A DNA stretch of 55,120 bases from Methanoregula sp. (GCF_028712425.1 NZ_JAQTQD010000018.1:1-55120); one strand, 5' to 3'. Positions 1-55,120 are shown, counted from the first letter of the stretch. Numbers and translations: made by a program. The notes: generated by a model not told the origin, from the letters alone.

Positions 1-120
1 GGACGATCTTTTATTTGTCTCCTTACTAGTTGAGCACACATCTTGGTATGGAGACAATGTACCTTAGATCTTTTGGTCATTCGCCGTTCTCTTTTCTCTC
101 GTTCAAAGCATTTCTACAGA

Positions 121-217
121 GCAAAAAATTTCAACGGCATTGAAAAATACTCGTCCTATTAAAAAAAACTACATCGTTTGAAATAAATATGCATCTCTCA
201 TTAATTTATGTACAATT
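121..217 (+). promoter_or_regulatory. Promoter-bearing spacer repeat, copy A (partial)
   Basis: This AT-rich stretch directly precedes the first lipoprotein gene. It contains a TATA-like AAATAAATAT about 30 bp before the ATG, which fits a nearly leaderless archaeal transcript. The same order of blocks (TCAACGG-ATT, A-rich run, TTTGAAATAAATAT, ATTAATTTATGTACAATT) recurs before the genes at 1018 and 1815 and, more diverged, at about 3130-3235. The promoter role is inferred from position and composition. Confidence 0.5.
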
Positions 218-835
218 ATGTCGTATATTAAGGATAAATTTTACAAAATATCTCCCGTCATTTTTGTCGGGTTACTCTTCGCGCTGATCCTTCTCTCCGG
301 ATGTACAGATAAATCTGAACCACCGGTAACTCCGGCTTCCACACAGACTTCGGCAGTACCTGTCACAATAGTAACGACCGGTACGCCCGGCGCATCCGTT
401 ACAATGAAAATTCCAACAACTACGAATACGCCGAAAAATCCCGCCTGTTCGTCCGGCCAGACTCTCTGCGATGGTTCCTGTGTCGATACACAGAGCGACC
501 GTCAGCACTGCGGGAAATGCGGGAATGTATGCAATGAAAGTGAACCCTGTTCAGAAGGAACATGCCTGTCGTGGACGGGATCCTGGAAAAGGGATGACGG
601 ATGGGTATACAAGCTGACACAGACTGGGACATCGGTGAGTGGGACTAATGATTATAATAATGTAATAATATCCGGTTCAACCAGCGGGAATCCCCCGAGA
701 CTTATCGGTATCCTGACTTGGCAAAAGAGTGGAAATTCTGACCCACTAACATTGGATATGGCCCCGGATGGGAAATCGTTTTTTGGCGGGATACCTGGAA
801 AAAATATTCTCACGTTTTTCCGGGAACTTGAGTGA
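218..835 (+). CDS. Cys-rich (Stig1-like) lipoprotein, paralog 1
   Basis: A 205-residue predicted lipoprotein. A short basic N-terminus and hydrophobic segment (about residues 11-28) end in a lipobox, LLSGC, so the mature protein should be anchored outside the membrane. A Thr/Pro/Ser-rich linker follows to about residue 74. Next is a Cys-rich block of about 40 residues with eight or more cysteines (CSSGQTLCDGSCVD...CGKCGNVCN...C), resembling the Stig1 or MXAN_6577-like repeat. The last 90 residues (WTGSW..., LTQTGTSVSGT, ISGSTSGNPPRL, DMAPDGKSF) look like a small beta-barrel. It is the first of four tandem paralogs. Function is unknown; a surface binding role is a guess. Confidence 0.85.
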   Translation: MSYIKDKFYKISPVIFVGLLFALILLSGCTDKSEPPVTPASTQTSAVPVTIVTTGTPGASVTMKIPTTTNTPKNPACSSGQTLCDGSCVDTQSDRQHCGKCGNVCNESEPCSEGTCLSWTGSWKRDDGWVYKLTQTGTSVSGTNDYNNVIISGSTSGNPPRLIGILTWQKSGNSDPLTLDMAPDGKSFFGGIPGKNILTFFRELE

Positions 836-1017
836 CCTGTTACTGGGGCACCTTTTTTAAATATTCTCCCGGACTTTTTATCGTGCAACCCAGGAGTAAT
901 GATTTTTAAAATCAGCGTAATTGAAAAATATCAACGGGATTAAAATTTTTCAACGGGATTAAAAAAACGTACACCATTTAAAATAAATTTGTATCTCGCA
1001 TTATTCTCTCAATAAAA
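836..1017 (+). repeat. Repeated intergenic spacer, copy B
   Basis: The spacer between lipoprotein paralogs 1 and 2. It has a T-rich 3' part (T6, then GGACTTTTTATCG) that probably terminates the upstream transcript, the block AAAATCAGCGTAATTGAAAA, and two close copies of TCAACGGGATTAAAA (931-945 and 950-964). It ends in a TATA-like AAAATAAATT before the next ATG. It aligns by eye with 1630-1814 and 3064-3235, so gene and spacer were duplicated together. Confidence 0.7.
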
Positions 1018-1629
1018 ATGTCGTCTATTATGAAAAATAAAATACTCCCTGTCATTTTTGTCGGGTTGCTCTTCGCGCTGATCTTTGTCTCTGCGTGTAC
1101 AGATACATCCCAGCCACCGGTATCCTTGACACCCGGGCAGAGTCCGGACGTGCCGGTGAATCCAAGAACCTCCGAAACTCCCGGTGCATCCGTCACAACA
1201 AAAATTCCAGCAATTACGGATACTCCGGGGAATCCATCCTGTCCCTCCGGCCAGACCCTCTGCGACGGATCCTGTGTCGATACGCAGAGCAATAGTCAGC
1301 ACTGTGGGGCATGCGGGAATGTATGTAATACCAGTGAACCCTGCTCAGAGGGAAAGTGCCTGTCGTGGACGGGATCCTGGGTCGATCAGTTTGGGTGGGA
1401 GTATGAGCTGACACAGACCGGGACATTGGTGAACGGCACCGACTCTTATAAGCAGATAATAATATCCGGTTCAACAAGCGGGAATCCTCCGAGACTAACC
1501 TGTACTTGGGTACAAGGAAGAGGTAAATCTTCTGACCCCTGTACGTTTGATATGGCCCCCGATGGGAATTCTTTCACTGGCTCATTGCTCGGATGTAATG
1601 TCTTCACCACTTATCGGCAACAGGATTGA
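1018..1629 (+). CDS. Cys-rich (Stig1-like) lipoprotein, paralog 2
   Basis: A 203-residue paralog of the gene at 218 with the same plan: hydrophobic N-terminus, lipobox VSAC, Pro/Thr/Ser linker, Cys-rich Stig1-like block (CPSGQTLCDGSCVD, CGACGNVC, CSEGKC) and a C-terminal WTGSW/LTQTGTLVNGT beta-rich domain. Here the C-terminal domain carries three further cysteines (TCTWVQ, DPCTF, LGCNV) that paralog 1 lacks, so the copies have diverged in possible disulfides. The start could also be the internal Met at 1030. Its start lies 800 bp from that of paralog 1, and it carries its own promoter copy. Confidence 0.85.
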   Translation: MSSIMKNKILPVIFVGLLFALIFVSACTDTSQPPVSLTPGQSPDVPVNPRTSETPGASVTTKIPAITDTPGNPSCPSGQTLCDGSCVDTQSNSQHCGACGNVCNTSEPCSEGKCLSWTGSWVDQFGWEYELTQTGTLVNGTDSYKQIIISGSTSGNPPRLTCTWVQGRGKSSDPCTFDMAPDGNSFTGSLLGCNVFTTYRQQD

Positions 1630-1814
1630 TTTATTACCGGGTGACCTTTTTTTTAATATCTTCTAGGCTTTTTTTATCGTGTAACTCTGGAGTACAGTTT
1701 TTTTAAAATCAGCGTAATTGAAAATTATCAACGGGATTAAAAAACACTCGTCATAATAAAAAAATCTGGACCATTTGAAATAAATATACATATATCATTA
1801 ATTTATGTACAATT
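1630..1814 (+). repeat. Repeated intergenic spacer, copy C
   Basis: The spacer between paralogs 2 and 3. It has the same blocks as 836-1017: two long T runs probably acting as terminator, AAAATCAGCGTAATTGAAAA, one TCAACGGGATTAAAA, and the TATA-like TTGAAATAAATATACAT followed by ATTAATTTATGTACAATT, which is identical in 20 bases to the start region of paralog 1. Confidence 0.7.
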
Positions 1815-2423
1815 ATGTCGTATAATGGGGAAAAATTTTACAAAATATCATCCGTCATTTTTGTCGGGTTGCTCTTCGCGTTGGTCCTTGTCACTGCGTG
1901 CACAGATACATCCCAGCCACCGGTAACTCCGGCTCTCGTACAGACATCGGCTGCGTCGGTCACAACAGTAACATCCGATGCATCCGTAACAACAAAAATT
2001 CCAGCAACTACAAATACACCGGAAAATCCATCATGTCCCTTCGGCCAGATGCTCTGCGATGGGTCCTGTATTGATACGCAGAGCAACAATAAGCATTGCG
2101 GGGCATGCGGGCATGTATGCAATGCAAGTGAACCCTGCTCAAACGGAACATGCCTGTCGTGGACGGGAACCTGGGTCCAGGAGGGAGGGTGTATATTCAA
2201 ACTCACACAGACCGGGACATCGGTGAGCGGGACCGACACGTATAAGATAAATATATCCGGTTCTACAAGCGGGAATCCTCCGAGACTAACCTGTACCTGG
2301 GCGATCGAACGTACAGATCCATGGGTTGAACCCTGTACGTTTGATATGGCCCCCGATGGGAAAACGTTTACCGGGGGGTTACACGGATATCAAATCCTCA
2401 CATATACCCGTGAAGAGGACTGA
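1815..2423 (+). CDS. Cys-rich (Stig1-like) lipoprotein, paralog 3
   Basis: A 202-residue paralog with a lipobox (VTAC), a Thr/Val/Pro linker, a Stig1-like Cys block (CPFGQMLCDGSCID, CGACGHVC, CSNGTC) and the C-terminal WTGTW...LTQTGTSVSGT...DMAPDGKTF domain. Extra cysteines in that domain (GGCIF, TCTW, EPCTF) resemble paralog 2. Its upstream sequence is nearly identical to that of paralog 1. The next paralog starts only 43 bp after its stop, so 3 and 4 may be cotranscribed. Confidence 0.85.
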   Translation: MSYNGEKFYKISSVIFVGLLFALVLVTACTDTSQPPVTPALVQTSAASVTTVTSDASVTTKIPATTNTPENPSCPFGQMLCDGSCIDTQSNNKHCGACGHVCNASEPCSNGTCLSWTGTWVQEGGCIFKLTQTGTSVSGTDTYKINISGSTSGNPPRLTCTWAIERTDPWVEPCTFDMAPDGKTFTGGLHGYQILTYTREED

Positions 2424-2466
2424 CTTGTAACCGGGGGCGGATTCCTCTATCCTGAAGTTGTGCAAC

Positions 2467-3063
2467 ATGAAAAACACAATATCACACATCCTTGCTGTCG
2501 GGTTACTCTTCGCACTGATCCTTGTTACTGCGTGCACAGATACATCCCAGTCACCGGTATCACCGCCTCCCGTGCAGACTTCGACAGTACCGGTCACAAC
2601 AGTAACATCCGGAACTCCTGATGCATCCGTCACAACAATAATTCCAGCCACCACGATTACGGCAGGAAAACCATCATGTCCGTCCGGCCAGATTCTCTGT
2701 GACGGGTCATGTATCGATACACAGAGCAACAGTAAACATTGCGGGGCATGCGGGCATGTATGCAATACCAGTGAACCGTGTTCGGAGGGAACGTGCCTGT
2801 CATGGGCAGGATCCTGGGCCGAAGAGTCGTCCGGGTGGAAATTTGAGCTGACACAGATCGGGACATCGGTGAACGGCACTGACTATTATAATCAGGAAAT
2901 TTTTTATGGTTCAACAAGTGGGAATCCCCCAAGACTTACTGGTACCTGGGTGTCACATGGTAAACGTTCTTACCCCTTTACATTCGAAATGTCCCCGGAT
3001 GGGAAATCGTTCTCTGGCGCATTGCTCGGAATGAATACCCTCACCTATATTCGGCCGGACTAA
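2467..3063 (+). CDS. Cys-rich (Stig1-like) lipoprotein, paralog 4
   Basis: A 198-residue paralog with lipobox VTAC, a Thr/Val/Pro linker, the Stig1-like Cys block (CPSGQILCDGSCID, CGACGHVC, CSEGTC) and a C-terminal WAGSW...LTQIGTSVNGT...EMSPDGKSF domain without extra cysteines, as in paralog 1. I use the ATG at 2467; an in-frame TTG at 2458 is a poorer start. Unlike the others it lacks the promoter spacer. Only the first ~15 bp of the spacer (GTAACCGGGGGC) remain before it, which looks like a deletion joining it to paralog 3. Confidence 0.83.
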   Translation: MKNTISHILAVGLLFALILVTACTDTSQSPVSPPPVQTSTVPVTTVTSGTPDASVTTIIPATTITAGKPSCPSGQILCDGSCIDTQSNSKHCGACGHVCNTSEPCSEGTCLSWAGSWAEESSGWKFELTQIGTSVNGTDYYNQEIFYGSTSGNPPRLTGTWVSHGKRSYPFTFEMSPDGKSFSGALLGMNTLTYIRPD

Positions 3064-3235
3064 CTCGTTACCGGGGGACCTTATTTTTTTTAAATCTCTC
3101 CCGGACTTTTTTATGCAATCCAGAAGTTATGTTTTTCAAAATCAGCGTGATTGAAAATTATCAACGGGATTAAAAAACACCATTCATAATAAAAAAACAA
3201 CCATCATTCGAAATATATTACTATAATTTAAAGGA
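3064..3235 (+). repeat. Repeated spacer, copy D, now upstream of the radical SAM locus
   Basis: The fourth copy of the lipoprotein spacer: T-rich terminator part, AAAATCAGCGTGATTGAAAA, TCAACGGGATTAAAAAAC, then ATTCGAAATATATTAC at the place of the TATA box. After it there is no fifth lipoprotein but the peptide-modification genes. If the TATA-like AAATATATTA (3211-3220) is active, transcription would begin near 3240 and give the peptide gene a leader of about 190 nt. The promoter role is inferred. Confidence 0.55.
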
Positions 3236-3395
3236 ATGGTTTGGCAGGAATATCCGCTGTGTGAATGAATCACGAGACTTCGGATATGATGACTGTCAGA
3301 AAAAGTGGGACGGGTTCACCAAAGTTTGCACACTCGATGAACCCGCGCCTGCCAAGAGGCAGAAGTGTGATTGTCGTAACAGGATTTATGATTAA
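3210..3395 (+). pseudogene. Cys-containing coding remnant upstream of the peptide gene
   Basis: The frame ending at the TAA at 3393-3395 is open back into the repeat and reads like real protein from about 3228. Recognisable pieces are EWFGRNIRCVNES, DFGYDDCQKKWDGF, TKVCTLDEPAPAK and QKCDCRNRIYD, with five cysteines. No ATG lies in this frame and the only start-like codon is GTG 3261, without a ribosome binding site. An ATG at 3236 in another frame gives ten codons and a stop. I read it as the 3' end of a lost gene, or a gene with a frameshifted start. The family is not recognised. Confidence 0.35.
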
Positions 3396-3434
3396 CTCCT
3401 CCTGCCCCGGAAAAAGACAAAATGGAGGTAAAAA

Positions 3435-3575
3435 ATGGAAACCCTTGGAGTCATTGAAGATGTATCGCCCATGGCCAACTGCAATTGTGCAGCTAATTGC
3501 AAACCCTGCACCCCAGCACTCCCTTTTTCAAGTATTGAGAATACGAACAAGGCGATCGACTACGTTGACGCATAA
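3435..3575 (+). CDS. Cys-rich RiPP precursor peptide (46 aa)
   Basis: A 46-residue open frame preceded by a strong ribosome binding site (TGGAGGT, six bases before the ATG). The N-terminal 15 residues are acidic and Cys-free and look like a leader (METLGVIEDV...). They are followed by CNCAANCKPC, four cysteines at positions 16, 18, 22 and 25, then a Cys-free tail rich in Thr, Ser, Asn and Asp (TPALPFSS...AIDYVDA). It lies 51 bp before two radical SAM/SPASM genes and an ABC exporter on the same strand. This is the arrangement of radical SAM-modified peptides such as sactipeptides and the Cys-rich clostridial peptides processed by CcpM-type maturases. Modification and secretion are inferred from context; the cysteines would be the expected thioether donors. 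Confidence 0.75.
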   Translation: METLGVIEDVSPMANCNCAANCKPCTPALPFSSIENTNKAIDYVDA

Positions 3576-3626
3576 TATGCGGGTAACTGCCGATCCCTAA
3601 TCCTAACTATTTTTTGGAGGAAAAAC

Positions 3627-5099
3627 ATGGAATTTGAAAGCCTGTCCGGAAACACCTATTATTATGATAATCAAATCGGGATCGCTTTTCCTTCGAACCC
3701 CCTCATGAAAAAACTAATTTCAGCAAATCCCCGGCAAATGGAGGAGATTGCTGCAACCGAAAAAAACAAGGAAGATCTTCTCTTTTACTCCCGGTTTTTG
3801 GAAAAGCTCAACAGGATCCGTCCGAAACAGGGAGGTGTTAAACCGAGGTCCCCCCTCAAAGCAGATGACATCAGGCCGCTGATAATACGGGAGGGACTGC
3901 AACAGATCATCTTAGGGGTAACCGAAAACTGCAACATGAGATGTCGGTATTGTATTTACTCTGAAGCATATTCCCTCTCCCGGAACCGGACAACGAAAAA
4001 AATGGATCTCCCCACAGCGAAAATGGCATTGGATTATTATGTATCATTGTTCCTGGAAGGTCTGGAGTACAACCCAACACGGCTGCCGTCAGTGGCGTTC
4101 TATGGCGGAGAACCCCTAATGAATTTTGATCTGATAAAAAAATGCGTAAAATATCTCGAAACCACGTATCCTGAACTGGTTTTTCGCTTCTCGTTCACCA
4201 CGAACGGGACCCTCCTGACCGAGGAAAAAGATGATTTCCTGCTGGAACATGGTTTTTTTGTTAATTTTAGCATTGACGGGCCGGAAGAAGAGCACAACCG
4301 GAAACGTGTGTACCCGGGAGACAAAGGCTCGTTTTCCGATGTGATGAAAAATGCGCAACGGTTCATGAAAAAGAAGTCTGACAGATGCGGCGCAATGTGT
4401 GTATACGATTATAAGACCAATCCGTTCGACCTCGATGCATTCTTCAGCACCCCTGATGTTCCCCGATTGGGGAATATTACTTTCCCCAATGACAGGAACG
4501 GATGCACCTATTACGATCAGTTCTCTCGTGAGGATATCGCAGCGTTCCGAAAAACCATGACTGAGGCATTCTCGTATTATCTTGAAAATGATCCGTATGA
4601 TGAGAATGCACATGCATTCTTCTACCGGATCTTCGCGGAATCGGCAAGCCGGATCCTCTATTCACCCTCAGTCCTGAATTCCCGTGAGGGGATGGTCTTC
4701 CCCTACTCCGGGCCATGTATTCCCGGGAAGAAGATCTTTGTCGATTGCACGGGAAAATTCCATCTGTGCGAACGCGTTAATGAGTACTTCCCGATCGGGA
4801 ATGTCAGGACCGGGTTGGACTTCGAGAATATTGCCAACCTGATAAACAGGTATAATGAACATCTGGATTCCTGTGGGTCTTGCAGCATCAACAGGGCATG
4901 CGTAAAATGTTATACCAGTTTTACCTTGGATGGATTGTTTGAGAACACCTCAACCGTTTGTAAATCTGACGAAAATCAGAAAAAAATTGAATTGTCCCGG
5001 GTATTCAGCATCGGGGAGACCTTCCCGGATCTGCTCAACATCAAGGTCAAAGACCATTATACCTGGCTTTCCGGTGAATCTTCGGCATCGGGTGATTAA
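3627..5099 (+). CDS. Radical SAM/SPASM peptide maturase 1
   Basis: A 490-residue radical SAM protein preceded by a TTGGAGG ribosome binding site. Residues 1-90 form an N-terminal region that may bind the peptide leader. The radical SAM cluster motif CNMRCRYC lies at 102-109 (CxxxCxxC), followed by the GGEP motif near 160-163. The C-terminal SPASM region holds further cysteines (about 364, 374, 381, 416, 419, 425, 428, 445), enough for two auxiliary iron-sulfur clusters as in sactionine- and thioether-forming enzymes. Its gene follows the Cys-rich peptide gene and overlaps the next one (TAATGATG). The likely substrate is the peptide at 3435. The overall plan resembles Cys-rich peptide maturases of the CcpM or SCIFF type; the exact subfamily was not tested. 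Confidence 0.9.
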   Translation: MEFESLSGNTYYYDNQIGIAFPSNPLMKKLISANPRQMEEIAATEKNKEDLLFYSRFLEKLNRIRPKQGGVKPRSPLKADDIRPLIIREGLQQIILGVTENCNMRCRYCIYSEAYSLSRNRTTKKMDLPTAKMALDYYVSLFLEGLEYNPTRLPSVAFYGGEPLMNFDLIKKCVKYLETTYPELVFRFSFTTNGTLLTEEKDDFLLEHGFFVNFSIDGPEEEHNRKRVYPGDKGSFSDVMKNAQRFMKKKSDRCGAMCVYDYKTNPFDLDAFFSTPDVPRLGNITFPNDRNGCTYYDQFSREDIAAFRKTMTEAFSYYLENDPYDENAHAFFYRIFAESASRILYSPSVLNSREGMVFPYSGPCIPGKKIFVDCTGKFHLCERVNEYFPIGNVRTGLDFENIANLINRYNEHLDSCGSCSINRACVKCYTSFTLDGLFENTSTVCKSDENQKKIELSRVFSIGETFPDLLNIKVKDHYTWLSGESSASGD

Positions 5100-6256
5100 T
5101 GATGTACTTCAGGCTGAACCCGGAATGTTATTACATCAAAGGCGCAAAGAATGGCGCGATCTATGATCTCATTGAGGGAAATGTTTATGCCCTTACGTCC
5201 GATGAATCAAGGATGATTGAAGCATGTGAGAAGAACGGGGAAGCTGACCCGCAGGATCCCTTCCTCCGGGATTTGAAGCACCGTGTTGTCGGGAACTTTT
5301 ATCCAACAAAGGTGTTTATCGAAAAGATCCGGCTGGGGTCCCCGATTGCAGAGTACCAGGAAGGAAATCCCCCCGTGATCAGCGTTGCGGTCCTGGAGAT
5401 CGGGAACGAATGCGACCGGTCCTGCTGGTACTGCGGGCAGTCGGGGATCTCGAGGAGCAGGGGCTGCCTTGGCTGCAATATCTGGGCTGAAGACGGGACC
5501 CCGGTAGGTATGGACCGGTGGAAAGAGCTCATCGACGAGCTCAGCCGCCTCCACTGCATGTCGATCCTGGTAAAAGGCGGCGACCTGACACGGGACTGGG
5601 AAAAGACCCGGGAAATCCTTGAATATGCAACGGAACATTGTAAAAAAGTAATCCTCATCGGCCACCGGGAACACTTTTCAGAAGACAAACTCGCGTACCT
5701 GGAGAATAAGGTAACCCTCATCCTGCAGACCGATGATCTGTCCGGGATCGGGGACCGCCACTCCTATCTGTTTCCCGTGGACTATGCAAAATCACCGGAA
5801 TTATCCGGAGATCTGCCTAAAAACGTCATGATAGATATGGTCTCCCGGACATTCACGCCCCTGCAACCCGGCTCGCCCCTGAACGCAAAAAAGAAAATTC
5901 CCCGTACAAATCTGTTCACGTTCACCCATCACAACCGGCTGCATCCCTGCCTTGCCAACAGCGTTACGATTGCCTGGAACGGGGAAGTCCTGCCCTGCCC
6001 CATGATGCGGGACCATTCTCTTGGCAATATCAACAACCGGAAATTATGGACCTTTTTCAGGAATACCGAGGACAGTATCCAGAAGAAATACTGGAACCTG
6101 AGCCTTAATGACCTGGATAAATGCAGCGCATGTGAATTCAGGTACAGTTGTTCCGACTGCAGGGCACTTGAAACAGCAAAGACCGGCGATTTGAAGAGAA
6201 AAGTGTTGTGCGATTATGATCCCTCAGAAGGAACGTGGCAGCAACCAGCTGCTTAA
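5099..6256 (+). CDS. Radical SAM/SPASM-type peptide maturation protein 2
   Basis: A 385-residue second radical SAM protein, translationally coupled to the first (start at 5099 or 5102 within TAATGATG). Its N-terminus (PECYYIKGAKNGAIYDLIEG) resembles the leader-recognition region seen in peptide-modifying SPASM proteins. The cluster motif CDRSCWYC is at 105-112, with two extra cysteines (CLGC, 123-126). The C-terminal part has HPCLANSVTIAWNGEVLPCP and CSACEFRYSCSDC, a SPASM-like ligand set. The core is short (GGD where GGEP is usual). In clostridial Cys-rich peptide loci a second such protein accompanies the maturase. It may be a second modifying enzyme or a partner of the first. Confidence 0.85.
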   Translation: MMYFRLNPECYYIKGAKNGAIYDLIEGNVYALTSDESRMIEACEKNGEADPQDPFLRDLKHRVVGNFYPTKVFIEKIRLGSPIAEYQEGNPPVISVAVLEIGNECDRSCWYCGQSGISRSRGCLGCNIWAEDGTPVGMDRWKELIDELSRLHCMSILVKGGDLTRDWEKTREILEYATEHCKKVILIGHREHFSEDKLAYLENKVTLILQTDDLSGIGDRHSYLFPVDYAKSPELSGDLPKNVMIDMVSRTFTPLQPGSPLNAKKKIPRTNLFTFTHHNRLHPCLANSVTIAWNGEVLPCPMMRDHSLGNINNRKLWTFFRNTEDSIQKKYWNLSLNDLDKCSACEFRYSCSDCRALETAKTGDLKRKVLCDYDPSEGTWQQPAA

Positions 6257-7934
6257 GGGACTCGTCCAGTCCCATCTTTTTACAATCATTGCGTTGATAC
6301 TCCTGAGTTTGTTCGGGACCCTCTTCTCTCTTGCCACTCCCCTGATCCTGGGCCGGTTGATTGATTCGGTCCTGATTGGGAAAGACACGTCCCTGCTTGT
6401 ACCGATCATCCTCGGAATGTCCGGATTATTTCTGTTTTCCGCACTGTCGGGTTATCTTTCAAACATTATCCGGGGCCGGCTGAACCTGGTACTTTTCAAA
6501 GAACTTGCACACGATCTTTTCGGGGCGGTCCAGGAGGCCTCGTTATCGGATCTCCAGAATATAAAAACCGGCGACCTGCTCACAAGGACGATCGGGAATA
6601 CCTATGCGGCAGTCAGTACCGTTTCGTCGATTATCCCCCAGATTGTGGTTACGATAGTTGGTTTTATCCTCCCCTTCACGATAATGTTTTCACTAAATCC
6701 GAATCTGGCGGTAATCATATGTTGCCCCATCGTCCTGTTTATCATCTCGTCCGTGTATTACGGAAACAAGGTAAAAACATACCAGCGGGATTCGCTGAAT
6801 TCCGCTGCCTGTATGAACTCTTTCTTAAAAGAAACGTATTCGATCGTGCCGCTGACAAAAGTGTTTGTACTGGAGCAGTGGGTTTGCGATAAATTTGACG
6901 GCTACCTGGAAAAATACACTGCCGCGTCGTTAGATGTTGTCAGGGTATCATCGATGAGTTCTGCGGTGGGCATGGTAATTTACGGCATTCCAACGTTACT
7001 GGTCCTTGTATTCGGCAGCATGGAAGTCATCAGCGGATTGATGAGTCTCGGAACATTTACTGCGTTCATGGGATATATCGGTTTGTTCTATTCACCCATC
7101 CAGCTGTTGTCGATGTACTGGACAACGTATAAGAGTTCCCAGGCATCATTTGACCGGATAGGCGAGGTTTTCTCGCTGAAAATGGAACTGTGGGGGAAAA
7201 ATGCCCTTCCCACACCCGTGGAAAACATCGAATTCCATTCTGTCTGCTTTTCCTATGGCCCGAGGGCCGTTCTCAAAGATTTCAGCGCCACCTTTGTACA
7301 GGGGAGGAATTATCTTATCGGTGACAACGGCTCCGGAAAATCAACGCTCATCAGATTGTTATGCGGGTTATACCGTCCGGACAAGGGATCGATTATCATC
7401 GATGGCCGGGATCTTGCATCCCTGAGCCGGGAATCTCTCCGTAAATCTGTTTCCGTTGTCTTTGCAGACGCCCTGGTTTTTGACGGTACAATCTACGAGA
7501 ACATTCTCATCGGCAATCTGTCGGCATCCCGTGAAGATGTTGAGCACGCGGCAAAAAAAGCAGAACTTGACGAATTTATCATGAGACTCCCCAAAAAGTA
7601 TGAAACCGGGGTTGGCGAGTCCGGCCTGAACCTGTCCAGCGGGGAGAAACAGAAAATTGCCCTGGCCCGGGTTATCCTGCGGGATTCGCCGGTAATAATA
7701 TTCGATGAATTCACGAGGTCCGTAGATATTGAATCAAAAAAATCCATCTTCTCCGTTATCAGGAAAATGAACGATAAAATTATTATCATCATCACGCATG
7801 ACCCCCAGGAAATTGAAAGTAGCTGCAATATTGTGGAGATCGAAAAGCATAATTTTCTTGCTCCAATCCCGGAAAAATTCCCTGAACATGAACCAGCCGC
7901 CGGCATGGTGACGGTATCGACTGGACTATCATAA
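6216..7934 (+). CDS. ABC exporter (fused membrane and ATPase domains) of the peptide locus
   Basis: A 572-residue half-transporter. Residues 20-310 hold about six membrane helices typical of type IV exporters (ABCB/MsbA-like). The nucleotide-binding domain has Walker A GDNGSGKST (369-377), signature LSSGEKQ (473-479), Walker B VIIFDE (493-498) and H-loop ITHD. The usual Q-loop glutamine appears to be Ala (VVFADALVF). No N-terminal C39 peptidase domain is present, so leader removal would need another protease. The start overlaps the previous gene by 41 bp, indicating coupling. It probably exports the modified peptide. Confidence 0.88.
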   Translation: MIPQKERGSNQLLKGLVQSHLFTIIALILLSLFGTLFSLATPLILGRLIDSVLIGKDTSLLVPIILGMSGLFLFSALSGYLSNIIRGRLNLVLFKELAHDLFGAVQEASLSDLQNIKTGDLLTRTIGNTYAAVSTVSSIIPQIVVTIVGFILPFTIMFSLNPNLAVIICCPIVLFIISSVYYGNKVKTYQRDSLNSAACMNSFLKETYSIVPLTKVFVLEQWVCDKFDGYLEKYTAASLDVVRVSSMSSAVGMVIYGIPTLLVLVFGSMEVISGLMSLGTFTAFMGYIGLFYSPIQLLSMYWTTYKSSQASFDRIGEVFSLKMELWGKNALPTPVENIEFHSVCFSYGPRAVLKDFSATFVQGRNYLIGDNGSGKSTLIRLLCGLYRPDKGSIIIDGRDLASLSRESLRKSVSVVFADALVFDGTIYENILIGNLSASREDVEHAAKKAELDEFIMRLPKKYETGVGESGLNLSSGEKQKIALARVILRDSPVIIFDEFTRSVDIESKKSIFSVIRKMNDKIIIIITHDPQEIESSCNIVEIEKHNFLAPIPEKFPEHEPAAGMVTVSTGLS

Positions 7935-8445
7935 CGATGACTTACGTGGCTGAGTCCTGTTCATAGATTACAGCAAGGACAACTCCTCAGTAAAAGGAAT
8001 GTAATGAAAATGTCGTTGAACCGATAACGAAACAAGGACCTGATCGATGCAAGGATCGTTTCGACCCGTACTCGCTATACCCCTTTTTACGATGAGATCC
8101 GGGACACAGGAAAGCAAAGAGAGAAAAAAATGCAATTGACGGGTAATATCGCCTGCAACCGGTTATTCCCACATCAGAGTTGGGAAGATCATTGGAAAAA
8201 TTGTCCTGGCCGGGAAACATCCCCTGAAACGCCCGGCACTGACATAATCTGGTAATTCCGATTGACGGAATCATGGGTGTTTGGCTCGTGATCATCGGCC
8301 GGGCTCCGGGATCATCCTGGCATCAGCACTGCCCGATACGCTGAATGGAGATCGGCGCTAAAAAAAGTTGTTTGTGTAGTGAATCATGCATGTGGCAGAA
8401 AAATCCATTGCGATAACCAAAAAAAATATTCCCACACCATCGCTC
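7935..8445. other. Intergenic region of ~510 bp without a convincing gene
   Basis: The region lies between the convergent peptide locus and the NEW3/ABC operon. I see short frames only. One (8130-8255, plus strand, 41 codons with two Cys and three His) has a weak GAGAG upstream but no recognisable features. An A-rich stretch (8421-8428) could serve as a terminator for the minus-strand operon. Confidence 0.4.
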
Positions 8446-9921
8446 TCATCTCCGCTTGTATTTTCTGAACATGTAGTATACGCCACCTCCGACAATCCCG
8501 AGGACCAGTAAACCAAATACAGCAATCATCGACTGCTCTTTGATGAGGATATGGAACTCATCGCTCTTCTCAGTCTGGTCGGAAGTAACCTTGACCGTGA
8601 TTTTGTACTCGCTGGCAACGATGTTTGCAGGAGGAACGACCTTGACGGAAACAATTGATTTCCCCTCTGGCTGGATGCTAGCGATAGTGTTAGGGGTAAT
8701 CTCCGCCGTCCATCCCTCCGGGGCCACGACATCGATCTTGACGCTGGTCAGCGGCCCGGCATCCCCCCCGTTTACAACCGTGACGGGGAATGTTATAGCA
8801 TCGCCCTTGTTCACCTCATACCGGTACTTGTCAGCATAGAGGTTCAGGTCGTAGTTCCCTCGGATCTTCACGCTCAGGTTCTGGGCGTAAACCGTCTCGG
8901 ACGATTCCGCACTGACGGAGAAATTGTAGTCGCCGGTCTGGATGCCGTACGGGGGAATTGCCTCGATATTCAGGGTTTTGTCGTCCCCGGATTTCAGGTA
9001 AATGTCGGAGATATCCGATCCATCGGTCCTGCTCTCATGGAACCGGACGTACCATCCCTCAGGAGTTCCGGCCGAGGCAAGCCGGTATGTGTCGTCACTC
9101 TTGCCGATATTCCGGATCACCATCACGTAACTGGGATTCTTCCCGATGGAGCTCGTGATTGACGGTGAATTGACGACCAGCTCCGCGGCAAAGAGGGACC
9201 GTTCCAGCATGATGGTCCCGGCCTTCGTGGTGATGCCGCCCTTGACGGTCACCTCCTTCTTTTCGAATGCGACATAGCCGACCTTGGAGATCTTCATCGT
9301 GTACTCGTCATCCGGAACCAGTGCATTGACGCTGCCGTCCGCCGCGCTCATCAACCGGATTGTTGGGGAGAATACGTTTTTTGGGACCAGTTCGATGATC
9401 GCGCCTTTTACTTTTTCACCCTCGGTATCGACGATCTTCATCTCGAGTGTCCCTTTCTCCCCGGCATGAGTCTTCGAAACCTTCGGGTACAGCCAGTACC
9501 AGCCATCGCCGATATGCAGCCGGACGGTATAGTCGCCGACCGGGGTATCCGAGCTTGTCTCGATGACGAACGTGATGTTCTTGGACGTATGCTGGTCGAT
9601 TGCCAGGATAGTGATCTCGTTGGAATCGTCCATGAACTTCATCTTCCAGTCAAGCCGTTTCCCATCGAACGTCTCGTACCAGAGCTTGCGGTAGATCTCC
9701 GGCCCGTTGTTCGTTACTCTGAGATCGAACCGTACGGTCTCGCCGGCCTCGATGACTTTACCGGGGACATCGCACTTGATGATCATGTCGCTGTTGGGCG
9801 AGGAATCAATTGCAGTAACCGGCTGATTGAAAACAATCATTCCTGTTACCAGCAGGAAAAAAATCAGCCGGATCCTGAGGGGGATTCTCTGTGGGGAATT
9901 ATCCGGAATCAACAGCCTCAC
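8446..9921 (-). CDS. NEW3-domain (COG1470-like) surface membrane protein
   Basis: A 491-residue secreted protein anchored at its C-terminus. It has an N-terminal signal segment (about residues 16-37, ending VTA), several Ig-like beta domains of the NEW3/CARDB kind (PEGWYVRFHES, PEGWTAEITP with Asn-Gly rich strands), a carboxypeptidase-regulatory-like domain (GAIIELVPKN...KVGYVAFEKKEV), and a C-terminal helix (465-484) followed by RKYKRR. The GTG start overlaps the stop of the permease gene (GTGA). It is the last gene of an operon ATPase-permease-permease-NEW3. An extracytoplasmic partner of the ABC-2 transporter is likely; the cargo is unknown. Confidence 0.85.
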   Translation of the reverse strand: MRLLIPDNSPQRIPLRIRLIFFLLVTGMIVFNQPVTAIDSSPNSDMIIKCDVPGKVIEAGETVRFDLRVTNNGPEIYRKLWYETFDGKRLDWKMKFMDDSNEITILAIDQHTSKNITFVIETSSDTPVGDYTVRLHIGDGWYWLYPKVSKTHAGEKGTLEMKIVDTEGEKVKGAIIELVPKNVFSPTIRLMSAADGSVNALVPDDEYTMKISKVGYVAFEKKEVTVKGGITTKAGTIMLERSLFAAELVVNSPSITSSIGKNPSYVMVIRNIGKSDDTYRLASAGTPEGWYVRFHESRTDGSDISDIYLKSGDDKTLNIEAIPPYGIQTGDYNFSVSAESSETVYAQNLSVKIRGNYDLNLYADKYRYEVNKGDAITFPVTVVNGGDAGPLTSVKIDVVAPEGWTAEITPNTIASIQPEGKSIVSVKVVPPANIVASEYKITVKVTSDQTEKSDEFHILIKEQSMIAVFGLLVLGIVGGGVYYMFRKYKRR

Positions 9922-11069
9922 CGGATATCCATTCTCATGAACCTGACATACGCAAGCCCGAAGAATACTGCCGGCATGACCAGCAGGGCTGTGAGATTTC
10001 CGGTAAGCATGGCGATGATGCTGTAAACGTCAAAGTCAACGATTTTTCTGGATTTATACGTGACAAGGATCGTCCTATCGTCATCGTTCATACCTCCGGA
10101 TGTCCCTGCCCCCGTCAGACCGTAGAGTGTCTCGCTCATCGCGGTCGGATTGGTCATGAATGCGGAGATCCTTGCATAATTATTCGTCGGAGAGAGCAGT
10201 ACCTGGTTATTGACCCACCAGGTAATACTCTCTTTATACGCCATGTTCTGTTCACCGTATCTCTCCAATGCATCCCGGTTCTCTTTCTGGATCCGTTCGA
10301 TTTCTGCAGCATGGTCTGAGGGATTCGCTGTGTTCTCCGCAGGGTAGGCGGTCATCTCCGGCATTTCCGGTGCCGGGCCGAGGACCTTCTCCATCACGAG
10401 AGGCGACATGATCAGCGCGGGAATAAATGTCCCGAGCATGACATAGGTGATCAGGGTGTATACGAGCGACTGTCCGCTCTCTTCACACAGGGTCGACATC
10501 AGGATGGCAATGGCAAAGAAGCTGAAGATGAGCAGGAATGTCGCAGCATAAAAGACCAGGATCGGGAGCATCTCAGATAGTGTCGGCACGATCCCGAAGA
10601 GAAGCAGGATTGCAAGCGACACCGCCATGGTACATCCAAGGGCGAGGATGATCGCTGCAATGCCGCCAAGGGTCTTGCCGTTGATCACCTGGTCCCGGTA
10701 CACCGGGTGCGCCAGGAGGATCTTCAGCGACTTCCTCTCCTTCTCCTTGGTGATGAGATCAAATCCCATGGCAATGCCAAGGATCCCCCCGATCAGCTTA
10801 AATGTCAGACCTATCTGGTAAAAAACAAGGAGCACGGACGGCTTTTGTTTCATATAAAGGTCAACCGGTGATACCGACCCGCCGGATCCGGAAACGGACT
10901 GTTGCAGGCTGTTGTAACTTGATACTGACGTATGATAATCGGAAACACCGTTGAGGATCCCGATAACCGACACAACAAGGAGGATCCCGAAGATGAGCAG
11001 GAACTTCCGGCTGATCAGCTGATCGAAGAACTCCTTTCTAGCAATGGCAATAACAGAATAACCCATCAT
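9918..11069 (-). CDS. ABC-2 type transporter permease (NosY-like) 2
   Basis: A 383-residue integral membrane protein. An N-terminal IARKEFFDQLISRKFLL segment leads into TM1, followed by a large outside loop, five clustered helices (about residues 90-245), another loop and a final helix ending in FFGLAYVRFMRMDIR. This is the topology of ABC-2 permeases such as NosY. It shares its whole plan and much sequence with the next permease upstream (384 aa), for example MGFDLITKEKERKSLKILLA against MGFDLVTREKESKSLKLLLA. The two may form a heterodimer driven by the ATPase at 12325. Confidence 0.88.
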   Translation of the reverse strand: MMGYSVIAIARKEFFDQLISRKFLLIFGILLVVSVIGILNGVSDYHTSVSSYNSLQQSVSGSGGSVSPVDLYMKQKPSVLLVFYQIGLTFKLIGGILGIAMGFDLITKEKERKSLKILLAHPVYRDQVINGKTLGGIAAIILALGCTMAVSLAILLLFGIVPTLSEMLPILVFYAATFLLIFSFFAIAILMSTLCEESGQSLVYTLITYVMLGTFIPALIMSPLVMEKVLGPAPEMPEMTAYPAENTANPSDHAAEIERIQKENRDALERYGEQNMAYKESITWWVNNQVLLSPTNNYARISAFMTNPTAMSETLYGLTGAGTSGGMNDDDRTILVTYKSRKIVDFDVYSIIAMLTGNLTALLVMPAVFFGLAYVRFMRMDIR

Positions 11070-11177
11070 TTTTCATCCCGCCCCTGCGATCTTGTTCCTC
11101 CGGCTTCCCGCCGCTTATCAGAAGGCCTGCGTGTTTTTTTGTTATTTGTGTAAAAGTTTCCGTCATTCACGTATCCC

Positions 11178-12332
11178 CTACCGGATATCCATTCTCATGA
11201 ACCGGACATATGCAAGCCCGAAGAACACTGAGGGCAGGATACAAAGCGCGATAATGTTGCCGGTAATCATGGAAAGAATACCGGAAAAATCAAAGTCCAG
11301 GTCTGGCATGTAAAAGGTATCAACCGTCAGTGCATCTCCCTTGCTGTCAATCGTTTGTACCTGGGTCTCAACGTGGGTGAAGTAGACCACATAGCGGATC
11401 ATTGTCGGATCAGTGAGACATGTTACGATCTTTTCGTAGTTCTTGACTGGCGAGAAGAAGTACTGGAAGTCCCTCATGCTCATCTGCCGGTCCCCGTATG
11501 CCCGGGTCTGCTCCTTGAAGCGGCTCCATGCCTCACGGCTCTGTTCTTCTGTCAGGTCATTCTTCTGGGACCCGGTGCCGCTCTTCTGCAGCGATGTCAA
11601 AACCTGGTCGCTCAGGGCCTGGGGCATCTCGGGTGCAGGGCCGATGACCTTTTCCATTATGAAGGGGGTACTGAGCACGGTGGGGATCAGGAACCCGAGG
11701 ACAATGAAGATCACGAGCGAAAAGATCAGTGCCCTTCCACTCTCCTCGCACGCTGTTGACATCATGAGGGAGATGGCAAAACAGGTGAAGATGTAGAGGA
11801 AGGTGACGGCCGAGAAGATGAGGATATACATGAGTTCGAGTCCATCGGGGACAAGACCAGAAATAAGCAGGAGGGCAAGTGACAGTACCATTACCGCCGC
11901 AAGAGCGATAGCGATGGCAGAAATACCTCCAAGAGCTTTGCCGTTTATCACTTCGTCCCGGTACGCCGGGTGTGCGAGGAGGAGTTTTAACGACTTGCTC
12001 TCCTTCTCTCTGGTGACGAGATCAAATCCCATGGCGATCCCGAGGATACCCCCGATCATCACAAAGAGCGTCCCCATCTTGTTAAAGACCAGGAGTACCG
12101 AGGGTTTTAATGTCAGGTACTCCGGGAGCTTGGATTCTCCCGGGGGAGAAGCGGAAATTATACTCCGGAAGCTGTCGTAATCTTTTACTTCTGCATGGTA
12201 GTCCGCGATTCCGTTGAGAATCCCAACACATGCAACGACGAGCAGGATTCCCAGGAGAAGGAGAAACTTCCTGCTGCGGACATGATCAACAAACTCCTTC
12301 TTTGCTATAATAATAACTCCGGGCTCAGCCAT
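11178..12332 (-). CDS. ABC-2 type transporter permease (NosY-like) 1
   Basis: A 384-residue paralog of the permease at 9918 with the same membrane topology (AKKEFVDHVRSRKFLLLLG at the N-terminus, FFGLAYVRFMRMDIR at the C-terminus). The frame is open further upstream to 12590. I place the start at the ATG at 12332 because the product then matches its paralog in length and overlaps the ATPase stop by only 8 bp, typical of coupled translation. About 108 bp separate it from permease 2. The transported substrate cannot be told from sequence. Confidence 0.87.
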   Translation of the reverse strand: MAEPGVIIIAKKEFVDHVRSRKFLLLLGILLVVACVGILNGIADYHAEVKDYDSFRSIISASPPGESKLPEYLTLKPSVLLVFNKMGTLFVMIGGILGIAMGFDLVTREKESKSLKLLLAHPAYRDEVINGKALGGISAIAIALAAVMVLSLALLLISGLVPDGLELMYILIFSAVTFLYIFTCFAISLMMSTACEESGRALIFSLVIFIVLGFLIPTVLSTPFIMEKVIGPAPEMPQALSDQVLTSLQKSGTGSQKNDLTEEQSREAWSRFKEQTRAYGDRQMSMRDFQYFFSPVKNYEKIVTCLTDPTMIRYVVYFTHVETQVQTIDSKGDALTVDTFYMPDLDFDFSGILSMITGNIIALCILPSVFFGLAYVRFMRMDIR

Positions 12333-13257
12333 TATGCGGAACTCCTGTATTGTCATAGTAAGAAAGGAACATATCCTCGAGCGAGGCACCTTCCCGGTGA
12401 ATCCCATGCAACCGGACCCCCGCCTTCGTGCAGGCATCAATGACAGCGTCGCTGATATCTGAGTGTGTAATAATGGTTGCAGTCTTCCTGTCATCAGTAT
12501 ACGTTGCAGAAACAAGGTCTGCGTGAGTAAACTCCGGCATCGGGTCGCGGGTCTCAACAGTGATAGTGATCCCGGCATCATCACCGACATGCAGTTCCCG
12601 GCTCAGGTCCTCCCATTTCCCCTTCGCAATCAGCCGTCCTTTCGAGAGGAGCCCGATCGACGTGCAGACCCGGCTCACTTCCGAAAGGATATGCGATGAG
12701 ACAAACACGGTCTTTCCCTCCTTTGCAACACCGGCAATGATCCGACGGTAATCGGCAACACCCTGGGGATCGAGGTTAGCTGTCGGTTCGTCAAGGATGA
12801 TGACGGATGGATCATTCAGGAGCGCATTTGCAATCCCAAGCCGCTGCCGCATCCCTTTGGAATACCCGCTGACATTTTTCGTTACCCCGTCAAGGCCCAC
12901 GAGCGACAGGAGATCGGCGATCCGTTTCTGGTATTGCGCCCGCTCCATCCGGAACAGTCTCGCGAAATAAACGAGATTCTCTTCCGCTGTGAGGGAGGGA
13001 TAGAATCCTACGTCTTCGGGCATGTAGCCGATGTGCTGCTTAACCGTGATCGGGTTTCTTGCCACTTCAACACCATCGATCAGGCAGCATCCACCGGTTG
13101 GTTCAATGAGCCCGATCAGCATCAGGATCGTCGTGCTCTTCCCGGCGCCATTTGGGCCAAGGAGCCCGAATACCTCGCCGGATTGGATCTCAGCAGTAAG
13201 ATCGTTCACTGCCAGAACCCCGTCATACTCTTTTGACAAGTGATCAAACTGGATCAT
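12325..13257 (-). CDS. ABC transporter ATP-binding protein (CcmA/NosF-like)
   Basis: A 310-residue ATPase that powers the two ABC-2 permeases. It has Walker A GPNGAGKST (34-42), the signature within SGYSKGMRQRLGIA, Walker B VIILDEPTANLD and an H-loop SSHILSE, plus a C-terminal extension of about 90 residues usual in ABC-2 ATPases. The start at 13257 is preferred to 13263 because GAGAGG lies six bases before it. It is the first gene of the four-gene operon, and the palindrome at 13408-13429 lies in its upstream region. Confidence 0.9.
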   Translation of the reverse strand: MIQFDHLSKEYDGVLAVNDLTAEIQSGEVFGLLGPNGAGKSTTILMLIGLIEPTGGCCLIDGVEVARNPITVKQHIGYMPEDVGFYPSLTAEENLVYFARLFRMERAQYQKRIADLLSLVGLDGVTKNVSGYSKGMRQRLGIANALLNDPSVIILDEPTANLDPQGVADYRRIIAGVAKEGKTVFVSSHILSEVSRVCTSIGLLSKGRLIAKGKWEDLSRELHVGDDAGITITVETRDPMPEFTHADLVSATYTDDRKTATIITHSDISDAVIDACTKAGVRLHGIHREGASLEDMFLSYYDNTGVPHNG

Positions 13258-13407
13258 GTTCATCCTCTCGGAAATCTCTTTTTTGCCAGGGGATTATTAC
13301 CGTGTCCCCAATAACTATCCGGGTTGTTTACCGGCACCGGGACGGCAAATCCCGATATTGGAAATAGCGGGCCGGCAACTCGGGTATAATTGGAGTTCCC
13401 CCTCATG

Positions 13408-13429
13408 TGTAAATGTATTGATATTTACA
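13408..13429. promoter_or_regulatory. Operator-like palindrome upstream of the ABC-2/NEW3 operon
   Basis: TGTAAAT and ATTTACA form a perfect 7-bp inverted repeat with an 8-bp spacer in the AT-rich 13258-13612 region, about 150 bp before the ATPase start. An adjacent AT run (ATATTTACAATATAAAA) could hold promoter elements. A dimeric regulator site is plausible, perhaps for the neighbouring FilR1-type regulator. No further gene was found in this 355-bp region. Confidence 0.35.
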
Positions 13430-13612
13430 ATATAAAATGTTTGGGAGTAGGATCCAGGTATATTCCAATCCCTTGTGTAAAATGTTTTCATGTGCAGGAT
13501 CCTCTCAAACATTGTAGAAAATTTTCATTCGGACGATAATTTGAAGAAATAATCCCTTATGAAAAAGATCTGAAATTTTTTTATCGAAGTTACTCAACAT
13601 TCACGATTCTCC

Positions 13613-14422
13613 TCAGTACTGCCCGTCTTTTTTAACCGGATGGGAGCGTTTAAAGAAGTAGGAGAAAACATCCTCGCCCCATTTTACCGCCATGGGATCT
13701 ATACTGACGAGATCTCGTTTTGAATCAAATAATCCGGTTTTTGTGAATAGTTCCATACAGAGATTTTTTTCTGTTACAATAGTGGAAAATCTCATGTCAT
13801 CCTCATATACTGAAAGATGCGCATTTTCGTATTGTAGCCCCTCAAGAAAGAGATCATAATATTCTTTCCGGATTTTGGCGAATGCGTTTTTCGACAGAAT
13901 AATCCTTACTTTTCTCCCGTCTTGTGCAAGAGACCGGAAGAGTTCCGGGTATACCGGATGGACTACCGGGGATATACCCGACACTTTTTTTGACTTCATG
14001 ATCATGTCAAGGGACTGTGCATGCGGTTCCAGGCTCTCTTCAGTCCCGGCCTCGTTAATCTGGGCCTTTTTTAATTCACCCAGCCGAAAGAAAAATTCCT
14101 TGGGTAATGCCCGGATATCATGTTCCTGCCAGTACTTTTTCTGCTGACCGATTACCCTCAGGGTCCTGTCGAATTGTTCCAGGTGAAATGCAACAATCTG
14201 CCCAGAATCAGTAAGCCGGAATTGTCGTCCCTCTTTAACGACCAGATCCTCTCTCTCAAGGATCTTTATCTGGGGAAGCATCCCGGATGCCTTGACATTC
14301 AGCGTGTCTTTAATTTCCTCCCAGAGTCGGGGACCATTGAGTAAAAGGATAAGAAGATTTTTCCGTTTTTCAGACGTGGTAACCGTTGCGAGAAGATTTG
14401 AAATAGAACCACCTCGGTTTTT
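13613..14422 (-). pseudogene. FilR1-type winged-helix regulator, start lost or frameshifted
   Basis: From the ATG at 14281 the frame gives 222 residues with a C-terminal FilR1 (DUF1724)-like domain (SKKVSGISPVVHPVYPELF...). The frame is open upstream to 14422 and clearly encodes the missing N-terminal winged helix (TTSEKRKNLLILLLNGPRLW, then EEIKDTLNVKASGMLPQIKI). This extension has no ATG, GTG or TTG. An ATG at 14430-14432 in another frame is followed by a run of seven A; losing one A would join it in frame. So this is a frameshifted gene, a sequence error, or a gene using an unusual start. A protein starting at 14281 would lack most of its DNA-binding domain. Confidence 0.6.
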
Positions 14423-14432
14423 TTATTATCAT

Positions 14433-15037
14433 GGGCATTGTGGTGTGTTGTATACGTCCATGCAGCTCGGAGAGAAGAGGTTTTATGTGGATGTTGTGTC
14501 GGCCTCTCTCCAGACTGAATGGCAGGACAAGTGAATATTGTCCACAGGTGTCCATTTGATGGGGTATTTAAAACGGTTTATCGTTCAAAACTGAAACTAT
14601 TCATCGTAACCGGGAATTTACCCTCATTATACAATGATAATCCCCGGACTGTCACTATCCAACCTGACAGTTATGATTTTCCCATGAATCCAGACATGAT
14701 GCCGAACAGCCACAAGAAATGAAAATTTCAGGACATTTTCCTATTAAATTGACCTCTTCCGGAATTGATGATGGGGATTGAGACCCCCATACCCCCTGAT
14801 AAGTTGCCGGTTTTCATGGTTTGGGTGTGAACTCCCGTTCATGTATGTTTCTTCGGGATAACGATCCGGGAAGTAACTGTGATTGTGATACCATGTCCTC
14901 CCCGGACCGGCGAATACCAGATGATACCCGCGTCTCCATGGTATTACATCGTGCCATAAATGTTCTCTCGTTCAAAACTCAGTCTTTCCATGATAGTTCA
15001 ACTTTTGAACGAGAACGAGTATTAAATCGAGATTCAG
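14433..15037. other. ~600-bp intergenic region with repeated TCGTTCAAAACT motif
   Basis: No convincing gene was seen. The 12-mer TCGTTCAAAACT occurs at 14581-14592 and 14968-14979, and a longer match, TTCTCTCGTTCAAA, links 14963-14976 to 94-107 far upstream. The right end holds an inverted repeat described separately. Confidence 0.4.
14967..15013. promoter_or_regulatory. Inverted repeat before the secreted protein/regulator pair
   Basis: CTCGTTCAAAA (14967-14977) and TTTTGAACGAG (15003-15013) form a perfect 11-bp inverted repeat with a 25-bp spacer, ending 42 bp before the ATG at 15056. This could be a dimer or tetramer binding site, possibly of the winged-helix regulator encoded two genes on. 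Binding is inferred. Confidence 0.45.
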
Positions 15038-15055
15038 ATGCTTTCCCGTGATACC

Positions 15056-15520
15056 ATGAAGGTTCACTTGTTAGCACTATTGTTGGTGATCGGTGCAGCA
15101 GTGGCTGTACCGGCAGTATCGGCAAAGATTGTTGAAGAAAAAGACGGGTACATCGTTATGACGGGACCGGATACATTGAACGTGGATTCATTGAACCTGC
15201 GGGATATGTCCCTTCGCAGTTCATCATCTATTTCCCAGGGCCAGTCCCAGTGGTACGCGACATCAGTATCTTCGGGAAATACTGCGTTTTATTCTGGTCT
15301 GAATTGGGGGAATCCTTCGAATTCACTTACTCTTACAATCTATGCTCCGGATTCCCTGTTTGGTCCCTATTATGATGATGTCGATGGTGTCATTGATGGC
15401 TGGATCAATGTACAGATAACACGAACCGGTGGTCTTACTTCCGGCACATGGAGATCTAATGTCTATGGGCATTCTGTGACCGGTTCACAAAGCTACACTT
15501 ACTCGGCATATGCAGTGTAA
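15056..15520 (+). CDS. Small secreted beta-rich protein
   Basis: A 154-residue protein with a clear signal peptide (MKVHLLALLLVIGAAVAV..., cleavage near VSA-K). The mature part is rich in Ser, Gly, Thr and aromatic residues and is probably all beta (SISQGQSQWYATSVSSGNTA, SLTLTIYAPDS, DGWINVQITRTGG). It resembles pre-peptidase C-terminal-like or bacteriocin-like secreted archaeal proteins, but I do not recognise a family. An in-frame ATG at 15038 would add six residues before the signal peptide. A T8 tract follows the stop. The downstream gene encodes a membrane-bound winged-helix protein, suggesting a sensed or regulated partner. Confidence 0.75.
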   Translation: MKVHLLALLLVIGAAVAVPAVSAKIVEEKDGYIVMTGPDTLNVDSLNLRDMSLRSSSSISQGQSQWYATSVSSGNTAFYSGLNWGNPSNSLTLTIYAPDSLFGPYYDDVDGVIDGWINVQITRTGGLTSGTWRSNVYGHSVTGSQSYTYSAYAV

Positions 15521-15529
15521 ACCGAAACC

Positions 15530-15537
15530 TTTTTTTT
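15530..15537 (+). terminator. Oligo-T tract between secreted protein and regulator
   Basis: An uninterrupted T8 lies 10 bp after the stop and 22 bp before the next start. Oligo-T runs terminate archaeal RNA polymerase, so this may lower expression of the regulator relative to the secreted protein. Confidence 0.5.
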
Positions 15538-15559
15538 ATCGTATAGAAAATTTTCACAT

Positions 15560-16345
15560 ATGCATAAATCAATTAAAATCATTTTTGTTTTAATCTTATT
15601 ACTGTATTCTCTATCGGCAATCGCATTACCGGCCAGTGCAGTTTCCAATGGATACAGCGTAAAAACGGTGGCTCCTGAGGTAATCACCGATACACACCCA
15701 AATATGGCCGTCCCGATAGATGCCTCGGAAGTCCCGCCCCTGATCCTCCTCATGGCTCTCGCACTGTCTGTCACTCCTGTTGTTGCATTCCCGTTCGAAT
15801 TGTTCTTGTTTTTTAAGATGTTTTCTTACCTGGGATACTGGAAAATCTCAAAAAGCAGGGTTTTTGATAATGCTGCCCGGCGTCTTATCTACTCGTGCAT
15901 ACAGGACAATCCGGGTATTAATTTTAATGCCATTGTCCAGATGACGGGGATCAAATCCGGTACTCTCCAGTACCATCTTTTCATTCTTCAGACAAGGGAG
16001 AAAATTTCAGTCTTCACGAGGAAAGGACACTCCCGGTATTTTGAAAATTCCGGACATTTTTCCGACCGGGAAAAAACCCTCCTGTCCTTTATCCGGAACG
16101 ATACAGACAACCGAATTCTCACCCTGTTGCTGATAAATCCTGACATCAGCTGGAAGGATCTCAGGGACTCACTCGGAAAACCCGGTTCCATGATCACGTG
16201 GTACATCAACCGGATGCGGGATGCCGGAATTATTTGTCTTAAAAAAACCGGGAAACATGTCCGGTACGAGATCGATCCGGAGATGCGGCAATACCTGAAA
16301 CGTTATCTTGTCTGTCATGAGAATATCCTATCAGAAATTCAGTAG
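15560..16345 (+). CDS. Membrane-anchored protein with two winged-helix domains
   Basis: A 261-residue protein with an N-terminal signal segment (residues 5-26), about 30 outside residues and a membrane helix (about 54-85, LLMALALSVTPVVAFPFELF). A cytoplasmic part follows with two winged-helix units: RRLIYSCIQDNPGINFNAIV and IKSGTLQYHLFILQ (about 106-150), and SFIRNDTDNRILTLLLINPD with SMITWYINRMRDAGII (about 175-235). The design, an outside sensor with inside DNA-binding domains, is common among methanogen regulators. It lies 39 bp after the secreted-protein gene and may sense that protein or its state. The target is unknown; the inverted repeat at 14967 is a candidate. Confidence 0.8.
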   Translation: MHKSIKIIFVLILLLYSLSAIALPASAVSNGYSVKTVAPEVITDTHPNMAVPIDASEVPPLILLMALALSVTPVVAFPFELFLFFKMFSYLGYWKISKSRVFDNAARRLIYSCIQDNPGINFNAIVQMTGIKSGTLQYHLFILQTREKISVFTRKGHSRYFENSGHFSDREKTLLSFIRNDTDNRILTLLLINPDISWKDLRDSLGKPGSMITWYINRMRDAGIICLKKTGKHVRYEIDPEMRQYLKRYLVCHENILSEIQ

Positions 16346-16420
16346 TGACCGGTTATTCAACTGATAATCAAACACCCGAGTGCACGGAAAACTTATCTTA
16401 AATCTGGTGAAATGGGTGTT

Positions 16421-17035
16421 ATGCCCCGCCTCTGTGAAACAACAATAACCTGCCAAAATCCCGACTGTTAACAGTATCACATTGAAAGCAGGAAAGACTT
16501 ACTAAAAAACGGGCGGAATTGTGCGGGAAATCAACAGTATTTGTGCGAGCATTGCGGGAAATATTTCATCGAAACAAAAAATACGCCCCTGTACAATTCT
16601 CGTCTGGACCGTTCGAGAGTCGAGTTAATTTGTAAACATAATATGGAAAAAACCTTGATTCGGGGAGTGGAACGCGCGACAGGCCATCACTGGGATACGG
16701 TATCCCGGTATTATCATCTCATTGGAGAACACGCAGAGATCCTGAACGAATGTTATCTTTGGGACAGTGCACCGGGGCGGGTTGAACTGGATGAACTTTG
16801 GACCTTGATCCAAAAAAAAAACAAAAACTGTGAAGATTCTGGGTAAGAGGGCATTGGAGACTTTTGGATCTATACTGCGATCAAAAGCGATCGGGGTTGT
16901 TGAATCGCATACCGGTCCGCTACCAGATGGCTGGTAATCTGGCAGAGAATCACGTCATCGCCATCCCGGTGTCGCAAGGATAAGGGCCGGGCGTTTCTAA
17001 AGCGCTGTTCAGATCCGAAAAAGGAAATAAGACAA
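16421..17035 (+). pseudogene. IS1-like transposase relic
   Basis: From ATG 16421 the frame reads MPRLCETTITCQNPDC, a stop (TAA 16469), then GNQQYLCEHCGKYFIET (the zinc-binding InsA-type N-terminus), a helix-turn-helix segment and VELDELWTLIQKKNKNCED with the DDE-type DELW motif of IS1 transposases. A second stop at 16844 is followed by EGIGDFWIYTAIKSD, also IS1-like, then further stops. The gene is thus dead, with several nonsense changes. No terminal repeats could be identified with certainty. Confidence 0.75.
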
Positions 17036-17050
17036 CAACTACGTCGCCTT

Positions 17051-17245
17051 TTACATGTCCGCCCATGCCTTGTCTTCCTCAGGACGCAGCCAGTCCTTTT
17101 TCAGGGAAGATTCGCTGGCAAGTGCCGTTTCGGAAATTATTTTGCCGGCTTTCTTCTTTTTCGCCCGGATAAAATCAAGGATCTCAAGGTAATGCTGGCG
17201 TGGCACCTGGTGCAGTTCCCTGATGATCTGTTCTTCGATTTCCAC
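17051..17245 (-). CDS. DUF2281-like small protein, putative orphan antitoxin
   Basis: A 64-residue protein: an N-terminal helical part (EEQIIRELHQVPRQHYLEIL, DFIRAKKKK) and a C-terminal tail ending WLRPEEDKAWADM, which matches the plan of DUF2281/antitoxin-like proteins that usually precede a PIN or RelE toxin. Downstream on its strand there is no toxin, only the IS1 relic, so the partner has been lost or lies elsewhere. The family assignment is by pattern only. Confidence 0.6.
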   Translation of the reverse strand: MEIEEQIIRELHQVPRQHYLEILDFIRAKKKKAGKIISETALASESSLKKDWLRPEEDKAWADM

Positions 17246-17357
17246 GGCTCTTCACCTGCTGCTTGTTGGTCAAATCATCATGTGGTGGAGATAATCAGGT
17301 TTCCTGTCAGGGATGTGCTTACTTTCTCCATTTCGGCTGTGCATGGGGGCGGGGCGG

Positions 17358-17443
17358 GCTTGTCGTGAGCGGGCGGACCCGCGAGCCGGTTTAGTGCCGG
17401 ACCTGTCGTCAGGTGTCGGGACCGGACGGATCAGGACACAAGC
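17358..17443. ncRNA. Candidate structured RNA with a three-way fold
   Basis: This GC-rich segment sits in an otherwise AT-rich gap. GCTTGT (17358-17363) pairs with ACAAGC (17438-17443). Inside are a hairpin GCGGG/CCCGC with loop CGGA (17369-17382) and a second arm CCGGT/ACCGG (17386-17390/17421-17425) enclosing ACCTG/CAGGT with loop TCGT (17401-17414). The strand cannot be decided from pairing. It may be an RNA gene or part of the hairpin-rich repeat family found elsewhere in the window. Confidence 0.3.
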
Positions 17444-17486
17444 GTGAGGTGGATTAGTCTAAAAAAAGATTGAAAGTATCTGTTTC

Positions 17487-17708
17487 TTATCGGAATCCCT
17501 TCTTGAAATCTTCGGCCTCTATCCCGGCCTGTTTAAGGATCCCGATCAATGTTCCTCTCTTTAATTCGCGATGAAGAGGCACAGAAAACACCCGCCATTC
17601 TTTCTGCACGACAATGTGACTCGAAGTCTGACGTCTGATCTCGAATCCCTGCTTTGCAAGGTATTTGACCAGCTCTTCCCCGGAAATGACCGGGAGTTTA
17701 TGCGACAT
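17487..17708 (-). CDS. hicA: HicA-family toxin
   Basis: A 73-residue protein with the HicA/YcfA fold signature: ISGEELVKYLAKQGFEIRRQ, then the SSHIVVQ segment with the catalytic-type His, and VPLHRELKRGTLIGILKQAG. HicA toxins are mRNA interferases with a double-stranded RNA-binding-like fold. The gene follows hicB by 54 bp on the same strand, the less common order with antitoxin first. All expected core residues are present. Confidence 0.9.
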   Translation of the reverse strand: MSHKLPVISGEELVKYLAKQGFEIRRQTSSHIVVQKEWRVFSVPLHRELKRGTLIGILKQAGIEAEDFKKGFR

Positions 17709-17752
17709 CCGCCACTTCGACCTCCGAGTGTTTCTTCAGAATCCGAGGATGA

Positions 17753-17774
17753 GAAGTCTGCATCAGCAGACTTC
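17753..17774. repeat. Perfect hairpin at the 3' end of hicB
   Basis: GAAGTCTGC and GCAGACTTC form a 9-bp stem with an ATCA loop. It supplies the last codons and stop of hicB and is built like the hairpins in the arrays at 28.9 and 35 kb, some of which have the same ATCA loop. It could affect the relative translation or decay of hicB and hicA. Confidence 0.6.
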
Positions 17775-17978
17775 GACTTGTGAGATTTCGCGGTGATGTG
17801 CTGGTGATCTCTTGTGAAGTTCTTCCCGCTGGACTTCGAGAACCAGTTCTATTGCTTCCTTGATATTGGCGAGCGCTTCTTCCCGGGTCTCACCCTGGCT
17901 GATCGCTCCGGGGATCTCGACGCACTGGACTGTGAAACCGCCTTCTTCCTGGGGTTCGAGCACCACCGTATATTTCAT
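17763..17978 (-). CDS. hicB: HicB-family antitoxin (short)
   Basis: A 71-residue protein starting MKYTVVLEPQEEGGFTVQCV, with the HicB partial RNase H-like fold (CVEIPGAISQGETREEALAN, IKEAIELVLEVQREEL). The ATG at 17978 is chosen over the longer open frame because the HicB fold begins there. It has no C-terminal DNA-binding domain. It should neutralise the HicA encoded just downstream. Confidence 0.88.
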   Translation of the reverse strand: MKYTVVLEPQEEGGFTVQCVEIPGAISQGETREEALANIKEAIELVLEVQREELHKRSPAHHREISQVEVC

Positions 17979-18038
17979 AGGTACAGAATATTCGTGGGAG
18001 AGTATACAATTTTTCCCTCTGGGATTTAATGGCCGGAA

Positions 18039-18145
18039 GCCCCCCTTGCGCCAGCCCGCCCCCAAGGGGGCGTGGGCGCTGGCGATGGGGTGGTATTACC
18101 TGTACGGGAAAAATTGATAGAGTTGTGAAAAGGTAATGCGGGGGT
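18039..18145. repeat. Dispersed hairpin repeat, short copy
   Basis: CCCCCCTTGCGCCA is followed by a strong GC hairpin (GCCCCC/GGGGGC with an AA-centred loop), GGCGATG, ATTACCTGT, TTGTGAAA and GGTAAT. The same ordered words occur at 34880-35044: CCCCCTCTTGCGCCA, CCCCCAATGGGGGG, GGCGATG, ATTACCTGT, TTGTGAAA, GGTAAT. ATTACC and GGTAAT are inverted. It lies upstream of hicB and may contribute to its 5' region. Confidence 0.6.
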
Positions 18146-18475
18146 GAGGCCGGTTAAACAAGTCCCGTCATCAATGGTCGGAAGATGGAGGATTGGCGTG
18201 TGTTGGAACAGAAGGGTAAGGAGATGTTGTAGAAATTGACGATGAAGATTAGAACGATTTAATTTAATGATGTTAAATCCCATTAGATGAAGGATACCCT
18301 GTAGATCAATAAGAATTATAATTTTCACACCGCTCGCTAATCATTAAAAATACCGATGATTTGTAAGCATTAAAAAGTAGAAGTCTCACTCAAATGATTC
18401 AGAAGAAATTAATTATACAATCTTATATCATCGTTCCATTGTACTATTTGGATAAGTAACTGATTGGAGATCATA

Positions 18476-19627
18476 ATGCTAAAAACAGAATTTTATTCGA
18501 ATCAAACCGTTGCTTTTGATCCCATCCCTAGTTTGATTAGTTGCGATTGGAACTTTCCTGGACAACGAAATGGTGAAGGTCTGTACAATCTGCATCCCTA
18601 TCCAGCAAAATTTATTTCACAAATTCCGAAAACGTTAATTAAAACTTTCAATCTTCCGAAAGATACTGCGATCCTCGATCCGTTTTGTGGTTATGGAACT
18701 ACATTAATTGCTGCACAATCTTTAGGTTACTCATCCATTGGCGTTGATTTGAATCCAATTGCATGTCTCATTGCACGAGTCTCGACTCAAGATTGTTCAC
18801 AAAATATTGTGGACTCTGCGACTCGTTGCATCCAGAAAGCAAAAGCCACTGAAGGATTAACATCAATTCCTTACATACCGAATCTGGATCATTGGTTTAA
18901 AAAACCAATTCAGATTGCAGTTTTTGGATTAATCACGGCTATCAATGAAATTGAAGAAGAAAATCTCAGAGATGCATTACGGTTAGCATTGTCGAGTATA
19001 CTAGTCCGAGTTTCAAATCAAGATAGTGATACCCGATATGCTGCAGTAAATAAACCCGTGGAAAAAGATGATGTTTATTCAATTTTTTCCCGCGTTTGCC
19101 GACAATATATGCAGGTTTTACACTCATCGCAAGAAGCGTACCCAAATGCGTTCGTCATAAATAAAAATATTTTAGAAGTTACTCCATCGGATATACCTAG
19201 AAAAGTTGGATTAGTTATTTCATCACCACCATATCCGGCTGCTTACGAATACTGGCTTTACCATAAATATCGGATGTGGTGGTTAGGATTTGATCCACTA
19301 TCAGTAAAAGAGCATGAAATTGGTGCGAGATCACATTTCTTTAAAAAAGATCATCACACCCCAAAAGACTTCGAAAACCAAATGCGGAAAGTCTTCAAGC
19401 TCCTATCGAAAATTTGCACTCCCAATTCTTACGCATGTTTCGTTGTTGGGAATTCAAAAATTCATGGAGAAATAATCGATAATACTGAATTATTGATTTC
19501 CGCTGCAGAGCAAGAAAATTTTGAACTTCGGACAATACTTCCACGGAATATTCCATCAAATCGGAAGTCGTTCAACCTATCAAATTCAAGAATTCTAACC
19601 GAGAATATTATTGTTCTTCAGAAGTGA
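18476..19627 (+). CDS. DNA methyltransferase 1 (N4/N6 amino-type) of the R-M system
   Basis: A 383-residue amino-methyltransferase. The SAM-binding motif DPFCGYGTT is at 68-76 and the catalytic motif SSPPY at 249-253. The N-terminal NLHPYPAKFI is typical of this class. The ATG at 18476 is preferred to a TTG at 18464 because GGAG lies six bases before it. It overlaps the next methyltransferase gene by 4 bp. Base composition is much more AT-rich than the uvrA side, suggesting acquisition. With the second methylase and the nuclease it would protect both strands of an asymmetric recognition site. Confidence 0.9.
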   Translation: MLKTEFYSNQTVAFDPIPSLISCDWNFPGQRNGEGLYNLHPYPAKFISQIPKTLIKTFNLPKDTAILDPFCGYGTTLIAAQSLGYSSIGVDLNPIACLIARVSTQDCSQNIVDSATRCIQKAKATEGLTSIPYIPNLDHWFKKPIQIAVFGLITAINEIEEENLRDALRLALSSILVRVSNQDSDTRYAAVNKPVEKDDVYSIFSRVCRQYMQVLHSSQEAYPNAFVINKNILEVTPSDIPRKVGLVISSPPYPAAYEYWLYHKYRMWWLGFDPLSVKEHEIGARSHFFKKDHHTPKDFENQMRKVFKLLSKICTPNSYACFVVGNSKIHGEIIDNTELLISAAEQENFELRTILPRNIPSNRKSFNLSNSRILTENIIVLQK

Positions 19628-21147
19628 TTTTCTTGAAAAAGCCGATTAGTGCTTATCTAAAGTGGCATGATTATCGGTATTATCCGTACGAAAAAATTTT
19701 TGCTTTTCGAGAAGTAGAATCCTTACCCGGTTTTATAAATTATACACCAACCGAAGACGGAATCATAGTAAATTTTGATACGGCGATCCCAGATAAACTA
19801 AATAGACTGGTTTATTTTTCTAAATATTCCATCGGAGATGGACCCCTCACGAAAACATTCCAAGCTCTTTTGGAGAATGGATATACAAAAAATAACACCA
19901 AACGCCAAGCCACTCGATATCTCGTTCATGGACTTCATGAGTACAAAGGAAAATTTAATCCTCAGGTTGTACGATGCATTCTCAACTGGTACAATTTACC
20001 TGATGATTCTCAGATCGTTGATCCATTTTGCGGAAGCGGGACGTCAATTATTGAATCTGGACTCGCAGGTTTTGAAAGTATCGGATGGGATTTAAATCCG
20101 TTCGCTGTTTATCTCACAAATGCGAAAATTCTTGCATTAAAAACAGACTTAGATATTTTAAAAGAGCAAGCAAAAAAAATATTTTCGCATGTGCCCAACG
20201 AAAAGAAAATTTTGTGTGAAAAAAGTGGAAGACTTGAATATCTAGAGAAATGGTTTCCCAAAGATACTCTAGAAAAAATTGAACAATACAGATCAATTAT
20301 TGAAAATGAAACAGACCAAAACGAATCCTTCTTTAAGATCATTTTGAGTGATTTATTGAGAGATTATTCACTTCAAGAGCCTTCAGATCTCAGAATCCGA
20401 CGGAGAAGAAGTCCTTTTCCAAATATTTCCATTGAAAAATCCTTCAAAATCTTGCTCCATAAACAATTGGACGAATTAGAACGAACAATAGAGATCACTA
20501 GCGGCAAAAATTTCAAAACTGTTGCCTTCCAAGCAGATGGACGTTTTGTTAATGAGGTCTCGTCACGATCTCCAACAAAATTACGCGCGAATTTTGCTAT
20601 TACAAGTCCTCCATACTCTGCCGCTCTACCGTATATCGATACTCAAAGACTTAGTTTGATTTGGCTAAATTTAATCAATCCCGATGAAATAACCACGACT
20701 GAAAAAACCCTGATTGGAAGCCGTGATGCTGCGGAGAATATTTTGCGTGATTTGGAAGACCAGATTTTGATCAATTCATCAAATCTTCCAGATTCTATTC
20801 AGTTACTTTGTGCCAATTTGCAAGAGCGGTTAAGCGCTGGAGACGGTTTTAGAAAGCGTGCGGTTCCAGGGCTACTATATCGATATTTTTCGGATATGAA
20901 ACAAACCTTTCACACCGTTCGTTCAATTATGAAACCGGGTGGAGTGTATACCCTAATCGTAGGAACTAACCGGACAACTATTGGCGGTCAAACCGAAAAC
21001 ATAAACACGCCGGAATTACTTTCTGAAGTCGCAGTCTCGTCAAAATGGAAAAACATGGAATTATTACCCTTGGAAACTTACAAACGATATGGTATGCATG
21101 CTGCAAATGCAGTTCAAGGCGAAACTTTGTTGGTTTTGAAAAAATGA
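19624..21147 (+). CDS. DNA methyltransferase 2 (N4/N6 amino-type) of the R-M system
   Basis: A 507-residue amino-methyltransferase with a GTG start within the stop of the previous gene (GTGA). The SAM motif DPFCGSGT is near 133-140 and the catalytic motif TSPPY near 329-333. The HGLHEYKGKFNPQVVRCIL segment before motif I matches the HPYPAKF element of the first enzyme. A roughly 120-residue insertion between the motifs likely holds target-recognition parts. It ends in ATGA, overlapping the nuclease start. Two methylases with one nuclease is typical of type IIS systems with asymmetric sites. Confidence 0.88.
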   Translation: MIFLKKPISAYLKWHDYRYYPYEKIFAFREVESLPGFINYTPTEDGIIVNFDTAIPDKLNRLVYFSKYSIGDGPLTKTFQALLENGYTKNNTKRQATRYLVHGLHEYKGKFNPQVVRCILNWYNLPDDSQIVDPFCGSGTSIIESGLAGFESIGWDLNPFAVYLTNAKILALKTDLDILKEQAKKIFSHVPNEKKILCEKSGRLEYLEKWFPKDTLEKIEQYRSIIENETDQNESFFKIILSDLLRDYSLQEPSDLRIRRRRSPFPNISIEKSFKILLHKQLDELERTIEITSGKNFKTVAFQADGRFVNEVSSRSPTKLRANFAITSPPYSAALPYIDTQRLSLIWLNLINPDEITTTEKTLIGSRDAAENILRDLEDQILINSSNLPDSIQLLCANLQERLSAGDGFRKRAVPGLLYRYFSDMKQTFHTVRSIMKPGGVYTLIVGTNRTTIGGQTENINTPELLSEVAVSSKWKNMELLPLETYKRYGMHAANAVQGETLLVLKK

Positions 21148-22250
21148 GTGAATTTTGTTTACAGCCGGATGTTTATCGGACAGGATCATGCAGAAATTTG
21201 TTAGGTCTGCTTGAAGACATCTGGATTAATCGGGCACCGTTAGGAGAGGGAACATTCTATATTGTATCAGGTTTTGGCAATTATAATGGGGGAGTAAGAT
21301 TCTTTTCAACATTAAAACGCCATGTGGATTCAGGAGGTAGGGTCGAATGTTTTTTTGGTGCGGGTACTTCTCAACGTCTTACAAGCTATCAGTTGGTGGA
21401 AAAATTACTCTCTTGTGGTTGTGATGTTCATCTAATCAATAGAAAACAAATTTTCCATACGAAGTGCTATGGGACCGGCAATTCTGGTGATCGTTTAATA
21501 GTTACATCGGGAAATTTTACTGCTAATGGAATGGCTCATAATGTCGAATCTGCGCTTTTCCTAGATTATGATTTAACCCGTCAAATTCAATTCCGATGGT
21601 CGGAATTCGCAGATTCAATACTTCGACAGAAATGGGAGATTTACACTCCTTCCTTATCTGATCTTGAAAGTCCTGCTTGGAAAGTTGTTTACGATGAAAG
21701 AGAGGAGCGCATTAAAATCGATGATAGTCAAGCAGTTAGTATGGTAGTGACTCTTAGTCACGCAGATACAGCTAGAATAAATGCCCCTCTCGGTTCAAAA
21801 GCAGGTTTGGGAACACAATATTTCTGGTTAAGCAGAGATGCGTATGATTTTTTTCCACCATTAACAATCCCAAATAAGCGAGGGATCAAAGATACTTATT
21901 CGTGCCATATAAATTTACATTATAATGACCTTGGGTTTGTCGATCAATCGACAGTTACGTTCGAAGCAGGAAATAACGTTGATTTTCGTTTGAGAACCTC
22001 AAAATATCGATATACTCATGTTGCCGATAGGGGAGATCTTGCGGTTATAAGTCGCATATCAGAATATGATTATGAGATTCGCATTGTCAGACAAGGCTCA
22101 GATCGATATAATGCATTATCTCCATTTGCGACCACATTTATTGGAAATAGAGATAAGAGATTAGGATTCATTCCAAACGAAAAATTGGAATCAATTTTGG
22201 GTATCCAACTCCCAACGCGGAAACAATTTGCTCAACTTCCCAGAGCTTAA
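21144..22250 (+). CDS. PLD-family restriction endonuclease (BfiI/NgoFVII-like)
   Basis: A 368-residue protein with a phospholipase D-type nuclease domain. HTK is at 105-107 and GNFTANG follows at 123-129, the HxK...N signature of a single-motif PLD nuclease that works as a dimer without metal. The C-terminal half (after about residue 200) is beta-rich and probably binds DNA, as in BfiI. I start at ATG 21144 (ATGA overlap with the methylase), not at the longer upstream Met. The combination strongly suggests a restriction enzyme; the site is unknown. Confidence 0.8.
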   Translation: MSEFCLQPDVYRTGSCRNLLGLLEDIWINRAPLGEGTFYIVSGFGNYNGGVRFFSTLKRHVDSGGRVECFFGAGTSQRLTSYQLVEKLLSCGCDVHLINRKQIFHTKCYGTGNSGDRLIVTSGNFTANGMAHNVESALFLDYDLTRQIQFRWSEFADSILRQKWEIYTPSLSDLESPAWKVVYDEREERIKIDDSQAVSMVVTLSHADTARINAPLGSKAGLGTQYFWLSRDAYDFFPPLTIPNKRGIKDTYSCHINLHYNDLGFVDQSTVTFEAGNNVDFRLRTSKYRYTHVADRGDLAVISRISEYDYEIRIVRQGSDRYNALSPFATTFIGNRDKRLGFIPNEKLESILGIQLPTRKQFAQLPRA

Positions 22251-22331
22251 TTTGTTTCGTCGTCCAACCCGGGGAATTTCACATCTTCACTTTCATGCCC
22301 CGAACCTTACTCCTTTAACTACCGGAGCTAA

Positions 22332-25172
22332 TTGTCTGAGCACATACGCATGAAAGATATCATCATCAAAGGTGCCCGCCAGCACAACCTCAAAAATATC
22401 AGCGTGGAGATCCCGCGTGACAAGTTAGTCGTCATAACCGGCGTCTCCGGCTCCGGCAAATCCACGCTCGCGTTCGACACGCTCTATGCGGAGGGCCAGC
22501 GGCGGTACGTGGAGTCGCTCTCCTCGTACGCCCGGCAGTTCCTCGGCATCATGCAGAAGCCGGACGTTGACCTTATCGAAGGGCTCTCGCCGGCCATCTC
22601 CATCGAGCAGAAGACCACGTCGAAAAATCCGCGGAGCACGGTGGGGACGACCACCGAGATCTACGATTACCTCCGGCTCCTGTATGCACGGATCGGGACG
22701 CCTTATTGTCCCGAGCACAATATCCCGATCGCGTCGCAGACTCCCGACCGGATCGCGGACCAGGTTGCAGCGGAACATCCCGGCATGGTCACGGTCCTTG
22801 CTCCCATTGTCCGGCAGAAGAAGGGGACGTACCAGCAGCTCCTCCGGGACCTGAACGCGGAAGGATACACGCGGGTACGGCTCAACGGGCAGATCATCCG
22901 CACTGATGAGGAGATCAAGCTCGACCGGTACAAGAAGCACGACATCGAGATCGTCATCGACCGGCTCGAAGCATCCGACCGTTCGCGGCTCACGGAAGCG
23001 ATGGAGAACGCTCTCAAGAAATCCGGCGGTCTGGTTATCGCTGTTGACGAACAGGAAAAGGAAACCCTGTACTCCTCGCTGATGGCCTGCCCGGTCTGCG
23101 GCCTCACCTTCGAGGAACTCCAGCCCCGGATGTTCTCGTTCAACAGCCCGTTTGGCGCCTGCGAGGAATGCCACGGCCTCGGCGTGAAGATGGAGTTCGA
23201 CCCGGACCTCATCATCCCGGACAAGGACCGTTGCCTTGCCGATGGCGCCGTGGCCCCGTACCGCAACCCAATGGACGGGTTCCGCGGGCAGTATCTCGCG
23301 ACCGTTGCAAAGCACTTCGGGTTCTCTCCCATGACACCGATCCGGGACCTGACTGAAGAGCAGTACAATGCCCTGATGTACGGTTCGGACGAGAAGATGC
23401 ACTTCTCCATGAGCACCCGGAACGGGGATGCGCAATGGTCGCACAACGGCCAGTGGGAAGGTCTCCTCCCGCAGACTGCCCGGCTCTATGCCCAGACCAA
23501 GTCCGAGTGGCGGAAGCGGGAACTGGAGAATTACATGCGGGTCTTCGAGTGCCCTGCCTGCCACGGGAAACGGCTCAAGGACAAGGTGCTTGCGGTCAGG
23601 ATCGGCGGCCGGTCGATCATCGATCTCACGGACCTCTCCATATCCGCCCACCTTGCCGTGCTCCGGGAGATCCGGCTGACCGAGAAGGAAGCCGAGATCT
23701 CGCGCCAGATCCTCAAGGAGATCACCAGCCGGCTGTTATTTTTGGAGAAGGTGGGCCTCGGGTACCTCACGCTCTCGCGGAACGCGGGGACGCTATCGGG
23801 CGGGGAGGCGCAGCGTATCCGGCTTGCCACCCAGATCGGCGCGAACCTGATGGGCGTGCTCTACGTCCTGGACGAGCCCTCCATCGGCCTCCACCAGCGG
23901 GACAACCATAAGCTGATCGAGACCTTGAAGACCCTCCGCGACATCGGCAACACGCTGATCGTGGTCGAGCACGACGAGGACATGATCCGCTCGGCCGACC
24001 ACGTCATCGACATGGGGCCCGGGGCCGGGATGCATGGCGGAGCGGTCATTGCCGAAGGGACCCCGAAGCAGATCGAGAAGAGCAAGAAGTCCCTGACCGG
24101 CCAGTACCTTGCCGGGACAAAACAGATCGATGTGCCGGGGAGCCGGAGAAACGCGAAGAAGTTCCTCACCGTGAAGGGCTGCCGCGAGAACAACTTAAAG
24201 AACATCGACGCAAAGTTCCCGATCGGTCTCCTGACGGTCATCACCGGGGTCTCGGGGAGCGGCAAGTCCACCCTCGTATACGAGACGCTCTACAAGGGGA
24301 TGATGCAGCGGCTCCACAAGTCACGCGACCCGGTCGGGAAGCACGACAAGATCCTCTTCGATACGGCAATCGACAAGGTGATCGTCATCGACCAGTCCCC
24401 CATCGGCCGCACCCCGCGGAGCAACCCGGCGACCTACACGAAGGTCTTCGATGATATCCGGAGTATTTTTGCCGAAACGAAGGAGGCAAAGATGCGGGGT
24501 TATGGGCCGGGACGGTTCTCGTTCAACATCAAAGGCGGGCGGTGCGAGGCCTGCCAGGGCGACGGCCTGATCCGGATCGAGATGAACTTCCTTCCCGATG
24601 TCTTCATCGAATGCGAGGAGTGCAAGGGCAAGCGGTACAACCGCGAGACGCTCGAGGTGAAGTACAAGGGCAAATCGATCGCCGATGTCCTGGACATGAG
24701 TGTTGAGGAAGCCCTGGCGCTGTTCTCGAACATCCCGTCGATACGGGCAAAGCTGGAGATGCTCTCCCGCGTGGGCCTTGACTACATCAAGCTCGGCCAG
24801 AGCTCGACAACGCTCTCGGGAGGCGAAGCACAGCGGATCAAGCTCACCCGCGAACTCGCAAAACGGGCCACCGGAAGGACGCTCTACCTGCTGGACGAAC
24901 CGACTACCGGACTCCACTTCGACGACACAAAGAAGCTGATCAAGGTCCTCGACGACCTCGTGGCCAAGGGCAACACGGTTGTCGTCATCGAGCACAACCT
25001 TGACGTGATCAAGTCAGCCGATTATATCATCGACATAGGGCCGGAGGGCGGCGATGCCGGCGGGAAGATTGTAGCCACCGGGACACCGGAAGAAGTATCC
25101 GCAATCCCCGGGAGTTATACCGGGCAGTTCTTAAAAGAGATGCTTGCCCGGAATCCACCGGCCAAATCCTGA
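22332..25172 (+). CDS. uvrA: Excinuclease ABC subunit A
   Basis: A 946-residue UvrA, the damage-recognition ATPase of nucleotide excision repair. It contains two ABC modules (Walker [10 protein letters not shown] in both halves; signatures [12 protein letters not shown] and [24 protein letters not shown] and [12 protein letters not shown]), the zinc-binding pairs CPVCG/CEECHG and CEACQG/CEECKG, and the UvrB-binding region between. The start is a TTG at 22332 with GGAG four bases before it; ATG 22350 would also give a complete protein. It begins the GC-rich core region right after the AT-rich island. uvrC lies 0.5 kb downstream; uvrB is not in the window. Confidence 0.97.
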
Positions 25173-25205
25173 TAGTCCCCTGCTGCTCTAGAGCGGGCGG
25201 GACGA

Positions 25206-25460
25206 TCAGGCATGGGCCGGCACCCGGGGATCGATATGGGTTGCCCGTTCATATTTTTCCCGCGCCTCATCAAACCGGCCGAGCCGGGCGCAGCAGTTCC
25301 CCATCTCGAAGAACGCCTTTGCGTACCCGGGCGCTATGATCACCGACTGCCGGAGATATTTCAGCGCCTCGTCATCCCTGCCGCGCTGCGAATAGTCCAG
25401 TGCCTTCCGGTACAGGTACTGGGCCTCGATGGGTATTCCCTTTGCATAGATCCATTCCAT
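25206..25460 (-). CDS. Small TPR protein
   Basis: An 84-residue protein made of two tetratricopeptide repeats (AQYLYRKALDYSQRGRDDEA... and AFFEMGNCCARLGRFDEARE), so probably a protein-interaction module. It lies convergently between uvrA and uvrC on the opposite strand. The partner is unknown. Confidence 0.8.
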   Translation of the reverse strand: MEWIYAKGIPIEAQYLYRKALDYSQRGRDDEALKYLRQSVIIAPGYAKAFFEMGNCCARLGRFDEAREKYERATHIDPRVPAHA

Positions 25461-25677
25461 ATGTCCTCTCCCCCGTTGTTCCCGTGTGGAACCCTGGACA
25501 AAGAGAACATCATCACCAGCCGGCTATTTAGGGATTTGCGCAGCAGGACTGCACTGCAGATCCCGGTGCAGTGACGGCAGCATGAGCGTCATGCAGAATC
25601 CCCGCCGTACATCCTTTCCGTGTCTCTTCCCCATCCCCAGACCTTAATAGTCCAAAAGAGAGACGCTAGTACAACAC

Positions 25678-27273
25678 ATGTTTGATACCGCGACCCTTCC
25701 TCCCGCCCCCGGCTGTTACCAGTTCTTTGACAAAGGCGGGACGATCATCTATGTCGGAAAGGCCAAGAACTTAAAAAAGCGGGTGAGCAGTTACTTCCAG
25801 AAGAAGGATCATGACCGGAAGACGCAGAGCCTTGTTGCCTCCATTGCCCGCATCAGCGTCGTGGTTACCAACACCGAGACCGAGGCGTTTCTCTTAGAAA
25901 ACAACCTGATCAAGAAGCACCAGCCGAAGTACAACATCGATCTCAAGGATGCCAAGCGGTACGCGTATATCGAGCTGACCCGCGAACCGTTCCCGCGGAT
26001 CGGGATTGCCCGCCGTACCGGGGCCGGCGAATCGGTGTATTTCGGCCCGTTCGTCTCGGCTGCCGAGCGCGATGAACTGGTCCGCATTGTCCGGAAGATC
26101 TTTTTGATCCGGTCCTGCCGCAGGCTCCCGAAGCGTGCGTGCCTCCGGCACCACCTGAATACCTGCAGCGCACCCTGCGTTGGCGCCATCACGCAGGAGG
26201 AGTACCAGCGGCAGGTTGACCGGGCCGCAGAACTCCTGAAAGGAAAAAGCACGGAGCTCCTCCATACGCTCCGCGAGGAAATGGCGGAATATTCCGCACG
26301 GGAGGAGTACGAGAAGGCGCTTTCTGTGCGGAACCAGATCGGTGCCGTCACCCGGCTCTCCGAGCGCCAGCATGTCGAGCGGCCGAAGGAGACGGACCAG
26401 GACGTGATCGGGTATACGATCTCCGATGATACGGTCTATCTCATGGTCTTCTCGGTGGAAAAGGGCCTGCTCATGGGAAAGCAGGAGTACTCGTTTGACA
26501 ACCGCGAGGACTTCTTCGAGGAGTTCCTGGTCCAGTATTATTCAGACCGTGTCCCCCCCTCCGAACTCATTGTGTCCGTCGAGCTTGATGAGGCGCTGGC
26601 CGGGTACCTCTCGGAGCGCAAGGGGAAGGCAGTCCATCTCACGGTGCCGAAGATCGGCGAGAAGAAAAAACTGCTCGACCTTGTCCAGAAGAACCTCGAG
26701 TACGCGTTTTTGAAAAACGAGATGAAGACAAAGGACCTGCAGGCAAGCCTCGGTCTTGCCGACTCGCCTGAGGTTATCGAGTGCTTTGATATCTCCCATC
26801 TCTCCGGCACCGCGATGGTCGGGTCGATGGTGCAGTTCAGGAACGGTGTTCCTGACAAGAAGAACTACCGGCGGTTCCAGGTAAAAACCGTGGAAGGCAT
26901 TGACGACTTTGCCTCCATCGCCGAGATCGTGAAGCGGCGGTACGACCGGCTGATCCGCGAGGACCGGGAGCTCCCCGACCTGATCATCATCGACGGCGGG
27001 AAAGGGCAGCTCTCCGCGGCCGGGGAATCGCTCCGTGACCTTGACCTCACCATCCCGGTCATCGCCCTTGCCAAGCAGGAGGAGGACGTGTATATCCCCG
27101 GTGAGGTACTGCCCCGGAAGCTCGATCCGAAGGGTATGGCACTGCATTACCTCCAGGAGATCCGCGACGAGGCACACCGGTTTGCGATTACGTATAACCG
27201 GCTGTTGCGAAAGAAGACGGCGATCGGCAGCACAACCTCATCGGGCAACAAACGGAAGAAGAAAAGCTCCTGA
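25678..27273 (+). CDS. uvrC: Excinuclease ABC subunit C (short archaeal form)
   Basis: A 531-residue UvrC, the dual-incision nuclease of excision repair. The GIY-YIG domain is at the N-terminus (GCYQFFDKGGTIIYVGKAKN), four cysteines follow (CRRLPKRACLRHHLNTCSAPC), then a UvrB-binding UVR motif (EEMAEYSAREEYEKALSVRN) and the RNase H-like nuclease domain (ECFDISHLSGTAMVGSMVQF, DLIIIDGGKGQL). It ends in a basic tail (KRKKKSS) and lacks the C-terminal helix-hairpin-helix pair of bacterial UvrC, hence the shorter length. Confidence 0.96.
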   Translation: MFDTATLPPAPGCYQFFDKGGTIIYVGKAKNLKKRVSSYFQKKDHDRKTQSLVASIARISVVVTNTETEAFLLENNLIKKHQPKYNIDLKDAKRYAYIELTREPFPRIGIARRTGAGESVYFGPFVSAAERDELVRIVRKIFLIRSCRRLPKRACLRHHLNTCSAPCVGAITQEEYQRQVDRAAELLKGKSTELLHTLREEMAEYSAREEYEKALSVRNQIGAVTRLSERQHVERPKETDQDVIGYTISDDTVYLMVFSVEKGLLMGKQEYSFDNREDFFEEFLVQYYSDRVPPSELIVSVELDEALAGYLSERKGKAVHLTVPKIGEKKKLLDLVQKNLEYAFLKNEMKTKDLQASLGLADSPEVIECFDISHLSGTAMVGSMVQFRNGVPDKKNYRRFQVKTVEGIDDFASIAEIVKRRYDRLIREDRELPDLIIIDGGKGQLSAAGESLRDLDLTIPVIALAKQEEDVYIPGEVLPRKLDPKGMALHYLQEIRDEAHRFAITYNRLLRKKTAIGSTTSSGNKRKKKSS

Positions 27274-27381
27274 CCGGAAGGGAATGAGGCCAGTTCGGCA
27301 CGATCCTGCAGTACGTTCCTGATCAGGGATTCGCCGGCAGACAGGATCTGGAAGGGAAAAGTATGGGTGTATAACCCGGCC

Positions 27382-27696
27382 TCAGTCGTACTGGCGCCAG
27401 GTGTGATCGCATTCGGTGCACTTGAAGAACCGCACCTCGCTCTCATCGGCAGCCCGGAGCTGGCGGAGCCACCAGAACGCGAGGTTGTTGCCGCACTTGG
27501 GACACTTGATCTGGGTCGTGGGGAGTGTTCTTATCTTTTCCCCCTCGTCGTCCACGATCATGATCTCCTTTTCCACGCGTTCCCGCTTCTTTGTCATATT
27601 GTCGGTGGACTCGATCTTCCGGATATAACCGCACTTGCGGCACTTGAGCTGGCCACCGGAAGATATCATAAGAGACTTGCATTCAGGACAAAACAT
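27382..27696 (-). CDS. tfs: Transcription factor S (TFIIS/RPB9-like)
   Basis: A 104-residue protein with an N-terminal zinc ribbon (CPECKSLM...CRKCGYIRK), a linker, and a C-terminal TFIIS-type ribbon (CPKCGNNLAFWWLRQLRAAD, ESEVRFFKCTECDHTWRQYD). The Ala-Asp-Glu turn usual in cleavage factors is present. In archaea this protein stimulates RNA polymerase to cleave and restart backtracked transcripts. Confidence 0.95.
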   Translation of the reverse strand: MFCPECKSLMISSGGQLKCRKCGYIRKIESTDNMTKKRERVEKEIMIVDDEGEKIRTLPTTQIKCPKCGNNLAFWWLRQLRAADESEVRFFKCTECDHTWRQYD

Positions 27697-27849
27697 CGGT
27701 ATACTATGCGTGATGATACCAGATTAACTCTCGGGTACTACCTGCACCCCCTGTCAACGGGCCGGCAGGAAGGAACGGGAAGGGAAGGGAGAGCGGACCA
27801 TTCCGTACGTCAGGGGTATGCCTGATGAGAATCCTTTTTTTGGTTCTGC

Positions 27850-28743
27850 GTGGATAATTCTATAATGATCGAGTATCTGGTCCTGCTTTCCTGTGCCGGT
27901 TTTCTGGCATTCCTGATACCCGGTCGCCACCGCAGGTATGCTGCCATCATCGGATGGGTCTTCATTGTCCTGACGCTGTTCGCGTCGCTTCCCGAGTATT
28001 TCCGGGAGAACAATTTCATGTACCCGCTGGTTGCGGCTATGTCGGTGCCGTTTCTCGCGATCACGGTCAAGTATCTCCTGAACAACGATGAGCGGGCAAT
28101 GCACCTTTCCCGGGCGGCAGCAGTGGCGTTTCTCATCTATGCGCCGTTCGGGTTCACCCAGGTGCCGCTCTTTGCCTGGCTCGGGGACCAGCTCATCTCC
28201 CTTGTTGTCTCGCAGGTGCTCTGGATCCTCGATCTCCTCAACTTCACGGTCTCGCTCACCTGCATGGACCCGGTGACCGAACGGGCACTGGACCCGTCAG
28301 CATGCGCCGGGCTTCTGCGGGACACCATCACAAGGAACGGGTACAGCGTCCAGATCATCCTTGGCTGCACCGGCATCCAGAGCATCGCGATCCTGCTCGG
28401 GGTCGCAGCGGCAGTCCCGACAACGCTCCGGCAGAAGTTATTCGCGTTCCTCATCGTTGCCCCGACAATCTATATCCTCAACCTGCTGCGCAACGCCTTC
28501 GTAATCATGGCCTATACGGACCAGTGGTTCCCGTACTGGCCCGAGGTGGCAAGCAACGGCGAGATGGGATACGAGAGTTTCTTCTGGGCTCACAACGTGA
28601 TCGCCGAGCTTCTTGCTCTTGTCATCCTGGTGATGATCGCCTACTCGCTTTTCACCCTCATTCCCAGCCTGGGGAAATTCGCCGATGACCTTTACCAGAT
28701 GTACACCGGGGAATTCCGGAAAGCGTTCTGCAAGGGCAGATAA
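27850..28743 (+). CDS. artA: Archaeosortase A
   Basis: A 297-residue polytopic membrane protein (about eight helices) of the exosortase/archaeosortase family. The catalytic triad is visible: Cys in LGCTGIQSIA, Arg in LLRNAFVIMA and His in FWAHNVIAEL. ArtA processes surface proteins with PGF-CTERM sorting signals and couples removal of the C-terminal helix to lipid attachment. The start is GTG 27850 or ATG 27865; neither has a clear ribosome binding site. No PGF-CTERM substrate was seen in this window. Confidence 0.92.
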   Translation: MDNSIMIEYLVLLSCAGFLAFLIPGRHRRYAAIIGWVFIVLTLFASLPEYFRENNFMYPLVAAMSVPFLAITVKYLLNNDERAMHLSRAAAVAFLIYAPFGFTQVPLFAWLGDQLISLVVSQVLWILDLLNFTVSLTCMDPVTERALDPSACAGLLRDTITRNGYSVQIILGCTGIQSIAILLGVAAAVPTTLRQKLFAFLIVAPTIYILNLLRNAFVIMAYTDQWFPYWPEVASNGEMGYESFFWAHNVIAELLALVILVMIAYSLFTLIPSLGKFADDLYQMYTGEFRKAFCKGR

Positions 28744-28914
28744 ACGCTCCCGTAATTCTCCCGAGATTTCCGGGCCCGCACACCGGAACGCGGCGGTCGG
28801 TTCATGAAGTGACTCATCCTGTTTTTAGAAGAAAATTGTGACGAGCTGCTCTATAGAAACGCTTCTCATGCCGCACTCAGTGGAATTACGAGTGTGACCC
28901 CCTCTCTCCTCGAA

Positions 28915-29229
28915 GAACGCCGATGCGTTCAGGAGAAGGTCACCGACCTTCTCCTGCCGCAGATCTGGCGACCTGTGGCATTCTACAACCTCCCTGCGGT
29001 CGGTCCCCAGAGGGGGAGTCCGAATGGTCCATCAGGGCCATGAGGAAGGAGAAGAACCCGAAGGATTCTTCGAGGGCGAGAAGATGCCGCACATCTTCTC
29101 GTCTCGCAGTCCAATGACTGCGAAGACAGCCCAAGGGGGCAAGCCCCCTTGACCCCCGTATTCATTTTTGAGGCTCTTATGCCGCCAAGCTCCACGGGGC
29201 GAGGGTCGGTAGACCCCGAGCGCCCGTGG
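28915..29229. repeat. Hairpin array 1
   Basis: About nine consecutive hairpins in ~315 bp of non-coding DNA, mostly with 3-5-nt loops: GAACGC/GCGTTC (28915-28930), AGGAGAAGGTC/GACCTTCTCCT (28931-28955), TCCCC/GGGGA (29004-29017), ATGGTCC/GGGCCAT (29024-29041), a GAAGAA/TTCTTC stem (29050-29071), CGAGAAGATG/CATCTTCTCG (29077-29101), CGCAGTC/GACTGCG (29105-29122), AAGGGGG/CCCCCTT (29133-29150), and a nested CCACGGG arm around GGGTC/GACCC (29191-29229). Stem sequences differ, so this is not a simple tandem repeat. The rest of the 28744-29359 gap shows no gene. Confidence 0.75.
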
Positions 29230-29359
29230 TTCCATCCTTATCCAACACTATCCTGTACAGGTTTTCCATATAGCCTGACGAGCCTTTCACTCTGGTATGG
29301 GTATTCGCCCCGGCATTCCGGAGAATGACAGGCCAGGCGGTCCTTTCGTGTCACCGTAA

Positions 29360-29992
29360 TCAGGAGAGCGTTTTGTAGAGGTACGTGATCCGCTGCAGGG
29401 CCGAGAGGTTCGTGCAGACCGCGATGATGATGACCGCAGCCCATATGAACCCGGTGATGCCCCCGATGATCAGGACCAGGAATGTCTCGGGCCGGCCGAA
29501 GAACCCGACGCCTTCGAGGGGGTCGTCGATCTTGCCCTCGACTTTTTCCTTGTACCCGATCTCCGCGTACACTACCGGCTTGATGAACGTGTTCATCAGC
29601 GACCCGATGATTGCAAGCGTTACAACCCCGAAGTCGGCAACAGGGGAAACCGCGACGAACTGGCTGACAATGGCGATCCCGGAGAGCCCGATGCCAAGCA
29701 GGGCGAGCGCGTCTACGTACTTGTCGACAATCCAGTCGAAAACGGCGCCAAAGTTCGTATGGGCGCCGGTCTTCCGGGCAACACTGCCATCGATGAGGTC
29801 GAAGACTGCCGAGATGAAGAGAGCGAGAGCCCCCAGCAGGAACTCGCGCTGGAAGAAGAGGTATGCACAGAGAATGCCGGTGGCAAGCGAGAGGAGCGAT
29901 ATCTGGTTGGGCGTGATTTTCAGCCGCACAAAGAGATCTGCGACCGGCTCCAGATACCCGATGAAACGGGGCCGGAGTGCAGTAATATTCAT
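29360..29992 (-). CDS. CDP-alcohol phosphatidyltransferase family protein
   Basis: A ~210-residue integral membrane enzyme. The family motif DGxxAR...GxxxDxxxD is complete (DLIDGSVARKTGAHTNFGAV, FDWIVDKYVD), and about six helices surround it. Such enzymes attach a polar head group to CDP-activated lipid; in methanogens candidates are archaetidylinositol-phosphate and archaetidylserine synthases. Starts at 30019, 30004 and 29992 are all possible; I chose the last as closest to the conserved start. It is divergent from the riboflavin reductase gene. Confidence 0.88.
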   Translation of the reverse strand: MNITALRPRFIGYLEPVADLFVRLKITPNQISLLSLATGILCAYLFFQREFLLGALALFISAVFDLIDGSVARKTGAHTNFGAVFDWIVDKYVDALALLGIGLSGIAIVSQFVAVSPVADFGVVTLAIIGSLMNTFIKPVVYAEIGYKEKVEGKIDDPLEGVGFFGRPETFLVLIIGGITGFIWAAVIIIAVCTNLSALQRITYLYKTLS

Positions 29993-30131
29993 ACCGGAAA
30001 TCATGGGAGGAGGAACCATTAAAAGTTGCTTATGCGGGGCCTTCCTCTTGTCCCCACGCAGGTACCGATGGCCGCTATCGCCACGTTATTTATAGTGGCC
30101 GCCCAATAATTCCGGAGAAAAGAGGAAAGTT

Positions 30132-30818
30132 ATGACCGATCCTACCGACCGTCCGCACGTCCTGATGATGTCAGAGATTACAGCCGACGGCAAACTCACG
30201 CTCAAGAAAGGGGCATCCTCCAAGATCCTGATGAAATACATGTCCCACGAGACCGAGATCCTGCTCCACACGACACGGGCAGAATACGACGCGATCATGG
30301 TCGGGGCCAATACTATCCGGATCGACAACTCGTTCCTTACCGTACGGTACGTTCCGGGGAAGAGCCCGCTCCGGGTCATCCCCTGCAGCATGGTCGACAT
30401 CCCCCTTGATGCAAACGTGCTGGGCCCCGATGCTCCTACTGTTATCGCGGTTGCGGAAGCAGCGCCTCAGGACCGCGTGGACGCGATCAAAAAGAAGGGT
30501 GTCAACGTTGTCGTGGCCGGCAAAATGCATGTCGAACTCCCGCTGCTGATGAAGATCCTGCGCGAGAAGTTCGGCGTGAAAAAACTCATGATCGAAGGCG
30601 GGCCGACCCTGAACTGGCACATGCTCCACGACCGGCTCGTGGACGAGATCCGGCTCATCCACCTCCCCTTCATCGTGGGAGGGTCCGACACCCCGTCGCT
30701 TGTCGGCGGCATGCACATCAACGACGAGAACGAGATGATCCGGCTCACCCTGAAGAACTACTATCTCTGCGGCACCAACCTCGTCTCGGAATTCGATGTG
30801 CTCTACGGCCGTGAATAA
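30132..30818 (+). CDS. arfC: 2,5-diamino-6-(ribosylamino)pyrimidinone 5'-phosphate reductase
   Basis: A 228-residue protein of the RibD C-terminal/DHFR-like family (MMSEITADGKLTLKKG, YDAIMVGANTIRIDNSFLTV, KKLMIEGGPTLNWHML, LPFIVGGSDTPSLVGG). In archaea this stand-alone reductase uses NAD(P)H in the riboflavin and F420 precursor pathway, as the Methanocaldococcus MJ0671 enzyme does. It is followed after 10 bp by the signal peptide peptidase gene. The gene symbol follows archaeal usage and is the less certain part. Confidence 0.9.
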   Translation: MTDPTDRPHVLMMSEITADGKLTLKKGASSKILMKYMSHETEILLHTTRAEYDAIMVGANTIRIDNSFLTVRYVPGKSPLRVIPCSMVDIPLDANVLGPDAPTVIAVAEAAPQDRVDAIKKKGVNVVVAGKMHVELPLLMKILREKFGVKKLMIEGGPTLNWHMLHDRLVDEIRLIHLPFIVGGSDTPSLVGGMHINDENEMIRLTLKNYYLCGTNLVSEFDVLYGRE

Positions 30819-30828
30819 CGGAGGGATC

Positions 30829-31698
30829 ATGGACGAAAGTACCATCGATGGATCCCTGGCACCCGAAACGCAGCCTGTCCCCGCGGCCCCACCCGTACCG
30901 GGCATGCCGGAGCACAAGGCGGCACCCGCCCCTGCCCCGCGGAAACGCCGGGGCAGCCTCATGTGGCTTGTGGTCCTCATTGCCGGTATCCTTCTCGTGC
31001 TCGCGGTTCTTGTTGCAGCCTATGTCCTGATGGACACGGACACCCGCGGGGTGACTGTCATCCGTATCGAGGGCACGCTTGCGACCGGCGCAGTATCCGA
31101 CGGGGATATTGCCGGGAGCGAGGCAATCGGTTCGCAGCTCCGCGAGGCGGCGGACGATCCCCTGGTCGAGGCCATCGTGCTCAGGGTGAACAGCCCGGGC
31201 GGAACCCCGTCGTCGGCGCAGGAGATCATCCGCGACCTTGACTACGCGAAGAGCAGGAAACCGGTGGTTGTTTCCATGGGCGACATTGCAACGTCCGCTG
31301 CTTACTACATCAGCGCTCATGCCGACCGGATCTATGCCAATCCTGACACCTTCACGGCAGGCGTTGGCGTTATCTGGGAGTTCTCCGATGTCAGTTCCTG
31401 GATGGAGAACGAGGGGTACAACCTGAGCGTGTACAAGTCCGGCAGCAAGAAAGACATGGGCTCAACGGCCCGGTCCCTGACCGAAGACGAGCAGGCCTAT
31501 GCAAGGAAGGTTGTCGAGGACAGTTTCGAGACGTTCATCAGCGATGTCACGACCCAGCGGGCGATCAACCGTGCCGATATTGAGGACGGGCGGGTCATCC
31601 GGGGCGCCGAAGCCGTCAGGATGAACATCGTGGACGAGCTCGGCAACCTCAACGACGCCATCGATGGCGCAAAGCGGCTTGCCGCGTCCCGGCGTTAG
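30829..31698 (+). CDS. sppA: Signal peptide peptidase SppA (S49 family)
   Basis: A 289-residue membrane-anchored protease. A Pro/Ala-rich cytoplasmic head (1-40) is followed by a membrane helix (about 44-67) and the S49 domain. The nucleophile is Ser156 in GDIATSAAYYIS and the general base Lys is in YKSGSKKDMGS (about 207-208); the oxyanion region is LRVNSPGGTPSSAQEI. ATG 30829 has a strong CGGAGGG before it; an earlier in-frame Met at 30796 overlaps the previous gene. SppA degrades cleaved signal peptides within the membrane. The stop overlaps convergent truD by 4 bp. Confidence 0.93.
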   Translation: MDESTIDGSLAPETQPVPAAPPVPGMPEHKAAPAPAPRKRRGSLMWLVVLIAGILLVLAVLVAAYVLMDTDTRGVTVIRIEGTLATGAVSDGDIAGSEAIGSQLREAADDPLVEAIVLRVNSPGGTPSSAQEIIRDLDYAKSRKPVVVSMGDIATSAAYYISAHADRIYANPDTFTAGVGVIWEFSDVSSWMENEGYNLSVYKSGSKKDMGSTARSLTEDEQAYARKVVEDSFETFISDVTTQRAINRADIEDGRVIRGAEAVRMNIVDELGNLNDAIDGAKRLAASRR

Positions 31699-32969
31699 AC
31701 CATCCGCACGGGATCTGCTTTCATGTACTCGCGGCAGACCGTTGTCGCGTAATGGCCGGGCGGGAGCGTGAACTTCAGGCTCACGTCCGTTTCCCCGGTG
31801 GAATACTCAATCTCTGTTTTGAGCGAGATCGGGCGGAACGCCCCTTCGAACTTCGTGCCGACAAAGCGCGATGCCCGGGCAAAGTCATCCGCGGTAATCC
31901 CCTTCTCTGCAAGGAGCGAATCCATGACCGGTTCTCTGAGAACAGGGCTGCTCTCATTCCCGCGACCGGGCATGAAGAGTGCGATGCTGCACCGGCCGCG
32001 CCGGATATGGAGGGCGGCGGCAGCGGCGTTTGCGTTTGTCACCATGTCGGTCCGGCCATTGGCAAAGACCAGATGGTCGCCCGGCACCGGTTCCGAGAGT
32101 CCGACCCCCTCATCGAACCTACGGCTCAGGGCGCAGTTGAAGAGATACGACTGGAATGCCGAGACGAACATGGAGAGGAGCTTGGGCGGGAGCTCGCGGA
32201 GGGCGCCGGCGTAATCGCCCGGGGTGTTGTGGAGGTGCTGGAGCATAGCCCGTTCGTAGTTCATCTGGACGGGAAGGTCGCGGAGCGCCGGAGCCGGGTC
32301 GCGGTTTTCGAGGAATGCGGTGCGGACGGCCCGGACGCTTTCGTTCTCCGAAGGGAACGGGAGGCCGATGTAGGTAAGGACCGCTTGTTCATAGTTATCC
32401 CGTAGGATCCATTCGCCTACGGTGTGGGTGACCGGGCGGATCGCCCCGAACCGCTGGAGGCCGAAGTAATTGGGGACACCTTCGCGGACAGTCCCGGTTA
32501 TCTCTTCCACCCGCCCGGCAAGGTCGTCCGGATTGGTGTCCCGGATCACCAGCGCAAACCGGTTCCCTTCCAGCTGGCTGAGGGCGAGGGCCTCGTTGGC
32601 GTTCCGCAGGGGCTCTAATACAATGTCTTTCAGCTGCACGCCCCGGACCTGCTCGGCGGTCACATCATAGATCGAGATCCATTGTGTTGTTATCGCGTTC
32701 CGGTCCTTGGTGCCGGCCCAGCCGATCCGGCGGTGGCTGATCCCGAGCCGTTTTGCGATCTCCTTTACCGCATGCTGGAGCTCCCAGTTGGTCTTGGTCA
32801 GCCGGCAGATGAGGTACGGGCCTGTAGTGCCGCCCTTTCCCTCGATCGGGATCTCCTCCACAATAAAGTCCGAGGGACTGGAGCGGAGCCTGCCGCCGAT
32901 CCCGTCGCCATCGCTGGCATACCAGCGCATGCCGAGTTCGCGTTCGAGGGGGAAGGTGCTCTCTCTCAT
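31695..32969 (-). CDS. truD: tRNA pseudouridine(13) synthase TruD
   Basis: A 424-residue TruD. The catalytic Asp is D89 in GWAGTKDRNAITTQ, and other family segments are present (NYFGLQRFG, FVSAFQSYLFN, GHYATTVCREYM). The large TRUD insertion domain between them is complete. It makes pseudouridine 13 in tRNAs. It follows pth2 with an ATGA overlap, so the two genes are cotranscribed. Confidence 0.96.
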   Translation of the reverse strand: MRESTFPLERELGMRWYASDGDGIGGRLRSSPSDFIVEEIPIEGKGGTTGPYLICRLTKTNWELQHAVKEIAKRLGISHRRIGWAGTKDRNAITTQWISIYDVTAEQVRGVQLKDIVLEPLRNANEALALSQLEGNRFALVIRDTNPDDLAGRVEEITGTVREGVPNYFGLQRFGAIRPVTHTVGEWILRDNYEQAVLTYIGLPFPSENESVRAVRTAFLENRDPAPALRDLPVQMNYERAMLQHLHNTPGDYAGALRELPPKLLSMFVSAFQSYLFNCALSRRFDEGVGLSEPVPGDHLVFANGRTDMVTNANAAAAALHIRRGRCSIALFMPGRGNESSPVLREPVMDSLLAEKGITADDFARASRFVGTKFEGAFRPISLKTEIEYSTGETDVSLKFTLPPGHYATTVCREYMKADPVRMV

Positions 32970-33328
32970 AACAGGGTGAGCGTTCCGGTGATCCGGTCAA
33001 GGTCCTCGCTCTTTGCCGGGCCAAGGCCGAGCGCCGTGATCGTGCCCGGCGGGATCTCGGTCATGCCGGCGTCCTGGATCAGGGATGTCGAGATGCCATT
33101 CCGCTCGGCAAGCACCTTCAGCTCGTACAGGGTCCGCTCATCGTTTGCTTTCAGCACGACCTTCTTCTGCCCCTCGGAGAGCCAGGCTTTCTGGAGCGCC
33201 TTGTCCGCGGCATTGTACGCCCCGATGGCGGCATGGCCGGCCTGGGCACACCGTTTGCCGCAGCTCATCTTGACATCGTTCCTGATGATCAGGCACTGCT
33301 TGTACCGGAATTCGGGCTCTTTAACCAT
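32966..33328 (-). CDS. pth2: Peptidyl-tRNA hydrolase, archaeal type (Pth2)
   Basis: A 120-residue Pth2 with the family core KQCLIIRNDVKMSCGKRCAQ AGHAAIGAY, KKVVLKANDERTLYEL, and SLIQDAGMTEIPPGTITALG. It recycles peptidyl-tRNA released from stalled ribosomes. It heads a two-gene unit with truD. A ~60-bp gap separates it from the divergent methyltransferase gene. Confidence 0.96.
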   Translation of the reverse strand: MVKEPEFRYKQCLIIRNDVKMSCGKRCAQAGHAAIGAYNAADKALQKAWLSEGQKKVVLKANDERTLYELKVLAERNGISTSLIQDAGMTEIPPGTITALGLGPAKSEDLDRITGTLTLL

Positions 33329-33390
33329 TGGCGTATACTTGGTTTTTGCACGTCAAATAAGTATAGCAGGAAGGCAAACGATCGATAACA

Positions 33391-34129
33391 ATGAACTCCT
33401 CCGCCCTTTCCGTGAAAGAGCACTACGACCGTTTCCTGGCCGGGCAGTATGCCTGGATGGCCGGGGGTTTCGACAGTAACCTGGAACGGAACCGCAGGTT
33501 TTTCGTTCAGGCGGGCATTGTCCCCCGCTCTACCGGTACCACCATAGACCTTGGGGCGGTTTTGCGGTTTTGCGGCAATTCCTCTTGTGGAAGCGGGATT
33601 CCGGGTTACGGCCGTGGATTTCTGCCGGCCGCTCCTCCGGGAGCTGGTGCACCGTGCCCCGGGTATCGCCACTGTTGAAGGGGATATCCTTGATTTCCCG
33701 CTCTGGGCCGGCAGGGACCCGGAACTCATCGTCTGTATGGGCGACACGCTGGCGCACCTGCCGGGTGCCGGTTCTGTACGGGACCTGCTCCGGCAGTGTT
33801 ATACGGAACTCGTGCCGGGCGGGAGGCTCATCCTTGCACTGCGGGACTATTCGCGTGAGGAGGAAGGGAGCGTTATCGTCATTCCGGTGCAGAGGGATGC
33901 AGACCGGATCTTTTTGTGCAGGCTTGAGTATGATGAAGAGAGTGTTGGCGTGACGGATATCCTGTATTCGCGGGTGTCCGGGTCATGGGAGCGGTCAGCC
34001 GGGGAGTACCGGAAACTGCGGATCACTCCCGCATTTCTTGAAAGGGAGCTGACGCGTACAGGATTCCGGATTGAGGATACTACTGTTGGTGAAGGGCATA
34101 TCACGATCATCGCAAAAAAAGACGCATAA
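33391..34129 (+). pseudogene. Class I SAM methyltransferase with a frameshift in motif I
   Basis: The frame from ATG 33391 reads MNSSALSVKEHYDRFLAGQY and on to STGTTIDLGA. The frame then changes, and FAAIPLVEAGFRVTAVDF, GDILDFPLW and LVPGGRLILALRDY continue to the stop at 34129. The expected motif DLGAGCGFAAI is broken by one extra base around 33558-33564 (GCGGTTTTGCGG in place of a GCGGGTTGCGG-like sequence). Joined, the product would be about 246 residues and otherwise intact. It is a recent pseudogene, a sequence error, or less likely a programmed shift. The substrate is unknown. Confidence 0.75.
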
Positions 34130-34181
34130 GGTGATGTGCGAGGATTTTTCCCTCAGCCCCTCATACATCCGGTGAAGACCG

Positions 34182-34841
34182 ATGGCCGGTGACAATCCTG
34201 TGAACGAGGAAACAACCATTTTTGACAACCGGGCTGCTGCCTGGGACGACATACCCCGGAGGGCGAAGCTGGCAGCTGATGTTGCACGGGCAATCTGCAA
34301 CACCGTGAAGATAATCCCGGAGATGGACGTACTGGATTTCGGGTGCGGTACCGGGCTCCTTACCCTCCGCTTTCAGCCGCTGGCCAGGAGCATTACGGGG
34401 ATCGACAGCTCGAAAGGGATGCTTGCGGTCCTGGAAGAGAAGATCCGTGAGCAGGGGCTCACCAATGTCACGGCCCAATGCATCGATGTGGAGAACGGGA
34501 AGATCCCTGACGGGAAGTACGACCTCATCGTGAGCAGCATGACCTTCCACCACATACGGGACGTTCAGCCGGTGCTTGCGATCCTCTCCACGCTGCTGAA
34601 ACCTGCCGGCACACTTGCCATCGCCGACCTTGACAACGACAACGGGAAATTCCACGACACGCCGGAGGGCGTGTTCCATAACGGATTTGACCGGTACATC
34701 ATGAAGAACCAATTCGAAGCAGCGGGTCTCACCTGCGTCCGCAACCGGACAGCCGCCATAGTGCAGAAGGAGTCCCCGTCCGGGGAGATCCGGCCATTTA
34801 CCGTGTTCCTGATGACCGGGAGAAAGGAGATGACGGTGTAA
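34182..34841 (+). CDS. Class I SAM-dependent methyltransferase
   Basis: A 219-residue methyltransferase with motif I VLDFGCGTGLLTL, motif II ITGIDSSKGM, the acidic motif QCIDVENG and motif IV YDLIVSSMTFHHI. It resembles small-molecule or UbiE-like methyltransferases, but the substrate cannot be read from the sequence. It lies 52 bp after the frameshifted methyltransferase on the same strand; the two are not close copies. Confidence 0.85.
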   Translation: MAGDNPVNEETTIFDNRAAAWDDIPRRAKLAADVARAICNTVKIIPEMDVLDFGCGTGLLTLRFQPLARSITGIDSSKGMLAVLEEKIREQGLTNVTAQCIDVENGKIPDGKYDLIVSSMTFHHIRDVQPVLAILSTLLKPAGTLAIADLDNDNGKFHDTPEGVFHNGFDRYIMKNQFEAAGLTCVRNRTAAIVQKESPSGEIRPFTVFLMTGRKEMTV

Positions 34842-34879
34842 ACCGGGTTTTGGAGAATTCCTTGTTTTTTAATATGAAT

Positions 34880-35414
34880 CCCCCTCTTGCGCCACCAGAG
34901 TCAAAGAGCCTGATGGCTCTTCTCCAGACTGCCCTTCCTGATGGAACGGCAGTCTTCCCCCAATGGGGGGACGGGGCGCATGGCGATGTTCACCAATTAC
35001 CTGTTTGAGTCATTGTGAAATTCTCTTATGGGTAATATGGAGGCATCGCCTGCGCCCCCTAGTCGAAGAACACAAGGTGTTCTTCTCCTGCTTCGGGTCG
35101 TAAGACCCTTAGCACCCCCTTGGGGGAGCTTCATTCCGAAGGAATGAAGCAGAGGGATTTTGAAAAATCCCTCTTGTCGAACCTCTTCAGACCCGAGACA
35201 CGAGAAGAACCTGCAAGGTTCTTCGAGTCTGGGCTTCGAAGAACGCATCCGCGTTCTTCTCATCCTCCTGGTTTTTCAAACCAGTCGGATTTCGAAGTTT
35301 CGAGGGTTATCAAACCCGAGAAATGAGAAGAATCCATCAGGATTCTTCGAAGAACGCATCCGCGTTCTTCTCATCCTTCTGGTTGTTCAAACCAGTCGGA
35401 GGCGCAAGGGGGGG
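34880..35414. repeat. Hairpin array 2, bounded by inverted ends
   Basis: A 535-bp non-coding element. The left end CCCCCTCTTGCGCC (34880-34893) is matched in reverse by GGCGCAAGGGGGGG (35401-35414), 13 of 14. Inside are about 15 hairpins in series. On the left are AAGAGCC/GGCTCTT, AGACTGCC/GGCAGTCT with an inner TTCC/GGAA, and CCCCC/GGGGG. Next comes a larger arm pair GGGGCGCA+GGCGATG (34974-34989) and its inverse (35044-35058) around a 55-bp core. From 35064 on come GAAGAACAC, GGGTC, CCCCC, GCTTCATTCC, AGAGGGATTT, GAAGAACCT, GAAGAACGC, CTGGTTT, GGGTT, GAAGAATCC, GAAGAACGC and CTGGTTG stems with mostly 2-4-nt loops. Confidence 0.8.
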
Positions 35415-35458
35415 CAATAGCAGCAGAGAACTCGTATTCTTCAGAGAAAAACAGGTTT

Positions 35459-35782
35459 TTACTCCAGGTAATCTTCCCGCACCGGGCAGAAGACCTCGAT
35501 TGCCATTGAATCTTCATGGATCACGGCCGAGTGCTCAACGTTTCCCGGAATATTCCAGCTGTCCCCCGGACGGATGTCCGATTCCTCGTCATGGATCCGG
35601 AGGGTCATGTGCCCCGATACGAGATATCCGGTCTGCTCGTGCGGGTGGGAATGCCGTGGGAGGGTGGAACCTTTTTCGAGACGGAATTCAGCCATCAGGG
35701 TATTTGTTCCAAAGACGAGGGACTTCTGCGTGATTCCGGGAAGTGATTCGCGGTAGCCGGTTTTTGTATGATGAGAAAACAT
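35459..35782 (-). CDS. Cupin-domain protein
   Basis: A 107-residue single-domain cupin. Metal-binding motif 1 is PRHSHPHEQTGYLVSGHMTL (His, His, Glu-type ligands) and motif 2 is GDSWNIPGNVEHSAVI with a His. Such proteins bind a metal and a small ligand, or act as sugar or quercetinase-like enzymes. No neighbour narrows the role. It is divergent from the ABC genes at 35842. Confidence 0.85.
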   Translation of the reverse strand: MFSHHTKTGYRESLPGITQKSLVFGTNTLMAEFRLEKGSTLPRHSHPHEQTGYLVSGHMTLRIHDEESDIRPGDSWNIPGNVEHSAVIHEDSMAIEVFCPVREDYLE

Positions 35783-35841
35783 GGGACAATCACCCGGGTA
35801 TTGGCCAACTACATCAATAATGATACCGTAACTGTTCCGGC

Positions 35842-36909
35842 ATGGGGGCGGAGCTGGGCACGATCACTGGGTTTATTGAGATCCACCCGGAATATTCCTG
35901 CATGGCAGGACCGGTGCCCGCGGGAGATGCCCCGATCATCCTCGTAGAGGGCCTCGAACATATCTACGGGGACTTCAAAGCAGTGGACGGGATCAGTTTC
36001 TCTGTCAAAAAGGGCGAAATTTTTTCGTTCCTGGGCCCGAACGGCGCCGGGAAGAGTACGGCCATCAATGTCCTGATCACCCTCCTCAACCTCCAGAAAG
36101 GGAGGGCCGCGATAGCCGGGCACGACGTGAAAACCGACCCGCAGAAGATCCGCGAATCCATCGGAATCGTATTCCAGGATATTACCCTCGACCGTGATAT
36201 GACCGTCTGGGAGATCCTGGAGTTCCACGGAAGGCTCTATCGCATGCCGCTTGCGGAGCGCCGGGAACGGATCGAAGAACTGTTACAGCTGGTCCAGCTC
36301 GATGCAAAACGGAACGAACTGACAAAGAAACTCTCCGGCGGGATGAAACGCCGGCTCGAGATTGCCCGCGGGCTGATGACCCGTCCCCTCGTCCTCTTCC
36401 TGGACGAACCGACCATCGGGCTTGACCCGCAGACACGGATGCGGATGTGGGAGTATATCCGGGGCGTGAACCGCGAAGGGACGACCATCTTTTTAACAAC
36501 GCATTACATGGACGAGGCCGACCAGCTCTCGGACCGTATCAGCATTATCGATCACGGCAGGATTGTTGTGACCGGGACGCCATGGCAGCTGAAGAACACG
36601 CTCGGGCAGGACCTGATCTATCTTGAGACAAGCGACAACCCGGCCGCCCGCCGGCTGCTTGAATCCCTCCCTTCCGTGCGGGAGATCACGGAAAAGAAGC
36701 AGGGGATTATCCTGATGGTGAACGAGGATGGGACCCGGGTTCTGCCCGGGATCATCGACACGTTGCGGGAAAACGGTGTCGCCATCAGTACCATCAACCT
36801 GAAGAAACCGACCATGGACGATGTCTTCGTCTTCTACACGGGAAAAGAGATCCGCGACGAGGGACAACAGCCGGCGCGGGGCGGGTTCCTGCGGGCAGCG
36901 AGGCACTGA
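35842..36909 (+). CDS. ABC transporter ATP-binding protein (DrrA-like)
   Basis: A 355-residue ATPase with Walker A GPNGAGKST, the drug-resistance type motif GIVFQDITLDRDMTVWE, signature KLSGGMKRRLEIARG, Walker B LVLFLDEPTIGLDPQTR and H-loop TTHYMDEADQLSDR. A C-terminal domain of about 80 residues follows, as in DrrA and NodI. A start at ATG 35902 is equally possible, because the first 20 residues are not conserved-looking. It pairs with the permease two bases downstream. The export substrate is unknown. Confidence 0.9.
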   Translation: MGAELGTITGFIEIHPEYSCMAGPVPAGDAPIILVEGLEHIYGDFKAVDGISFSVKKGEIFSFLGPNGAGKSTAINVLITLLNLQKGRAAIAGHDVKTDPQKIRESIGIVFQDITLDRDMTVWEILEFHGRLYRMPLAERRERIEELLQLVQLDAKRNELTKKLSGGMKRRLEIARGLMTRPLVLFLDEPTIGLDPQTRMRMWEYIRGVNREGTTIFLTTHYMDEADQLSDRISIIDHGRIVVTGTPWQLKNTLGQDLIYLETSDNPAARRLLESLPSVREITEKKQGIILMVNEDGTRVLPGIIDTLRENGVAISTINLKKPTMDDVFVFYTGKEIRDEGQQPARGGFLRAARH

Positions 36910-36911
36910 TC

Positions 36912-37748
36912 ATGCAGGACGGCTTTCTGACCATCTACTGGCGGGACATGATCCGGTTTGTCCGGTTCAAGACCCTGCTTGTCTCGTCGCTCCTCCAGCC
37001 TGCGCTCTGGCTTGCCTTCTTCGGCATTGCGATGGCAAGCAACTTCGATGTAATGATGGCGGGCATGCCCGTGCCGGAAGGAGTGAAAGCTGTGGGGTAC
37101 CTCACGTTCATGGGCTGCGGCATCATCGCGATGACCACGCTGTTCACGAGCCTCTTCTCGGGAATCGTGATATTGTTCGACAAGAACTGGGGGCTCATGC
37201 GGGAGATCCTGGCAAGCCCGGTGAGCCGGAACCACATCATCATCGGCATCGCGCTTTCCGGCGTAACCAAGTCCTTCATCCAGGCGGTAATCATCATGGG
37301 CTTTGGCGTCCTGATCGGGGCGGCGTTCTTTGCCGGGTTCACCCCAGTCCATGTCCTGATCGGGATCGTGGGTGTCCTCGCGTTCGTTGCCATGTTCGCC
37401 CTCGGCTTCCTCTTCCTCTCGGCCGCGATCGCCATCTCCATGGAGAGCCCTGAGGGGCTCCAGGGCATAATGACGCTCCTCACGATGCCGATCTTCTTTG
37501 CCAGCAATGCCCTGTACCCGATCAACAACTTCCCGGAGATCCTCCGGGTCATCTCCGCGTACAACCCGATGACCCTGCTCATCAACGGGATACGGTACTT
37601 CGCGATAGGCCCGGACTTCTATGCCCTCGGGCACCATTATGCCTTTACGCAGATGGACATCCTGCTCTCGTTTGCGGGCCTGGTCGTTTTCACGGCGATC
37701 ATGTTCGCCCTTGCCTGGTGGAGGTTCCGGAACGCGGTGGTGACCTGA
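36912..37748 (+). CDS. ABC-2 type permease (DrrB-like)
   Basis: A 278-residue membrane protein with six predicted helices. The ABC-2 consensus region is present (NWGLMREILASPVSRNHII, then PIFFASNALYPINNFPEIL and YNPMTLLINGIRYFAIG). It starts two bases after the ATPase stop and forms with it a two-gene exporter of the daunorubicin-resistance type. Such pairs export lipids, polysaccharides or drugs; the specificity here is unknown. Confidence 0.9.
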   Translation: MQDGFLTIYWRDMIRFVRFKTLLVSSLLQPALWLAFFGIAMASNFDVMMAGMPVPEGVKAVGYLTFMGCGIIAMTTLFTSLFSGIVILFDKNWGLMREILASPVSRNHIIIGIALSGVTKSFIQAVIIMGFGVLIGAAFFAGFTPVHVLIGIVGVLAFVAMFALGFLFLSAAIAISMESPEGLQGIMTLLTMPIFFASNALYPINNFPEILRVISAYNPMTLLINGIRYFAIGPDFYALGHHYAFTQMDILLSFAGLVVFTAIMFALAWWRFRNAVVT

Positions 37749-37871
37749 GGGATTCCGCGGGGGAAGTACCTGCGGGAGACTGCCGTGAAGGCTCTCCATC
37801 CCCCGAATACATACATGACCTATACCATTTTACCCGCCCTCGTCCAATACTGGTGACCAGAACTGTAGTGT

Positions 37872-40469
37872 ATGCCCATGAAGGAAGAGTCGCTCGTTCC
37901 CCTCGAAAAACTCATTGACATAGCCGGCACAGAAGGCCTCGCGTCCGACCGTGTCGAACCGATGCGCACAAGGTATGGCGCCAACATGATGACGCCCCCG
38001 GTGCGTGACCCGCTCTGGAAGCAGTACCTGGAGAAGTTCGACGACCCCATCATACGGATCCTGCTCTTTGCTGTTGCCATCTCCACCATAGTTTCGCTCA
38101 TCCAGGGGAGCGGTCTCCTTGATACCGTGGGCATCATCGCCGCGATCCTCCTCTCCACCGGAATTGCCTTCTTCAACGAGTACCGGAGCAGCCGGGAGTT
38201 CGATGTCTTAAACGCCCACCGGGACGAGATCGCGATCAAGGTGGTCCGCGACGGTCATCCCGTCCAGGTCGCGTCCCGTGACATCGTTGTCGGCGACCTC
38301 ATTCTTCTCGAAGCCGGGGACGCGGTCCCTGCCGACGGCTGGATCCTTGCATCGGACGGCCTGGTTGTTGACGAATCCGCCTTCACCGGAGAGAGCGAGC
38401 CGGTAAAAAAAGGCGAACAGGAGCGGGTCTTAAAAGGCACTTTTGTTACGGCAGGTAAAGGCCGGATGCTCTCGGGCGCTGTCGGTGACCGGGCCGAGAT
38501 GGGCGTGATCGCGGCATCACTGGGAATCGATCATGCCACCCGCACCCCGCTTGAGATAAAACTTGAGGCGCTTGCCGGCGTGATCAGCAAATTCGGGTAC
38601 GCGATGGCCATCCTCATCTGTGTCACGCTGTTTGCCCGGGGTGTGCTGACCGGGGACGTGAGCGGTTTCAATCTCGACACGGCAAACCATGTCCTGCATT
38701 ACTTCATGCTCGCGGTCGTTATCGTGGTCGCGGCCGTTCCCGAAGGCCTGCCGATGAGCGTTGCCCTTTCCCTCTCGCTTGCCATGCGGAAGATGACCCG
38801 GGCCAACTGCCTGGTACGAAGGCTCATTGCCTGCGAAACGATTGGGTCTTCCACCACCATCTGCACCGACAAGACCGGCACGCTGACAAAGAACCAGATG
38901 CTCGTTGCCGAGTCCTCTGCCGGCAATCCTGTCAAACCCGAAGCGCTCCCGAAAATCCCCATCGGGTGGATAACACTCAACGCGGCCATCAACGGGACCG
39001 CGTACCTCGATGCCCATGGTGAGAAAACCATCGTGATCGGCAACTCCACGGAGGGGGCGCTCCTCCGCTGGCTGAAGGAGTACGGCCTTGACTATGCGCA
39101 GATCCGGGCTGAGATGCACGAGACAAAGCAGTACCTCTTCGATGGGAACCGGAAACGGATGTCCACGGTTGTCAAGATCGACGGGAAGCCGTTTCTCCTG
39201 GTCAAGGGTGCGCCGGAGATCCTTGCCGGCCTTTGCGTGGAGGCCCCGGACCTCTCCGGGGTCATAGCTCTCGCAAAGCGTGCAATGCGGACTCTTGCCT
39301 TTGCTCACAAGGAGATTGTCAATGGAGATGAGAGCGAGACGAACCTTGTCTGGGACGGGTTCGTGGGAATCCGCGACCAGCTCCGCGACAATATCGCGGA
39401 CTCGGTTGCAACCTGCAAGAGGGCGGGGATCCGTGTCCGGATGGTGACCGGGGACAACCCGGAGACTGCCCGCGCCATTGCACTGGAGTCCGGTATTCAC
39501 AAAGGTGGTACCGTTGTGACCGGCCCGGCCTTCCGGGCACTGTCTCCCGAAGAACAGGTCCCTGCTGCCCGGGATCTCGACATTATGGCCCGGGCCGAAC
39601 CCATGGACAAGCTCCTCCTTGTCCAGGCGCTCCAGAAGTCTGGCGATGTGGTTGCCGTTACCGGAGACGGGACGAACGATGCCCCTGCTCTCAAGCATGC
39701 AAACGTCGGCTTTGCCATGGGCATTGCAGGGACCGAGGTGGCCCGCGAGGCAAGCGACATCATCCTGCTTGACGACTCGTTTGCGTCCATCACGCAGGCA
39801 GTCTGGTGGGGGAGGTCGCTCTACGAGAACATCCAGCGTTTCCTCCTCTTCCAGCTGACCATCAACTTCTGCGCCTGCCTGCTTGTCTTCATCGCCCCGC
39901 TCCTCGGGTATCCCGAGCCCTTCACCATTATCCAGATCCTCTGGATCAATATCATCATGGATACGCTTGCCGCGTTCGCGCTCTGCTCTGAAGCCCCCCA
40001 TACCGGGTTGCTGGAGCGGGAGCCTGTCCCGCAGGATGCAACAATCATCTCCCCGTTTATGTGGCTCTCGATCCTTGTAACGGGAGCGTTCCTGATCATC
40101 TTTGGCCTCCTCCAGCTGGCGACCGGTTTCCTTGGCGGATCAACGCCGGAAGAGATCACGACTGTCTTCTTCTCGGCCTTCATCGTGGCAGCGATCTGGA
40201 ACGGGGTCAACTGCCGTGCCCTTGACGGGAAGATGCCCCCCTTCTTCAAGGGAAACCCCATGTTCTTCCTCATCATGGGAATGGTTCTCCTCCTCCAGAT
40301 CCTCCTGGTCCAGTTCGGGGGAAGCGTCTTTGCGACCGTGCCGCTCTCCGCGATGCAGTGGGTGACGATCATCATAGCATCGGCATCAGTCCTTGTTGTC
40401 GGGTTCCTGCTCCGTGTCGTTTACCGGTACGTGACTGAGCACCGGCCGGGTACGACGGTGAAAACTTGA
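37872..40469 (+). CDS. P-type Ca2+-like cation ATPase
   Basis: An 865-residue P2-type ATPase. The actuator loop has FTGESEPV, the phosphorylation motif is CTDKTGTLTKNQM, the nucleotide-binding domain has KGAPEIL, and the hinge is VAVTGDGTNDAPALKHANVG. TM4 reads VVAAVPEGLPMSVALSLSLA, closest to plasma-membrane-type (P2B) calcium pumps and to bacterial relatives. About ten membrane helices are expected. It probably exports calcium, though related pumps carry other cations. The N-terminus lacks an obvious regulatory domain. Confidence 0.93.
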   Translation: MPMKEESLVPLEKLIDIAGTEGLASDRVEPMRTRYGANMMTPPVRDPLWKQYLEKFDDPIIRILLFAVAISTIVSLIQGSGLLDTVGIIAAILLSTGIAFFNEYRSSREFDVLNAHRDEIAIKVVRDGHPVQVASRDIVVGDLILLEAGDAVPADGWILASDGLVVDESAFTGESEPVKKGEQERVLKGTFVTAGKGRMLSGAVGDRAEMGVIAASLGIDHATRTPLEIKLEALAGVISKFGYAMAILICVTLFARGVLTGDVSGFNLDTANHVLHYFMLAVVIVVAAVPEGLPMSVALSLSLAMRKMTRANCLVRRLIACETIGSSTTICTDKTGTLTKNQMLVAESSAGNPVKPEALPKIPIGWITLNAAINGTAYLDAHGEKTIVIGNSTEGALLRWLKEYGLDYAQIRAEMHETKQYLFDGNRKRMSTVVKIDGKPFLLVKGAPEILAGLCVEAPDLSGVIALAKRAMRTLAFAHKEIVNGDESETNLVWDGFVGIRDQLRDNIADSVATCKRAGIRVRMVTGDNPETARAIALESGIHKGGTVVTGPAFRALSPEEQVPAARDLDIMARAEPMDKLLLVQALQKSGDVVAVTGDGTNDAPALKHANVGFAMGIAGTEVAREASDIILLDDSFASITQAVWWGRSLYENIQRFLLFQLTINFCACLLVFIAPLLGYPEPFTIIQILWINIIMDTLAAFALCSEAPHTGLLEREPVPQDATIISPFMWLSILVTGAFLIIFGLLQLATGFLGGSTPEEITTVFFSAFIVAAIWNGVNCRALDGKMPPFFKGNPMFFLIMGMVLLLQILLVQFGGSVFATVPLSAMQWVTIIIASASVLVVGFLLRVVYRYVTEHRPGTTVKT

Positions 40470-40558
40470 AAAAAAGGGCCATCCTCTCTCCGGGAGGGCG
40501 GTTGACCCATTCTCTTCAGGATGATGGGAAGGGGCGAAAATGCCCAAAAACAAGATGA

Positions 40559-40939
40559 CTACTTCTTTTTTCTGGTAACGGATTTGATCAGCCGGTGCAG
40601 TTCGGCAAATTCCAGGTCGGGATCGCCGCCCCGGTGGAGGTAATGATCAGCCCCGCAGTCCAGCGTTGTCCGGATATCGGAACTGAGGGAATAACCGGTG
40701 TACAGGATGATGAACGAGGCGCACCCGTCGCTTCTCAGTTTCCTGATAAGGTCGGTGCCGTTCATCCCGGGCATGCGCCAGTCAGCAATGATCACGTCAT
40801 AGGGTGTCCGGGTGACTTTTGTGATGGCTTCGGTGGCTGTGCTGGTGGTGTCCACCGCGTTCGCCGGGTCATCCTCGAGATCGAGCCGGATAATATCAAG
40901 GATGTCCTTATCATCGTCGACAAGCAGGATTCTGGGCAT
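40559..40939 (-). CDS. REC-only response regulator
   Basis: A 126-residue single receiver domain. Acidic residues D8 and D9 and the phosphoacceptor D53 (IIADWRMPGMNG) are present. The conserved Lys after beta 5 is replaced: the segment reads ADHYLHRGGD, Arg where related methanogen receivers often have KGG. There is no output domain. ATG 40939 is preferred to the upstream Met at 40969 because the receiver fold begins there. It lies downstream of the histidine kinase at 41054 on the same strand and is probably its partner. Confidence 0.88.
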   Translation of the reverse strand: MPRILLVDDDKDILDIIRLDLEDDPANAVDTTSTATEAITKVTRTPYDVIIADWRMPGMNGTDLIRKLRSDGCASFIILYTGYSLSSDIRTTLDCGADHYLHRGGDPDLEFAELHRLIKSVTRKKK

Positions 40940-41053
40940 TACACGTTCCTGACGTATTGTACAGTACATCAGTTGCAGAAAAGTCGTATTTATGCGTTGT
41001 TTTTTTATTGCCGGTCGATTATACGGGGAAAAGGTGGTGTCCGGGCCGGCCGG

Positions 41054-43117
41054 TCAGGCAGTGCCGGGAACAAAACGGTAATAGGTTTCCGGGACTTTCA
41101 CCTCAAACCGGGCTCCCTTCCCGAACTCGCCGTTCTCGGCCAGGGTGATGCCTGTCAGGGAGAGGATCTCGCGTGCGATATAGAGTTCGCGGTTCCCCGA
41201 TCCATCGCTTTTTAGTTCAAAGATACCTTCTTTCTCCTCGGGCCGGTACCCGGGCCCGTTGTTCTCGAAGATGATGAGAAGTTTTCCATCGCTGACCCGG
41301 TAGCTGACCCGGATCTCCAGGTTTTGGTCTTCATTCTCAAGCGACCGTTCGAGGAGCCGGTCGAGAACATGCTCCAGCTTGCTGTCTGCGTAGATCTCCA
41401 CGCGGGGCAGGTCTATTGATATCCGGGAGGGGATTACTGCGTACCTGCCGGCTACCTCAGAGATCAATGTGGAGACGTCCTGCCATTCGGGGGGATCGAT
41501 ACCCATGTCCTTGAAATCCCGCGTCAGGTTGATCTCGGTCCTGATGGCCTTTGCAGCCTGCTCCTGGTGACCGAGATAGTCAAGGAGCCGTGGATCGGTT
41601 ACCGCCTTCTTTGTCCGGCCAAGGTAGGCAAGCAGGACGGTTATCTTGTTCTGGATGTCGTGCCTTGCGATACTTGAGTAGACATTGAGTTTCTTGTTTG
41701 CCTCTTTAAGCGCCTGGTCCATCCGGATCCGTTCTGAAAGGTTGCGGGATGAACAGTACACGAATTCCTTTCCCCGGTACTCGAAATATGTAAGCCGCAC
41801 GTCTGCCGGAACCCTGGCGCTATCTTTTTTCACCAGGTACGTCTCACGGGAGACCTGCCCTCCCTTTTTTAAGTCCTTCCAGAGCCAGTCCCATTCTTCA
41901 CGTGAATATCCCCCGACAACATCCCCGAAGAAACTGTCAATAAGCCCGGACTTTTCATACAGCAGCTCCGTTGCCGCTACATCATTGGCATACCGGATCC
42001 GCCCGTCCAGTCCGATCCAGAAGACGATATCGGTTGCCTTGTCCATCGCGAACTGTGCGAGGAGGAGTTGCTCCTCTATCCGTTCCCGTTCTGCAATCTC
42101 CCCATAGAGCTGGCGGTTGATGTCCCGCAGTTCTTCTGTCCGCTGGACGATGGACTCTTCGAGGGTCTCATGGGCTTTTTTCAGCTTCTGCGATGCGATG
42201 ACCTGTTCGGTGATGTCAATGCCAAACGAGTTGATGGTGTCCAGCTCCCCACGGGCATTGAAGAGCGCCCGGTCCTGCCAGCGCTGGTACCGGAGCTCCC
42301 CGTTTGCCATCACGGCCTTGTATTCGATCGTCCCGACCGGGTATTTCACGGTAAGGCGGGCAAGATGTTCCTGGATCCGCACAGCATCCTCCGGGGAGAC
42401 CAGAGGCTTGAAGGGGCGGCCGAGCAGTTCTTCCTGGGTCTTTCCCACGGCACGGCAATAAGTCTCGTTCACGTACCGCGTGATCCCCTCAGCAGTCCTC
42501 CGGACAACATATTCCATCTCATCGTCCAGGAGTTCCAGGAGGTCATCGGCAGGGTGGCTTCTCCTCCGGGGTCCGCTGGGCAGGTTTTCGGGGTCAGCCA
42601 CAAGAGCAACGCCGGGCCTTCCGTCCTGGAAGACAACCGGTATCAGGAAAAGGATTACCGGCACGAACCGTTCGCCCTGCCGGATCTGCGCCCGGGCCCG
42701 CTGCTCTGAACCCTTCAGGGCGGTTTTGATAAGGTTCAGGAGTGCGGTCCCGTCGGTCAGGCGGATCGGGACTGTCTCTGTTGACTGCCGCATCAGCTGA
42801 TCTGCAGTCATCCCGGCAAGGGTGCAGAACTCATGGTTTGTATCACAGATCATCCCGTCCATGTCAACGACAAAATAGGGGCGGGAACAGACTTTTTTTA
42901 ACGAAAGGGCCGGAATGCGTTCGGTCAGGAAGAATACCTTGGAGGTTCCCCTCTTGCGCCCGTCAGCGGCCCCCTGGATCTGGAGGATCTCCATGTACTT
43001 GGCAACGGTGTTCCGGTTGATCTTCAGCCGTGAAGAGATGTCCGTGATGCTCATCCCCTCCCGGTTTGCAGCCAGCAGCTCCCGGATCCTGTGGATATCT
43101 TCCTGGAATTCCTCCAT
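41054..43117 (-). CDS. Histidine kinase with N-terminal winged helix and PAS domains
   Basis: A 687-residue protein without membrane helices. Residues 1-60 form a winged-helix domain (MSITDISSRLKINRNTVAKY MEILQI). Three PAS/PAC regions follow (about 80-175, 195-310 and 365-480), with a coiled coil between the last two (QKLKKAHETLEESIVQRTEE). The dimerisation segment has the phosphoacceptor His in SIARHDIQNKI (about 508), and the ATPase domain has a weak N box and a degenerate G region (NNGPGYRPEEKEGIFELKSD). A DNA-binding domain at the front of a soluble sensor kinase suggests it may act on DNA directly. Confidence 0.88.
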   Translation of the reverse strand: MEEFQEDIHRIRELLAANREGMSITDISSRLKINRNTVAKYMEILQIQGAADGRKRGTSKVFFLTERIPALSLKKVCSRPYFVVDMDGMICDTNHEFCTLAGMTADQLMRQSTETVPIRLTDGTALLNLIKTALKGSEQRARAQIRQGERFVPVILFLIPVVFQDGRPGVALVADPENLPSGPRRRSHPADDLLELLDDEMEYVVRRTAEGITRYVNETYCRAVGKTQEELLGRPFKPLVSPEDAVRIQEHLARLTVKYPVGTIEYKAVMANGELRYQRWQDRALFNARGELDTINSFGIDITEQVIASQKLKKAHETLEESIVQRTEELRDINRQLYGEIAERERIEEQLLLAQFAMDKATDIVFWIGLDGRIRYANDVAATELLYEKSGLIDSFFGDVVGGYSREEWDWLWKDLKKGGQVSRETYLVKKDSARVPADVRLTYFEYRGKEFVYCSSRNLSERIRMDQALKEANKKLNVYSSIARHDIQNKITVLLAYLGRTKKAVTDPRLLDYLGHQEQAAKAIRTEINLTRDFKDMGIDPPEWQDVSTLISEVAGRYAVIPSRISIDLPRVEIYADSKLEHVLDRLLERSLENEDQNLEIRVSYRVSDGKLLIIFENNGPGYRPEEKEGIFELKSDGSGNRELYIAREILSLTGITLAENGEFGKGARFEVKVPETYYRFVPGTA

Positions 43118-43220
43118 CGCATTCCCCGTTGATTACTCTGTTCTTTGATTTACCGTATAAATCCTTCGAATTTGCCTTGCACATCTGCCATGCAAATAAG
43201 ATTGTTTATCAGGGATTTTT

Positions 43221-43238
43221 TGCACAAATGCCTGTGCA
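43221..43238. promoter_or_regulatory. Palindromes between the kinase and the divergent small genes
   Basis: TGCACA-6-TGTGCA (43221-43238) is a perfect inverted repeat. A second, TTGCA and TGCAA around CATCTGCCA, lies about 30 bp to its left. Both are in the 182-bp divergent gap, so they could control either side, perhaps as targets of the winged-helix kinase. Confidence 0.35.
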
Positions 43239-43299
43239 GCACCAAAACGCAAGGCAGAATCTCAACACTTGAACTGGTGCTGAACAGGGGAGTAACAGG

Positions 43300-43452
43300 A
43301 TGGGAAACACTACACAGGATCTTTCAACAGGATCGTTGTCATCGGATGCCAGGTTACGGAATGGCCTTGAGGAACAGCAGGAGATACTGGACCGGTTGTC
43401 GAGGGAGCTTGACGACTACTTTACCCACAGAGGGTTGAGCAAAACGGAATGA
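43300..43452 (+). CDS. Small acidic helical protein (50 aa)
   Basis: A 50-residue frame with GGGGAG upstream of its ATG. The sequence is Ser-rich at first (TTQDLSTGSLSSDARLRN) and then a likely helix (EEQQEILDRLSRELDDYFTH). The latter loosely recalls the helical hairpin of Spo0E-type phosphatases, but the likeness is weak and the family is not assigned. It sits between a histidine kinase and a chemoreceptor-like relic. Confidence 0.45.
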   Translation: MGNTTQDLSTGSLSSDARLRNGLEEQQEILDRLSRELDDYFTHRGLSKTE

Positions 43453-43472
43453 TAACAAGGAGCTGATCAGCC

Positions 43473-43637
43473 ATGATGTCTACGGATATGAAAATGCGGA
43501 GCCCTGCCGGGTTCTGGCGTGAAATGCCGATCGTAATCGGAGCAGCATCGTCTGATGCCAACCGCGCCCGTCTCCTCTACGTCTGGCTGCGCTCCACGGG
43601 TATGGATGAGATGGACGAGATCAGGGGAATGTGGTAA
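43473..43637 (+). CDS. Small hypothetical protein (54 aa)
   Basis: A 54-residue frame beginning MMSTDMKMRSPAGFWREM, 20 bp after the previous small gene and with AGGAG nine bases before the ATG. The middle reads IVIGAASSDANRARLLYVWL and the end is acidic. It has no recognised motif and no clear membrane segment. It may be coupled with the gene at 43300. Confidence 0.4.
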   Translation: MMSTDMKMRSPAGFWREMPIVIGAASSDANRARLLYVWLRSTGMDEMDEIRGMW

Positions 43638-43791
43638 AACAGTAGAGAATCCGGCGATGGAAAACACCAGATCCGGATCATTTCTCGGGCATTGAAGGGA
43701 TCATCTGCGGGCTCTCTGCAATCTATACCGGCCTCGGGCAGGTCATGAACGAAGTCTGTAAGGAGAAGGTTATCAACCCCGGGTGAGCGAA

Positions 43792-44144
43792 ATGGTGGAA
43801 TCACAGTATCTCCTGGAAATGTTTGAAAAGAGCACCTTGCACAGATCATACTCGACTCCGAATTAAAGATCCTGGTAGTAAGCGACAGATTCTGCAAGGT
43901 TGTCGGGTATGGAAAGGACCGGTTAATCGGCATGCCAATTGGGGATTTTAGGACCCGGCAGATGATCAAGTATCTCGAGGACTCCGGCGAAGGTCTCATG
44001 GATGCGCTCAAACAGAAACGAATGACCGTAGGACAGAGCACCCTTGAAACGCTTTCTGGTGTGTTTGTCATGGTCCGGACCTGCATTCCTGTCCCTCCCG
44101 ATGAGCGAGGAGGGCTCTTTTTATTTTTCGTTTCAGGCCGGTGA
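43792..44144 (+). pseudogene. PAS-domain chemoreceptor fragment, frameshifted
   Basis: The frame from ATG 43792 gives MVESQYLLEMFEKST and then breaks near 43835. The next frame continues AQIILDSELKILVVSDRFCK, GYGKDRLIGMPIGDFRTRQM, IKYLEDSGEGL and GQSTLETLSGVFVMVRTCIP to a stop at 44144. This is the PAS unit typical of methanogen chemotaxis-type receptors, without the signalling domain. One base is missing at the break. A further coding-like stretch lies just before it (43655-43788, GIICGLSAIYTGLGQVM...) in another frame and may belong to the same relic. Confidence 0.6.
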
Positions 44145-44285
44145 TGTCAGGATGAGGACATAGATGATCAGGAACGCGAGGATCACTGCTCCTGCGAGCA
44201 CGATGATGAGCTTGTAATCCGAATTCGTTTTCTCTGCTTTTTTGTTCTTTTCAAAGGTTTTCGGTCGTTTCTTATTCGGGGCCAT
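44133..44285 (-). CDS. Small single-helix membrane protein (50 aa)
   Basis: A 50-residue frame with GGAG five bases before its ATG. The first 24 residues are very basic (MAPNKKRPKTFEKNKKAEKT) and the rest is one membrane helix (about 26-46, LIIVLAGAVILAFLIIYVLI). The inside-positive rule places the basic end in the cytoplasm. It overlaps the end of the PAS relic on the other strand and precedes no gene on its own strand. Codon pattern and signal look genuine; the function is unknown. Confidence 0.6.
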   Translation of the reverse strand: MAPNKKRPKTFEKNKKAEKTNSDYKLIIVLAGAVILAFLIIYVLILTSPA

Positions 44286-44405
44286 TGCTGCTCCAGGATG
44301 AATTACGTGATCAGGATGCGTGATCCAATGCCATAAACATACTCTCCTGTTACCTGTGGTTCAGGTGACGTGTGATGGAGGAGTTGTCTCAGAAAAAGGA
44401 CCGTT

Positions 44406-47400
44406 TCAGGAGAACCGGTACCCCTGTGCCTGGACGAGCGAGAGCATCTCGTGCACCTGTTCTTCCTGTTTCCGGGTGAGTTTCCTGCCTTTCTGGATGA
44501 GCCGGCCCATCTTCACGATCTGCATCCTCTGTTCCTGCGAGAGTGTGCCTGAGTGGTGGGCCCATTTCAGGACGTCAAGCCACTGGGCGCGGTTGAACGC
44601 TATCCCCGGGAAAGGGATGCTCCCGCTATGGTCCGGGACACGTGGTGCTGCATCGTCGTTATCCGGCAGGTCATCCTCACCTGTTGTTTCCTCTTCGGGG
44701 ATCTCATCATCCTCTTCCGTTTCTCCTTCATCGTCACCGGACAAGGGCATTTCAGCGCACAGGTCTTCGTCGCCTTCCCCGGCCGCAACTTCCTGGATGA
44801 TGGTGACTTTCGGCAGCTCCTCTTCCTCTCTTGTTTCTTCCGGCTCGTCTTCGAAAAGGTCCTCGACATTTTTGATCTGCGGTTCAGGCGGGGTGGCCGT
44901 GCCCGGCATCTTCACCGGGCTCAGGGACTGCGGTTGTTTTCCGATACTGACCGGCAGGTCGGGCCCTTTTACAACCAGTTCCCTCTTCTTTGCTTTCTCG
45001 GACTCCAGTTCTTCTTCCTGCAGGGAACCGGACCGGGAGGAGCTTTTCGCCGCGCTGGCAACGAGCCGCTCCTGTGCATCCATGTGGCTTTCCCATTCAT
45101 CGGCTAGTGCCACCCGGGCATGGTCAATCTCCTCTTCGAGGCTGACCACCTTGTCCTCTGCTGCCTGCTTTTCCCGTGACAAGGTTTCGACCCGATTCTC
45201 CAGTTCCTGCACCGTTGCCTGTGACAGGTCAAGCTCCGCATCCAGGTGCTGGATTCGATCGGAGAGCTCCGCCTCCCGGGTCTTCCCGGTCGCTTCTGCC
45301 GATGCAAGCAGCCTAAAGAGGCGTTCGCGTTCGGATTCGGCCGCGCGACGGTCCTGTTCCTCTTTTGCCAGGGCTGAAGCAAGGGATTTTTGTTCGGCTG
45401 CTGCCGTTTCCAGCCCGGCTGCGATCCGTTCCCTCTCTTCTCTCTCCCCTTTCTGGGATTCTTCCAGGATGTCTCGTTCCCGCTGGCTGGATTCCAGTTC
45501 CGTTCTCACCCTCCCAAGTTCATCCATGAGGGAGGCGATCTCTGTTTTTGATTCGGCATGGTCGGCCCGCGCTGTGGCAAGTCCTGACTCCATCTCCTTT
45601 GCCCCGGCTTCAGCCTGTTCGAGAGCCGCCCTGAGCGATTCCACCTGGCGGGAAGTTTCTGCCTGGAGAGAGCCGGCCTGCCCGAGTTCCGCCTCAAGGT
45701 CCCGGATGCGCAGGGAAGCCTTCTCAAGGGAGTTCTCGGCTACAGATCGTGTTGCAAGGGCCGCGTCCCGGTCAGCAAGGACCCGGTCCAGCTCTTTTCT
45801 GAGCTCGTCCCGCTCTCCCCGTACCGCCTCGTACCGGTCCTGCGCCTCTTTCACGGCTGCGTCCCGCTCGCGTGCCTCTTCTGCCACCTGGTCTTCTGCA
45901 GCCCGGAGTGCTTCGCCTGCCTGTGACAATGTCTCCTTCAGCGCGCTGAGTTCCTGCCTCAGTGCTGAGCTCTCGCTCATCGCCGTGTCGCGTGCGCCGG
46001 TTATCGCGTCAAGTTCGGTTTTTAACCCGGCAATGTCCAGCTCCCGTGCCTCCAGCACTGCAGAAACCCGGGTGAGTCTCTCCTTGAGTGCACCGATCTC
46101 CGTTTTGGAGGCTTCCCTGCTGACCCTGAGTTCCTCTTCTGCCCCCTGTTTTCCGGTACTGAGATCTGCCACCTGCTGATCAAGGGAAGCGGTACGGACT
46201 TTCTCTGCCTCCAGTTCTTTTCCCGTAAGGGAGAGGTTTTCTTCGAGGTTCCGGATTGCCTCTTCCTGCTCCTGGATTTTCGCTGTCAGCTCCTCACTGC
46301 TCTTCCTGCTCACATCGGTAAGGGCAGCTATCTCGGTGACCAGGTTCTGCACCCGCTCTCTCTCGGAAAGGAGATCGGCTTGCAACTGCTCACCCTCAAG
46401 AGCGAGTTCATGGGCCATCTTCTCGGCCTGCTCTTTTCTCGCTGTTGTCTCAGAGAGAAGCGTCTCTGCGTCAGTATTCTTTGTTGTCTCAAGGGCAAGC
46501 GATTCCTCTGTTGCCTTGAGATCTGCGCTCGTTGCAGCAAGGTGCTCCGAGATCGTTGCGAGCTGCCGGCCCAGGTCGCCTGTCTCCTCGGTATAACGCC
46601 GGGCAAGATCGGCAGCCTCACTGGTAAGCCGGTTGATCTCCCCCTCAGCGTCAGCGATATGGGATTTCCCGGCACTGATCTCGGCTTCCAGCCTCCGGAT
46701 CTCATCAAGGCTCTCCTGGTTCCTTTGGTCTTTCTCTGCCCCCTCTGTCGTGAGCGCTCCAATGGCCTGCTCTTTCTGGCGGAGCGTCGCGTTCAGTGCC
46801 TCGATGGACCTGGACTGGTCACGGACCCGCTCTTCAAGTTCCACGATCGATGCCGAGAGGTTCTCTCTTTCCCCGGTTATGCGGATAATATCCCCTGAAC
46901 GGTTGACCGCGATCTCGAACGAGGAAAGGAGGAATTCCAGCAATCTTCGACGGTCTGCTGTTACAACGAACTGCTGGTCATCATGCTGGATCTTGAACTG
47001 CGTCTTGATCTGTTCCGGGGTGGGGCGCTCAACAGGAGTGACCAGCATTCCCTGGACCAGGGAAGCGAAGTAGGCAGGATCGAAAGGGGAGGAGATGAAA
47101 TTGTCTGCATTGCAGTCAAGGACGTGGAGGAGATCGGATAGGTTCGATGCAGTGGTCACGATAAGGACCGGAACGACCCAGAGGTCGTAATCGGCCTTTA
47201 AGGTCTGGCAGAGCTCGTAGGACTCCTGCCGGAGCGTTACCGAATCGCAGATCAGGAGGTTGGGTTTTCCTGACCGCAGCGATTCGAACAGTTGTTGGGC
47301 GTCGGAAAAGAAGGTTGCCCGGTAACCCAGGTTTTCCAGGTCGCGGGCCTGCAGGGGTGAACCGGTTGTGCTGGTACTCAGAACGAAAATATCAATGATA

Positions 47401-47432
47401 TTATCGTTCCCATCTGACAGGGAGCCGTTCAT
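44406..47432 (-). CDS. Giant receiver/coiled-coil protein
   Basis: A 1008-residue protein. Residues 1-130 form a receiver-like domain (IDIFVLSTSTT, PNLLICDSVTLRQESYELCQ, VPVLIVTTASN), with the phosphoacceptor Asp in LLICD but without the usual acidic pair near the start. Residues about 185-830 are an almost uninterrupted coiled coil rich in Glu, Ala, Arg and Leu. An acidic linker follows (about 870-935), then a compact helical C-terminal domain (PFPGIAFNRAQWLDVLKWAH and RKLTRKQEEQVHEMLSLVQA). It could be a long scaffold or length-measuring protein controlled by phosphorylation. Similar plans occur in methanogens, but the function is unknown. Confidence 0.85.
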   Translation of the reverse strand: MNGSLSDGNDNIIDIFVLSTSTTGSPLQARDLENLGYRATFFSDAQQLFESLRSGKPNLLICDSVTLRQESYELCQTLKADYDLWVVPVLIVTTASNLSDLLHVLDCNADNFISSPFDPAYFASLVQGMLVTPVERPTPEQIKTQFKIQHDDQQFVVTADRRRLLEFLLSSFEIAVNRSGDIIRITGERENLSASIVELEERVRDQSRSIEALNATLRQKEQAIGALTTEGAEKDQRNQESLDEIRRLEAEISAGKSHIADAEGEINRLTSEAADLARRYTEETGDLGRQLATISEHLAATSADLKATEESLALETTKNTDAETLLSETTARKEQAEKMAHELALEGEQLQADLLSERERVQNLVTEIAALTDVSRKSSEELTAKIQEQEEAIRNLEENLSLTGKELEAEKVRTASLDQQVADLSTGKQGAEEELRVSREASKTEIGALKERLTRVSAVLEARELDIAGLKTELDAITGARDTAMSESSALRQELSALKETLSQAGEALRAAEDQVAEEARERDAAVKEAQDRYEAVRGERDELRKELDRVLADRDAALATRSVAENSLEKASLRIRDLEAELGQAGSLQAETSRQVESLRAALEQAEAGAKEMESGLATARADHAESKTEIASLMDELGRVRTELESSQRERDILEESQKGEREERERIAAGLETAAAEQKSLASALAKEEQDRRAAESERERLFRLLASAEATGKTREAELSDRIQHLDAELDLSQATVQELENRVETLSREKQAAEDKVVSLEEEIDHARVALADEWESHMDAQERLVASAAKSSSRSGSLQEEELESEKAKKRELVVKGPDLPVSIGKQPQSLSPVKMPGTATPPEPQIKNVEDLFEDEPEETREEEELPKVTIIQEVAAGEGDEDLCAEMPLSGDDEGETEEDDEIPEEETTGEDDLPDNDDAAPRVPDHSGSIPFPGIAFNRAQWLDVLKWAHHSGTLSQEQRMQIVKMGRLIQKGRKLTRKQEEQVHEMLSLVQAQGYRFS

Positions 47433-47637
47433 TACAATCTCTCACACGTGTGACTGGGTCTCATCCATCCAGGATGCCTGATTAATACTATAATATACTC
47501 TATTATAGCATTTCTGGTCGATTGGGCCCTGTGAATGTCACGAAAATCAAAAATCCGTGCAAAAATGCAGGCGCATGGGCGGGTGCCTGTGGGGCGGGGC
47601 CCGATTCCTTTTCCGGAACAGTTTTGCTATAGATTTT

Positions 47638-48519
47638 TTACCGCCCCGATTCCTCATGCCCTTCTGCAAGCCACCAGTCGATGAGTGCCCGGGCAATGCT
47701 TATCCTTTTGGGGATGTCAGGCAGGCTTTCCCTGTCAAACCAGCCTGCTGAGACGATCTCGTTGTTGTCGATCGCGATCTCCCCGCCGGCATAGTCCACA
47801 ACAAACCCGATCATCAGGGAGTCCGGGAACGGCCAGGGCTCGCTGCCCAGGTAGCGGATGTTCGTAATTTCAATGCCAACCTCCTCTTTGACTTCTCTTC
47901 GTACCGCCTCCTCAAGGTTCTCGCCCGGTGCGACAAAGCCGGCGAGAACGCTGTGGAATCCGGGAGGAAACCGGGGAGACCGGGCAAGAAGAATCTGGTC
48001 ATCCTTGCGGATCACGACGATGATTGCAGGCGACATGCGGGGGTACGTCACCTGGCCGCAGGAATCGCAGACTTTTGCGCGCTCTTCCTTTGACTGCCGC
48101 GTCTCGCTGCCGCACTGCCCGCAGAACCGGGTTGTCCGGTCGAACGCGATGATACGCACGGCAAGGGCGGCGAGAGCGAGTTCGTTGTCGGAAAGGATTA
48201 GATGGAGAGCGCGGATATCCGGGTAAAACGCAGAGCCGGGGACTGCCGGATCCTCCCTCACCTCCATCGCATAACAGGCCACGCCGTTCCGGTGTCCTAA
48301 GTACTGGCTGCGCACGATTTCCCGGACCGCATCTATTCTGTCGCGGCTGAACAGGAGGGCGGGAGGGTCGCCGGATTGCAGGTAAACACCCTGTTCCCGG
48401 ACAATTACCCATTCTGCGTCCTTTGGCGGCTCTGCCGGCTCCGGGTAGAGCGGTTCGAGAAATGCCGATGAGAAGACTGCCTTATGGGGGAATGATTGGT
48501 GGACGTATTCTGTTGCCAT
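47638..48519 (-). CDS. nudC: NADH pyrophosphatase-like Nudix hydrolase (NudC)
   Basis: A 293-residue protein with an N-terminal domain, a zinc ribbon (CGQCGSETRQSKEERAKVCD-SCG) and a complete Nudix box (GFVAPGENLEEAVRREVKEE-VGIEI), followed by the NudC-type segment SEPWPFPDSLMIGF. NudC enzymes split NADH to NMNH and AMP and can remove NAD caps from RNA. All four zinc cysteines and the Nudix glutamates are present. Confidence 0.94.
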   Translation of the reverse strand: MATEYVHQSFPHKAVFSSAFLEPLYPEPAEPPKDAEWVIVREQGVYLQSGDPPALLFSRDRIDAVREIVRSQYLGHRNGVACYAMEVREDPAVPGSAFYPDIRALHLILSDNELALAALAVRIIAFDRTTRFCGQCGSETRQSKEERAKVCDSCGQVTYPRMSPAIIVVIRKDDQILLARSPRFPPGFHSVLAGFVAPGENLEEAVRREVKEEVGIEITNIRYLGSEPWPFPDSLMIGFVVDYAGGEIAIDNNEIVSAGWFDRESLPDIPKRISIARALIDWWLAEGHEESGR

Positions 48520-48595
48520 CGCCAGACCTTTTGGAAGGTTTGCCCCGGAACCACAAAAACAATCGCCCCGGTCTCCCTTGATCCACCGAGAGGTT

Positions 48596-48621
48596 ATTAA
48601 CCGCGATCCGCGGATAGTTAA
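48596..48621. promoter_or_regulatory. Nested inverted repeat before the HprK-like gene
   Basis: TTAAC and GTTAA flank CCGCG-ATC-CGCGG. A related CGCGATCCACGGAGG follows and supplies the ribosome binding site of the next gene. It may be an operator or a leader hairpin. Confidence 0.35.
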
Positions 48622-48650
48622 TCATCGCGATCCACGGAGGCAGGATTGTT

Positions 48651-49610
48651 TTGGCCTACCAGGTAACCCTCATTACCCCCGAAGAGAAAGACCGGCTGGC
48701 TGCCCGGTTCATGCCCTCGGTACGGTACGAGATCAAGTCCGAGATCTATGGCTGCTGCATCAAGCTCCTTTCCGACGATCCCGTACTGAAAGACACGTGG
48801 CAGGAGAACTTTTACTCCATGTCCCAGAATATCCGGTCGCACGGGAGGATGTTCGTTTTCCGCGACCCGGAATCTCCCCCCGATTCGGTCTTCTATGATT
48901 CCAAGACCCGGACCGTGTTCCTCTTCAATGTCGGATATTACGGGTGGGTGAAGTCGCTTGCCCTCAGCCTGGCAGGGGATATTCTCGAAGAACAACATGC
49001 CATCTTCTCGATGCATGGGGCGCTTGTTGATATCCGCGGAAGCGGTCTCTGTCTCACGGGAACCTCCGGGGCCGGCAAGACAACACAGACCTATGGCCTG
49101 CTGAAGGATCCCGGCACACGCATTGTGTCGGACGACTGGTTCTTCTCCCGGGTCTTCGGCCCCGAGATCCTCTCCTACGGTTCCGAGAAGAACTTCTATA
49201 TCCGGCAGGATCTGGAGACGGTCTGGAAAGAGTACGGCGGGCTCGTCCGGGCAGATGAATACGACCGGGACGGGCGTGCGGTTGCCGACATCCGCTGGGT
49301 GATTGGCAAAGGACGTCTCCTCCCCATGACAACGCTGAGGACCGTGATCATTCTCAAGCGCGACCCGTCCGACCGGAATGCCGTGCAGTCCCTCAACCCG
49401 GATACTGCCCTTGACCTGTTCACGGAACACCGCTTCTTCAACCCCCACCATCTCGACTCTTCCCCCTACAAGATGGCAATCCGGACACAGTACCTGCGGG
49501 ACCTTCTCAACCGGACCACAGTCTACGAGGTGAATACCACCGGGACGCCGGCGGAGACCCAGCGGCTGATCCGGTCTCTTGCGGCGATCCCGCAGGACGA
49601 TTCACCCTGA
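48651..49610 (+). CDS. HprK-like P-loop protein
   Basis: A 319-residue protein with a Walker A loop GTSGAGKTT (137-145) preceded by HGALVDIRGSGLCL, the arrangement of HPr kinase/phosphorylase C-terminal domains, and DDWFFSRV after it. The first 120 residues form a separate domain. The start is a TTG at 48651 with CGGAGG ten bases before; there is no in-frame ATG before residue 21. Archaea usually lack the sugar PTS, so the target is unlikely to be HPr. A kinase for another protein or small molecule is more likely. Confidence 0.75.
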   Translation: MAYQVTLITPEEKDRLAARFMPSVRYEIKSEIYGCCIKLLSDDPVLKDTWQENFYSMSQNIRSHGRMFVFRDPESPPDSVFYDSKTRTVFLFNVGYYGWVKSLALSLAGDILEEQHAIFSMHGALVDIRGSGLCLTGTSGAGKTTQTYGLLKDPGTRIVSDDWFFSRVFGPEILSYGSEKNFYIRQDLETVWKEYGGLVRADEYDRDGRAVADIRWVIGKGRLLPMTTLRTVIILKRDPSDRNAVQSLNPDTALDLFTEHRFFNPHHLDSSPYKMAIRTQYLRDLLNRTTVYEVNTTGTPAETQRLIRSLAAIPQDDSP

Positions 49611-49635
49611 TTACAGTGGGCAGCCGGCCGGTACT

Positions 49636-50430
49636 TCAGTACCCGGTCGCATAATAATACCCGTCATCCTTCCGGATAGTGACCGGGACATCAAAGAGCC
49701 GGCTGATCGGGCCATCGGCCAGCAAATCTTCTTTTTGGCCGTCACCCACGAATGTCCCGTTCTTCATCAGGATGACCCGGTCGATCTCCGGTATGATGTC
49801 CTGCAGGTTGTGGGTGACAAGAATAATCGCGGTTCCGGCAGAAGCGATCTTCCGCAATGTCTTGCGGAACGCATGAAGCGCATGGAGGTCGAGGCTGTTT
49901 GTTGGCTCGTCCAGGACCAGGACATCCGGGTCATGGACCATTGCCCTCCCGATCAGGAACCGGCGCGCCTCTCCTGATGAAAGTTCTGTCATCGGCCGAA
50001 GGGAGAGATGGTCCACTTCGAGAAATGCGCTGATCTCGTCTGCTTTCTGCTCCATTTCTGGTGTTACGTCGCGGTTGAATAACCCGATACTGGAGAAGAA
50101 ACCAGAGAGGATGACCTCCCTTCCGGTGATCTCCCGCGTGAAGGCATACTGGAGATCATTGGAGACCACCCCGAATGCCGAACGCAACGAGAACACGTCC
50201 CACGTATCCTTCCCGCAGACCCGGAAGATGACCGGCCCGCGGTCAAGCACCGGGTAAAACTCCCGCATGATTGTTTTTATTAACGTGGATTTACCCGCAC
50301 CGTTGGGCCCGAGGATTGCCACGCTCTCGCCCCGCCGGATAGCGAGCGAGAGGGAATCAAGGACCATCTTCTCCCCGTGGAAGACCGTGACGTTCTCAAA
50401 CTCCAGGAAGGGGGGATCGTGTGCGTTCAT
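49636..50430 (-). CDS. Stand-alone ABC ATPase (ModF-like)
   Basis: A 264-residue ATPase with Walker A GPNGAGKST, signature ELSSGEARRFLIGRAM, Walker B VLVLDEPTNSLD and H-loop VTHNLQDII. It has no adjacent permease or binding protein. The general plan recalls ModF/PhrA-like ATPases and the ATPases of metal transporters. It may serve a transporter encoded elsewhere or act without one. Confidence 0.85.
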   Translation of the reverse strand: MNAHDPPFLEFENVTVFHGEKMVLDSLSLAIRRGESVAILGPNGAGKSTLIKTIMREFYPVLDRGPVIFRVCGKDTWDVFSLRSAFGVVSNDLQYAFTREITGREVILSGFFSSIGLFNRDVTPEMEQKADEISAFLEVDHLSLRPMTELSSGEARRFLIGRAMVHDPDVLVLDEPTNSLDLHALHAFRKTLRKIASAGTAIILVTHNLQDIIPEIDRVILMKNGTFVGDGQKEDLLADGPISRLFDVPVTIRKDDGYYYATGY

Positions 50431-50477
50431 GTTCAGGCAGGTTCCCTTGGTTTTTTCCCGTGATCCGATCTTCCGGA

Positions 50478-52277
50478 TTATACAATCCTGTTTACCTGGA
50501 TCATGTAGGTGTTCCGCGTGTCCTCCCCATGACTTACCGCGAGTGAGGCACCGGCCCGTTCACAGAGCCCGGTGAGGAACCGGTCTGTTTTCCGTGACTC
50601 GCACTCCGGTGAAGATGACGGGGTGGTGCCGGAGATGCTGACTGTCGCGTCGCCCCCGCTGCCGCATACCGCTATCCGGATGGCAGGGGATCCTTTTCCC
50701 ACGAGGTCTTCGAGAATATAGGTCAGGATATCGGCAAAATTTTCACGGTCAATGGTAACAAACAGCGCATCCGGCGCGTTGCCAATCACCACGTCCATGT
50801 CCTCAAGAAGGGGTCGGGTCCCGATGCTTGCGAGCAGGACACGGGCAAATGCCTTTTCATCATCTGTGGAGGAGAACACCGCATTGCAGGAGATGGGCGG
50901 AATTGTCAGGCCTTCGATAAGGGCTTCGATGAGTGACGAGAGGTCCACTACGGAGACCTCGCGCGGAGGCGTGAATCCGCGGAAGATGGTGATATAGTCC
51001 GAAAGGAGCCGTTCCGTGCGGCGGACAATGCCCGGGTCGATGATATGCGCCAGTTCGTCCGTTTTGAACGTCCGCTGCAGCTTGCCGACCACCTGCCCGG
51101 CCTTGAGTGCCAGGTGGACCGAGACGCCTTTTTTCTTATGGTGTTCGTCGGAGAATGTCCTGAACGCATCAAGGAGCTCATCAATGTCATCACCCTTGAT
51201 GAGGGTGCCGAGTTCCTCTGCTGTCCCCGACTCCTCAAGTTCATCAAGCACATACGAGACATAATAGAGCCGCCCGGCCATGACCGTGAAGAGCTGGTTC
51301 ACCTGCTCCATGATGTCTTCGGCATACGTAGCAATCTCTGCAGCGCGGTCCGGGTTGAATTCGGCAATATCGGCAAGGGTGGCGGCGTCCCGCTTTACGA
51401 GCGGGAGCATCTTTTTAGCATCGGCAACGGGGATAAGGCGCCCGTGGCCCGGGCAGAGCACTGAGATCTCCCCCTTGTCCAGCAGGACGCCAATCCCGTC
51501 AAGCGAGCGGACGAGGTCCTCCTGCGACCACCCGACCAGGCCGGCTATCCCCGGGTTGGCCGCGAAGAAGAGGTCACCGATGAAGAGCAATCCGCCCATG
51601 CGGATGCAGATGCTGTCCCTGCTGTGGCCGGGGGTATGGAAGACCTCAAGCGGTGGACTGGCAGGCCCGAACACGATGGTCTCCCGGTTGAGGCTCAGGG
51701 ATGTTGCACCTGCAGGGAACGCTGTCACCGTAGCAAGTGCGCCATTTGAGAAGCAGAGCTCAACGGGCTCCCCGGGATGTTCCCTGCGGTCGCTGGTGAC
51801 GAGATGGAACCCTGCCTTTATCGGGGCTATTGTTGTATTGAACATCGCGGCCTGCGTCATCGCAGCATCACCGCGTTCGAGGCAGGCGGCGCCTTCCTCC
51901 TGCACCATGAGCACCGCTGCCCCGGCAACCGCGAGTGCCGGCGTGTTCTGGATCGCGATAAAATGGTCGATATGTGCATGCGTCAGAAGGATGAAAAACG
52001 GGCGCTCCTTTGCGGCCCGGCACTCCGTCACCACCTGCATGAGCTGTTCTGCCTGTGCGGCAAGGCCGCCAGGATCGATCAGGATGATGGCATCCGGCGT
52101 CTGGATGATGTATGAGTTGGACGATACGGTGTCGATCTTCCGGATAAGCGGAAAAATTGTTGCCCCGCCCGCTCCGGGCAGGGGCTGCCATTCAAGAGAA
52201 ACCAGCTGGTCGTTACCAGCCGGCAAGGGCCTCTCCCTCAGATGGGTAGATAGAAAAGATCGAGGTGAATCCTGCAA
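50478..52277 (-). CDS. Metallo-beta-lactamase-fold protein fused to a kinase-like region
   Basis: A 599-residue protein. The N-terminal metallo-beta-lactamase domain has the metal motif THAHIDH (99-105) and later FHTPGHSRDS, LLFIGDLFF and LCPGHG. A helical middle follows (about 300-430), then a segment like a histidine-kinase dimerisation helix (LLSDYITIFRGF) and a degenerate ATPase-like end (ENFADILTYILEDLVGKGSP AIRIAV). The frame overlaps the STAS gene by 65 bp from ATG 52277; a TTG at 52226 with GGAG six bases before it would cut this to 14 bp. Coexpression with the STAS protein links it to the partner-switching genes next door. Confidence 0.8.
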   Translation of the reverse strand: MQDSPRSFLSTHLRERPLPAGNDQLVSLEWQPLPGAGGATIFPLIRKIDTVSSNSYIIQTPDAIILIDPGGLAAQAEQLMQVVTECRAAKERPFFILLTHAHIDHFIAIQNTPALAVAGAAVLMVQEEGAACLERGDAAMTQAAMFNTTIAPIKAGFHLVTSDRREHPGEPVELCFSNGALATVTAFPAGATSLSLNRETIVFGPASPPLEVFHTPGHSRDSICIRMGGLLFIGDLFFAANPGIAGLVGWSQEDLVRSLDGIGVLLDKGEISVLCPGHGRLIPVADAKKMLPLVKRDAATLADIAEFNPDRAAEIATYAEDIMEQVNQLFTVMAGRLYYVSYVLDELEESGTAEELGTLIKGDDIDELLDAFRTFSDEHHKKKGVSVHLALKAGQVVGKLQRTFKTDELAHIIDPGIVRRTERLLSDYITIFRGFTPPREVSVVDLSSLIEALIEGLTIPPISCNAVFSSTDDEKAFARVLLASIGTRPLLEDMDVVIGNAPDALFVTIDRENFADILTYILEDLVGKGSPAIRIAVCGSGGDATVSISGTTPSSSPECESRKTDRFLTGLCERAGASLAVSHGEDTRNTYMIQVNRIV

Positions 52278-52545
52278 GCTTGAGGATCTTCAGGACCTCG
52301 GGAGAGAGGGCGCAGATCCCGAATTTGTCCCCGGGGTTTTTCAGTTTCTTTGCCGTGGCAAGGAGCACGCGGAGGCCGCCGCTGCTGATATAGGTGACAC
52401 CGGCAAAGTCCAGCAGGACCTTCCGCTGTCCGCCATCGATAACCTTGTTGATTGCCTGTTCCAGTTCCGGTGCAGTGGCAGTGTCAATCCTGCCATTAAG
52501 GGAAAGGGTGGTTGCATTGTCCTTACTGGTAGTTTTTATTTCCAT
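52213..52545 (-). CDS. STAS-domain antagonist (RsbV/SpoIIAA-like)
   Basis: A 110-residue STAS protein (TTLSLNGRIDTATAPELEQA, LLDFAGVTYISSGGLRVLLA). The phosphorylatable serine is S55 in the SSG motif. In bacteria such proteins are phosphorylated by an RsbW-type kinase and reactivated by a PP2C phosphatase. Both partners are encoded just across the 124-bp divergent gap. Archaea have no sigma factor of this kind, so the end target must be something else. Confidence 0.92.
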   Translation of the reverse strand: MEIKTTSKDNATTLSLNGRIDTATAPELEQAINKVIDGGQRKVLLDFAGVTYISSGGLRVLLATAKKLKNPGDKFGICALSPEVLKILKLAGFTSIFSIYPSEGEALAGW

Positions 52546-52669
52546 ATTTGTTCCCCAAAAGTATCCTGAATTCTTTTGTTATGTCGGCGCTGGAAAATGA
52601 TAATCCTATCTCCTTTGCATTGTGCAAGCAGGCTTATGAAGAAACGGGGCACATGGGTAATGATAATTC

Positions 52670-54049
52670 ATGGCAACAACCATCCTCTCATCTCTCATCG
52701 TCCTTCTCCAGCTGATGTGCGTCATCATCGTTGCCGCCTACCTGCTTACCAGGAGCCGGTTCTTTCCCGAGGTTCTTGAGGGCAGGCCTTCTGTCAAAGT
52801 GCAGGCAATCCTCATCATCTTCTTTGGGGCGCTCTCGGTCTATGGCACGGTGGCAGGATTCGAAGTGAACGGGGCATTCATCAATGTCCGCGATCTCGGC
52901 CCGATGCTCGCCGGCCTGCTGGGAGGCCCCGTGGTAGGGCTCGGTGCCGGCCTGATCGGGGCAATCCACCGCCTGTCAGTCGGGGGATTTACCGTCTATT
53001 CCTGCTCCCTTGCCACCGTCCTTGCCGGCCTCTTTGGCGGCCTCATCTGGCTTGCCCGGAAGCGGAAGTTTGCCGGGATCACGATCGCCGTCATCTTTGC
53101 AGTTGCCATGGAAGCGCTCCACATGCTCATGACGCTTGCCATCTGCAGCCCCTTTGAACAGGCCTTGTCTGTCGTGGAACTGGTCTCGATCCCCATGATC
53201 GCGGCCAATGCAGCAGGGATGTTTGTCTTTGCCTTCATCATCGGGAACCTCCAGAATGAGCGGCGGATGCAAAGAGAGCGCGACACCCTGATCAAGGAGA
53301 TCCAGAGAAAGGACACCGAGCTCTCGATCGCCGCCGAGATCCAGCAGAGTTTCCTTCCCGAAACGATGATCCCTCTCGAAGGGTTCGACATTGCGGGGCG
53401 GAACGTAATGGCAAAGGAAGTGGGCGGGGACTTTTTCGATGTCATCCCGCTGGAGGTGATCCCGATCTCGCAGCACCGGCTCGGACTGATGATTGCCGAT
53501 GTGTCGGGAAAAGGGATCCCGGCCGCGCTCTTCATGGCCCTGTCACGGATCGTTGTCCGGGTCAATGGCTCGTGGTACCCGGATCGGCCGGCCGAGGCCA
53601 TCCGCACGGCGAACGCGATCATCTCTGCGGACTCCAAATCCGGCATGTTCGTCACCCTCTTTTACGCAACGCTCAATGCAGAGAACCGGATCCTGACCTA
53701 CGTGAATGCCGGCCACAATCCCCCGCTCCTGTACCATGCCAACGGCTCGTTTGAAGAGCTCGAAGCAACCGGCATGGCAATGGGGGCCCTGAAGGAAGCG
53801 GAATACTCAGCGGGAAAAAAGACCCTTGAGAAGGGCGATGTGCTTGTCATGTACACCGATGGCATCACCGAAGCCGAGAATGAACGGCAGGAGATGTTCG
53901 GGGAAGCCCGCCTGCGCGATGTTATTGCCCGGTCGCAGGGGATGGATTCAAAAGCGATGATGGCAAAGATCCTTGATGAGGTCAAAGCGTTCTGCGGGGA
54001 CTACCCCCAGTCAGACGACATCACGCTGATGATTATCAGGACGGTATAA
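52670..54049 (+). CDS. Membrane PP2C-type phosphatase (RsbU/SpoIIE-like) with 5TMR-LYT sensor
   Basis: A 459-residue protein. Residues 1-190 hold about six helices with the 5TM-LytS pattern (GALSVYGTVAGFEVNGAFIN VRDLGPMLAGLLGGPVVGLG). A short coiled coil follows (NERRMQRERDTLIKEIQRKD), and then the SpoIIE/PP2C domain with metal-binding acidic residues in GGDFFDVIPL, MIADVSGKGIPAALFMA, YTDGITEAEN and SDDITLMIIRT. It is the likely phosphatase for the STAS protein. Its membrane sensor would set the state of the switch in response to an outside signal. It ends 2 bp before the kinase gene. Confidence 0.92.
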   Translation: MATTILSSLIVLLQLMCVIIVAAYLLTRSRFFPEVLEGRPSVKVQAILIIFFGALSVYGTVAGFEVNGAFINVRDLGPMLAGLLGGPVVGLGAGLIGAIHRLSVGGFTVYSCSLATVLAGLFGGLIWLARKRKFAGITIAVIFAVAMEALHMLMTLAICSPFEQALSVVELVSIPMIAANAAGMFVFAFIIGNLQNERRMQRERDTLIKEIQRKDTELSIAAEIQQSFLPETMIPLEGFDIAGRNVMAKEVGGDFFDVIPLEVIPISQHRLGLMIADVSGKGIPAALFMALSRIVVRVNGSWYPDRPAEAIRTANAIISADSKSGMFVTLFYATLNAENRILTYVNAGHNPPLLYHANGSFEELEATGMAMGALKEAEYSAGKKTLEKGDVLVMYTDGITEAENERQEMFGEARLRDVIARSQGMDSKAMMAKILDEVKAFCGDYPQSDDITLMIIRTV

Positions 54050-54051
54050 CC

Positions 54052-54477
54052 ATGAGTGAACGGCCGGCTGTACTGTCAATCAGGTCCGATATCAATGAGA
54101 TACCCCGGGTCTCGGACCTGATCGAATCGGTCATGCAGGGCCACCAGTTTCCTGATGAGGACATCCTCGACACGCAGCTTGCCGTCGAGGAAGTAGTGAC
54201 CAACGTCATCATGCACGGGTACGGGGAAGCAGGGGGGGAGATCCTTGTATCCCTGTCCTACCATGAAGATGAGTCAGCCATGGAGATCCGGGTCGAGGAC
54301 AGCGCTGAACCCTTTGACCCGCTCTCCCTTCCTGAACCGGATATCTCTTTAGGCATCGACGACCGGAAGATCGGCGGTCTTGGAATTTTCCTGACCCGCC
54401 AGGTCATGGACGATATACAATACCGGTATGAAGACAACAAAAACGTCCTCATCCTGAAGAAAAAGAGATCGGGATAA
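54052..54477 (+). CDS. RsbW-type serine kinase/ATPase-domain protein
   Basis: A 141-residue single HATPase domain of the RsbW/SpoIIAB class. The N box is QLAVEEVVTNVIMHGYG, the G1 region is VEDSAEPFDPLSLPEPD, and the G2 region is GGLGIFLTRQVMDDIQYRYE. It starts two bases after the phosphatase gene, so the two are coupled. It should phosphorylate the STAS protein encoded divergently. Confidence 0.92.
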   Translation: MSERPAVLSIRSDINEIPRVSDLIESVMQGHQFPDEDILDTQLAVEEVVTNVIMHGYGEAGGEILVSLSYHEDESAMEIRVEDSAEPFDPLSLPEPDISLGIDDRKIGGLGIFLTRQVMDDIQYRYEDNKNVLILKKKRSG

Positions 54478-54493
54478 GCCGCTTCCTGCGCTT

Positions 54494-55120
54494 TCAGGGC
54501 TCCCGGGCAATGTCCTGGATATAGGCGATCCCGATCTTCGCCTTCCGGAGCCGGGTCGTATCGAGAAGGTGGCGCATGTCCACGAACTCGCCATCGGTTA
54601 CAATCTTTTTTACCTGCGTGTTCAGGTCAAGGGTCGCGTCATAGGGGATATTCCGGAAGACAACGCCATGGTTGTGGAGGTACATCTCTTTTCCTGCACC
54701 CTTGTTTAAGGGATTTGCATAATAGAGTGCGTCAAGCGCCTCCGGGCTGAACGACGAGAGATCGGCGGTGAGATCGATCCCCACACCGAAACTGACAAGC
54801 GTGTCGCCCTGGTACGAGGTCCCGGCGTCCGATGCCATCCATTCATGGGCCCGCGAAGGAGAGAGGATCGACTCACCTTTCGGGAGCGACCCGGCAACCG
54901 GTGCCTTCTTCAGCCCGGAACTGGCGAATCCCGAGAGGACACCCCACATGGTCACGGCAACAACGCCCCGGTAGGTCTTCACCCGCTCTTTTGCCGATGA
55001 GAAGATGACACGGTAGATGTCGGCAATGGAGACGCCCCTGGGATCAGCAGCGTCAAGGGTGAGGTATTCGTTGAACGGGCCGTCCAGCGTGATGTTGTAC
55101 CCGGTATAGACCGGAATGTC
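54494..55120 (-). CDS. Unrecognised protein, 3' part (runs off the window)
   Basis: The frame is open from the window edge to the stop at 54494, giving at least 208 residues; the GTG at 54982 is internal, not the start. Recognisable pieces include DIPVYTGYNITLDGPFNEYL, SIADIYRVIFSSAKERVKTY, YRGVVAVTMWGVLSGF, EWMASDAGTSYQGDTLVSFG, MYLHNHGVVFRNIPYD and RKAKIGIAYIQDI. No family is assigned. It is convergent with the RsbW-type gene, 16 bp apart. Confidence 0.65.
   Translation of the reverse strand, partial: DIPVYTGYNITLDGPFNEYLTLDAADPRGVSIADIYRVIFSSAKERVKTYRGVVAVTMWGVLSGFASSGLKKAPVAGSLPKGESILSPSRAHEWMASDAGTSYQGDTLVSFGVGIDLTADLSSFSPEALDALYYANPLNKGAGKEMYLHNHGVVFRNIPYDATLDLNTQVKKIVTDGEFVDMRHLLDTTRLRKAKIGIAYIQDIAREP

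What the first reader, a model, noticed from the sequence alone, without database searches (positions are those of the whole stretch)
3435..7934. Archaeal RiPP locus: Cys-rich 46-aa precursor, two radical SAM/SPASM enzymes, ABC exporter
Directly seen: a small gene with an excellent ribosome binding site encoding a Cys-free acidic leader followed by CNCAANCKPC, then two overlapping radical SAM genes (CNMRCRYC and CDRSCWYC, both with extra SPASM-type cysteines) and a fused ABC exporter overlapping the second. Known: Cys-rich peptides beside SPASM enzymes become thioether-linked peptides in bacteria. Inferred: this methanogen makes and exports a modified Cys-rich peptide. The precursor is short enough to be missed by gene callers, and such loci are little described in archaea.
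Basis: partly seen in the sequence, partly recalled or inferred. Interest (0 to 1): 0.93.

Follow-up and report, generated by a model that had tools for sequence, protein, structure and literature searches.

The report
Archaeal paired-radical-SAM thioether peptide operon
A methanogen genome carries a four-gene operon that most likely makes a small, ring-stapled, cysteine-rich peptide and pumps it out of the cell; the same operon recurs in other archaea with new peptide sequences, and its closest annotated bacterial counterpart sits beside a known thioether-peptide (huazacin-family) gene.

Summary
The same gene order recurs in a congener, truncated in a second, and in two further genomes (another family of the phylum, two copies each; one copy lacks the exporter); a contig-end copy lies in a third family. 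In all 7 archaeal loci with intact flank, a 42-53-aa ORF lies just upstream of enzyme 1: Cys-free leader, cluster of 3-5 Cys, Cys-free tail. Clostridia carry counterparts; in Ruminococcus albus plasmid pRUMAL03 the homologous pair follows two annotated huazacin-family (thuricin Z, a sactipeptide) precursors. Best reading: an archaeal branch of paired-radical-SAM sactipeptide systems (thuricin CD/Z layout) with new CxC-rich cores. No archaeal precursor matches a known family; enzymes score below the CcpM, RumMC and grasp-with-spasm cut-offs. Thioether chemistry is inferred, not shown. Unexpected: the precursor is preceded by a structured leader element, absent from Rfam, found about 110 times in 23 of 39 genomes of the genus, mostly before secreted-protein genes. 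New variant of a known kind.

The parts
3304..3408 (+). Structured leader element (P1 GGGTTCA/TGAACCC, P2 AGGCA../..TGCC, inner hairpin), shared with secreted-protein genes of the genus
   Evidence: 78 bits to covariance model R1; conserved in the three rSAM-linked loci; covariation in all helices over 76 distinct copies; not in Rfam
3424..3429 (+). Shine-Dalgarno GGAGGT of the precursor gene
   Evidence: sequence
3435..3575 (+). Precursor peptide gene, 46 aa
   Evidence: relatives in 6 other rSAM-linked archaeal loci plus paralog G000:C44
3435..3479 (+). Cys-free acidic leader, METLGVIEDVSPMAN
   Evidence: identical 15 residues in paralog G000:C44 whose core differs
3480..3509 (+). Cys cluster C16-N-C18-AAN-C22-KP-C25
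   Evidence: the 4 Cys and spacing kept in the paralog (CGCYLHCKSC) while 5 of 6 spacer residues change
3510..3572 (+). Cys-free 21-residue tail, proposed acceptor half of a nested hairpin
   Evidence: sequence; geometry (inference)
3627..5099 (+). rSAM1, 490-aa radical SAM/SPASM maturase
   Evidence: PF04055; CcpM 231 bits, below cut-off 500; nearest solved structure CteB 5wgg
3930..3953 (+). CxxxCxxC of rSAM1 (C102, C106, C109)
   Evidence: invariant in 10 of 10 homologs
4716..4961 (+). SPASM region of rSAM1: C364, C381, C416, C419, C425, C428, C445
   Evidence: all seven invariant in 10 of 10
5099..6256 (+). rSAM2, partner radical SAM/SPASM protein (translation may start at 5099 or 5102)
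   Evidence: TIGR04193 79 bits, below cut-off 175; 27% identity over the full length to the R. albus pRUMAL03 partner
5411..5476 (+). rSAM2 CxxxCxxC plus extra CxxC (C104, C108, C111, C122, C125 counted from 5102)
   Evidence: intact in 10 of 11 homologs; CxxxCxxC broken only in Clostridiales L001
5948..6211 (+). SPASM region of rSAM2: C283, C299, C341, C344, C350, C353, C370
   Evidence: invariant in 11 of 11
6216..7934 (+). Fused TMD-NBD ABC exporter without peptidase domain
   Evidence: PF00664 + PF00005; 55% identical to the G029 exporter; orthologs follow rSAM2 in G610, G726b, G692a, G692b

Best explanation
This is a RiPP operon of the paired-radical-SAM sactipeptide type. The 46-aa precursor is bound through its ~15-residue acidic leader by a complex of rSAM1 and rSAM2. 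rSAM1 generates the 5'-deoxyadenosyl radical and, with its SPASM clusters, links the thiols of the Cys cluster to backbone carbons of residues in the Cys-free tail, giving a nested hairpin of up to four thioethers (-2 Da each). rSAM2 works as the partner subunit, as TrnD does for TrnC. The fused ABC exporter pumps the peptide out; since it has no C39 peptidase, a separate protease removes the leader (in two other archaeal loci a subtilase stands next to the exporter gene). Shown here: genes, gene order, conservation, cysteine motifs, homology to a huazacin-associated pair. Inferred: thioethers, connectivity, complex formation, export, leader removal.
For: Conserved precursor-rSAM1-rSAM2-ABC order in archaea and, with other ABC layouts, in Clostridia G344, G232/L001, G805 and R. 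albus. In R. albus pRUMAL03 the homologous pair (rSAM1 about 31-32%, rSAM2 27% identity) follows two peptide genes that pass NCBIfam's curated cut-off for the huazacin family; thuricin Z/huazacin is a proven sactipeptide made with two radical SAM enzymes (PMC8172795). [quoted passage not shown] All cluster-ligating Cys invariant in rSAM1 (10/10), SPASM Cys in rSAM2 (11/11). Best rSAM1 hits are Cys-peptide/sactipeptide maturases CcpM and RumMC; nearest solved structure is the thioether-forming CteB. Paralog C44 keeps leader and Cys pattern with a changed core. Tail long enough for nesting in 7 of 7 precursors.
Against: No mass spectrometry. Archaeal cores (CxC spacing, N/Q/Y/W-containing tails) differ from bacterial sactipeptides (Cys every 3-4 residues, A/G/V/S/T tails), so the link type could differ. 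No archaeal precursor matches any NCBIfam model. AlphaFold models of both enzymes were too poor to use (pLDDT 34 and 41), so a leader-binding domain and the fold of rSAM2 are untested. Patchy distribution: 3 of 39 genomes of the genus. No immunity or protease gene beside the operon.
Confidence: 0.75

Rival explanations
1. A ranthipeptide or other non-alpha cross-link: rSAM1 links Cys to the beta or gamma carbon of acceptors, or makes carbon-carbon links, instead of S-C-alpha sactionines.
For: rSAM1 also matches PapB ranthipeptide, SCIFF and cyclophane models, all below cut-off; the nearest solved structure is CteB, a SCIFF maturase.
Against: CcpM and RumMC score higher than PapB and SCIFF; the closest annotated bacterial pair sits beside huazacin-family precursors.
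Confidence: 0.2
2. The two enzymes install different modifications: rSAM1 makes thioethers, rSAM2 a second reaction using its own cluster and the extra CxxC.
For: The rSAM2 CxxxCxxC and the extra CxxC are conserved in nearly all homologs, which a pure scaffold would not need.
Against: In Clostridiales L001 the CxxxCxxC is broken while the SPASM Cys and the operon remain; TrnD's own SAM activity is dispensable (PMC12093266); ThzC and ThzD make the same bond (PMC8172795).
Confidence: 0.25
3. Not a RiPP: the Cys peptide is a metal or Fe-S binding helper for the radical SAM enzymes, or a chance ORF.
For: CxCxxxCxxC could bind metal (sequence).
Against: Precursors share layout but differ in core sequence and Cys number (3-5) across loci; an exporter is part of the operon; chance expectation about 0.02 per locus; huazacin-family precursors occupy the same place in R. 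albus.
Confidence: 0.04

Closest known systems
Thuricin Z / huazacin system (ThzA, ThzC, ThzD, ABC); R. albus pRUMAL03 huazacin-family locus
   Same: Precursor(s), two distant radical SAM/SPASM enzymes, then ABC exporter; homologous enzyme pair in R. albus; N-terminal Cys half and Cys-free tail
   Different: Archaeal precursor does not match HuaA NF037972; CxC-rich cluster instead of regularly spaced Cys; N/Q/Y/W-containing tail; one fused exporter instead of ATPase + permease
Thuricin CD (TrnA/B, TrnC/TrnD, ABC transporter)
   Same: Two radical SAM enzymes of low mutual similarity encoded together with precursor and ABC transporter (PMC8172795, PMC12093266)
   Different: One precursor per archaeal operon; direct sequence comparison with TrnC/TrnD not done (sequences not available here)
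CcpM (TIGR04068) and RumMC (NF035951) maturases
   Same: Best family hits of rSAM1: 231 and 199 bits; Cys-rich or sactipeptide substrates
   Different: Far below cut-offs of 500 and 720; second radical SAM/SPASM partner of another family present
grasp-with-spasm SPASM protein GwsS (TIGR04193)
   Same: Best family hit of rSAM2, through the C-terminal SPASM part (79 bits); all 10 homologs tested hit it
   Different: Below cut-off 175; no ATP-grasp gene in the operon; rSAM2 keeps CxxxCxxC plus CxxC

Membership tests
Paired-radical-SAM sactipeptide system (thuricin Z/CD type) | Two distinct radical SAM/SPASM enzymes encoded with the precursor and an ABC exporter | tested here: met
Paired-radical-SAM sactipeptide system (thuricin Z/CD type) | Radical SAM CxxxCxxC and SPASM Cys in the main enzyme | tested here: met
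   10 of 10 homologs
Paired-radical-SAM sactipeptide system (thuricin Z/CD type) | Precursor with leader, Cys in the N-terminal part of the core, Cys-free acceptor tail | tested here: met
   7 rSAM-linked archaeal precursors; the C44 paralog deviates (one Cys in its tail)
Paired-radical-SAM sactipeptide system (thuricin Z/CD type) | S-C-alpha thioether bonds | not testable with these tools
   needs MS/NMR of product
Huazacin peptide family NF037972 | Match above curated cut-off (35 bits) | tested here: not met
   no match for any of 8 archaeal precursors; R. albus peptide 50.1 bits
CcpM TIGR04068 | 500-bit equivalog cut-off | tested here: not met
   231 bits
RumMC NF035951 | 720-bit equivalog cut-off | tested here: not met
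   199.5 bits
SCIFF maturase TIGR03974 | 425-bit cut-off and a substrate with six Cys | tested here: not met
   91.8 bits, four Cys
grasp-with-spasm TIGR04193 | 175-bit cut-off and partner ATP-grasp ligase | tested here: not met
   79 bits; no ATP-grasp domain among the operon genes
Peptidase-containing bacteriocin exporter | C39 peptidase domain | tested here: not met
   only ABC_membrane and ABC_tran
Any Rfam family (leader element) | Score above gathering threshold | tested here: not met

The most novel reading that the evidence does not exclude
Methanogens make a distinct archaeal class of sactipeptide-like peptides with CxC-rich cores, built by a two-enzyme complex whose second subunit carries an additional CxxC next to its radical SAM cluster, and they express it under a previously undescribed structured leader RNA that also controls a secretome of signal-peptide proteins.
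Probability: 0.45. Interest if true: 0.82.

Novelty: new variant of a known kind. Interest (0 to 1): 0.66.

Why it matters
A 2025 survey reports radical-SAM RiPP clusters as predicted across Archaea, with only haloarchaeal lanthipeptides characterised before it (PMC12144867). This operon is a concrete, conserved and testable case: defined precursors, a defined enzyme pair, homologs in several archaeal genomes and in a cultured bacterium (R. albus 7). It would extend the thuricin Z/CD two-enzyme arrangement to archaea, give new core sequences, and make the unsettled question of what the second radical SAM subunit does testable by comparing lineages that kept or lost its CxxxCxxC. The leader element links peptide production to the exported proteome and is a regulatory-RNA candidate in its own right.

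Tried and rejected
(1) Filing rSAM1 as CcpM/RumMC/SCIFF and rSAM2 as grasp-with-spasm: all below curated cut-offs. (2) AlphaFold2 of both enzymes with two-row alignments: pLDDT 34.5 and 40.6, not used; no fold search run. (3) Leader element as genus-only: the strict pattern says so, the covariance model finds it in 10 of 34 genera of the order. (4) A 7-Cys peptide behind a leader copy in G029:C7 (L126) looked like another RiPP but is a signal peptide read out of frame at an A-run. (5) Lipoprotein array upstream as part of the system: not found beside the G029 operon. (6) G033 and G046 radical SAM hits: SCIFF-like or nif11-like, not this family. (7) Single-sequence folding of the leader is not better than shuffles (z -0.69), so its structure rests on covariation only; the alignment counted was fitted to the model. 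(8) Sigma-70 promoter/terminator scan: at chance level, not applicable to archaea.

Full report
Observation. The precursor ORF 3435-3575 has GGAGGT at 3424-3429. rSAM1 3627-5099 and rSAM2 5099-6256 overlap by one base, and the exporter 6216-7934 overlaps rSAM2 by 41. Pfam confirms a radical SAM domain in rSAM1, a SPASM domain in rSAM2 and a fused TMD-NBD exporter without C39 peptidase.

Conservation in the genus. Of 39 genomes of the genus, G029 has the complete operon (L031: precursor METIQTEDSIVRGPYCGACICMCGNPAQQPLQSTNFNKRTNTPYW, rSAM1 44%, rSAM2 49%, ABC 55% identity), and G012 has precursor MSFDLYLVPYTAYGKTCICNCWCSCFPIINPSANQGVNVQGYSEGSMGNLNFN followed by rSAM1 up to a contig end. In G029 the operon lies beside the same NEW3-domain and ABC-2 permease genes as in the window, so it is the same chromosomal site. 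The own genome carries a second precursor at a contig end (G000:C44): the first 15 residues are identical, the four Cys and their spacing are kept, most other core residues differ; its tail runs into repeat-like sequence and carries a fifth Cys, so it may be degenerate.

Conservation beyond. A profile of rSAM2 finds only G000 and G029 in 232 genomes of the order, but in the phylum it finds G610, G726 (two copies) and G692 (two copies). All four copies with intact upstream flank have a Cys-cluster ORF just before rSAM1: MEVFKGEGYGISIETPAACDCRCYIRCKGSTYPNATAWQDWQAHLTQ, MEVFEGETVAGTGENAPAPCCLSCGCSGSLGYNQMNAQWNAGNW (start choice mine), MEVFYGEGAEESGQEEEMACCFTACKGGVWVEILSSRPDYTA, MEEFSKANQDGGTPEACYCNWCSCSGGNAQSVFYGQDYQTNPSKYW. 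The fused exporter follows in G610, G726b, G692a and G692b; in G726a a transposase-like block follows instead. A subtilase (PF00082) follows the exporter in G726b and G692b, a candidate leader peptidase. The control rate for such ORFs makes 7 of 7 implausible by chance.

Bacterial counterpart. Clostridia carry similar sets: G344 (precursor MCAEICTATCSILGLSGCIVGCLAAAGVTSAPAGLASVGVAAVSATTSSAIAS, rSAM1, rSAM2, ABC ATPase, permease), G232/L001, G805. A plasmid search then gave the key link: on R. albus 7 pRUMAL03 the homologous pair follows two peptide genes annotated as huazacin family, which pass NCBIfam's cut-off (50.1 against 35 bits), and precedes an ABC ATPase gene and a further gene in the permease position. 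Huazacin/thuricin Z is a sactipeptide with four thioethers (C16-D26, C12-T30, C8-Y34, C4-H38) made with two radical SAM enzymes (PMC8172795). Archaeal and bacterial enzymes fall into separate groups on unrooted trees.

Mechanism. [quoted passage not shown] The data fit that model: rSAM1 keeps CxxxCxxC and seven SPASM Cys in 10 of 10 homologs; rSAM2 keeps seven SPASM Cys in 11 of 11, but its CxxxCxxC is broken in L001 while the operon persists. In the other ten rSAM2 proteins an extra CxxC follows about eleven residues after the motif, a hallmark that suggests a real role and keeps open that rSAM2 does its own chemistry. With a thuricin-Z-like inner loop, the tail of every archaeal precursor is long enough for a nested hairpin (outermost acceptor 44 of 46 in the window). 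This is geometry, not proof.

Leader element. The three rSAM-linked loci found first in the genus share an upstream element more conserved than the proteins. It is not in Rfam. A covariance model finds about 110 copies in 23 of 39 genomes of the genus, 13 in the own genome, and scattered copies in other genera of the order. Of 73 copies inspected, 61 are followed within 200 nt by an ORF with a signal-peptide-like start (typically VLLALLLAAMAMVPMVSA) against 1 on the other side; four of the 12 exceptions are RiPP precursors. On 76 distinct copies 21 of 22 pairs show changes on both sides with pairing kept, and all measures exceed 500 of 500 shuffles and every slid control (the alignment was fitted to the model). 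Before fitting, on 18 copies, support was weaker but in the same direction. Reading: a leader RNA, or DNA-level operator, of an exoproteome regulon that the peptide operon has joined.

Limits. Organism names are hidden for most genomes; that the host is a Methanomicrobiales-type methanogen is inferred. No structure, no mass data, no direct comparison with TrnC/TrnD or ThzC/ThzD sequences. Only part of the archaeal phylum was sampled (393 genomes).

Noticed in passing
window 3304-3408; G000:C41, C35, C23, C18, C44; L046-L154: New structured leader element, about 110 copies in the genus, mostly 25-45 nt before genes for signal-peptide proteins; absent from Rfam, covariation strong. It merits its own study.
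   Followed up: partly
L050, L054, L055, L056, L062, L065: In some leader copies the P1 loop reads like the reverse complement of the usual loop between the same palindromic stem arms, as if the hairpin loop had been inverted.
   Followed up: no
window about 220-3063: Tandem array of four ~200-aa lipoprotein genes about 75% identical in DNA, with a STIG1-like Cys-rich stretch (PF04885); three similar genes stand before the second precursor on G000:C44.
   Followed up: partly
window 18464-22250: Restriction-modification locus: two type II DNA methyltransferases and a BfiI-type metal-independent (PLD) restriction enzyme.
   Followed up: partly
window 27850-28743: Polytopic membrane protein that resembles an archaeosortase; no Pfam match, identification from memory only.
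   Followed up: no
L045 7084-9858 (G033): SCIFF-like radical SAM/SPASM enzyme (317 bits, cut-off 425) next to a C13 (caspase-like) peptidase gene whose repeated Cys-rich C-terminal part might be a substrate.
   Followed up: no
L044 7649-10744 (G046): Two adjacent nif11-like radical SAM maturases (381 and 373 bits, cut-off 518.7) in an archaeon of the same family.
   Followed up: no
L171 11786-15607, L173 5026-8793: Subtilase of about 1260 aa directly after the exporter in two loci: candidate leader peptidase.
   Followed up: partly
L001 9486-10637: rSAM2 homolog that lost its CxxxCxxC while the operon and the SPASM Cys remain: a natural test of whether the partner needs SAM chemistry.
   Followed up: partly
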